Below are positions 1-35,411 of a DNA stretch of 35,411 bases, in pieces; positions within the stretch are counted from its first letter, which is position 1, and each line of letters starts with the position of its first letter. The stretch comes from a virus. The position numbers and the translations under genes are program-made. The notes below the pieces were generated by a model. The model did not search any database. It was not told where the DNA came from and saw only the letters and a list, made by a program, of their open reading frames with translations. The stretch lies in the IMG/VR virus record IMGVR_UViG_3300001533_001107, positions 1 through 35,411 of that record; one strand, written 5' to 3'.

Positions 1-138
1 GTAGCTGTATTTCCCGGTACTGACGGTCTTATTCTTGGCCGGGTTCGTCATTTTTCCCTGCGCCTTAACCAGGGCTGCTGCCAGTTTTGTGATGTCTGGT
101 GCAGCCGTGTGTTCCAATCCACCCTGAGTCGCTTCCAT
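1..138 (-). CDS. ERF-family single-strand annealing protein, N-terminal part
   Basis: Only the first 46 codons lie in the window; the gene runs off the left edge. Translation gives a short leader, then an amphipathic stretch (LAAALVKAQGKM, about residues 19-30) followed by TNPAKNKTVSTGKYSY. This is the typical N-terminus of ERF-type phage recombinases, which anneal complementary single strands during phage recombination and genome circularisation. The ATG at 138 is preferred over the in-frame ATG at 144 because GGGGAGG lies at proper spacing only for 138. It follows the SbcC-like ATPase and RusA, so the context is a recombination module. Family assignment rests on the N-terminus alone. Confidence 0.72.
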   Translation of the reverse strand, partial: MEATQGGLEHTAAPDITKLAAALVKAQGKMTNPAKNKTVSTGKYSY

Positions 139-170
139 GTTCATCCTCCCCTTGTTGTGTTGTTGTGAAA

Positions 171-1487
171 TCAGTCAAACGACAATGTTTTCTTGGCGCT
201 GTCCCTTGCGATGAGTTGAGTCGGCGCTGTCTCGCTTACCTGGCACCCGTCCTCGATGACGAGCGAACACTCGTCACCGGTTGAAACACGCGTCCCGATC
301 GCCTGTAGGCCCTTGGCTTCGAGCCAGGCGGCGAACTGCCGGAGCTGATTGACGTCCATGCGCTCCATGCTGTCTAGCAGAACGAATCCGCACTCGGGCT
401 TGACGGCCGCACTGATCGCAACCGCGACACGTAGCTGCTCGCTGCCGCTCATGCAGTCCCAGGGCTGATCGTTGAACAGCAGTTCTCCCGCTTCACCGAT
501 TTCTACGCTGGAGAGCAACTTCAGGCGCTGCGCCCGCAGTTCGTCCAGCTTCTCCGTGATCTCCCGGTACTGGGCCTGCATGTCGGTTGCCTCGGCTTCG
601 GCCTTGCGTTTGTCCAGGTTGCTCCGGATCTTGGCATTGGTAGCGTCGATTGCTTCCATTTCTGTTTCGAGGGCGGTGGTGTCTTCATCCTGCAGGTCGG
701 CGATGGAGGAGCGCGCCTCGCGCTCTTCGAGCTTCAGGCCGGCAACTGTGGCGGTCAGTTCGTTGAGGCGTTCGCGCTCCTCGGTCAAACGCGCCTCCAG
801 CTCGGCAATCCGCGCCTTCTGGCTGGCGACCTCGGCGTCGGCCTGCGTGATTTGCTTGGCAACCTGACCGGCACGGCGGCGGGTCTCGGCATTGCGGGCA
901 TTCACGGCCAGCGCTTTCTGTAGCTTGTCGGTCATCTCGCGGCCCGACAACGGTTCCTCTGGGAGATCCTCGATGTAAGGCAGGTCTTCGGCATGCTTGG
1001 CCTTGCGGGTGGCAATGACGCCCAGCGCGTGGCGCTCATCGAACATACGCTTGACCTCTTCGTTAAGGTCATTTAGCTGCTGTCCGAGATCCGGAAACAG
1101 ATCCAGCAGCATGTGTGCCTTCTCGGTCTGGCTGGCGTTCATGAATTTCGGCAGGTTCAGCGCGAACTGGTTGACGAACTCATTCAGCAGGGCCTGGCCG
1201 CTGCGTCCGTCCGGGCTCGTAATCTTGAGCGACCCCTGGCCGCGTCGCTCGACGATGATCCCGTTTGACAGCGTCACTTTGGTTGCCAGTTTCTCGGCAC
1301 CCTCCCGCATCGCGTTACCGGGCTTATACCGGTCTCCGCCCAGCGTCCACATGATGGCGTCCAGGACGCTCGTTTTCCCCTGTGCGTTGTTGCCGCCGAT
1401 GACGGTAAGTGTGTCGGCGCTGCAGTCATAGGCAATAGCCTTGACCCGCTTGACGTTCTCGACTTCGAATTGATTGATCCTGACCAT
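171..1487 (-). CDS. SbcC/RecF-like AAA ATPase with central coiled coil
   Basis: A 438-residue SMC/Rad50-type ATPase. It has an N-terminal Walker A (GGNNAQGKTS, residues 31-40), a long charged coiled coil at roughly 180-330, an ABC-type signature (MSGSEQLRVAVA, about 346-357) and a hydrophobic Walker B (CGFVLLD, about 366-372). The globular ends fold together around ATP. Relatives act in DNA-end processing and recombination, and phages often carry such short versions next to an annealing protein. The reading frame stays open far upstream, but the start at 1487 is supported by AGGGAGA upstream and by homology starting at VRINQFEVENVK. The gene starts 3 bp after RusA ends and precedes ERF. The exact biochemical role in the phage is inferred. 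Confidence 0.85.
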   Translation of the reverse strand: MVRINQFEVENVKRVKAIAYDCSADTLTVIGGNNAQGKTSVLDAIMWTLGGDRYKPGNAMREGAEKLATKVTLSNGIIVERRGQGSLKITSPDGRSGQALLNEFVNQFALNLPKFMNASQTEKAHMLLDLFPDLGQQLNDLNEEVKRMFDERHALGVIATRKAKHAEDLPYIEDLPEEPLSGREMTDKLQKALAVNARNAETRRRAGQVAKQITQADAEVASQKARIAELEARLTEERERLNELTATVAGLKLEEREARSSIADLQDEDTTALETEMEAIDATNAKIRSNLDKRKAEAEATDMQAQYREITEKLDELRAQRLKLLSSVEIGEAGELLFNDQPWDCMSGSEQLRVAVAISAAVKPECGFVLLDSMERMDVNQLRQFAAWLEAKGLQAIGTRVSTGDECSLVIEDGCQVSETAPTQLIARDSAKKTLSFD

Positions 1488-1489
1488 GA

Positions 1490-1936
1490 TTATTCTCCCT
1501 CGTTTAGTTGTTTTATCCGTTCGACCTTGATTGAAATCCCGGGGGTATCGCCCCAGAACTTTTGAACCCGTAGACAGGCGACCTGCCCGTCGTCCCGCCA
1601 GACAGACAGTTTCGTTAGGCAGTCCTCCAGCATCTTGATGATGTTTGAGCAGTCCGGCGAAACGTCCATGTGCAGCAGCGGCATTGTCCGGTTGCATTTC
1701 GGCTCGCTCTTGCGCCACGGCCAGCAGAACGAGACTTCGAGCGCGACCGGACCCTCCTGGATAGTTTCCCATTCGGGTGGCAGTACCGAGCGGATCAGCG
1801 ACAGCAGATCGTTCTCGGCCTGGGCGACGTGAGCCTTCTTGAAGAAGCGCACGCCGCCCGCCACCCTGCACGCCCCCTTTTGCTGGCTCGTCGTCTTCGG
1901 GGGTGTGCAGGGAATCCACAATGACAGCTCGCGCAT
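1490..1936 (-). CDS. rusA: RusA-family Holliday junction resolvase
   Basis: A 148-residue protein with the RusA layout: an N-terminal beta strand and basic loop (IPCTPPKTTSQQKG), then the catalytic cluster D95, N98, K101, D105 and the DD pair at 115-116 (VWRDDGQVA). RusA dimers resolve Holliday junctions and branched DNA, here presumably cleaning recombination or replication intermediates before packaging. The ATG at 1936 overlaps the stop of the upstream gene (TGATG), implying translational coupling, and homology begins immediately after it. It sits between a HARE-HTH-like protein and an SbcC-like ATPase in the recombination operon. Confidence 0.85.
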   Translation of the reverse strand: MRELSLWIPCTPPKTTSQQKGACRVAGGVRFFKKAHVAQAENDLLSLIRSVLPPEWETIQEGPVALEVSFCWPWRKSEPKCNRTMPLLHMDVSPDCSNIIKMLEDCLTKLSVWRDDGQVACLRVQKFWGDTPGISIKVERIKQLNEGE

Positions 1937-2589
1937 CACGCCTGTGCCTTCCGCTTGATGAACTCCATACGTCCGGCAGCGTCGCACCTACCAAGCTGTT
2001 TTGCCTGGTGCAGGCGGCGGGATAACTGGTCATCGTCCAGCTTGGCCGGATCGCTGTTGAAGATCGACATATCCTGGGCAGCCGCAGGCTGGACCGCCGG
2101 CGTGTCGCGCAACCGGTAAACCGCGCGCGCCGTGCGCTCGAATACATCCTTGTTCGACGGCAGGCTCTTGCCGATCGATTTGACGATATCCTTTGTTGGC
2201 GCAATGCCTTTGCCGTTGGCGTATGCGGCCGCGATATCAGCAACCGGCATCGCACCCTTGCCGGTCATCACGGCGACCAGGTCGTTCTTCCAGTTGCGGG
2301 GGGAATTCCTGCCGCGTCCGGCCTTGACCACCTTCGCCTTTTTCGGTACCTTGGTTTTTGCCAGTTTGGACGGACGAACCTTTGGGGGGATTGGCGGGTC
2401 TTCAGCCCTGGTTGTCGTTTCTCGAACCGGCGTTGCAGGTGCTTCCGGCTGCCCGCCGAATACCATTAGCAGCGTCATCCGCTGCATCGCGCATTCGACC
2501 TGCTTGATCGCCGCGTCCATACGGGCGATGTCGTCGTTTGTCATCTCGACGATCGCCCCGCCTTCCGTCGTGGTTCCTATCTGCTTCAT
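1936..2589 (-). CDS. HARE-HTH-like winged-helix protein
   Basis: A 217-residue protein of unknown function. The N-terminus is acidic and helical. A Lys/Arg/Pro-rich linker covers about residues 75-100. Residues of about 100-160 resemble a HARE-HTH winged helix: a tryptophan-led helix (NWKNDLVAVM), then VADIAAAYAN, a SIGKSLPSNKDVFERT segment and a terminal RAVYRLR strand. HARE-HTH domains occur in eukaryotic ASXL proteins and bacterial restriction or DNA-modification enzymes and are thought to bind DNA. The start at 2589 is chosen because GGGGAAACC precedes it; the frame is open further upstream without a better site. The assignment comes from motif appearance and is tentative. Confidence 0.55.
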   Translation of the reverse strand: MKQIGTTTEGGAIVEMTNDDIARMDAAIKQVECAMQRMTLLMVFGGQPEAPATPVRETTTRAEDPPIPPKVRPSKLAKTKVPKKAKVVKAGRGRNSPRNWKNDLVAVMTGKGAMPVADIAAAYANGKGIAPTKDIVKSIGKSLPSNKDVFERTARAVYRLRDTPAVQPAAAQDMSIFNSDPAKLDDDQLSRRLHQAKQLGRCDAAGRMEFIKRKAQA

Positions 2590-2612
2590 TTTGGTTTCCC
2601 CTTTTGTGTTGG

Positions 2613-2696
2613 TTTCCCCGCCGCCGCCTACCATCGGTTACACGATTACCGTCCGGACACCGCACACGCGGGCCGGGGGCGTCGGCGGCGGGGAAA
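2613..2696. repeat. 14-bp perfect inverted repeat between ParB and the HARE-HTH-like gene
   Basis: The arms are TTTCCCCGCCGCCG at 2613-2626 and its exact reverse complement at 2683-2696, separated by 56 nt. They lie in the 111-bp gap between the ParB stop and the next start. A second copy of TTGGTTTCCCC lies at about 2591-2601, forming a short direct repeat with 2609-2619. It could be an mRNA structure controlling the downstream gene or a protein-binding site. No T-run follows, so it is not a typical terminator. Confidence 0.5.
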
Positions 2697-2700
2697 GTGA

Positions 2701-4335
2701 TTAATGAATCAGGTCTTCGCGTGCCGTCGACACGACATCAAGCAGCCTTGAGACGAGGTTTTCATCGCCAATTACACCAAGCGCACCGATAATCCGAAAC
2801 GCATGAACCGCGCCCTTGGCCCGGGCGCATTGCAACAAATAGGAGTTTCGAATATTGCGCAGGTCTTTCGTCAGCAAGCGCAAGACAAAATCACTCGCCA
2901 TGTTCTGAATGTCGCGGCCTCGAACAAACGCCGTCAACAAACAGTCCATCGCTTCATATTGATCCGGTGCCTCTTCATCGTCATCAGGGAAGATACCCAG
3001 ATCATGCAGCAGGTCTTTTGTAAAGACGTTCTCGTCAAGTCCATCGACTTCCAGGATAAAGGACGCGACCATGCCTAGCAGACAGGCGATTAAGCGAGCC
3101 TGGTCGATGTCATCAATCGACTGCTCCAGCTTGTCGGCCAAAACATTGCACGACTCGGTGATCTTCTCGACCGAGGCGCTGTGCCTCGTATGTCGCGGAT
3201 CCGGGGTATCGTTGTAGTAGTCTTCGCCTTCGCCATCTTCACCTCCCGCAACGCCGCGATCCTGCGCCTTGTAGGCACGTAGGTCGTCGTTCGTCACGAT
3301 TGTGCGCATGTCATTCCAGTCATCCAAGTCAACACAGAAGGCAGGACGCTTGATCGCGTTCGGCAGCTTTGCCAGCACGCCGGCATCGTCCGTGTACTCC
3401 CAGCTGCGCAGGATGTCGCACTCGCCTTCCGGCAGGCAACTGTCTTTCGGGGCGGCATAGCCGTGACGGCTGATGTAGACAAGCTTGTCGCCATGCTTGC
3501 GCTGCATTTGCTCAAGGCCCTCCCCGGCGAACTGCAGCCGTTTTTTCTGGTAGCACTCCGGATTGTGGCACATGGCATCGGCCTCATCCTCGCCGAACAG
3601 GTCCGGCTGGCTCGCGCTGTTGAACGGGCAGCCATGGCAGCGCGGCTTGATCTGTTCCAGGAACTCCTTGGGCGCGTCTGTCAGTGAGACAAAGCGAATC
3701 GAGATCAACCGCGAAAGCTCCGTCACCGAGATTGAACGATAGGACATTTGTTCCGCCGGATGCATTTCGGCAAACAGCTTCTTCTGCAGCACGGCATCCA
3801 GCCTCGCTACCAACTCCAGGTGGGCAGCCGACCAGCCGCAGATTGTCGAGCCTTCCGTCTCGAAAAGCTGCTGCCAGGCCTCGGCCAGATTGGCCAGGGC
3901 CGCGCGACGGTAAACCCAGGATACCGACCGGCCGATGTTGGCGGCCACCGCTGCCGCATCCGGACGGGCGTCGAGCAACATGCGGATTGACCGGCCTTCC
4001 TCCAGCGGTGTCAGATCCTGGCGTTGCAGATTTTCCAGGGCGGTCGCCTCGATCGCCTGCTCGTCTGTCATCTCGCGCACAACGGCTAGTATGGTGTCAG
4101 CCTTGATCGCCTTGTGCGCGGCCAGACGGCGGGCACCGCAGCGCAGATCCCACTTGCCTTTCTTAGCCGGGTGCTTGCGCACCACGACCGGATGCAGCAG
4201 GCCATGTGCCTCGATGCTGGCCGCCAGATCCCTGATGTCCGTGTCCTTGGGGTCCGGTGCCCTCCTGGGATTGTCAGCCGTGGGGATCACGTCCTTGACT
4301 GGTAATGCCTTCAGTTCCGCCTTTTGCTCTGTCAT
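2701..4335 (-). CDS. ParB/RepB/Spo0J-family protein with Cys cluster
   Basis: A 544-residue ParB-family protein. The N-terminal ParB/Srx nucleotide-binding domain has the DNPRR segment (21-25), the motif CGARRLAAH (66-74; CTP-binding ParB enzymes usually have GERR) and ENLQRQDLTPLEEG (101-114). A helix-turn-helix follows at about 126-150. Residues C233, C236, C256 and C261 form a possible zinc-binding cluster, as in some plasmid and phage ParB proteins. The C-terminal half is acidic and helical. ParB proteins load onto parS-like DNA using CTP and usually work with a ParA ATPase; no ParA is visible here. A strong site (AAAGGAGGGTGAG) supports the start. Role in partition, replication or recombination is open. 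Confidence 0.85.
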   Translation of the reverse strand: MTEQKAELKALPVKDVIPTADNPRRAPDPKDTDIRDLAASIEAHGLLHPVVVRKHPAKKGKWDLRCGARRLAAHKAIKADTILAVVREMTDEQAIEATALENLQRQDLTPLEEGRSIRMLLDARPDAAAVAANIGRSVSWVYRRAALANLAEAWQQLFETEGSTICGWSAAHLELVARLDAVLQKKLFAEMHPAEQMSYRSISVTELSRLISIRFVSLTDAPKEFLEQIKPRCHGCPFNSASQPDLFGEDEADAMCHNPECYQKKRLQFAGEGLEQMQRKHGDKLVYISRHGYAAPKDSCLPEGECDILRSWEYTDDAGVLAKLPNAIKRPAFCVDLDDWNDMRTIVTNDDLRAYKAQDRGVAGGEDGEGEDYYNDTPDPRHTRHSASVEKITESCNVLADKLEQSIDDIDQARLIACLLGMVASFILEVDGLDENVFTKDLLHDLGIFPDDDEEAPDQYEAMDCLLTAFVRGRDIQNMASDFVLRLLTKDLRNIRNSYLLQCARAKGAVHAFRIIGALGVIGDENLVSRLLDVVSTAREDLIH

Positions 4336-4365
4336 CGTCTCACCCTCCTTTTGTGTTTTGTTGCG

Positions 4366-4566
4366 TTAAAAGATCACCGTCTGCCCGAGCCTGACCATGG
4401 CGGCCGGATCGGGGCGTTTCTTGATGTTGCGCTTGTGCGGCTTGTGTCCGCGCGGCTCAATGCGCGGGTGCTTGCGGCTCATGCCGTAGCCGATCAGCGA
4501 ACCGATAATGGCGGGCAGGACGCCGAACACGGCGACGAGGAACAGCAGGAACAGGATTGCATTCAT
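4366..4566 (-). CDS. Small single-span membrane protein
   Basis: A 66-residue protein with a hydrophobic N-terminal segment at about residues 3-28 (ILFLLFLVAVFGVLPAIIG) and a very basic, proline- and histidine-rich tail (SRKHPRIEPRGHKPHKR). The arrangement predicts one membrane helix with the tail probably in the cytoplasm. AAGGAG precedes the ATG, which overlaps the stop of the upstream gene in ATGA fashion. I do not recognise a family. Small membrane proteins in early phage operons are sometimes superinfection-exclusion or host-interaction factors, but nothing here proves that. Confidence 0.6.
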   Translation of the reverse strand: MNAILFLLFLVAVFGVLPAIIGSLIGYGMSRKHPRIEPRGHKPHKRNIKKRPDPAAMVRLGQTVIF

Positions 4567-4910
4567 GATTTCTCCTTGGTTGGTGTTGTTGAAAGGCGCT
4601 CATCCGCTTCGGGGGTTCTCTCCTGGGCGGTTTCGGCGAGAGCGGCGCCGTGGCTTGCCTTCCGGCTTTCGGTCGACCCGGAGAGCGCGTCGGAACCTGC
4701 GCTCAATCCGGCTTCGGTAGATGCAAACATGATGGCAGTTGCCCGCAGTGCGCCAGAGAGGGTACACAGGGCTTGCAGGGCGACTTCCCGCGCCTCATTG
4801 CCGATTGAGCTTGAGCGGACTCCCGTCCACCCTGCCAGCCATGCGCAGAAGTCATCGACGGCTTCGGCGTCCGGCTGGCCTTTTTCCACGTTGATCGGGT
4901 AGCGGATCAT
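4563..4910 (-). CDS. Hypothetical protein
   Basis: A 115-residue protein without a recognised family. The first 60 residues look folded (a helical region with WLAGWTG and a cysteine-containing ALCTLSG segment). The C-terminal half is Ser/Ala/Glu-rich and probably disordered. GAAAGGA precedes the ATG. It lies 13 bp after the ribbon-helix-helix gene and is coupled by ATGA to the small membrane protein. Coding is supported by this tight coupling and the good ribosome site rather than by homology. Confidence 0.55.
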   Translation of the reverse strand: MIRYPINVEKGQPDAEAVDDFCAWLAGWTGVRSSSIGNEAREVALQALCTLSGALRATAIMFASTEAGLSAGSDALSGSTESRKASHGAALAETAQERTPEADERLSTTPTKEKS

Positions 4911-4923
4911 GACGGTCCTTTCG

Positions 4924-5082
4924 TTATCGGGTTTGACTTGCCTGATGAAGGGGAAGCAGGGCTTCGCGGATCAGGTAAGAGACAGAGGTTCGGCGCTTGG
5001 CGGCCGCGTTCCGCAACCAGACGGTCAGGTCCGGCGGGAGGGAGACGCTGAGCTTACTGCTGTGGTGGAGTTTTGTTTTCAT
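4924..5082 (-). CDS. Ribbon-helix-helix (CopG/Arc-like) DNA-binding protein
   Basis: A 52-residue protein with the ribbon-helix-helix pattern: a short beta strand (KLSVSLPPDLTVWL, about 10-23), a turn, a first helix (RNAAAKRRT) and a second helix beginning SVSYLIREALLPL. Dimers of such proteins insert a two-stranded ribbon into the major groove and often repress their own promoter. It is the first gene of the recombination operon and diverges from a small plus-strand gene, so it may be the operon's autoregulator. The ribosome site before 5082 is weak, which could indicate a short leader. It is shorter than most annotated genes but the fold signature is clear. Confidence 0.72.
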   Translation of the reverse strand: MKTKLHHSSKLSVSLPPDLTVWLRNAAAKRRTSVSYLIREALLPLHQASQTR

Positions 5083-5252
5083 AATGGGACACGGTAGGAC
5101 AGAGTAGCATCGAAGTCAAGCGGGAAAATGAAAAAAATGTAAGATTTATTTTCTGGCATGAAAAAGGCGGGTGGGATAGAATACTACTAAGCTGAGATAA
5201 AGAAACGAATGCGATACAAGTGGATTCGGCGACGGGCGAGGTGATAACGGGA
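5083..5252. promoter_or_regulatory. Divergent regulatory region between two small DNA-binding-like genes
   Basis: A 170-bp AT-rich gap between the divergent starts at 5082 (minus) and 5253 (plus). On the minus strand TTGACT (plus positions 5114-5119) matches a -35 hexamer at five of six bases, with a poor -10 candidate (TACCGT) 17 bp on. On the plus strand TAGAAT at 5177-5182 matches a -10 at five of six, but the -35 is weak. I see no clear operator palindrome. The placement resembles a small lysogeny or early-gene switch. Promoter positions are inferred. Confidence 0.4.
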
Positions 5253-5399
5253 ATGTGTGAACGGTATCGGATGAAGCCTGCGGCCGTAGTTGAACGGGCC
5301 GTTGCGGATCTGGCCGCATGGTACCGCAAGCGCGAGGGGGAACTGGTATGGAATGACAGCAAGGGCAAGCAGATGACGATGACGATGCCGGGGCTCTGA
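5253..5399 (+). CDS. Small RHH-like protein, divergent regulator candidate
   Basis: A 48-residue plus-strand ORF starting at an ATG with GAGGTG about 9 nt upstream. The visible helices (MKPAAVVERAVADLAAWY) look like the two helices of a ribbon-helix-helix repressor. Residues encoded just upstream in the same frame (AIQVDSATGEVITG) would supply the beta strand, so the true start may be the GTG at 5220 (a stop codon lies not far upstream). It runs opposite to its neighbours, ends 15 bp before the end of the convergent holin-like gene and faces the RHH gene across a shared promoter region. Function is inferred. Confidence 0.5.
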   Translation: MCERYRMKPAAVVERAVADLAAWYRKREGELVWNDSKGKQMTMTMPGL

Positions 5400-5413
5400 A
5401 TTCGTTAGGGCGT

Positions 5414-5713
5414 TTATCCTTTTTTCACCGCCGCCACGAACCCGGCCCAGAGCCAGGCCACCAGCGCCGCGATAACGGCAGCCATTATCGCAGCCACGCC
5501 CCACTTGCGGATGCTCCGCAGCATGGCACCGAACTCCAGCACAGCCCGGAAGTTCTCCATGCCGTCGCCGCTGAGAGAGTCGGAGAGCGAATGCACCCGC
5601 CGCGCCTCGATGTCGTCGAACCGGCAGGCATGCGCTTTCTGCACCTCGCCGGTCCTTACCGCAGCTACAATCTGAGCGACCTGCTCGTCCGTCAACCGTT
5701 GTCCGTCACTCAT
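5414..5713 (-). CDS. Putative holin (XhlA-like, C-terminal membrane anchor)
   Basis: A 99-residue protein with a polar, helical N-terminal part and one strong transmembrane helix near the end (VAAIMAAVIAALVAWLWAGFV, about residues 73-93), then a short basic tail (KKG). This layout fits hemolysin XhlA-like or single-span holins that permeabilise the inner membrane and time lysis. Its start overlaps the stop of the putative wall hydrolase by ATGA, the usual pairing of lysis genes. No sequence motif is diagnostic, so the call rests on topology and neighbourhood. Confidence 0.5.
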   Translation of the reverse strand: MSDGQRLTDEQVAQIVAAVRTGEVQKAHACRFDDIEARRVHSLSDSLSGDGMENFRAVLEFGAMLRSIRKWGVAAIMAAVIAALVAWLWAGFVAAVKKG

Positions 5714-6300
5714 TATTCACCTCGTGAATCTCCAACAATCAAATCCGTTACGTCCTCGAAAAGCCCTTGGATAATTCGGTTCTCAAATGTTTTTGGCGTA
5801 AATAGTTCCTTTTTTTTGCCATGATATCCATCAAGGCAGTCTTCGGCACCCGGAACTGAAAGATAGGCACGTTTGACGAGCTGCGAACACCACGCCAAAC
5901 GAATACTGGGCAGCAGTTTTGTACGATCAACAAAGAGATTGTAGAGCGGGAACGACAGCATTACCATTTTCGACTTGCGGGGGTAACGTTTGCCAAGCAA
6001 GTCTGTGACGAAGTATCGTGCCGCTTGTTCACGTTCGTGCACATCCAGGGTGCGAAGCCGGTAGAATCTGGCAATATACCCATCACTCATGATTTGCTCG
6101 TAATGCTTGATTGTCGAAATCTTCGACCAAGGTGGCACAGCTTCGGCAATCCCCCAGGCTGAACCATGTTTTACCACCATTGCATTGTGATTAGTAACCG
6201 AATGCACGCCGGCCCGGATGAGTCGTGCTTCAATCCCCAAAGGATTATACCCTGTAACTAGCAGACCTTCTTCAAGGTTGCTGATGTTGATTTGTTTCAT
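5713..6300 (-). CDS. Permuted papain-like (YiiX/C92-type) amidase or peptidase, endolysin candidate
   Basis: A 195-residue protein with catalytic-like residues in the permuted order seen in YaeF/YiiX-type NlpC/P60 relatives: H38 within TNHNAMVV, E53 within GIAEAVPP, and C138 within RLAWCSQLVKRAY. In that family the nucleophilic cysteine comes after the histidine, reversing the papain order. Such enzymes cleave amide bonds in peptidoglycan peptides, lipids or proteins. Being coupled to a holin-like gene and close to a lipoprotein makes cell-wall lysis the most likely role. It has no signal peptide, as expected for a holin-dependent endolysin. Substrate is unknown. Confidence 0.6.
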   Translation of the reverse strand: MKQINISNLEEGLLVTGYNPLGIEARLIRAGVHSVTNHNAMVVKHGSAWGIAEAVPPWSKISTIKHYEQIMSDGYIARFYRLRTLDVHEREQAARYFVTDLLGKRYPRKSKMVMLSFPLYNLFVDRTKLLPSIRLAWCSQLVKRAYLSVPGAEDCLDGYHGKKKELFTPKTFENRIIQGLFEDVTDLIVGDSRGE

Positions 6301-6352
6301 GGCGACCCTTTCTGATCGATCATTACGCCGTTGCTAATCGTGCATAGCTTAT

Positions 6353-6640
6353 CTATTGTTTTGCCAGGTACTTGTTGACGATTTCCTCGATCTTGTCCTG
6401 CACGATCTGCTGCTGCCCGACATCCTCTCCAATTTCCTGCAGGCGAGTCTCGGCCTTGATGATTGTGATTACCTCGCGGATCTGCGCGTCGGTGACAGTG
6501 CCCTCAAGACCCTCTTTGGCCAGGGCCGCCTGGACGCCGGTGGCGACGATGTCTTCGGTGATCCCGAGCCTTTGCATTGTCGAGCAGCCTGTGACGGCGG
6601 CGAGGGCGGCGGTTGCGATGGTGAGTGTGATCTTCTTCAT
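6353..6640 (-). CDS. Small exported lipoprotein, possible spanin component
   Basis: A 95-residue protein with a lipoprotein signal peptide (MKKITLTIATAALAAVTG before C19, lipobox AVTGC). The mature part is helical and charged, with a putative coiled coil at about residues 60-92. Acylation at the cysteine would anchor it in a membrane, probably the outer one in a diderm host. Its place in the lysis region suggests an outer-membrane spanin or a lysis accessory factor, but no inner-membrane spanin partner is recognised. AAAAAAGGAG precedes the ATG. Confidence 0.65.
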   Translation of the reverse strand: MKKITLTIATAALAAVTGCSTMQRLGITEDIVATGVQAALAKEGLEGTVTDAQIREVITIIKAETRLQEIGEDVGQQQIVQDKIEEIVNKYLAKQ

Positions 6641-6660
6641 GTGCGCTTCTCCTTTTTTGT

Positions 6661-6677
6661 GGCGAATGTTATTCGCC
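6661..6677 (-). repeat. Small hairpin upstream of the lipoprotein ribosome site
   Basis: GGCGAATAACATTCGCC read on the minus strand is a perfect 7-bp stem with a 3-nt loop. It sits between the stop of the papain-like gene and the AAAAAAGGAG site of the lipoprotein gene. No T-run follows in the transcribed direction, so it is more likely an mRNA processing or translation-tuning element than a terminator. Confidence 0.4.
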
Positions 6678-6678
6678 C

Positions 6679-7414
6679 TTACTTGTTGATGACGTCCCAG
6701 ACCGCGTTGATCTGGGCGTCGGTTATGCCTGAGCCACTGAGGATCAGGTAGACATCGGTTACGTCGCGGCGGGCGTCGTTTTGCGCGGGCGTGAGCTGGC
6801 CGGCCATTGACCGGCGGATGATGTCGGCCATGATTGTGCGGCTGTCGCCCGGGAGCTGATAACCCAGGATGTCAAGGTTGCGGGCGATGGAGCGCACCTT
6901 GTCGCCTATCTGCCCGGCGAGTTCCTCCGCCTGGCGGGTGGCCTGCTCGTCGATCGTGGCCGCTGCGCCCGGCAGGATTATCTGCCAGATCTGGACGGCG
7001 TGGCGGGCGAATGCGCCGTGGGTCAGGCGGGCAAATCCGTTTTCGCCCCAGCGGGGGTTGGAGTGTCCAGGCGAGGTCGGTGAAGCATACGATCAGCGGG
7101 GCCAGCGGCAGTGTCTCCAAATTGCCGACCCTGCGCAGCATGGTGCCGTGCGGCAGCCAGCGCACGCGGATCATTGCCCCGGCAAATGCCTCGGGAACTG
7201 TGATTCCACCGGACAGGTCGCGGTAGCGGAATTGCCGCTCCGCCCGCCAAAGTTCGATTGCGGCCTCGTTGCTGATCGGCTGCCCCAGCATACACTCGAC
7301 CCAGTTGGCGACGGCGAACACGGCACAGGCGTCGGTCTCTCCCTGGCAGTCGCCGGGTATGCATTTGGTGCGCCAGTCGATGTCCGGCCCTGATCTAAGC
7401 GGTAAGGTTATCAT
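6679..7414 (-). CDS. Papain-like cysteine peptidase-like protein, frameshifted
   Basis: Two frames together give a coherent 244-residue protein. The first frame starts at 7414 with AAGGAGAT upstream and contains a papain-like QGETDACAVFA segment (Q24, C30) and the strand LAPLIVCF. The frame changes near the GGGGG run at 7053-7057; removing one base continues into RWGENGFARLTHGAFARH, then VRSIARNLDILGYQLPGD and the final DAQINAVWDVINK. A possible catalytic histidine is in LTHGAFARHAV. The late position with tail-fibre, sigma-factor and lysis genes leaves open an endolysin, virion-processing or receptor role. The shift could be an assembly error. Enzymatic assignment is tentative. Confidence 0.55.
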
Positions 7415-7952
7415 GCAGTATCTCCTTTATCTTGGGGGCAGATTTGCAATTTTTTCGACGAAAATGGACAAGATGCGTTTGCTGCAGATGGCTGAGCTTT
7501 TTGCCATCCAGCAGGTTAAGCAGAGCATTACGCTGGGCTGGCGGAATATCGGTAGCCGCCTCTACAATCTGGCGCACTGCCTGCGCGGCATCCCGGCAGA
7601 CATCTGCAAATGCATTGGATTTGTCTTCAACCTCTTCCACAGACATCACATGGCTATAAGGCCGGACAGGCATATCCAGGCTTAAAACAAATGGAGCATC
7701 GCTTGCACGCGTGTTGCCGGTGCCCCGGACAACAGGCGACAGCCTATTTACATATGTCAGTATCTGCTGCTTGACGTGCACCATAGCGTGCGTGGTAAAC
7801 GCCGCGATATCAGCGTTGTAACTGCTGGCTGCCCTCGCGAGGCCGACAATACCGGCACTGATGATGTCGTCGTAATCCGGGCGGTGGCGGAACGGTCGCG
7901 CGTATTTGTGCACAAGGCCGATATTGTCTGTTACCAATGATGCATCAATCAT
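7395..7952 (-). CDS. Phage-encoded sigma-70-like factor
   Basis: A 185-residue protein with a recognisable sigma-70 region 2: NIGLVHKYARPF, then DYDDIISAGIVGLARAASSYN and AAFTTHAMVHVKQQIL, followed by a region-3-like stretch ending SLDMPV. The C-terminal 60 residues (IPPAQRNALLNLLDG onward) could be a divergent region 4. Region 2 binds the beta-prime subunit and melts the -10 element, so this protein may redirect host RNA polymerase to phage promoters. The ATG overlaps the upstream stop (TGATG). Its end overlaps the start of the papain-like gene by 20 nt. Finding it after tail genes is unusual. Confidence 0.75.
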   Translation of the reverse strand: MIDASLVTDNIGLVHKYARPFRHRPDYDDIISAGIVGLARAASSYNADIAAFTTHAMVHVKQQILTYVNRLSPVVRGTGNTRASDAPFVLSLDMPVRPYSHVMSVEEVEDKSNAFADVCRDAAQAVRQIVEAATDIPPAQRNALLNLLDGKKLSHLQQTHLVHFRRKNCKSAPKIKEILHDNLTA

Positions 7953-8593
7953 CACTGCACCCCCAGTGTGTGGCGGCGGTAGCAGAGTGGATCGGTCATG
8001 CTCTGCAGTATAATCTCGGTCGGCAGACTCTGCAGGCCGCTGACGGCCCATACGGCGCTGTTGGTTGTGGCACCCTTGTTGGAGTCTGCCGACGCGAAAA
8101 CCGCCTGCGGAACCCAGCTCTGTGCCCCGATTACGCGGGTGCCGAGCTGCACCAGGCTGCCCGCCCCGGCGGCGGTCCAGCGCAGTGTGACGCTGGCCCC
8201 GTTGGTTACGGTTGCGGGCGGCGCGACAAACACAACACCGGCAATGCTGACCCGCGCCTCGACTACTGTCTGCGGCTGGCGGTATTTCGGCTGGCTGCTG
8301 ACCCGGACGCGGGCGTCGGTGGAGAGGTACCGCGGCTGGTCCGGCAGCTCGAAATACCAGACGTTTGTGCCGTAGGTCGATGTCACGCCGCGTGCCAGCG
8401 ACTCGTATGTCGCGCCGCCATCGAGCGAGAGGGCGATGTCGACGGGCTCGGGGGATAGGCGCAACCAGGGGTATTGATCCATGATTGCGTTGGCCGTGGT
8501 GTTGCTGGGCCAGTCCCAGGCAACGGGATACGTGTTGTCGGCGGCGGCCGACAAGGCGGAAAGCAGCAAGCAGAAAGCGGTAACACGGATCAT
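7952..8593 (-). CDS. Exported protein with Sec signal peptide, tail-region
   Basis: A 213-residue protein with a clear signal peptide (MIRVTAFCLLLSALSAAA, cleavage before DNTYPV). The mature part is beta-rich with regular strands (VDIALSLDGGATYESLA, TVVEARVSIAGVVFV, GASVTLRWTAAGAGSL) and could form Ig-like or lectin-like domains. It is coupled by ATGA to the end of the long tail-fibre gene and itself ends in TGATG with the sigma factor. No family is recognised. An exported beta-sandwich next to a tail fibre may be a host-surface or receptor-masking protein; this is inference. Confidence 0.6.
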   Translation of the reverse strand: MIRVTAFCLLLSALSAAADNTYPVAWDWPSNTTANAIMDQYPWLRLSPEPVDIALSLDGGATYESLARGVTSTYGTNVWYFELPDQPRYLSTDARVRVSSQPKYRQPQTVVEARVSIAGVVFVAPPATVTNGASVTLRWTAAGAGSLVQLGTRVIGAQSWVPQAVFASADSNKGATTNSAVWAVSGLQSLPTEIILQSMTDPLCYRRHTLGVQ

Positions 8594-11371
8594 GGGTATG
8601 CCTCCAGCACAACGCGGTTTGTGACGCCGCCGATCACAACCAGCAGGTTTGTCCCTGACACGGCAAACTCCGGCATATCCGCTGCCGTTAGAATCGGACT
8701 TGCCCCGATCATGGCAGGCTCTCCCTCATCAACATACAATCCGCCGCGTCCGACATTCAACGCCGCGTAACCGGGTCCGGTTCCTGATGCTCTCACCACA
8801 ACCCCCGTCGTGGCGCCATCAACGTATACGCTGACACCAGATGAGCCGTTATCATCAACATGCAGCGGGAAGGGGGCCCCGCCCTGGCGGTGTAATATCG
8901 CCGAGTAAATATATGTATGCTTGTCGACCCCAGGAAGCAGCCTGATGTCGCGCAGCGATTTGATCTCAACCCGGCCATACGCAGGATCGATTGAGATCGC
9001 ATCAACCCAATTAGTTTGCGTCTGATCGTAGATCCGGAACACCGGACGGTCAGTTTCCGTAATCCAAAATCCCAGATGCGGCATATACAAACCGCTATAA
9101 TCCATACCCATGTTGAAATCCGCAACTCCGGCAACCCGGAACCGCTTATGCTCACCGTCGCCCTCATCAACGTCGATTGTTACATCGCCTCGGATCAGCG
9201 TATCTGAATCGTTCAGGGAAGATCCGCCGACCTGCAACGTGCCATTACTGATTGATGCATACTGCCGCGCCTCTATCTCAGCCAGCGACACCGCCCGGCT
9301 GCCGTCATTGAGATTAACGGTCTTGCCGCTCTGCATCGTGATGCCGCCGGTGCCGAAATCGGCGACCAGATTGCCTCCGGCAACATACCTCCATACATTA
9401 TCGGACGGACGATGCCAGCCCGTATCCGGATCAGAGAGGAATCGCAAGGCCAGGCTGCCCCCGCTGCCATCGTACATCTGCACATTGGCGGTGAGGTTGC
9501 TCTCCATGAGGTTAAGCGTGCCGTATGGGAGCGTAAGGCCGTCCGCGCCGAACCAGGCGAGGATCTGCTGATCGAGCACGATCGGCATGATTGAGTTGGT
9601 GCCGTCAAGCGCCCGGTAGAAGGCCGCCGAGTCGGCGGGCACGTTGGCGATGTCGTTGGTTCCGGCGGCGTAGACTACGTTGCTGCTCAGGATCGACATC
9701 CATACGATCTTGTCTTGCGCGAGATCAAAGACCGGAGTCGTCTGGTCGACCGTCGGCGTGTCGATCACCTTGCCCTTGATCCGGGCGACGGTTGTCGTCT
9801 GCAGGTGGCTGCCGGTCACGTCGCCACTGATCTGATCGCCACGCCGCCAGCTTCCACCGCTGACACACGCGCCTGCAGTGCGTTGTAGCTGGCAACGGTG
9901 CACAGCAGGTTGACCGCCGCGTCCAGCTCGAACTGGGTAGCCAGGTCAACGTAACGGTGCTCGTTGACGCTGTTGTACCACAGCAGCCCGAGCCCGTTGG
10001 CACGCGACGAGGCGTTGACCGCACCGCCCTTGATCTTGTCGACAGACAGCGGCGAGGAGAGAGTGCCGGATACGTCGCCGGTGATCACGGTGCTGCGGAC
10101 GTACTGGACGTTTGCCGCCTCGCGGAGCTGGTCTCCTGGAGGGGTATCGACAAGCAGGTGCAGCCCGGCGAAATCCCTTGTAAACGCTACGCGCTCGGGA
10201 AACGTCCAGGTGTAGAGGTCGACCTGCGACAGGGACAATCCGTAGCCGGTATAGTTGACGAACTTGACGGCGAACTCGTTTGTGGAGACGATGTTGTCGC
10301 GAATGGTATCGTAGCCGAACCAGGGGCCTGCATCTGTCTCGGCGTACTGCGCCGACCAGTTTGCAGTACCGGGCGTGGTGACGATGCGGGAGACGCACTG
10401 CGTCATGCCGCCCATTACCAGGTACCCCTCATCAGCATCGAGTGTAATCTGCCCGTCTGTCATCGTGGCGTTGTATGCCATCCAGCCGTTGTTGTGCTGG
10501 AATACGCCATCGGCGATCTCCAGCCAGTCGACTGCGGCAAACGACTCCGTCAGCATGTGCGTGTGGTCATTCCCGTCGACAAGGCCGCGCACGGTGCTGA
10601 TCTCGGTATCAACGTAGGTCTGCGAGACGGACGTGGACTGCAGGTTGTCGATGTCCGCCTCGATGCCGGACAGATCCACGCTGCCGTGCTTGTAACCACC
10701 AGCCCCGCCGTTGAGCGTCGAGTCCCAGACAATCGCCTCCATGTCCGCCGGGGTATCCGCCTCGGTCGGGAATGGTCTGCCGCGCGTGGCGACAACCGTG
10801 GCCTGCGTCGAGACGCCGGACACATCGCCGCCCATGTTGGCCGACTCCAGGGCAATGTCGATCAGGTCGTCCTGGGCGGCATCCACCACCGCCTGCGTTG
10901 CCACATGCCCGTCAAGCTGATCCTGCACGCCCGCAACACCGTCGCCGACCAGGTCGCGTCAGCCGCCCCCGCACCGCGGATCGTAAGCGTACCGCGCGCC
11001 CACTCCTGGACTCGCGTTTCATCCTGGAACAACAACTGGGCGAAATAGACGCCGGTTGTCGCGACCTGTGTGTTGTTTACCGCAAAGGCAAACGTGCTGT
11101 TCGTGAGCGTGCCGGTGATCATCATACCCTCGTTGGCCGTATCGCTCTCGGCATAATAGAGCATGCCTGTCCAGCCGGTTAACTCGACATTCGGAACGGG
11201 AAATCCGCCGAGCTTTACAGGCACCTGGACGCGCGGCGTCGTCTCGTCTTCCCACACAAGCCGGAAGTCGGACGCGGGCGTACGCAGGTCAACGGGGATG
11301 GTGTGGATTTTTTCGACGGTGGCAAGCACTGGCAGGGCAAGAATGGCAACAAAAAAACAAAAACGACGCAT
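8590..11371 (-). CDS. Large tail fibre/baseplate protein with BppU-like N-terminus and signal peptide, two frameshifts
   Basis: Three overlapping reading frames combine into one protein of about 927 residues. It starts with a Sec leader (MRRFCFFVAILALPVLA) after AGGAGG, then a BppU-like Ig domain (VDLRTPASDFRLVWEDET to RGTLTIRG). Next come repeated fibre modules in which GDVSGTLSSPLSVDKIKGG and GDVTGSHLQTTTVARIKGK are homologous repeats on either side of the second shift, which argues for a single ancestral gene. The frame changes near 10951-10960 and near 9838-9843, each equal to one missing base. Neither inner piece has a ribosome site. It likely forms the receptor-binding tip of the tail. 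The signal peptide is unexpected. Confidence 0.7.
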
Positions 11372-11406
11372 GGTAAAACCTCCTGGTTATAGCCACGTAA
11401 TCAACT

Positions 11407-11488
11407 AACGCGCCGGGTTGGATAACCGCGATGGCGGTGGTGTCCTGTTCTATATCAACGCGGACAAAAACGCTCCGGGTTGGATAAC
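11407..11488. repeat. 20-bp direct repeat in an intergenic region
   Basis: AACGCGCCGGGTTGGATAAC at 11407-11426 recurs at 11469-11488 with one mismatch, a 62-bp period. Both copies lie in the 123-bp gap between the fibre gene start and the end of the preceding RCC1-like tail gene. The gap also holds the AGGAGG site of the fibre gene. A duplication or paired regulator-binding sites are both possible. Confidence 0.55.
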
Positions 11489-11494
11489 ATGCTG

Positions 11495-13666
11495 TTATAA
11501 GGAACAACGGAAACACACCCTTTGGTGTGCCGAGCCGGTTATTGCCAGCACCTCCCGAGCGTCCACTTCTGTCCAATCCACAAACGATGTATCACCGGCC
11601 CGAAGTACGCTCCCATCGGCCTTCCATCCATACACGGCGTTACGCGTACCGGCAATGCCCACAACACCCGTCCATGCGGATGTGGCAGATGAAAGATCTG
11701 TGTCATAAAGGGGTGAGTCCGTGTTGTTGATCACACTAACCGTGCCGTCCGTGTGCAGTGCTATGATATGCGTGTCCGGGGTGGCCATGCCATCCACCCC
11801 CGCCAACGCACCAACAGCACTTACGGCCGCCGAGGATACCACGCCGTCAACATGGCACGTATCTTCCGCCTCTCTCCATAACAAAACCTGTACCCCGGAT
11901 GTATAGATGTAACCGGGATTTACATTTGTCCATGTTGCAGCAACAGGGTAATACGCGATCGGTGCGCTCTCGCCCTGGAATTTGACTGTATAGCTGTCGT
12001 TGGTATCCAAATACGCAATACATCTGTCCAGCGCCAGGGGATAGCGACAGTTGGTACCCAGGGACTCTGCGGCCAGCAGGTCTGCGTGCAGGTTTGCGCC
12101 CGGCCTTTGTGCGATTAACATATTCCCCGTGCTATGGGTTGTTTCCATCACTACATAAGACCCGGTGCCAAACCCGCAGTCGCCGGCGGTTAACCATGAC
12201 ACATAAGCCACCGGCGCCCCGGTTGCCCACTCATAGTTGGTCTGTTCCCTGTAGGCGGCACCATGGCTCGCGAGGGCCGTGTAGTACCGGAAGTCCTCTG
12301 CGCCCGATGGAGTGTTTCGCAAATAAGGCAGGAACAGCTCGGCCGCATCTGCATCATAGCCGATAACCTCCGGGAGCAGTCCCGCACCGTCATACCGCAG
12401 TTCGGAGATATGAGCATCCACCAGCGAGATACCTTTTGCCGATGTCCAGCCACTGGCCCCGGAACCATCGCTATCTGTAGCGTACTCTATGCTGGCCACC
12501 AGCCACAAGTCCCCGGTCGGGTTATCGCCCGTTATTGCCAGGCTGATTTCCTGCTGGTCCGCCAGGTTGCGATATAGTTGCGTGCCGATGCTGTCCACGC
12601 CTCGCCATGTGCTGGCGGCATCATATGCTGGTTCGGTTCCTGAGTATAACGATAGACGCACGGGGCTGTCACCACTGAGGTTTCCGTCTACGGTCAGCCA
12701 CAGTGCTTTTCCCGCTATGCTGTTTTTTGTATTGTGCAGGCCTACGATGTACCCATCTGCGGTAACGTCCGCGCCGGATATGGATACGCGTGGGGACATG
12801 ATTTGACCGTCCACGGCAACCCCCTCGGCACCGTTGCCGGATGTCAGCATTTTCGCGCCCCAATCCTTGAGCAGTACCGGGTCGTATATGTTGCCCTGGC
12901 CCGAGGTGTATCGGACACGCTTCCTGCTCGACGTCATCCTTAACTGCTTGATTGCAACCTGCGATTGCGGGGGGGGGTCTTCGTCCACCGACCTGGAAAA
13001 CAGCGTCTCGGACAGTTGCCCCAGCGCCAGCGCGGATCCTTCCACCCAGAAATCCCGGACGGTTGTGTAGTCTTCCAGCGACAGGATCACGTAGATGTAC
13101 TTCTGTGCTGTTGTGGATGCGGCGAATGTCAGTGTCAGGGTATCGTCCTTCTCCTCGACTATGCGCTCAGGCGGGTCGTCATCGGTGTACAGCATCGGTA
13201 GCTGCGCGGCGAGATGCACATCGCCCTCGCGCAGCGTGTCCCAATCCTCCGGCGGCACGTCCGTATCAGAGAGGCAGGCCGCAACGCGCACGCCGTCGAC
13301 AAGCCAGCGGTCGACAAACACCGGCACATCCAGTGATACGATCTCGGCCTCCGTGCCGCTGGTCAGCGCGTCGGCTGGCACCGTAAACCGGTATGCGACC
13401 ATGCCCGCAAGTATATCGTTCTTCCCGTCCGCGTAATCCGATATATACTTGTATGCATCGTATTCCGGCTCTGCCGGTACGGAAAGCTGGCTGGAGGTCA
13501 TGCGCGGCGGGAACGAAGCCTGCTGCTCCGACTGCTCCACCCATGCGCCGCTCTTGATAAGCTCGCCTGTTTGCATTGCCCCCGGCCCCGTTGCCAGCAA
13601 CGCAACGTCAGGCAGTATGGCCTGCCGGGTGAAACGTGTATACGGTAGTTTGTGTGTTGTGCTCAT
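11495..13666 (-). CDS. Large tail protein with RCC1-like repeat region
   Basis: A 723-residue protein. The start at 13666 has AGGAGATG upstream. The first 350 residues are beta-rich with carbohydrate-binding-like strands (KYIYVILSLEDYTTVRDF, GKALWLTVDGNLSGDSPVRLSL). The C-terminal 150 residues contain RCC1/BNR-like beta-propeller blades, for example GVDGMATPDTHIIALHTDG and VVGIAGTRNAVYGWKADGS, each with the Gly-His-Asp/Lys-Asp-Gly pattern. Such propellers are found in phage adhesins. The last few residues (HQRVCFRCSL) look unlike a normal ending and another frame continues, so a further frameshift is possible but not demonstrable. Located among the tail genes, it is probably a distal tail protein. 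Confidence 0.6.
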   Translation of the reverse strand: MSTTHKLPYTRFTRQAILPDVALLATGPGAMQTGELIKSGAWVEQSEQQASFPPRMTSSQLSVPAEPEYDAYKYISDYADGKNDILAGMVAYRFTVPADALTSGTEAEIVSLDVPVFVDRWLVDGVRVAACLSDTDVPPEDWDTLREGDVHLAAQLPMLYTDDDPPERIVEEKDDTLTLTFAASTTAQKYIYVILSLEDYTTVRDFWVEGSALALGQLSETLFSRSVDEDPPPQSQVAIKQLRMTSSRKRVRYTSGQGNIYDPVLLKDWGAKMLTSGNGAEGVAVDGQIMSPRVSISGADVTADGYIVGLHNTKNSIAGKALWLTVDGNLSGDSPVRLSLYSGTEPAYDAASTWRGVDSIGTQLYRNLADQQEISLAITGDNPTGDLWLVASIEYATDSDGSGASGWTSAKGISLVDAHISELRYDGAGLLPEVIGYDADAAELFLPYLRNTPSGAEDFRYYTALASHGAAYREQTNYEWATGAPVAYVSWLTAGDCGFGTGSYVVMETTHSTGNMLIAQRPGANLHADLLAAESLGTNCRYPLALDRCIAYLDTNDSYTVKFQGESAPIAYYPVAATWTNVNPGYIYTSGVQVLLWREAEDTCHVDGVVSSAAVSAVGALAGVDGMATPDTHIIALHTDGTVSVINNTDSPLYDTDLSSATSAWTGVVGIAGTRNAVYGWKADGSVLRAGDTSFVDWTEVDAREVLAITGSAHQRVCFRCSL

Positions 13667-13674
13667 GTCATCTC

Positions 13675-14649
13675 CTATCGTGTTGTAAAGCAATCATCCT
13701 CGCCGGGGTGCTTGTCCGGATCGTATGTGCCGCCACGGGTGCGCCCGTAGGGATCGGGCTCAGTCCAGTCACCCCCCCATTCCTCCATCTCGTGTGGCAG
13801 GTCCGGATCGCTGTCGTCGTAATCACCGCTGCCGGGGTGGTCGTTCTGGTCGCAATCATCTTCCTCGGCCTGCTCCACGTCCTCCAGCGGCACATCTTCC
13901 TCGGGCGGGGCATCCCCTGGCGTGTTGTCGATCGCGTATATCGTGCCGTGGGCGAACTGCGTTACCGTGCCGTACGATTCCGGGCTCTCTATGGATCCGG
14001 TTATGGGGGATACGTAGGCCAGGATGCGCACCTGGCGCATAAGCGTGTTGGGCCACAGGCGCCAGTCGACATCCGCCGTGATGCTGGCCGAGCCATTCTC
14101 GAAATCAATATCCCACTCTGGAGTTACCCGTATGTATCCGATCTCGTCGCCAGGGCCTTCGGCGGGAATAGCCGGGTTTATCACATCGGAGACCGAAGGG
14201 GCATCCACGTCGGGCGTGGCCGGATCGGCGGCCGGGATAAAGGTCGCGCCTTGTATCCATGCGTGTTTCAGATTGGAGTACTGCTTGACAACATCCCCGC
14301 CGGTCACAAGGTTCCGACCTGCCAAATCTATTGTGATTGCCGCGGGCTCCTCGCTGTTGTATCCGCCGATAACGGTGCGCAGTCCCGGCTTGACATGCAG
14401 GCTCACGGTAGTGGCATCGTCTTCCGTCACAACCTCCTGGCGCACATGCCATCCGTCAGTTAGTGCAGCCCCGGTTGCAACCTTGCCCCCGATGTGCAGG
14501 CCGTTGGGGCCCGCCTTGATCCAGATGCCGTCGAACGCCTTGATCCCGTTGATCAGCGAGGCCAGGGCGTTCCACTCGCCTGCGCTGATCTGGTCGCCTG
14601 GCTTGAGGTTGTTTCTAAATCGAGGCAGTTTTTTTTCTGTGTAATTCAT
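13675..14649 (-). CDS. Tail-associated protein with acidic C-terminal tail
   Basis: A 324-residue protein that begins MNYTEKKLPRFRNNLKPG, a pattern common to phage tail proteins with a short helical anchor. The middle is beta-rich. From about residue 255 to the end it is extremely acidic and Asp/Pro/Gly-rich (runs of DDCDQ, DYDDSDPDLP), probably disordered. The start at 14649 is 3 nt beyond the stop of the preceding gene and has little ribosome site of its own, so it may rely on coupling. I recognise no specific family; the tail role comes from its position. Confidence 0.55.
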   Translation of the reverse strand: MNYTEKKLPRFRNNLKPGDQISAGEWNALASLINGIKAFDGIWIKAGPNGLHIGGKVATGAALTDGWHVRQEVVTEDDATTVSLHVKPGLRTVIGGYNSEEPAAITIDLAGRNLVTGGDVVKQYSNLKHAWIQGATFIPAADPATPDVDAPSVSDVINPAIPAEGPGDEIGYIRVTPEWDIDFENGSASITADVDWRLWPNTLMRQVRILAYVSPITGSIESPESYGTVTQFAHGTIYAIDNTPGDAPPEEDVPLEDVEQAEEDDCDQNDHPGSGDYDDSDPDLPHEMEEWGGDWTEPDPYGRTRGGTYDPDKHPGEDDCFTTR

Positions 14650-14651
14650 GA

Positions 14652-15026
14652 TCAGGGGCTCTCGTCCCATCCCCAGCCGGCAGGGACGTCAATCCACTTG
14701 GTATACATCTCGTAGACAATTTCTTCGGTAGCGAATCTTGCCGGTTTTTTGTCCGGCGCTATACGGTGCTTGATACAAATGAATTTTCCGGTTGACGTTG
14801 TCTTGTTTACGACGGCGTCACCGATATTGGCATTGAAAGAGGTTGCGACGTCGCCTATCTTGGTTGCCCATGCGGACACCTCCGAAGCGGTTAGCAGCCT
14901 GGTTGCCGACAGCACTATATGCTGCCGGTACTGCAGTATTTCGGCACCGTCGTCACCGGTCTTTGTTCCAACGTCTATCTGGTCGTCTATGTCCTGCCAA
15001 ACCCACGGCTCTACCGCATTACTCAT
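14652..15026 (-). CDS. Tail-associated hypothetical protein
   Basis: A 124-residue protein coupled to the end of the tape-measure gene by ATGA, with a G-rich ribosome site. Visible features are a tryptophan-rich N-terminus (PWVWQDIDDQIDVG) and a beta-rich centre. No family is recognised. The position directly after the tape measure is where small distal-tail or baseplate proteins are encoded, so a tail-tip role is plausible but unproved. Confidence 0.5.
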   Translation of the reverse strand: MSNAVEPWVWQDIDDQIDVGTKTGDDGAEILQYRQHIVLSATRLLTASEVSAWATKIGDVATSFNANIGDAVVNKTTSTGKFICIKHRIAPDKKPARFATEEIVYEMYTKWIDVPAGWGWDESP

Positions 15027-16778
15027 TCGAGCCCCCCGGTTTCCTTTTTGACAAGCTTGTCAAGATGCCTGTTTGTCTCTTCCTGCAACCGGACCATTCT
15101 CTCCATCGGGTCACGAGCCCCGCCTACACCATCCTGGAGGCGAGTAAATCCCTCCCCCATCGAGATTGACTTTCTTTCTATCTGGCTACCGGCAGCCAAA
15201 TTGCTGGGCGCGGTTTTTGTTTTTGTCACATCCTTCGGCGCACTCTTGCCATGGCCAAACGCGGCCAGGATTTCTGCATCCGAGTGCTTGCTGTATTCCT
15301 GGAAGTTGGCGCGTACCATTTGCAGGAAGTCATCATCTGATTTACCAGCCACCGGTTCCGTGATAGCGGCCGCGTTCTCGGCCCTCTCTGTCTCGACAAG
15401 GCCCATTAGCTTTGCAACAGAGGCTTTCAGCGAGTCCCCGCCGCCAAGCATGTCGCCGTACTCCGCGCCCGGTCGGTAGCCGCCTGCCAGTAGCTTGTCC
15501 GGATCGACGCCTAACTTGCCTAAGCCTCTTGCAAACTTCTTTGCGCCCTCAACGTCTTTCTTATCGATCAGGGCTTTAAACTCTCGCTCAAGGTCAAGGT
15601 ACATTGATGGGTCGTGAGCGAGCACATTCTTCAGTCCAGACGCTCTTCTGCCATCGGGATCAAGCCCGCCGCCAAGTGCCCCCATTGTGAAGTGGATCAT
15701 TGATGCTTTGCCTTTTATAGCCGTCTTCGCCGCCTCGCCTAGGACGCGCCCCAGAATCGGCATGGCCTTCAGCAGGACACCAACGGCCGCACCGGCACCA
15801 GCCTTGAACGCCTCCCAGATAACACTGCCAATCGCCTTCATCACATCGCCGCGCTTGCCAGGCGTGGCCAGCGCCTTGCCGACCGCGCTGATGTCGATCA
15901 GCAGCTCCTTGACCTTTGCCGCCCATTTCCTGGACAATCCCGCTTTCCTTCATTTTCGCGATAAAGCCACCGAGCCCCCGCTCCATCGCGCCGAACACCG
16001 AGGCGAGGCCAAGCCCCTCGACAATCTGGTTACCGACCTCCACGCGGAAGCTCTTGAAGATGGATACCAACCCCTTCCACCGATTGGCCAGGCTGCCCGA
16101 AGTGCGTACCGCGTCCCCCTGCGCGTCCGTAGTCCCCTTCTGGATCATCTTCAGGCGCACCAGCAGCTTCTCTTGCTCGCTCAAGGGCTTGTTCGCCTTG
16201 CCGAATCCCATGGCCGCCGCCTCGGCCTTCATCGACGCCTCGGTGATTACAACGCCGAATTTACGGACATTCTCATGATTGCCGACCAGCGCACCGATAA
16301 TCCGCTCGATCGCCTCGCCGCTGTCCATGTCCTGGAACGATCCGATGTCCACGCCCAGCGCCGTGATCTCCCGCGAGAGCTTGGCCGCCTCTCCGCGGGC
16401 CACCCCCATCGGTACCAGGGTGTCCTGGATGCTGGACATCCACCCGCGCACGTCGTATTCGCTGCGCTTGGTGCTGCTGGCAAAGTCCTTGGACCACTCC
16501 CGGGCGGATCCGGACATGGCCTTGAATACCGCGTCGAACTTGCTCTCCATCTCGCCGACGGCCATAGAATCCTTGACCGACCAGATCGCGCCTGCGATCG
16601 TCCCCGCGAAGCCGACCTGCAGGCCACGCTTCAGGATGGTGCCCATCCCCCGGACCATGCTGCTGGCGGCGTGCATCCCTGCCTTGGAAAGCTTACCGAG
16701 TGCACTGATCGCGCCGCCCACGCTGCGCCCGAGCAGGTTGTCTCCAAGTATCCTGTATTTCAGATCACGGTTGCCCAT
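15023..16778 (-). CDS. Tape measure protein, frameshifted
   Basis: Two frames combine into a protein of about 584 residues. The first part has a hydrophobic N-terminal region (SKAGMHAASSMVRG, FAGTIAGAIWSVKDSMAVGE) and the tape-measure helix pattern including ITALGVDIGSFQD and LANRWKGLVSIFKSF. Removing one G from the GGG run at 15939-15941 joins KMKESG to LSRKWAAKVKELL and then a hydrophobic region (AIGSVIWEAFKAGAGAAVGVLL). The tape measure sets tail length, here implying a tail near 90 nm by the usual length-per-residue rule. It also carries membrane-penetrating helices. The frame break may be a sequence error, since both halves keep good coding character. Confidence 0.8.
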
Positions 16779-17532
16779 TGGTAGCCTTCAGTTTTTCGGC
16801 AATAATTCGTTCGCGCACGTGCAACAGCACATCCATGCTGCGCACCCGGTAATCGTTTGGCGATAGGCGGGGCGCATCCTTGCCTGCCTTGGCGGCCTTC
16901 ATCATCTCATCCTGCTCGGCTTCGTTGCGTTCGTTTCGTGCATTGATGATCGCCTCGATCTCGTCAGAAGTTGCCGTCCACGTCCAGTAGTCCGTATCGT
17001 GCCCGTACTCGCTGACCAGGGTTTCCAGCAGCCGCAACCAGCCGACACCGGACGAACCGCCGGGAACCGGCTCAAGCGCGGCGTACTCCCGTTCGGCAAG
17101 CTCGCGCAAGGCGGCGGCAACCTCGACCACGGTGGCGTCCAGGCCGCGCGCCCAGCGGCGGACAGCCCGGCGAAACTCGCGGGGGGAATGCTCTGTTTGC
17201 CAGAAGGGCGTTTCCCTTGTGTGTGCGGCTGCGTATGCCTGCGCAAGCAGGCTGTCCGTCTCGTTATAAACTCCGGCGTCCACGACGCGCCAGAGCACAT
17301 CCTGCACGCCTACCGGGAGGCATCGCAATTCGACGCCGCACTCCAGTCGTACGACCGGCGCAAGTAAACGGCGGGTGAGCGCCGGGTCGGTCGGTTCAAG
17401 CACCCGGCGGGCGATCTGTATAACCTCGTTGATCGCCGCCGTGTCCAGTGCCGCGTCGAGCACGACCCCGCGCTCTCCCATCTCGCGGAATGTTTTCTGC
17501 GCCAGCAGCAGGTATCTTGGCGTATCGCTCAT
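16765..17532 (-). CDS. Putative tail assembly chaperone
   Basis: A 255-residue helical protein lying between the tube protein and the tape measure, the usual place of the gpG/gpT chaperone. The C-terminus has a helical charged segment (DEIEAIINARNERNEAEQDEMM) that looks like the end of tail chaperones. Here it is one uninterrupted ORF with no evident programmed-shift partner. The last codons overlap the start of the tape measure by 14 nt. Chaperones of this type coat the tape measure during tail assembly. Call depends mainly on position. Confidence 0.5.
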   Translation of the reverse strand: MSDTPRYLLLAQKTFREMGERGVVLDAALDTAAINEVIQIARRVLEPTDPALTRRLLAPVVRLECGVELRCLPVGVQDVLWRVVDAGVYNETDSLLAQAYAAAHTRETPFWQTEHSPREFRRAVRRWARGLDATVVEVAAALRELAEREYAALEPVPGGSSGVGWLRLLETLVSEYGHDTDYWTWTATSDEIEAIINARNERNEAEQDEMMKAAKAGKDAPRLSPNDYRVRSMDVLLHVRERIIAEKLKATNGQP

Positions 17533-17548
17533 CGGGACTCATCTCCCG

Positions 17549-18226
17549 TTATGCCGCCGCCGCCGCGTCCATGTACTCCCACCATGAGGCGTTGTAGAGC
17601 TTCACGCCGTCGCGGGTCTCCTCGATCGACTGCTCGGTCACGTAGGCCGTCCCCGGCAGGGTCAGCGCCCCGCGTGCCTGGGCAGTGCAGCTCTGCTTGA
17701 AACCGTATCGGTAGATCCCGCCGTCCGCGTAGTCGCTGATGCCCGCAACGGCTGCTTCCTTGGGTACATCGATCGAAAGCATCTCGATCGAACAGGACGA
17801 CGCCGCAAAGTCGTCCGTGCTGGTGGCCCCGAACTTGTTGACGATTCCAAACCCGCCGTCCAGATTAAGCGAGATCGTGCCATCATAGGTGGCAATCTTT
17901 GCCGCAGCGGAAGGCTTCAGCACATCCACCGTAATCTGCGGATAGTCGCTGTCCGAGCAATTGGCACTCGCACCGGTAATCAGGTAGTTTCCATTGACGG
18001 CTACCCCGAATGCAAGCGACAAACTCGCCCCGGTCAGCAGTTCGTACGTCACCTGCCACACCTCGACAGGACGCAGGATCACCACACCATCACTGCGGTA
18101 CTTCCCGGCACCACCCATGACCTCGTGGTATTCCTTGTTAGGTCCGCCACGCAATCCGATAAGGTGGATAATACCGCCCGTTGTCCCCAGGCCAAGCGGG
18201 TCCGCTGTTACAACATGAAAGTCCAT
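17549..18226 (-). CDS. Major tail (tube) protein
   Basis: A 225-residue, beta-rich protein preceded by AAGGAGA. It begins DFHVVTADPLGLGTTGGI and has long alternating strands (PVEVWQVTYELLTGASLSLAF, TISLNLDGGFGIVNKFGA) typical of the tube fold. It lies just before the chaperone-like gene and tape measure and after the tail-completion genes, the canonical spot for the tube subunit. Hexamers stack to form the tail lumen through which DNA passes. There is no sheath gene alongside, supporting a non-contractile tail. Confidence 0.68.
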   Translation of the reverse strand: MDFHVVTADPLGLGTTGGIIHLIGLRGGPNKEYHEVMGGAGKYRSDGVVILRPVEVWQVTYELLTGASLSLAFGVAVNGNYLITGASANCSDSDYPQITVDVLKPSAAAKIATYDGTISLNLDGGFGIVNKFGATSTDDFAASSCSIEMLSIDVPKEAAVAGISDYADGGIYRYGFKQSCTAQARGALTLPGTAYVTEQSIEETRDGVKLYNASWWEYMDAAAAA

Positions 18227-18289
18227 ATCCGTCTCCTTGCGTTAGTGTTCATGGTCGTCCGGTGAGCAGCTATGCAAATAGCCAGCGCA

Positions 18290-18733
18290 TCAATACCGGA
18301 CGCGGAAGATGCATTCGATTTCAAGCGTCACCTGCCAGCAACCGATACGCGAGACCTCCTTGCCGTTCTTGAACACCGGTATAAAGCCATAATCGATCAC
18401 AGGCGGCCGCGTCGCCCGCGCCACATACACAACGCCGGTTTGCTTGACCGGAAGCGCTGCCAGCCACGCCATCGCCGTTTCCTGTGCAACATGCCGCGCA
18501 TCCGGCGAGAACTGCCCCTGCAGAATGCCATCGAACTTGATCTCCGGCGGCGGCATATCCTTGAACGGGCCGGACTCCGCACCACCGGAAACATTCAGCG
18601 CCCAGCAGTCAAGCTGCGGCGGTAATACCCCCAGGAATGCCGTCTGCCCCTCGATTGCCGCCGTGGCGTCCACCAGCGCCGCAAAAACCGCCTGTTCCCC
18701 GTCCGTCCATGCTGTCTTGTGATACTCGCTCAT
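18290..18733 (-). CDS. Tail terminator/completion-like protein
   Basis: A 147-residue protein with a helical start (WTDGEQAVFAALVDATAAIEG) and beta strands after it, including VVYVARATRPPVI and a final QVTLEIECIFRVRY. ATGA overlap couples it to the HK97 gp10-like gene. In siphophages the gene between gp10-like and tube proteins often encodes the tail terminator that caps the tube at the head. Sequence alone does not prove it; position and size are the main support. A 63-bp gap to the tube gene holds only that gene's ribosome site. Confidence 0.48.
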   Translation of the reverse strand: MSEYHKTAWTDGEQAVFAALVDATAAIEGQTAFLGVLPPQLDCWALNVSGGAESGPFKDMPPPEIKFDGILQGQFSPDARHVAQETAMAWLAALPVKQTGVVYVARATRPPVIDYGFIPVFKNGKEVSRIGCWQVTLEIECIFRVRY

Positions 18734-19218
18734 GGCATTGCCTTTCCAATCTCGGTTTTGATAATCCTGGCGAACTCGTCTTGGTTGTCATTAATGGCCC
18801 GCTCAATAAATTTATCATCCACGCGACCGCCCTTCTTTGCTACCGAACCAGGGCCGAGTTTAAACCACGAAATGCCTTTCTCGTCGTGGATCTTCAGCGC
18901 GTACTTGCCAGCCTCCGAATTGCTCGCCACGAAAACCACCGCATTGTCAGGCTCTGCTCGCCATTTGATCGACCGCTCAAGACCGCCGGGCTTGGCCCGG
19001 CCGGTGCTGCGATCCTGCGTCTTGCTACGCTTGCTCGTCTTGCGCGTATTATTGATCAGCGATTGGGTAGGTGAGATGGGAGCATTGCGGCGAGCCTCAT
19101 CCCTGGCGATCAAGCCGCATTTGAGCATCGCCCGCAGCAGCGCCTTGTCGCGGACGCCAGCCGCCGATGCTCGAAGCAAGGCGATTTCAGCGCCGATGTT
19201 GGGTGGTATGATCTGCAT
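18730..19218 (-). CDS. HK97 gp10-like tail completion protein
   Basis: A 162-residue protein whose centre has the pattern of the HK97-gp10 family: a helix with ALLRAMLKCGLIARDEARRNAP, then ISPT, a variable basic loop, GGLERSIKWR and a strand VVFVASNSEAGKYALKIHD. The family members are structural proteins at the head-tail junction. The start at 19218 has little ribosome site, but the gene follows a small Cys-rich gene closely and overlaps the next gene by ATGA. The basic loop is likely flexible. Confidence 0.62.
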   Translation of the reverse strand: MQIIPPNIGAEIALLRASAAGVRDKALLRAMLKCGLIARDEARRNAPISPTQSLINNTRKTSKRSKTQDRSTGRAKPGGLERSIKWRAEPDNAVVFVASNSEAGKYALKIHDEKGISWFKLGPGSVAKKGGRVDDKFIERAINDNQDEFARIIKTEIGKAMP

Positions 19219-19234
19219 ACCAACAGCCAGATGG

Positions 19235-19414
19235 TCAACGCGTCAAAGGTTCGAACCGGATCCCGCGATCACCAGGGGATGGCTCGCGATGTTTCACCCG
19301 GCCTTCGATTATCTCTGCTGGTATCCCTTTCGGAAAAGCCTTACAAACGAAACCGTCCGTTGGGTATTTATCAAAATGCTTACACTTTGCACATTCTGGT
19401 GCTGGCTCGATCAT
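19235..19414 (-). CDS. Small cysteine-containing phage protein
   Basis: A 59-residue protein with CAKCKHF near the start and C24 later, followed by AFPKGIPAEIIEGRVKH and PSPGDRGIRFEP. I recall this GIP..I..G...H...PGD.GI.FE pattern from many phages, where it occurs beside head or capsid genes; its function is not known. Possible metal binding by the CxxC and the third cysteine. The ATG overlaps the stop of the head-morphogenesis gene (ATGA), which supports real translation. The gene is below usual size limits and is easily missed. Confidence 0.65.
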   Translation of the reverse strand: MIEPAPECAKCKHFDKYPTDGFVCKAFPKGIPAEIIEGRVKHREPSPGDRGIRFEPLTR

Positions 19415-20718
19415 TTCATTTCCTTAATCTTAGCCACCACGCCCCGTTTCGCCTGTAGCGAAAAGAACCCCTTTTGAAAGGCCGCCTTGCCGCCCTGCGC
19501 ACTCGCCGCGTCGCGATCCAGGACGATCCAGCCACCACGCGACGAATTGCGCGAGAATGCCTCGCCGCCCTCATCCGTCTTCAAGTACCGGAAGTGGGGG
19601 AGCTTGGCAAGTTCCATCTGATCGAGCACGCTGTCGGGTATCGCCTTGATCTCATCGCCGAACCGGCCCGCAAAGCCGCCCGCCCGCAGACGACTGTCGA
19701 GCCTATCCCGGATCACCGCCCGCTTGGCCACGGCCGCGCTCATGCCCTGGTCACGGTAACGCTGCTGGTCGATGCCGTTTCGATACTCCAACACAGCGTC
19801 CGGATCAGCCCAATTACCGGGAGAGGGCTGCGCCGCCTGCCGATTGATCTCGTCTGCTTCAAGATCCTCGTCGATATATTCAGGCCGGTGCGTGCAGTTC
19901 GGGTGCCACATGCCAGCGTCCAGGCTCTGCTGGTACGTCGGGAACCGCCCGCCTCCCTGACCACTGCCGGCCAGCCGTATAATCGCGCCCTCCCAAGCTT
20001 CGCAGATGGGGCATGGATCCCCAGCGTCGCGCGAGATGCGCCCCAGCTCGAAGCCGTTGTCCGTGAGCGTGTCGATCTGGATGTCGCGGGATGCACGCTG
20101 CATCGTCGTGCGCACCAGCATCTGCAGGTAGCGGCTGTTAGCCCACTCCTTGCCGCCGCGATCGACGAAGCGCCGTCCCCCTATGTTTCCGGCAGACTTG
20201 TCCCAGGCCTGCTGCAGGCGCTTGTGCGTCTCGTTTGCCGTCCAGCCCTCGATGCTCGACTGGCGGAAGGTGTCGATGAATGCAAAGCGTAAATCGGCAA
20301 TTGCCTGCTGCGTCATGCTCTGCGTCATCACGGCCGCCAGGTTCGCCTCGTTGCCCTGGTGGATTATTTCGGCGTAGCGTTTGACCCGCTCGCGGGAGAA
20401 CTCCATCAGCGGGATGTCATCAACACCCTTGATCTGTGACTGTACCGCGCCTGCCCAGACCGGACCGTTTTCGCGCAGCATATCCATCAGCCAGGCGTCG
20501 AACTCCTTGCCGAGCGTCCCGTAGACCGCCGTGATCCGCTTCTCCAGCGCGTCGCGCTCGCCTTTGTTTACCGCTATGCTCGGCTTGCGGGCCGCCCTCT
20601 CAATCGCCGCCCGCGCCCTCATTCGCGCGACATCGACGCGACGCCGCAGCCCGCTAACCGCCTCGGCCTCGGCCTGCCTTTCGAGCTTGCGCAATTGGAA
20701 GCGATTCAGACGAGCCAC
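19411..20718 (-). CDS. Head morphogenesis / minor capsid protein (Mu F-like, SPP1 gp7-like)
   Basis: A 435-residue protein. The N-terminal half is helical and highly charged (RFQLRKLERQAEAEAV). The central region contains the family's cysteine/histidine motif, DPCPICEAWEG followed by MWHPNCTHRPEYI, as in the minor head protein family. The C-terminus has SSRGGWIVLDRD. A few copies sit inside the head near the portal and help assembly or DNA entry. The reading frame is open upstream; GTG at 20718 is preferred because GAGGGGG lies 7 nt before it, although GTG at 20724 overlapping the upstream stop is possible. Confidence 0.75.
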   Translation of the reverse strand: MARLNRFQLRKLERQAEAEAVSGLRRRVDVARMRARAAIERAARKPSIAVNKGERDALEKRITAVYGTLGKEFDAWLMDMLRENGPVWAGAVQSQIKGVDDIPLMEFSRERVKRYAEIIHQGNEANLAAVMTQSMTQQAIADLRFAFIDTFRQSSIEGWTANETHKRLQQAWDKSAGNIGGRRFVDRGGKEWANSRYLQMLVRTTMQRASRDIQIDTLTDNGFELGRISRDAGDPCPICEAWEGAIIRLAGSGQGGGRFPTYQQSLDAGMWHPNCTHRPEYIDEDLEADEINRQAAQPSPGNWADPDAVLEYRNGIDQQRYRDQGMSAAVAKRAVIRDRLDSRLRAGGFAGRFGDEIKAIPDSVLDQMELAKLPHFRYLKTDEGGEAFSRNSSRGGWIVLDRDAASAQGGKAAFQKGFFSLQAKRGVVAKIKEMK

Positions 20719-20720
20719 GC

Positions 20721-21104
20721 TCACCCCCTCGAAAGCATTACGCCAGGCGTACCACCAAGCCAGCGCCAGACGGACGACGGCCACTGGTTCGGATCAAGCC
20801 GGGCCTCCATCGCCTCCGGATCCCCGGATGTCTGCCCCAGCATGGTCGGCACCGCCCCGCCGCTGCCCGGGCCCCGCGCACACTTCATCAGGTAGATCGC
20901 CAGCTCGTAACAGGCGAAGTCCAGCCGAACCCGGTCACCCAGGGCACTGTCGGTGGTTGGAACCGCGCTGCCGATGGCTGACTCGATCTCGCGTTTTGCC
21001 TGGGCAAAGGCGGCCGCCCGCAACGAGTCCTGTACCCTGGTCAAGGCGAGCCCGTCAATATGCTCGATCAGGTAGGCGGCGAAAGCGTCCGGGCCGAATG
21101 CCAT
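20721..21104 (-). CDS. Putative head-tail connector/adaptor protein
   Basis: A 127-residue, mainly helical protein (AFAAYLIEHIDGL, ALGDRVRLDFACYELAIYLMKC) between two tiny head-region genes and the head morphogenesis gene. It starts with ATG in a TGATG overlap with the 54-residue gene. Size and helical content fit head-completion or adaptor proteins that bind the portal, but no clear family signature is visible. Confidence 0.42.
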   Translation of the reverse strand: MAFGPDAFAAYLIEHIDGLALTRVQDSLRAAAFAQAKREIESAIGSAVPTTDSALGDRVRLDFACYELAIYLMKCARGPGSGGAVPTMLGQTSGDPEAMEARLDPNQWPSSVWRWLGGTPGVMLSRG

Positions 21105-21268
21105 CACGCACCCGCCTTGTCGTCCAGACGCTTCCAGCCCTGCTTGAACCAGCCCTCAAGCGACGTGTTTGTAACGGTTGCCTTAAGTCCGTTCTTCGTT
21201 ACGATCACCAAATGCCGATTATCCGTAGCAATCGCCGTCTTTGTCTCGCTTACTTTTACTTTCGCCAT
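21104..21268 (-). CDS. Small hypothetical protein
   Basis: A 54-residue basic protein with two short beta strands (AKVKVSETKTAIATD, HLVIVTKNGLKATVT) and a helix (EGWFKQGWKRLDD). A good site AAGGAGCGG precedes the ATG and the stop overlaps the next start (TGATG). Such small head-region proteins are common in phages. No function can be inferred. Confidence 0.55.
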   Translation of the reverse strand: MAKVKVSETKTAIATDNRHLVIVTKNGLKATVTNTSLEGWFKQGWKRLDDKAGA

Positions 21269-21280
21269 GATTACCGCTCC

Positions 21281-21832
21281 TTATTTTGCACCGCCTACAT
21301 ATACCTCGTAGGTCACGCTGTTTGTCCCCGTGTTCGATACCACTAGATTGCCGTTCGTGCCCACCGCATACCCGGTGGCATCCGGCGCTACCATCATAAG
21401 CAGACCGCCAGGCCGCACGTGGACCGTGCCGTTGGTGCCCGTCCCCGTCCATTGAAAAGCCTCCGCATCGTCACTGCCGACCGCGATAGGATCAAGGTTA
21501 TCGGCATCAGCCGCGACAGCCAGGAACCGCACCGATGCGAACGTGATCGGATCGCCGAACCCGTCGGTTGCGCTCGTCAGGTCGATTGTCGCCGCCTGCG
21601 AATTTGTCAGCGTGCCAGACTCCACCACGATGGTATTCATCTGGTTGGCGTTCGTGCCGCTGGTATGCGTCCAGCTAAGCAAATCGGAAAACGTCTCGGT
21701 TAGCGACGACGCACCGGTCGTCTTCTGGTGTGTCCAGTTCGGCAGTACCACAAGCCGACCCGAGAACGTGGTGGCGGCTACCAGCGGCAGCGTAAAGACA
21801 AGCAGCATGACATAGGCGAGAATTCTTTGCAT
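21281..21832 (-). CDS. Exported decoration/fibre-like protein with Sec signal peptide
   Basis: A 183-residue protein beginning with a Sec leader (MQRILAYVMLLVFTLPLVAA). After cleavage it is beta-rich: SVRFLAVAADADNLDPIAVG, then VHVRPGGLLMMVAPDATGYAV and SNTGTNSVTYEVYVGG. The mature half resembles capsid-decoration or small fibre proteins common next to phage head genes. The ATG at 21832 is set by GGAGGTG just upstream; the frame is open much further up but crosses the terminator. The leader sequence is unusual for a virion protein. Confidence 0.62.
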   Translation of the reverse strand: MQRILAYVMLLVFTLPLVAATTFSGRLVVLPNWTHQKTTGASSLTETFSDLLSWTHTSGTNANQMNTIVVESGTLTNSQAATIDLTSATDGFGDPITFASVRFLAVAADADNLDPIAVGSDDAEAFQWTGTGTNGTVHVRPGGLLMMVAPDATGYAVGTNGNLVVSNTGTNSVTYEVYVGGAK

Positions 21833-21878
21833 CGGGCACCTCCATTTGATATGGATGTCCGATTCATCAAGCCGCCAC

Positions 21879-21919
21879 AAAAAAAAGAGCCCCGCCTTGA
21901 TGCTATCGCGGCGGGGCTC
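21879..21919 (-). terminator. Strong rho-independent terminator
   Basis: On the minus strand a perfect 10-bp GC-rich stem (GAGCCCCGCC with GGCGGGGCTC) and a 13-nt loop is followed at once by eight T residues. It lies after the 118-residue gene that ends the capsid block and before the exported decoration-like gene. It should limit read-through from capsid genes into the connector and tail genes, so the latter may have a separate promoter or need antitermination. Confidence 0.88.
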
Positions 21920-21944
21920 CCCAACACTGGAGGGTGATCCAGAT

Positions 21945-22301
21945 TTATCCATTCTGTTCGATAAAGGCCTGAAGATCAAGCACAGTTGCACGCGCAGCCG
22001 GTTTCTTCATGCCGAGACGCTCGGCGATCTCATCCGCCCGCGCCCGCAAGTCGGCCTTGCTCTCGTTGTTATCACCGTCAACCTGCCCCGGATTCCCGGG
22101 CTCATCCGCGGCCACCGCCTGGGTGGGCTCCGGGTCGATAAAAGGCGCTTTGCCTTCCGCGACAACCTTCGCCTGTGCATCAGCCACCAGACCACGCAAC
22201 TCGTCCTCGTCGGCGGTCGCCGGAGCCTTGATCTTAAGCGCGTCAAGCGTATGCGCAAGTCGCGCCCGCCGCCTCGCCCTGTTGAATCCTGTCAGTCCCA
22301 T
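21945..22301 (-). CDS. Hypothetical helical protein after the capsid genes
   Basis: A 118-residue protein with two helical ends (GFNRARRRARLAHTLDALK and ADLRARADEIAERL) and an acidic, Pro-rich middle. The C-terminus ends in a Rho-N/SAP-like helix pair (KKPAARATVLDLQAFIEQNG). The site GAGGGAGG precedes the start. It is the last gene before the terminator. The arrangement resembles small head-completion or DNA-binding phage proteins; function unknown. Confidence 0.55.
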   Translation of the reverse strand: MGLTGFNRARRRARLAHTLDALKIKAPATADEDELRGLVADAQAKVVAEGKAPFIDPEPTQAVAADEPGNPGQVDGDNNESKADLRARADEIAERLGMKKPAARATVLDLQAFIEQNG

Positions 22302-22329
22302 GATTTGCCTCCCTCGCTAAGCGATTCCC

Positions 22330-23118
22330 TTACTGCGTGATATCGGCGACGATCTCATTGGTGACGCCGCCCGAAGACACGTACTGGAGCGCGGTACCCG
22401 TCACCTGGAAGAAACCGCCATCATCGCCGGTGGGGGACAGGCCACTCAGATCAAAACTAACATGTTCGACATCCACCGAGTCGTCAACGTATTGGTCGCT
22501 GTCGACGCTCTCGGCGCTCATGTGTGCCAGATCAATCGCGCCGGCCGCAATATGCTCGGAATCGACAGCGTCATCCGCAATCTTCGTTCCGTCAACAGCA
22601 TCCGCGGCAAAATGAACCGTATCGATCGAACCGTCGACGTAATGCTCGCTGTCGATCGCCTCGTCGGCAATCTTCGCCCCGGTGACGGCATCGGCGGCAA
22701 GCTCGGCCGTGTCGACCTCGCCGTCCGCAAGTTGACCGTCAACGAAGGTGCGTGTCGTGGACGCTTCCGAGCGAATAATGTAGACATCATTCGTGACTGC
22801 CGCCTGGTCGCTGTCCAGCTTCAACGCAGCTCCCGCCGGAACGGAAACAATCTGGTTTGCCGTCCAGGCGGTATCGCCCGCCACAGTCAAAACCTTTTGA
22901 TCGTACTGCACGCCACCAACAACAACCGAGAGCGTCACGCTCTGCGATGTTTCAGCGGATGGGCTGAACCAGATTGAATCAATCTCGTACGCCCGACCGA
23001 GGTCGTTGGTGAACGTCTCTACGTCCGTGACCTGTTCGCTGATTGCGCCAATCTCGGCATGAGCTGCGATGGCAAAAACACAAAAACCCGACAATACCAC
23101 CATAATGTAACGTTTCAT
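22330..23118 (-). CDS. Exported fibre-like protein with signal peptide and DxVDSEH repeats
   Basis: A 262-residue protein. Residues 1-21 are a classic Sec leader (cleavage after AHA). A beta-rich domain follows (SVTLSVVVGGVQYDQKVL, SVPAGAALKLDSD). Residues of about 135-230 consist of ten-residue imperfect repeats of the form ADDAVDSEHI, AAGAIDLAHM, SAESVDSDQY, typical of trimeric fibre shafts. The end is a short head domain. It lies right after the major capsid gene, so a capsid-bound fibre is the natural reading, yet the leader predicts export. The ATG at 23118 follows AGG at a short distance; an upstream in-frame start is less likely. Confidence 0.65.
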   Translation of the reverse strand: MKRYIMVVLSGFCVFAIAAHAEIGAISEQVTDVETFTNDLGRAYEIDSIWFSPSAETSQSVTLSVVVGGVQYDQKVLTVAGDTAWTANQIVSVPAGAALKLDSDQAAVTNDVYIIRSEASTTRTFVDGQLADGEVDTAELAADAVTGAKIADEAIDSEHYVDGSIDTVHFAADAVDGTKIADDAVDSEHIAAGAIDLAHMSAESVDSDQYVDDSVDVEHVSFDLSGLSPTGDDGGFFQVTGTALQYVSSGGVTNEIVADITQ

Positions 23119-23194
23119 GATCCTGTTTCCCTTCTTGTTTGTGGGCATACGGCCAGCCGTATCGCTACGGACTGGCCGCCCCGGTTTTTATCAC

Positions 23195-24196
23195 TTAGCC
23201 GTTCGACTTGATTGCGACCACGCCGCAATTCTTCTTCTCCCACACACGGTCCCAGGCTTCCGCATCATCCAGTTCGGTATTCGCGGCCGTGTCGCCATCC
23301 AGATCACTGGCGGCATACTTGGCGGCAAACCCGATCGGGTGGATGATCAGCGTCTTGCGCATGGTCATGACCGTGTCGCCGGCCAGGATGTCGCGATCCC
23401 ACTCCACTCCCTCGTCGGTCGGGATGTGCTCGGCACGCGCAAGGCTGCCCTTCGCCATCAGGTACGACGTATAGACCAGGCCGCTGGTTCCACCGGCAAC
23501 CACGGGCACCGTGTCATCCGTAATAACCTCAAGCCCCTTGTAGCTGTTATACAGAAGTTTGCCTTCGCTGTCACGGATCGCCGTGATCTGGTCCAGTGCG
23601 GCCAGGTTCGCCTCGATCTGCGAGTGCATCACGATCGCGGAGAGCTTGGCCTTTGCGTCGCCGAGCTTCTGCGCGGCGTTGATGATCGCGGTCCCGCTCA
23701 TCTTGTTCGTGGCGGCCGCATTGTCGCCATCCGCGATGGAGATGTCGTGGATCAGATCGGACGAATCAGCATCGGCATTGTCGGCAAACACGCCGGTCAG
23801 CGTCGCGATCAGGATGCCCTGCTCGTCCTTATTCCACCACTGTGCCCAGCCGTCGGCAATCGCGGCCGCCGGATCCGCGCCGGAACGCACCGGGGCCAGA
23901 TCATTCACGCTGCGAGCATCGCCACGCCCGAGAGCGTACGCAATCTGCTTTCCCGTGGAAATCCCGCCGACATCCAAAGCCGCGCTGTCGGAAAGCACTT
24001 GCGAGCTACCCGTAAGCGGATTGAAATGCGGTACGTTGATGAATGGGGCACCACCGGCGCGCAGCTTCTCCTGTAGCGTCTGGTTCGGCACCATGATCCC
24101 GCTACGCAGGAAACGATTGTTCTCCACCGCCTGTTGGCGCATGTACGGTATCCACACCGAGGGTTGGATAATATTAGATATTTTAACCTTAGCCAT
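23195..24196 (-). CDS. Major capsid protein
   Basis: A 333-residue protein located directly after a scaffold-like gene and portal. It starts AKVKISNIIQPSVWIPYMRQ, has a capsid-type N-terminal arm and a central region (GLEVITDDTVPVVAGG, then TSYLMAKGSLARAEH) that matches the P-domain/A-domain turns of HK97-fold coat proteins, and it ends with strands VMTMRKTLIIHPIGFAAKY. AGGAG precedes the ATG. It is expected to form the icosahedral shell. No protease gene is visible, so maturation may proceed without head protease. Confidence 0.82.
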   Translation of the reverse strand: MAKVKISNIIQPSVWIPYMRQQAVENNRFLRSGIMVPNQTLQEKLRAGGAPFINVPHFNPLTGSSQVLSDSAALDVGGISTGKQIAYALGRGDARSVNDLAPVRSGADPAAAIADGWAQWWNKDEQGILIATLTGVFADNADADSSDLIHDISIADGDNAAATNKMSGTAIINAAQKLGDAKAKLSAIVMHSQIEANLAALDQITAIRDSEGKLLYNSYKGLEVITDDTVPVVAGGTSGLVYTSYLMAKGSLARAEHIPTDEGVEWDRDILAGDTVMTMRKTLIIHPIGFAAKYAASDLDGDTAANTELDDAEAWDRVWEKKNCGVVAIKSNG

Positions 24197-24202
24197 GACT
24201 CA

Positions 24203-24883
24203 CTACTCCTGTTCTATTTTGACACCGGCCTCCGCCGCCAACCTGGCAGCCTCCGCCGGATTCGTGTTAAGCACCTTTGCCTGCTCCGTCAGATTGAACG
24301 AAGCCTGCGCCCATGGGTTCTTTGCGGGAGTGACGTTGCCGCCGCCTGCATGCGGAGGCGTTCCGCCGCCGTGACCAGGCGCGACAATCGCCGCCTTGTT
24401 CGCGTCCTTGAACTTGGCGACAATCGGCGCGATGACATTGGCGTTCGCCAGATCATCATCGCCGATCGCTTCGAACGCCCGAGCGAAACCGCTGCGCAGC
24501 AGGTCATGATCAAATCCGGGAACAAACTGTATCCCGGCCTCTTTCATCACCTGCGAGAGCTTTCCGTTACGGGCTTCCGCCGCGACCTTCTTGTCGGCCT
24601 CCTCAAGGCGCTTATTGACCGCCGCAAGTTGATCCGACAAGGTCTTTATCTGCCCCTGTGCCTTTTCAACCTCGGTCTTGCCAGCATTGCCGGTATCATC
24701 GACTTGCTTCTGCAATTTATCCACCATGGCCTGCAATTCTGCCGCCTTGGCTTCCGCCTTGCGTCGCGCCGCCGCCGCATTGCTGGTTTCCTGATCCGGG
24801 TCGTACCCCTGCGCAAATGCCTTTTCGGCATCCGACAGTTCCTCGCCCTTCGCAACTTTCGTCAATATGTCCTTGATGTTCAT
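24203..24883 (-). CDS. Capsid scaffolding protein
   Basis: A 226-residue protein with an extended coiled coil (about residues 37-110, rich in Ala/Lys/Glu/Gln), an amphipathic helical region (FDHDLLRSGFARAFEAIGDD) and a Gly/Pro-rich linker (GHGGGTPPHAGGG). The C-terminus is helical. Coiled coil plus flexible tail and position directly before the coat gene are hallmarks of scaffold proteins, which template shell assembly and then leave. GGGAGTG precedes the ATG. The gap to the portal gene holds no gene. Confidence 0.72.
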   Translation of the reverse strand: MNIKDILTKVAKGEELSDAEKAFAQGYDPDQETSNAAAARRKAEAKAAELQAMVDKLQKQVDDTGNAGKTEVEKAQGQIKTLSDQLAAVNKRLEEADKKVAAEARNGKLSQVMKEAGIQFVPGFDHDLLRSGFARAFEAIGDDDLANANVIAPIVAKFKDANKAAIVAPGHGGGTPPHAGGGNVTPAKNPWAQASFNLTEQAKVLNTNPAEAARLAAEAGVKIEQE

Positions 24884-24981
24884 CCACTTTCACTCCCGCT
24901 TTTCATGGGTTAGGGCCCAAGTCCCGTACACAGGCTGTAACACGCCACAGCCAGAAGGCGCTTATACAAAAAGCCTGATTA

Positions 24982-26496
24982 TCAATCGACCGGATCCCCG
25001 CCCTGTTCGTCCTGTTCCAGCACGGTCGGCTTTGCTGGTGCAAGTTGCGCATCCGCCAGCATCCGTTCCTTGACCTCAGCCGGGATATGGTTGATCTGGT
25101 CCAGCAGCTCGACGGCCGTAACGCGCAGCCACGCCTGTACCGATTCCGGCAGCGTCACGAAGTTGCCGAGCTGGACAAGATTCTTGACGTCCTCGGATGT
25201 GTTCGGGATACTGAATTCATCCGGCCACTGCGGATCGTACGAATCAAACGAGGGGTCCATCTCGACCGATAGCGCAATCAGCTTTTCCTCAGCCTCCTGC
25301 AAAAGCCGTGCCCGATTCCCGAGCGTTGCCTGCACGTCGAGGTGATCCCACTGCTTGCTTTCCGCACTTGCAACCTGCTTGCTTTCGCGGGTAAACATGG
25401 CCAGGCCCGCGAAATCAAACAGGTTACGCCGCAGCTTGTCCGTCTTTTCGGCCAGGATCTTCATATCGCTGGTCGGCGGCATCAGATAGCGGGTAAGGCC
25501 ATTATCGTCACCGGACTCGACAAACGGATATTCCAGGCCGCGCACAATCTCACGCACCATCGATGCAACCTTGTCGGTATCGTTAGTCTTGTACCGCTCA
25601 AGCAGGGCAGCCGTAGTGCTCTGTACCATGGACTCGGGGATGACGAGCTGCGGGTAAACCGTCTGCTGCAGGTTCTCGTAATCCAGGGATTCCAGATTCA
25701 TGGCCGCCGCCTGGATCATCTCCACGTCATCGAACCACCACGGCGACGCAGACGGACGGCCCAGGGGCACAAAAGGAACTTCCTGGGCAGATATGACGCC
25801 TTTCTCCGCGTAATCGATCTCGCCGCCTTTGCTCACGAAATACCGCGTGAACGTACACCCGCCGCCATTCTGGCCGCGTACCCAGAGCGTGCGCACCTTG
25901 CTTGTCACGGCTTCCACAAACGGATTCGAGTTGTCGTAGCGCTCCTCTTCGGTCATCAGCCAAACCAAACGCCCGGACGAATCAAAACACCAGTCGACGA
26001 CCTCCGTCGAATTCCACAGATTCCAGTAGATGCGATCCCCGCCCTCCTCTTTCGCCGCAATCGACCGAGGTGCAACCGCGCCCGTTGCCGGGTCGATCAC
26101 CGGCATGCCGCGATCCGGCTGCAGCCAGCACCACTGGCCGGCCGTTAACATCTCGCTTGCCGACGACCAGAACTGATCGACCGACATGCCCGTAGTCGTC
26201 ACGTCGCGTTCGAAATCCTCATCAATGCCATTTCGCACCGTCGGACGGCTGAACAGATAGTCGTTGATTTTGCCGACCACCCGCCCCGCATCATTGACCA
26301 GGTAAGCCCGGTTACGCCTGCCGGTGATTCCCTTGCTCGCGTCACCATCCCAGGACCGGTCGCTTTCGTTCGGCGCCCGCCAAAGCCGCGATTCCAGGTA
26401 AGGCTTGCCACCATGGAAGGCCAGCAGGTTGTTCGCAAGCTGGGAGCGCCGCGACTTCAGGATCACATGTTCTCGGCTCGTTATCAGATCCGGCAT
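24982..26496 (-). CDS. Portal protein
   Basis: A 504-residue protein with features of DUF4055-like portals: an N-terminal helical region, the segment RNRAYLVNDAGRVVGKINDY, a stem/wing region and long helices (KTDKLRRNLFDFAGLAMFT, QATLGNRARLLQEAEEKLIAL). Twelve copies form the DNA channel and docking site of the terminase. The start at 26496 is chosen because GGAGG lies just before it; a TTG four codons upstream would overlap that same site. It follows the terminase and tRNA and precedes scaffold and coat. Confidence 0.8.
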   Translation of the reverse strand: MPDLITSREHVILKSRRSQLANNLLAFHGGKPYLESRLWRAPNESDRSWDGDASKGITGRRNRAYLVNDAGRVVGKINDYLFSRPTVRNGIDEDFERDVTTTGMSVDQFWSSASEMLTAGQWCWLQPDRGMPVIDPATGAVAPRSIAAKEEGGDRIYWNLWNSTEVVDWCFDSSGRLVWLMTEEERYDNSNPFVEAVTSKVRTLWVRGQNGGGCTFTRYFVSKGGEIDYAEKGVISAQEVPFVPLGRPSASPWWFDDVEMIQAAAMNLESLDYENLQQTVYPQLVIPESMVQSTTAALLERYKTNDTDKVASMVREIVRGLEYPFVESGDDNGLTRYLMPPTSDMKILAEKTDKLRRNLFDFAGLAMFTRESKQVASAESKQWDHLDVQATLGNRARLLQEAEEKLIALSVEMDPSFDSYDPQWPDEFSIPNTSEDVKNLVQLGNFVTLPESVQAWLRVTAVELLDQINHIPAEVKERMLADAQLAPAKPTVLEQDEQGGDPVD

Positions 26497-26521
26497 GAAC
26501 GCCTCCAATGTTTAACAAAAC

Positions 26522-26597
26522 TGGCAGCGGAGGCAGGACTCGAACCTGCGACCTCCTGGTTATGAGCCAGGCAAGCTTCCAACTGCTCTACCCCGCA
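26522..26597 (-). tRNA. tRNA-Met (CAT anticodon), initiator-like
   Basis: A complete 76-nt cloverleaf with encoded CCA. Anticodon loop CTCATAA on a CCTGG/CCAGG stem; T arm GCAGG-TTCGAGT-CCTGC; D stem GAGC/GCTT. The 1:72 pair is T-T, an unpaired end, and the D stem has A11:T24, both characteristic of initiator tRNAs. Only two of the three usual G:C pairs at 29-31:39-41 are present (29:41 is T:A), and the discriminator base is G. It lies between terminase and portal with no gene overlap. Confidence 0.9.
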
Positions 26598-26619
26598 ATG
26601 CTCACCAATAGCCGAAAAA

Positions 26620-27879
26620 CTAAATAAGCAAGCTGCTGCCCCTCGGTCCGTCCAGCTTCATGACCATGTAGCGGATCGTGTCCATCGCGTGATCACGGTC
26701 TTTGACCGGTTCCTCCTTGTCGTTGCGACCGTCCTTCGATTCCGGCCAGACGTAATCGTAGAATTCGCCGATAACCTCCTTGCAGGATTCATGGATAATA
26801 ATGCGAGACTTTCCGTCCGGTAGCACCTTCAACCGTTTCTTGACGGCTGCGATCCCCGTCGATACAGCCTTATTGGCCGCGACCGTGATAATGCCGTGGC
26901 GATGCAGAGTTGCCCGGTCCTCCGCGTCGTGGTCCGCGATTGTCCACAAAAAGGGGCCGGGCGTGATTGCGTTTATCGTCACCGCATGATCCTCCACAAT
27001 CACGCCTGCAACATACCGCTCACGCACAATCCACAGCCGCCCGTCCGGATCAAGCAGTCCCCATAGGCACACAAACGGGTTGGAATATCCGAAGTCGATG
27101 CCGCGCACCTTGCGCCAATGCTCATGCCCCGCAGGCAACGCACCACGCCACACATGCACATCCTCGTCAAATTCCTCGTAAACCGCCCCGTCCGCCTCGC
27201 ACCATTCACCGTTGAGCATCCGACGCCGGGCAACACCGGACATCGCCTCCAGCGTCGCCAGGGCGTCAGCGGGCAGGTGGGGATTGTCATACGGCGTCCA
27301 GTGCATTCGCCGCCAGGTATCAGCATCGGCAAACGGCTTGCCCGTGTCGGGGTCTTGACGCAGCACCCCTGCCTTGTACAACCAGTGTCGCTGATTCTTC
27401 GGGTTGCAGTCCAGGAGCAACTTGCGGACCGGAACGCCCGGATGCGCCAGCCGGGTAAGCACCGTCTGCACGGTCGGCCAGGTCAACTGCGTCGCCTCGT
27501 TCAGGAAAATATGCCCGTACTCCGTCCCCAGAATCTTATCCACCCGCTCCTTGTCGTCCAGGCCGCCGATGCGGATGAACGACCCGTTGCGGTGCCGGAT
27601 CTCCAGGTCGCCATCGCGGAAAGACCAGTCGCGCCGCCCGGCCAGCAGCCGCCGGAGAGTGTCTTGGTAGAGGCTGGCCTTGGCGTGCTCGCGGAACTTG
27701 CGCCCGATCAGGATCGGCACGCCTGGGTAACGCGCCGCCTCGACAGCGAGCCACGCGCAAATACACGCAGTTTTTGTGGAGCGCGCGCCGCCGTCAAACA
27801 GAATGCGCCGCACGTCGGGCGACTCTAGTATATCTCGCCAGGCAGCAGATTGTTTGGCGGTAAGGCTAAATGGTTGCAT
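26620..27879 (-). CDS. terL: Terminase large subunit (Terminase_3/PBSX type)
   Basis: A 419-residue packaging motor. ATPase: Walker A-like DGGARSTKT (29-37), Walker B HIFLNE (about 123-128), coupling motif LLLDCNP (about 154-160). Nuclease: acidic residues in GIDFGYSNPF (D262), ADHDAED (about 316-320) and DHAMDTIRY (D400). It cuts concatemeric DNA and pumps it through the portal. The ribosome site is weak. It is separated from the small subunit by about 2.7 kb, an unusual gap filled by other genes. No frameshift is seen. Confidence 0.9.
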   Translation of the reverse strand: MQPFSLTAKQSAAWRDILESPDVRRILFDGGARSTKTACICAWLAVEAARYPGVPILIGRKFREHAKASLYQDTLRRLLAGRRDWSFRDGDLEIRHRNGSFIRIGGLDDKERVDKILGTEYGHIFLNEATQLTWPTVQTVLTRLAHPGVPVRKLLLDCNPKNQRHWLYKAGVLRQDPDTGKPFADADTWRRMHWTPYDNPHLPADALATLEAMSGVARRRMLNGEWCEADGAVYEEFDEDVHVWRGALPAGHEHWRKVRGIDFGYSNPFVCLWGLLDPDGRLWIVRERYVAGVIVEDHAVTINAITPGPFLWTIADHDAEDRATLHRHGIITVAANKAVSTGIAAVKKRLKVLPDGKSRIIIHESCKEVIGEFYDYVWPESKDGRNDKEEPVKDRDHAMDTIRYMVMKLDGPRGSSLLI

Positions 27880-27943
27880 ATATATGGCCGCCGGGGCAAT
27901 TTACGCGTACACAATAAGCACAAAAATATTTTGAAAATAAATC

Positions 27944-27972
27944 TTGCAATGAGAATCAATGCCAATTAATAT
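27944..27972 (+). promoter_or_regulatory. Candidate promoter for the plus-strand island
   Basis: TTGCAA at 27944-27949 and TAATAT at 27967-27972 are separated by 17 bp, four of six matches to each sigma-70 hexamer. They lie in an AT-rich stretch between the terminase large start and the first plus-strand gene, which needs its own promoter. Experimentally unproved. Confidence 0.4.
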
Positions 27973-27980
27973 GTTGCCAT

Positions 27981-27995
27981 GCTCAAAGATTGAGC
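27981..27995. promoter_or_regulatory. Small perfect inverted repeat, operator candidate
   Basis: GCTCAA-AGA-TTGAGC is a perfect 6-bp inverted repeat with 3-nt spacer, located about ten bases after the candidate -10 element. The placement would suit a repressor site or a transcript 5-prime hairpin. Nothing identifies the binding protein. Confidence 0.35.
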
Positions 27996-28070
27996 AGACG
28001 ACGCCGAGGCCGTAAAGCCCAGGCCGCGATTCCAGCCGCGAGAGCTGCGAAGCTGACAGAGGAGCAAACC

Positions 28071-28451
28071 ATGACGACGACCACGACACCCACCCGCGCT
28101 GCAACACCCACGACCACGACACTCATTGTGTCGACCGGCCAGTACGAAACCTGCGCAACAAAAATCCAGGTCAAACACACAACCGAGCGCGGCCTGATGC
28201 GCCGCGGCCGGCAGCTCGCGGAGGAGCTGGTCAATGATGATGACATCGTCTTGCAGGATCTCCTGGGCGGCAACTACTCTTTGCCGCTCAAATATTACTA
28301 CGCCATCGGAAACTTTGGATACGGAACCACGGGCATCCGGTTCCAAAGCAAATCTGCTCGTAATGAGTTTGTGGCTTTTGGCGTTGCTGATCTACGGCGG
28401 GCGGTCACTCTATCAGTCGCAAAAAAATACGGCATTACTCGCGATATGTAA
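28071..28451 (+). CDS. Hypothetical protein with Thr/Pro-rich leader
   Basis: A 126-residue protein. After a low-complexity Thr-rich start comes a predicted folded part with strand TTTLIVSTGQYETCATKIQV, a helix (RGLMRRGRQLAEELVND) and a final segment including FGVADLRRAVTLSVAKKYG. ATG 28071 is favoured over an upstream TTG at 27990 because GAGGAG lies 8 nt before it and the extra residues look non-coding (Arg-rich). It is the first gene of the plus-strand island. No family recognised. Confidence 0.5.
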   Translation: MTTTTTPTRAATPTTTTLIVSTGQYETCATKIQVKHTTERGLMRRGRQLAEELVNDDDIVLQDLLGGNYSLPLKYYYAIGNFGYGTTGIRFQSKSARNEFVAFGVADLRRAVTLSVAKKYGITRDM

Positions 28452-28465
28452 AAAACATCAACCCC

Positions 28466-28492
28466 GCGCCCGGCGGCACCCCCGCCGGGCGC
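28466..28492 (+). repeat. Strong GC hairpin between two plus-strand genes
   Basis: An 11-bp perfect stem (GCGCCCGGCGG with CCGCCGGGCGC) and 5-nt loop CACCC. No T-run follows in either direction, so it is not an ordinary intrinsic terminator. It may stabilise or process the transcript between the 126- and 87-residue genes; the next ribosome site (AGGAGG) starts about ten bases later. Confidence 0.5.
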
Positions 28493-28513
28493 AAACAACA
28501 GGAGGAAAAAAAC

Positions 28514-28777
28514 ATGCGCACAACCGTGATCATACAAAAACGCGGCGAGGGATACATCAGCAACGTCAGCGGCAAGCACGGCGGAGGGCACACCGGTGCC
28601 CGCGCCGGCCTCACGCCCTACGACGCAGCCGCCCAGGCCGCTAACCTCATGGTACGATACGCACAAACCAACGACGAGGGCGGCGACCTCATGGCCCCGC
28701 CCGAGGTATTGGATCTGGTGCCCGAGCACCTGCGTGATGTCGCCGCCAAAGCCAAGGAGGCCGAATGCGAGCATTAA
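28514..28777 (+). CDS. Hypothetical small protein
   Basis: An 87-residue protein with a strong ribosome site (AGGAGGAAAAAAAC). The N-terminal 40 residues have a beta strand (TTVIIQKRGEGYISNVSG) followed by Gly/His-rich GKHGGGHTGAR and a helix (YDAAAQAANLMVRYAQ); the end is acidic. No known family. It overlaps the following ASCH gene by 13 nt, suggesting the two are translated together. Confidence 0.55.
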   Translation: MRTTVIIQKRGEGYISNVSGKHGGGHTGARAGLTPYDAAAQAANLMVRYAQTNDEGGDLMAPPEVLDLVPEHLRDVAAKAKEAECEH

Positions 28778-29076
28778 GCATCAGAGACCCCCACGCTAGC
28801 CAAATCTTATCGGGCGAGAAACGCATCGAGAACCGGTCATGGGGCGAGCGCGTGCGCGGCCCCATCGCCCTCCACCGGTGCGGCAAGGGCGGCGCCATCA
28901 TCGGCGTCATGGAGATCACGGAGGTCATAGGCTGGGAGGAGGCCCTAGCTCGTTACCCGGATCAGGACGCGTACATCTCCGGCCCCCTCTGCTGGGTGAT
29001 CGGCTCCGTCAGGCAATTGCCCGAGCCGATACCATGCCCAGGGCGGCTGTCGCTGTGGGAGTGCCCCGACCTTTAG
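28765..29076 (+). CDS. ASCH-domain protein
   Basis: A 103-residue protein with the ASCH pattern: RALSIRDPHASQILSGEKRIENRSW at the start (ending in the conserved E-N/R-W), a strand GPIALHRCG and the segment GAIIGVMEITEVIGW, then GPLCWVIGSVRQLPEPIP. ASCH proteins form a PUA-like barrel proposed to bind RNA; some, such as E. coli YqfB, hydrolyse N4-acetylcytidine. AAGGAGG precedes the ATG. Its 3-prime end overlaps the convergent PAPS-reductase-like gene by 68 nt. The molecular role in the phage is unknown. Confidence 0.8.
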   Translation: MRALSIRDPHASQILSGEKRIENRSWGERVRGPIALHRCGKGGAIIGVMEITEVIGWEEALARYPDQDAYISGPLCWVIGSVRQLPEPIPCPGRLSLWECPDL

Positions 29077-29917
29077 CCGGATGTTTAGCCCGGCGGAACT
29101 CCTGCCTGGCAAGCTCCGCCTCAAGCATAGGGTACATGGAGAGCACCCGGTCGTAATCGTCGGGAGCCCACTCCCGCATATGCGCCATGTGCCGGTACGC
29201 CGGGAGCCCGGCCATGCTGCGATTAACGCGCAGATAGTCCTTGGGTAGCAGGATGCCCGCTGCCTGGATCGCGTCTATGATCTCGGATTTTTTCCAATCG
29301 AAACACGGATAAAATGTCATGTGCTGCGGGTTCTTGCCGCCGATCTTCTCCACCCAGATGCGCCGGTCGAGGCTATCAGTCATGTTGATCCCAAACGCGC
29401 ACCAGGCGTTAGGCAGGTGCAAATCACGCTGCAACGCCTTGATCTGGTCGTGCTTATCGTACCACCATTCAACCAGTGCGATAACTTCCTCTTCGCTGCC
29501 TGGCGGTTGCCAAAACAGCTTATTGACGGCTTTGATGCAGGCTCCGTCCATTAGCCGGATAATCTCCGTGCCGAATACCCGCTCGTAATACGCCAGCGAC
29601 TCATCGACAAAGCCCAGGTGCGGGACGCTTGCGCAATGGAACGGGATGATGCGGGTAAAGTATTTGCGTAGCTGAAGCCAGGCGGCAATCGAATCCTTGC
29701 CCCGACTGAAGCCAAGAAAACACGTCCCCCCGGACAGGCAAGAAATTTCCTCGCACAGCCGGGAAGACGCGCGCGGAGCAGGTTCAGCCCCCGCCGCCAC
29801 CGCCGCCCCGCCCTGTGCCGCCGGGGACGTTAAGTCCACTTCTCTTCGACGCCATGACTGGCCTCCTTTTTTTTCCGGTTCCGCCGGTTCGGTTTTCAGT
29901 TTGCGGCGTGCCGTCAT
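29009..29917 (-). CDS. PAPS-reductase-family PP-loop protein (IbrA-like)
   Basis: A 302-residue protein with a PP-loop ATP-pyrophosphatase motif GFSRGKDSIAAWLQ (about 69-82), equivalent to SGGKDS in PAPS reductases and adenine-nucleotide alpha hydrolases. Later conserved segments are FGINMTDSLDRR, FYPCFDWKKSEIIDAI and DYLRVNRSMAGLPAYRHM. The first 60 residues are low complexity and probably not part of the core. It is ATGA-coupled to the ParB-like gene at its 5-prime side. This gene pair matches IbrA/IbrB, regulators described on E. coli prophages; related pairs are frequent in phages with unclear function. Possibly nucleotide or nucleic-acid modification. Confidence 0.78.
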   Translation of the reverse strand: MTARRKLKTEPAEPEKKGGQSWRRREVDLTSPAAQGGAAVAAGAEPAPRASSRLCEEISCLSGGTCFLGFSRGKDSIAAWLQLRKYFTRIIPFHCASVPHLGFVDESLAYYERVFGTEIIRLMDGACIKAVNKLFWQPPGSEEEVIALVEWWYDKHDQIKALQRDLHLPNAWCAFGINMTDSLDRRIWVEKIGGKNPQHMTFYPCFDWKKSEIIDAIQAAGILLPKDYLRVNRSMAGLPAYRHMAHMREWAPDDYDRVLSMYPMLEAELARQEFRRAKHPAKGRGTPTATAALGMVSARAIA

Positions 29918-30588
29918 GGCATCACCATCCCTGAAAGCTCTTTGTCAATTGGATTCGCGACCGGCTTCTGCGTGTTCGGCGTCACCTGCACCCCGATGGA
30001 CTTTGCGAAAGCCTCCCCGTCAACATACATCCCATACTTCGTCTCAAGCCCGGCAAATCGGGCAAGGAACTCCGTCTTTTGCGCGTAGGACTGGAACACC
30101 AGGCACAACCAGAAATTCACCTCGCTCTTATCCTTGCCGCGTGCCCGGCTCTTCTCACGTGCCTCAATGAACTTCTTTAGTTTCGGGTTATCTTCCGCCA
30201 TGTCGATAACCTCGGGCTGCTCTTTCGGTGCATCAATCACGCCAAGGTCAATAACCAGGTCTGAGAACGATTCCTTCAGCACGTCCAGATCCCAATCGCC
30301 CGCCATGCCGCCCGGCGCGTTGTCCACCAGCACGAAACGCCGCCGCTGCTCGTCGGTCAAGTCGGTTGCCCGCACAACCCAGCCATCAGGCAGCTCCGTC
30401 ATGTGCAGCGCCTTGCACGCCTTCCACCGCTGGTTCCCGCCCAGGATCACCCCGTCGGCGTCAACGACGATAGGGCGGAGCGTCATAAATTCCGGATCGC
30501 GCTCGATGCTTTCCTTCAGCCGCTTCATTTCGGCACGGCCAATCTTACGCGGATTGTTGTCCAGCGGCCTGATATCGTCAATCCTCAT
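29914..30588 (-). CDS. ParB-like (IbrB-type) nuclease-domain protein
   Basis: A 224-residue protein. The ParB/Srx domain starts with DIRPLDNNPRK (4-15) and includes a ParB-box GGNQRWKACKAL (50-61). The centre is helical (WDLDVLKESFSDLVIDLG), and the C-terminal half ends in SEVNFWLCLVFQSYAQKTEFL. IbrB-type proteins share this N-terminal fold and are always found near a PAPS-reductase-like partner. GGGAGG precedes the ATG, which overlaps the end of terminase small. What the pair does is inferred only by analogy. Confidence 0.75.
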   Translation of the reverse strand: MRIDDIRPLDNNPRKIGRAEMKRLKESIERDPEFMTLRPIVVDADGVILGGNQRWKACKALHMTELPDGWVVRATDLTDEQRRRFVLVDNAPGGMAGDWDLDVLKESFSDLVIDLGVIDAPKEQPEVIDMAEDNPKLKKFIEAREKSRARGKDKSEVNFWLCLVFQSYAQKTEFLARFAGLETKYGMYVDGEAFAKSIGVQVTPNTQKPVANPIDKELSGMVMP

Positions 30589-31109
30589 GCGTTACCTCCC
30601 TGCACCACAACCAGCGGGCCGCCGTCGTCGCCCGTGACCTCGTGGCGATCCACGTACATCCCCAGGTAACGGCCAAGCAGCTCCAGCGCCTTGATTTTGT
30701 CGAACCGGTACACCCGGACACCCTGCCGCGAGACACTCACATCGGAAATGGTGCGCCGCTGGGAATCCGTGAGATTATGGACGTTCGGGGGGATCACCTT
30801 ACCGCCCTCGATCTTGGGAAAGCACTCGCTGCCGTCGCTAAAGGCGATGCACATCAGCTCCTGGATTACCCGGTCAACGGTCAACTCGTTGCGCTGGGCG
30901 GCTATGACCTGCGCCTCGGCAATCTGCTTGACAATCGCGGGTATCCGCAGCAGGCGTTTCGCCGAATGCACGGCCGACTTAGGGGAGTACCCGGCACGGA
31001 TCGCGGCCTGCGTGGCGTTCCCGTCCACCAGGAACTCACGCACGAAAGCCGCCCGCCGCGCCTTCATGCCAGGATGCCGTGCCTCTCGTGTTTTTTCGCT
31101 AACTGCCAT
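30585..31109 (-). CDS. terS: Terminase small subunit
   Basis: A 174-residue protein with the Terminase_2 N-terminal helix-turn-helix, AAFVREFLVDGNATQAAIRAGYSPKSAVHSA (roughly 20-50), which recognises packaging sites. The middle is helical, and the C-terminus (KALELLGRYLGMYV) is the oligomerisation part. It overlaps the 50-residue HTH gene by 11 nt and the IbrB-like gene by ATGA. A typical terminase pair is adjacent; here the large subunit lies 2.7 kb further on, beyond other genes. Confidence 0.88.
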   Translation of the reverse strand: MAVSEKTREARHPGMKARRAAFVREFLVDGNATQAAIRAGYSPKSAVHSAKRLLRIPAIVKQIAEAQVIAAQRNELTVDRVIQELMCIAFSDGSECFPKIEGGKVIPPNVHNLTDSQRRTISDVSVSRQGVRVYRFDKIKALELLGRYLGMYVDRHEVTGDDGGPLVVVQGGNA

Positions 31110-31251
31110 GTAAACAGCCGAAACCTAAACTATAAGGCCGCCTGCCGCCCCAGGAGCGTAGGCAGCGGGTCAGTGCTTGTCTTGACATGTCCGGGAACGC
31201 TTCGGCGATCTCTGCGCGTTCGTAGACGCAATCTGGCTCAATTCTGATCAT
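31099..31251 (-). CDS. Small excisionase-like HTH protein
   Basis: A 50-residue protein starting at 31251 in an ATGA overlap with the upstream gene; GAGGCGG lies before it. Its core (CVYERAEIAEAFPDMSRQALTRCLRSWGGRR) reads as a single helix-turn-helix followed by a basic wing, like a small MerR/Xis-type regulator. It precedes terminase small and could regulate the packaging genes. The extra upstream residues in the same frame are ignored because they overlap the preceding gene. Confidence 0.52.
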   Translation of the reverse strand: MIRIEPDCVYERAEIAEAFPDMSRQALTRCLRSWGGRRPYSLGFGCLHGS

Positions 31252-31787
31252 AATCCGCCTCTCTTCCCGCCTTTGAGAATAAATCGCTCCTTGCTGATGT
31301 CGAAAATACGGTTTGAGATTGCCTCGAACTCGGGCCATCGGCGGCATATCTCGGCAATTGCCGCATTAACCGCCTGCGGACTTGTGCATCCGATTCTTCG
31401 GGATATCTCGGCCTGCGTCCGATACTCCGAAAGAATATGCCCGTCGGTCAGGCAGTCGAAGACGTTCAGCGCGATCTGCCGTTGCTTGTTGGACAGCGAC
31501 AACAGACCGCGGGCAATGCGGACGTCGGCCGCCTGGTTGATCAGGCTGACCTTGCGGTCGTCGTCGACCTCTGCCTGCATGTCGGTCATGATGCTGGCCT
31601 CGACCTCGGCAAGAGTCTGGTCGGTGTTCGATGATCCGGCCTCCATCGAGATCATGCTGACCCCGTGGTGACTCGGGTTGTCGTTCGGCCCATAGCAGGC
31701 GGAACAGGGGACTTTCTTCCACGGAGTCTTGGCGTAGGCCCCTGACTGTACTTTTTCGCGGTGCGGGCATTTATGGCATTCGGGCAT
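31248..31787 (-). CDS. Zinc-finger/HTH putative regulator
   Basis: A 179-residue protein starting at 31787 after AAGGAA. The first 35 residues carry CHKCPHRE and CSAC, two cysteine pairs that could hold one zinc ion. The C-terminal half has a helical region (NKQRQIALNVFDCLTDG) then a helix-turn-helix (TQAEISRRIGCTSPQAVNAAIAEICRRW), as in phage transcription regulators. Central residues are acidic and flexible. It precedes the packaging genes and may be a late-gene regulator. I do not place it in a named family. Confidence 0.55.
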   Translation of the reverse strand: MPECHKCPHREKVQSGAYAKTPWKKVPCSACYGPNDNPSHHGVSMISMEAGSSNTDQTLAEVEASIMTDMQAEVDDDRKVSLINQAADVRIARGLLSLSNKQRQIALNVFDCLTDGHILSEYRTQAEISRRIGCTSPQAVNAAIAEICRRWPEFEAISNRIFDISKERFILKGGKRGGL

Positions 31788-31800
31788 GGCGTTCCTTTTA

Positions 31801-32001
31801 TCAAAATTGCAAAGTGGGTTTGTTTCGTTTTTTCGCGGCCAGGTAATCGAGGTACTGGCTGAAGGCATCCAGTTCAGCAAGCAACTTGGATTTATTGTTT
31901 ATCGCGTTCGGCACGTTCCCGGTCAGGGCGCACCATCGGGAAACGGCACCGGCATACCCTGCGAGGGTGACACGTTCGGCTTGTTGCTGGGCGTTCGTCA
32001 T
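31801..32001 (-). CDS. Small hypothetical protein
   Basis: A 66-residue helical protein (QQAERVTLAGYAGAVSRWCAL, LLAELDAFSQYLDYLAAKKR). An ideal site AGGAGGTGA precedes the ATG, and the ATG overlaps the previous stop by ATGA, so it is very likely translated. It could be a small helical accessory to replication, but no family is recognised. Confidence 0.58.
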   Translation of the reverse strand: MTNAQQQAERVTLAGYAGAVSRWCALTGNVPNAINNKSKLLAELDAFSQYLDYLAAKKRNKPTLQF

Positions 32002-32225
32002 CGGGTCACCTCCTGGGGTTTGAGTGAAGGGGTCGCGGGATTATAAATCTGTATGTGTGGGGGGGAGGAGGCGACCCCCCCACATATATATTTATATATA
32101 TGGCGACTTGTGCGTTCACACCTCAACCCGCTAGCAGGTTGTGCAGGTTGTGCGCAACCGTCGAAAAAAGCGGTTGAGTTTACACACCTCAACCCACTAG
32201 TAAGTTGTGCAGGTTGTGCGCTCAT
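31998..32225 (-). CDS. Small ORF encoded by the iteron region
   Basis: A 75-residue ORF whose start and stop both form ATGA junctions with its neighbours; AAGGAGGG precedes it at the end of the primase-helicase gene. The first half is a repeated peptide, AQPAQLTSGLRC then AQPAQPASGLRC, created by the two 39-bp direct repeats. The second half is Tyr/Pro-rich. The ORF may be a real coupled gene or a by-product that maintains coupling across a replication origin. No homology is recognised, and composition is odd for a protein. Confidence 0.42.
   Translation of the reverse strand: MSAQPAQLTSGLRCVNSTAFFDGCAQPAQPASGLRCERTSRHIYKYICGGVASSPPHIQIYNPATPSLKPQEVTR
32053..32221. other. Putative replication origin: iterons, AT-rich tract and hairpin
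   Basis: Two 39-bp direct repeats (32117-32155 and 32183-32221, three mismatches, 66-bp period) each contain a tandem AGGTTGTGC pair and a central palindrome (GCTAGC or ACTAGT). Next is an alternating AT tract (about 32082-32101), then a 13-bp hairpin (arms near 32053-32065 and 32075-32087, one G-T pair, 9-nt loop). The set lies directly downstream of the primase-helicase gene. Iterons, an AT-rich melting region and a hairpin next to the initiator gene are the usual parts of an origin. Inference only. Confidence 0.45.
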
Positions 32226-34489
32226 TTGCCCTCCTTGATAATTACGCCGTTGTTTCGGCAGAAATGCGGGTGCTTGTCGATGTGCTTTCTAGCGGAATTA
32301 CACGACAGTCCCAGCTCTTCAGCCACGGCCTTGACGGTAGCCTGTCCGGCACCGCCGCAGGCTTCGATAGCGGCCTCGGTTTCGAGGCGCATGGTCTGCG
32401 CCTTCTCTTTGGCGGCCTTCTCTTTGGCGATCTGCTGGGCCTTCCACGGTGGTTCCTCTCCGGCGGCTTTGGCGTCGGCCAGCAGGTTCCAGTAGTCGGC
32501 TTTGTGGGTGGGATAGTCGAACCAGATCCGGATCGGCTTCGGCGTTGCGAACTCACGGAGGGTGCCCTCGATGCGCCAGCCAGACATGTGTTCGGCTTTT
32601 TCGCGTCCGGCGAACGCGGCCTTCGACAGGTCCGTCGAGTGACGCGACCAGCGAGCCTGGGCGGCTTTCAGGAAGCGTTCCGGTTCGGCCCTGTCCAGTT
32701 CGTCGATCTGACCAGGTACCTGTCCTATGTCGCGGATGGCCTGCTCGATAGAGGTGCACACGGCCTTGTTGACTACCTCCTTGCGGCGGTTTGCATCGAT
32801 TTCCAGTTCAATGAAGTCAAGCACGGCATCCGGATCCCGGCCGAATACGCCGGAACCGGCCGCCCGGTCAATGCTGCGTTTCTGGCCCTGGGAGCCCTTG
32901 GAGTGATGATGGCAGTAGATGACAGCCGCCGAAAGCGCGGCCGCGATCTTGTCGAACTGATTGCAAAAGGTCGCCATATCCTCCGCGCTGTTCTCGTCAC
33001 CGGTCTGCACCTTGTAGATCGGGTCGATGATCACGGCGATGTAGCCTTTGCGGTGGGCCCTGCGCAGCAGCTTCGGGACGAGCCGGTCCAGGGGTACCGA
33101 GTGACCGCGCAGGTTCCATACATCGATGTTGGACAGATTGTCCGGTTTCCAGCCCAGCTCGGTGTAGACATCCTTGAAGCGGTGCCAGCAGGACCGGGCG
33201 TCGAGTTCCAGATTAAGGTAGAGAGCCGGCCCACGCTTACACGGCAAACCCATCCACTCCCGGCCCTCGGCCACGGCGATGCAAAGCTGAATCAGGGCAA
33301 ATGACTTGCCGGCTTTACTGGGGCCGGTGATCAACAGCTTGTGCCCAGTCCGCAGAACACCCGATATCAACTCGTCGGCTAATGCGGGGAGATTGTCCCA
33401 TACACCGGCAAGCGGCTCCGGGTCCGGCAGATCATCCTTCAGATCCTCCACCCAGTCCACCCAGTCCGTCCAGGAGCGTTTACCGCACGCACTGCTGATC
33501 ATATACTGGGGTTTCCCGTCGCGGGATACCCCAGGCAGCCTTGAGAGCCGCGAAGGATTACGATTCGCCGGGTCAACCTTGAGGCCGTTCTTCTCGACGA
33601 TCTTGTAGAGATAATCCACACGCTTCCGGTACTCGTCGCGGTCGGCCGCATCCACCTTGACCAGGGCATGAATAGACTTGTTGCCTGAGTGCACGATTGC
33701 CGAACACGGGAGGTACAACTCCCGGATTACGGCGAGCTGCTTTCCGAGATCCTCGTCGTCGGCTTCGAGAAGTGCATGACGGAAGGCGGTGACATTCTCA
33801 TCGCGGACGCCGTTGCCGTCAAGCGGGTTGATCCGAATCCACGCGCCAACTTCGGGATTGGTGTCGCCGATGACCTTGCCGATGTCCCCCTTGCAGGTGC
33901 CCAGTTCCTGGAGCAACTGCCCCGCCGTACGGCCGTACATGCCCTTTTGCGGAAGCCATTTGGCGAGCCGGTCATTGAACCAGGTCTCGGTCACGATACC
34001 GACCAGCTCCTCTGACTCGAACATCGCCTCGAGATAGCGTGACAGGTCACCTGGCACCCAGTCTGCAGCCGGCGGCGGAATCTCCTCGGTGGCCAGCCAA
34101 TTGGAATCGATTACGGCCGGTGCGTCATCGAAGGATAACGGCTTTTTCTTTGGTGCGATATAGATTGAATCGTCCCAATCAAGGGCGCCGTCGCCGTCAT
34201 CACCGAATGCCGTGGAGGTCGGGATCTTTCCGCCCTGCTGTTTGACCAGGTCGACCAGGCTGGCAATGGTAACGCGGCCGGTGCCGTTGCCTCGGAAGGA
34301 TTCCCATTTCTCGACACATTCGCCCTTGTGGTAGCGGTCGGTATCCCGGCGGCTCCATGCGTCGAAGTCGGATGCTGAACAGCCTGCATCCTTTAGGGCC
34401 ATACCGACGCGCATCCACTCGTCATAGGAGAGGTTGCGGGGGTCGATCTCATCTAGGCATGCGCGTGCGCGGTCGGTGTCTTCACTCAT
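32222..34489 (-). CDS. Primase-helicase (PriCT-2, AEP primase-like and RepA-like helicase)
   Basis: A 755-residue replication protein. Residues 1-85 are a PriCT-2-like helical domain (NLSYDEWMRVGMALKDAG). Residues of about 145-345 look like an archaeo-eukaryotic-type primase, with SGNKSIHALVKVDA (sxH motif, H274) and NPSRLSRLPGVSRD. From about 365 a RepA/KaiC-like helicase core has Walker A GPSKAGKS (389-396), AVIIDP (485-490) as Walker B and VIYCHHHSKG. The C-terminus has a small HTH (TVKAVAEELGLSCNSARKHI). It would both unwind and prime DNA. The ATG overlaps the zinc-ribbon gene; AAGGAA is upstream. Confidence 0.85.
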   Translation of the reverse strand: MSEDTDRARACLDEIDPRNLSYDEWMRVGMALKDAGCSASDFDAWSRRDTDRYHKGECVEKWESFRGNGTGRVTIASLVDLVKQQGGKIPTSTAFGDDGDGALDWDDSIYIAPKKKPLSFDDAPAVIDSNWLATEEIPPPAADWVPGDLSRYLEAMFESEELVGIVTETWFNDRLAKWLPQKGMYGRTAGQLLQELGTCKGDIGKVIGDTNPEVGAWIRINPLDGNGVRDENVTAFRHALLEADDEDLGKQLAVIRELYLPCSAIVHSGNKSIHALVKVDAADRDEYRKRVDYLYKIVEKNGLKVDPANRNPSRLSRLPGVSRDGKPQYMISSACGKRSWTDWVDWVEDLKDDLPDPEPLAGVWDNLPALADELISGVLRTGHKLLITGPSKAGKSFALIQLCIAVAEGREWMGLPCKRGPALYLNLELDARSCWHRFKDVYTELGWKPDNLSNIDVWNLRGHSVPLDRLVPKLLRRAHRKGYIAVIIDPIYKVQTGDENSAEDMATFCNQFDKIAAALSAAVIYCHHHSKGSQGQKRSIDRAAGSGVFGRDPDAVLDFIELEIDANRRKEVVNKAVCTSIEQAIRDIGQVPGQIDELDRAEPERFLKAAQARWSRHSTDLSKAAFAGREKAEHMSGWRIEGTLREFATPKPIRIWFDYPTHKADYWNLLADAKAAGEEPPWKAQQIAKEKAAKEKAQTMRLETEAAIEACGGAGQATVKAVAEELGLSCNSARKHIDKHPHFCRNNGVIIKEGK

Positions 34490-34664
34490 GGTCTGGTGTT
34501 CCTTCTTTCGTATTAGGTGGATTGTTTCTGTCTAATAAACTGTTCGGCTTCTTTGATTTCATCTGACACCGCTTGCACCACGCAAGCAGTCCGGTGTGGC
34601 CGACGGGCTTGCCGCATCCGTGGCATAGCCGCCGCTTCATCCTGAGTGCGTCAATCCCGTTCAT
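34482..34664 (-). CDS. Small zinc-ribbon protein
   Basis: A 60-residue protein with CHGCGKPVGHTGLLAWCKRC, two CxxC pairs typical of a zinc ribbon, then a Lys/Pro-rich tail. AGGAGGTGA lies before the ATG, which overlaps the Lar-like stop, and its end overlaps the primase start by 8 nt. It may bind nucleic acid or a replication partner. No named family is assigned. Confidence 0.6.
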   Translation of the reverse strand: MNGIDALRMKRRLCHGCGKPVGHTGLLAWCKRCQMKSKKPNSLLDRNNPPNTKEGTPDHE

Positions 34665-34906
34665 GCGTCACCTCCTGCCGAACAATCAGGTGCAGGGTAC
34701 GGCTGACGCCGCCCCTGACCTGTGGCGTTAGATTGTCGATGATTCCATTCTTCGGGCGAGTCAAAGACAACACCGCACGCAAAACATCCGTACTGAATGC
34801 CCGGGTAATCGGGATTTGAAAATGAGTCGGACTCGGAACCAGCTTCTCCGCAAAACGGACAATCTAACAAATCCTTGGAGCCTAGCTCGTTTCGCTCTTT
34901 TTCCAT
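34661..34906 (-). CDS. Lar-family restriction alleviation-like protein
   Basis: An 81-residue protein starting at 34906 with AAGGAAGG upstream. It has the Lar-type zinc motif: LLDCPFCGEAG, a spacer with NPDYPGIQYGCFACGVVFDS, then EEWNHRQ. Lar of the Rac prophage modulates host EcoKI restriction. Longer open frame upstream is not used, as it overlaps the methyltransferase in another frame. It starts one base after the restored methyltransferase stop, making a methyltransferase plus anti-restriction pair. Confidence 0.75.
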   Translation of the reverse strand: MEKERNELGSKDLLDCPFCGEAGSESDSFSNPDYPGIQYGCFACGVVFDSPEEWNHRQSNATGQGRRQPYPAPDCSAGGDA

Positions 34907-34907
34907 G

Positions 34908-35411
34908 TCAACCTTCCTTTCTCGCAGGCTCAAGGTCTGCATTCGCCAGATACTCGGACCACTGCGCGGCCATCGCCTTTCCAACGCCTGGAAACGTGCG
35001 GCTGCGCTCCTTCCAACGGTTGGAACTTGGCGGCAACTTGTTTTGCCCGCTGTCACACTGGTTTCCCCATACACACCAACCTGCCTTCGATATATTCTGT
35101 AGCTTTCAACGCGGGTAGCCCCTTGAGCCACAGGCATGTCTTTTTGCTGGCATCATGTCCGAACATCCAGGGCTGGATGATCTGGTCGGGCTTCCGCACG
35201 CGGCTGGAAATGATGCTCACCGGGTTCTCAAGCGCGATGTGCGGCACGGGTGCCCCCAACAACAAACGCACGAAGGCCAACGCGTCCTCGGTCAATTTCG
35301 GATCGCGCAAGCCTCGTCTCGTCCAGTGCATTCCACTCACGGACAAGTAGGTGCATGGCGGGTGGGCAATCATCAAGTCCCACCGCCCCGGCGTCAGCAG
35401 GTCGCGCACGT
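34908..35411 (-). CDS. Phage Dcm-like DNA methyltransferase, 3-prime part, frameshifted
   Basis: The gene continues past the right window edge. The visible part contains the motif AHPPCTYLSVSG (PPC-type, similar to motif IV of cytosine-C5 methyltransferases), then HIALENPVSII (ENP instead of ENV), SKKTCLWLKGLPAL. The frame ends early at 35053, but one base less in the CCCC run at 35065-35068 (GGGG on the minus strand) continues into GNQCDSGQNKLPP, RWKERSRTFPGVGKAMAAQW and a stop at 34908-34910, matching the usual end of the family. It could protect phage DNA from restriction. Function is inferred from the family. Confidence 0.75.

Follow-up and report, generated by a model that had tools for sequence, protein, structure and literature searches.

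Signal peptides on capsid-adjacent, virion-type proteins in tailed phages of Kiritimatiellia type

Virion assembly in tailed phages is cytoplasmic and is taught as purely so; no tailed phage is known to assemble parts of its virion from the periplasm. SPP1-like phages with a gp13 capsid (Terrisporobacter phage TVCOM_ph1, Acinetobacter phage Ab105-2phi, and Pasteurella phage Pmp13) carry scaffold and capsid genes, then a small FNR-type gene, then an adaptor gene. Proteins of the phrog_22694 family (Streptomyces phage Hiyaa gp9, Microcystis phage Mae-JY04 WWT39696.1, and a protein of Micromonospora phage pMLP1) mostly have their genes between those for the capsid and the connector, and their domain runs from the first residue, with no signal peptide. 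In phage lambda, Lom, an outer-membrane protein with a signal peptide, is encoded inside the tail operon (PMC12309495).

We analyzed the whole of IMG/VR virus record IMGVR_UViG_3300001533_001107, a stretch of 35,411 bases referred to here as the window. Its minus strand carries the structural genes in the order terminase, tRNA-Met, portal, scaffold, capsid, P262, a 118-aa gene, P183, and head-tail and tail genes; the tRNA-Met gene lies at 26522-26597 (minus strand), between the terminase and portal genes. The head region keeps the SPP1-like order, but P262 is inserted before the small gene and P183 after it, at two points where the SPP1-like phages have no genes, and each insertion has a stable hairpin upstream. 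As with lambda Lom, signal-peptide genes lie within the structural operon of a tailed phage; Lom, however, is an outer-membrane barrel unrelated to virion families. The features on which the analysis rests are as follows.

26620-27879, minus strand: terminase.
23195-24196, minus strand: major capsid protein, SPP1 gp13-like (phrog_247, E=1.8e-74), with no leader.
23143-23182, minus strand: intercistronic hairpin between the capsid gene and P262 (MFE -27.9 kcal/mol, z=-3.2).
23056-23118, minus strand: signal peptide of P262, MKRYIMVVLSGFCVFAIAAHA (rule-based score 45.6, site AHA).
22330-23055, minus strand: mature P262, a beta-type N domain followed by shaft repeats of marine tail-fiber type (phrog_892 tail fiber, E=1.8e-23).
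21945-22301, minus strand: 118-aa protein (MGLTGFNRARRR..), with no leader; gene order and N termini as in contigs L013, L014, and L016.
21878-21922, minus strand: canonical intrinsic terminator directly before P183 (GC stem then 8 U, MFE -29.8 kcal/mol).
21773-21832, minus strand: signal peptide of P183, MQRILAYVMLLVFTLPLVAA (rule-based score 45.0, site VAA, Shine-Dalgarno GGAGGTG).
21281-21772, minus strand: mature P183, an all-beta head-region protein of the phrog_22694 family (E=4.2e-18; AlphaFold pLDDT 89.8).
10862-11371, minus strand: tail-region protein with signal peptide MRRFCFFVAILALPVLA (VLA/TVE), the N-terminal piece of a frameshift-broken long fiber gene.
7952-8593, minus strand: second tail-region protein with signal peptide MIRVTAFCLLLSALSAAA (AAA/DNT).

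The host of the phage is most likely a member of Kiritimatiellia, a little-known bacterial class, because the only near terminases found in species genomes are those of four prophage loci (61 to 64% identity) in a single Kiritimatiellae metagenome-assembled genome (MAG). The capsid protein has tblastn matches in 713 phage records; single-sequence scans of viral contigs found no close relatives of it.

Signal peptides were called with a rule-based test that scores a positive n-region, a hydrophobic core, a -3/-1 site, and an N-terminal position. The test called 9 of 10 secreted Escherichia coli controls; when the N termini of the window were shuffled, it called 1.2%. An initial annotation had proposed that two capsid-adjacent proteins begin with signal peptides cleaved at AHA and VAA; P262 and P183 both have the positive n-region, hydrophobic h-region, small -3/-1 residues, and N-terminal placement of Sec/signal peptidase I substrates, each from its own start, and the remaining head genes of the window gave no call. 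It likewise called the two tail-region leaders that the annotation had listed, and no leader was seen on any capsid, portal, or terminase protein, here or in the other phages examined. A detail that differs from the annotation's description is that the leaderless 118-aa gene separates the two leader-bearing genes. Judging by gene order and N termini, that gene is the counterpart of the small gene directly after the capsid gene in SPP1-like phages; its counterpart in L014 is annotated HeH/LEM.

P262 starts at ATG 23118 and reads MKRYIMVVLSGFCVFAIAAHA and then EIG; an earlier in-frame ATG at 23148 has no Shine-Dalgarno sequence and lies within the hairpin arm. Its mature part carries TAELADDAV-type shaft repeats in two stretches, as in phage fibers, and relatives in these repeats (L004 to L012) start without a leader. 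A single-sequence scan of viral contigs with P262 returned shaft-repeat matches and no close relative. The structure model, a single-sequence monomer, has a pLDDT of 51, and a trimeric shaft is putative.

P183 starts at ATG 21832, with GGAGGTG 4 bases upstream, and not at 21991 as implied by the open reading frame listed at 21281-21991; it reads MQRILAYVMLLVFTLPLVAA and then TTF. The phrog_22694 profile matches residues 105 to 235 of the longest open reading frame, and relatives align across the whole mature part at 29 to 49% identity, end to end in the case of the Hiyaa, Mae-JY04, and pMLP1 proteins. The family has its home in the head region: in the isolates Hiyaa, Mae-JY04, and ppBeUSDA76-1 it sits between the capsid and head-tail connector genes, the place that P183 occupies in the window, and in the unannotated pMLP1 it lies upstream of a tape-measure-like gene. 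The mature part is predicted to be all beta. A PDB search with the P183 profile gave no match, every Foldseek match in the PDB had an E value above 0.001 and a TM-score below 0.5 by query length, and the viral Foldseek matches were uncharacterized phage proteins.

A family member usually, though not by definition, has its N terminus at the domain start; P183 instead carries a 20-aa leader. In a three-sequence alignment with the pMLP1 and Mae-JY04 proteins, this leader shows as a clean insertion of 20 residues behind the Met. A single-sequence scan of viral contigs with P183 found no close relatives; a scan with the three-sequence alignment reached 80 viral contigs, which yielded 58 distinct relatives whose starts could be resolved, and in 56 of these the mature domain begins immediately, mostly as M-[A/P/S]-L. 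Homologues that begin after the leader, which the initial annotation had named as evidence against itself, are thus the rule, but the start codon and Shine-Dalgarno sequence of P183 are unambiguous, and therefore its leader is an addition to a normally leaderless family and not a miscalled start. The two exceptions (L251 and L317) bear leaders of their own. The mature part of the L251 protein is 49% identical to that of P183, and the leaders share almost no residues while keeping their type; a second signal-peptide gene just upstream repeats the two-gene layout of the window.

A comparable addition occurs in the RcGTA-type spike base NF048002, a virion-type domain that in the host-unassigned contig L051 follows a clean 26-residue leader ending before profile position 1, as it also follows a leader in L061; it differs from P183 in protein family and in its terminase-proximal position. 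Host-unassigned phage contigs with leaders on structural-region proteins include L061 (4514-4849 and 9543-10124) and L043 (4561-9062); the proteins concerned are a spike base, a head-fiber-like protein, and tandem tail-region genes.

The annotation had read the leaders as a common theme and not as chance, and their recurrence in related prophages, contigs, and Kiritimatiellia prophages with other capsid families bears this out. Over all recognized capsid genes, 9 of 22 Kiritimatiellia-type phages, with four capsid families among them (phrog_247, 267, 283, and 1005), have a signal-peptide gene touching that of the capsid, against 0 of 38 others (Fisher p=3.4e-5). This count is biased in that 7 of 8 capsid seeds, like the window's own, came from already positive loci and some phages are related. 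Such a gene adjoins the capsid gene in two of the four MAG prophage loci and in viral contig L017 (capsids phrog_267 and phrog_283). Among terminase-anchored Kiritimatiellia regions with a phrog_1005 capsid, it lies just after the capsid gene in L159, L188, and L189 and just before it in L147 and L161.

A seed-independent rate, which also counts lysis lipoproteins and some host genes, is 90 of 533 genes in Kiritimatiellia terminase regions; viral contigs whose terminases are related have 7 of 366. The same comparison with other Verrucomicrobiota proved unusable: terminase-led runs gave equal rates (39/314 in Kiritimatiellia versus 19/158), the latter driven by host type II secretion and enzyme genes in runs that are mostly host operons. 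Because other Verrucomicrobiota reach the same rate through host genes, the argument rests not on crude rates but on the evidence from capsid-adjacent genes and anchored domains, and by that evidence the theme is real. Its extension to all phages of the phylum was rejected, since the isolate P8625, a Puniceicoccales phage, has according to its authors no protein with a signal peptide (PMC4642752), and its NF048002 relative has no leader.

Four prophage loci of one Kiritimatiellae MAG (L089, L090, L091, and L092) have terminases about 85 to 87% identical to that of L017, and the two with readable head regions differ in capsid family (phrog_267 and phrog_283), an instance of capsid-module swapping.

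Leaders also occur on proteins of the tail. The window protein at 10862-11371 aligns weakly to a BppU-like cluster; elsewhere, leaders precede a protein with a C-terminal Phage_tail_C tail-tip domain (L166), a BppU_N-like tail family (L188; its match to PF10651, at E=1.4e-4, falls slightly short of the Pfam cutoff), and collagen-like fibers (L090 and L091). Within families, the leaders diverge in sequence but stay of one type. Two of the leader-bearing families also have leaderless members in Kiritimatiellia (L137 and L139; L151 and L153), and stop codons 4 to 6 codons upstream leave L137 and L139 no room for a leader. Because these members are fully leaderless, virion-type domains that already exist gain or lose leaders, and export is not needed for the function of the two families.

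We give close to an even chance to the reading that P262 and P183 are Sec-exported accessory proteins of the virion exterior that join particles at lysis. P262 would be a short fiber and P183 a beta-sandwich decoration on the outside of the virion; both would be made with cleavable Sec signal peptides, exported, trimmed by host signal peptidase I, and held in the periplasm while particles are assembled in the cytoplasm, attaching once lysis opens the inner membrane, and tail-tip and fiber counterparts of the same phage would take the same route. The n/h/c structure, AxA-type sites, and own start signals of both leaders are consistent with this, as is the P183 leader ending exactly where leaderless relatives begin; the leaderless members of the two exported families and the moron-like placement of the genes, inserted into an SPP1-like order with P183 behind a terminator, count against it. 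The periplasmic stage in particle maturation that the initial annotation had raised is accordingly only one reading of the leaders. A wider proposal, plausible if somewhat short of probable, is that tailed phages of Kiritimatiellia have two-compartment virions, with heads and tails built in the cytoplasm, the outer decorations and the parts for receptor binding sent by Sec to the periplasm, the two joined at lysis, and leaders gained and lost on ordinary virion domains.

The main alternative is that the genes are exported morons, whose products descend from virion proteins but no longer belong to the particle and act at the cell envelope or extracellularly, for instance as surface-acting accessory proteins that block receptors or readsorption. 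The two insertions lie at different points of a conserved order, P183 about 45 bases beyond a strong terminator, leader-bearing and leaderless versions coexist, and Lom provides a precedent from a tail operon (PMC12309495). We consider this rather unlikely, as in several phages the only obvious fiber and tail-tip candidates, which the virion needs, bear leaders, and the capsid-adjacent position is repeated across four capsid families. Insertion with an upstream hairpin is a look common to accessory decoration genes and to morons, and no clear promoter was found. It is improbable that the hydrophobic N termini stay unexported, as a capsid or baseplate plug or as a membrane tether for assembling heads: encoding in morphogenesis operons and cytoplasmic assembly would suit such an element, but AxA-type sites and positive n-regions are kept while leader sequences diverge, and nearly all P183 relatives have no leader. 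An annotation artifact, with translation beginning past the leaders or with leaders that are chance hydrophobic stretches, is very improbable: P183 relatives do start after the leader, but P183 has a strong Shine-Dalgarno sequence at its upstream ATG and no start codon at its mature start, the shuffle rate is 1.2%, and the recurrence at capsid genes has a p value of about 3e-5.

The domains are of known kinds; in the literature covered, which is incomplete and leaves most subscription journals outside, we found no mention of tailed-phage virion proteins that bear leaders, nor a description of this combination with an export signal or of its recurrence in phages of one bacterial class. That recurrence hints at export of exterior virion components through the host membrane in some tailed phages. 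If the exported proteins are parts of the particle, the rule of all-cytoplasmic assembly would be broken; if they are not, virion proteins would have a large and so far unnoticed set of exported relatives. Either outcome bears on the annotation of phage structural genes and of secretomes.

Disulfide formation was rejected as the explanation of export: neither P262 nor P183 contains cysteine in its mature form, so they give no periplasmic-oxidation argument, and exported Kiritimatiellia proteins are not enriched in it (0.81 versus 1.10 per 100 residues). Capsid-adjacent signal-peptide genes are immediately preceded by hairpins in the window (21878-21922 and 23143-23182, minus strand) and, recognized by eye only, in L091 (upstream of 11533) and L090 (upstream of 15041); the hairpins possibly tune the level of these genes against that of the capsid protein.

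Elsewhere on the minus strand, the long tail-fiber frame (8590-11371) is split into three overlapping open reading frames in different frames (10862-11371, 9816-10928, and 8590-9903), by either sequence errors or breakage of the gene. A frameshift divides a tape-measure-like gene within 15023-16778 into two parts (15660-16778 and 15023-15937). The presumed lysis region includes a small spanin-like lipoprotein with lipobox VTGC (6353-6640). A PAPS-reductase-like gene and a ParB-like protein, at 29009-29917 and 2701-4335, were recognized by eye; the annotation of P8625 likewise includes a PAPS reductase.
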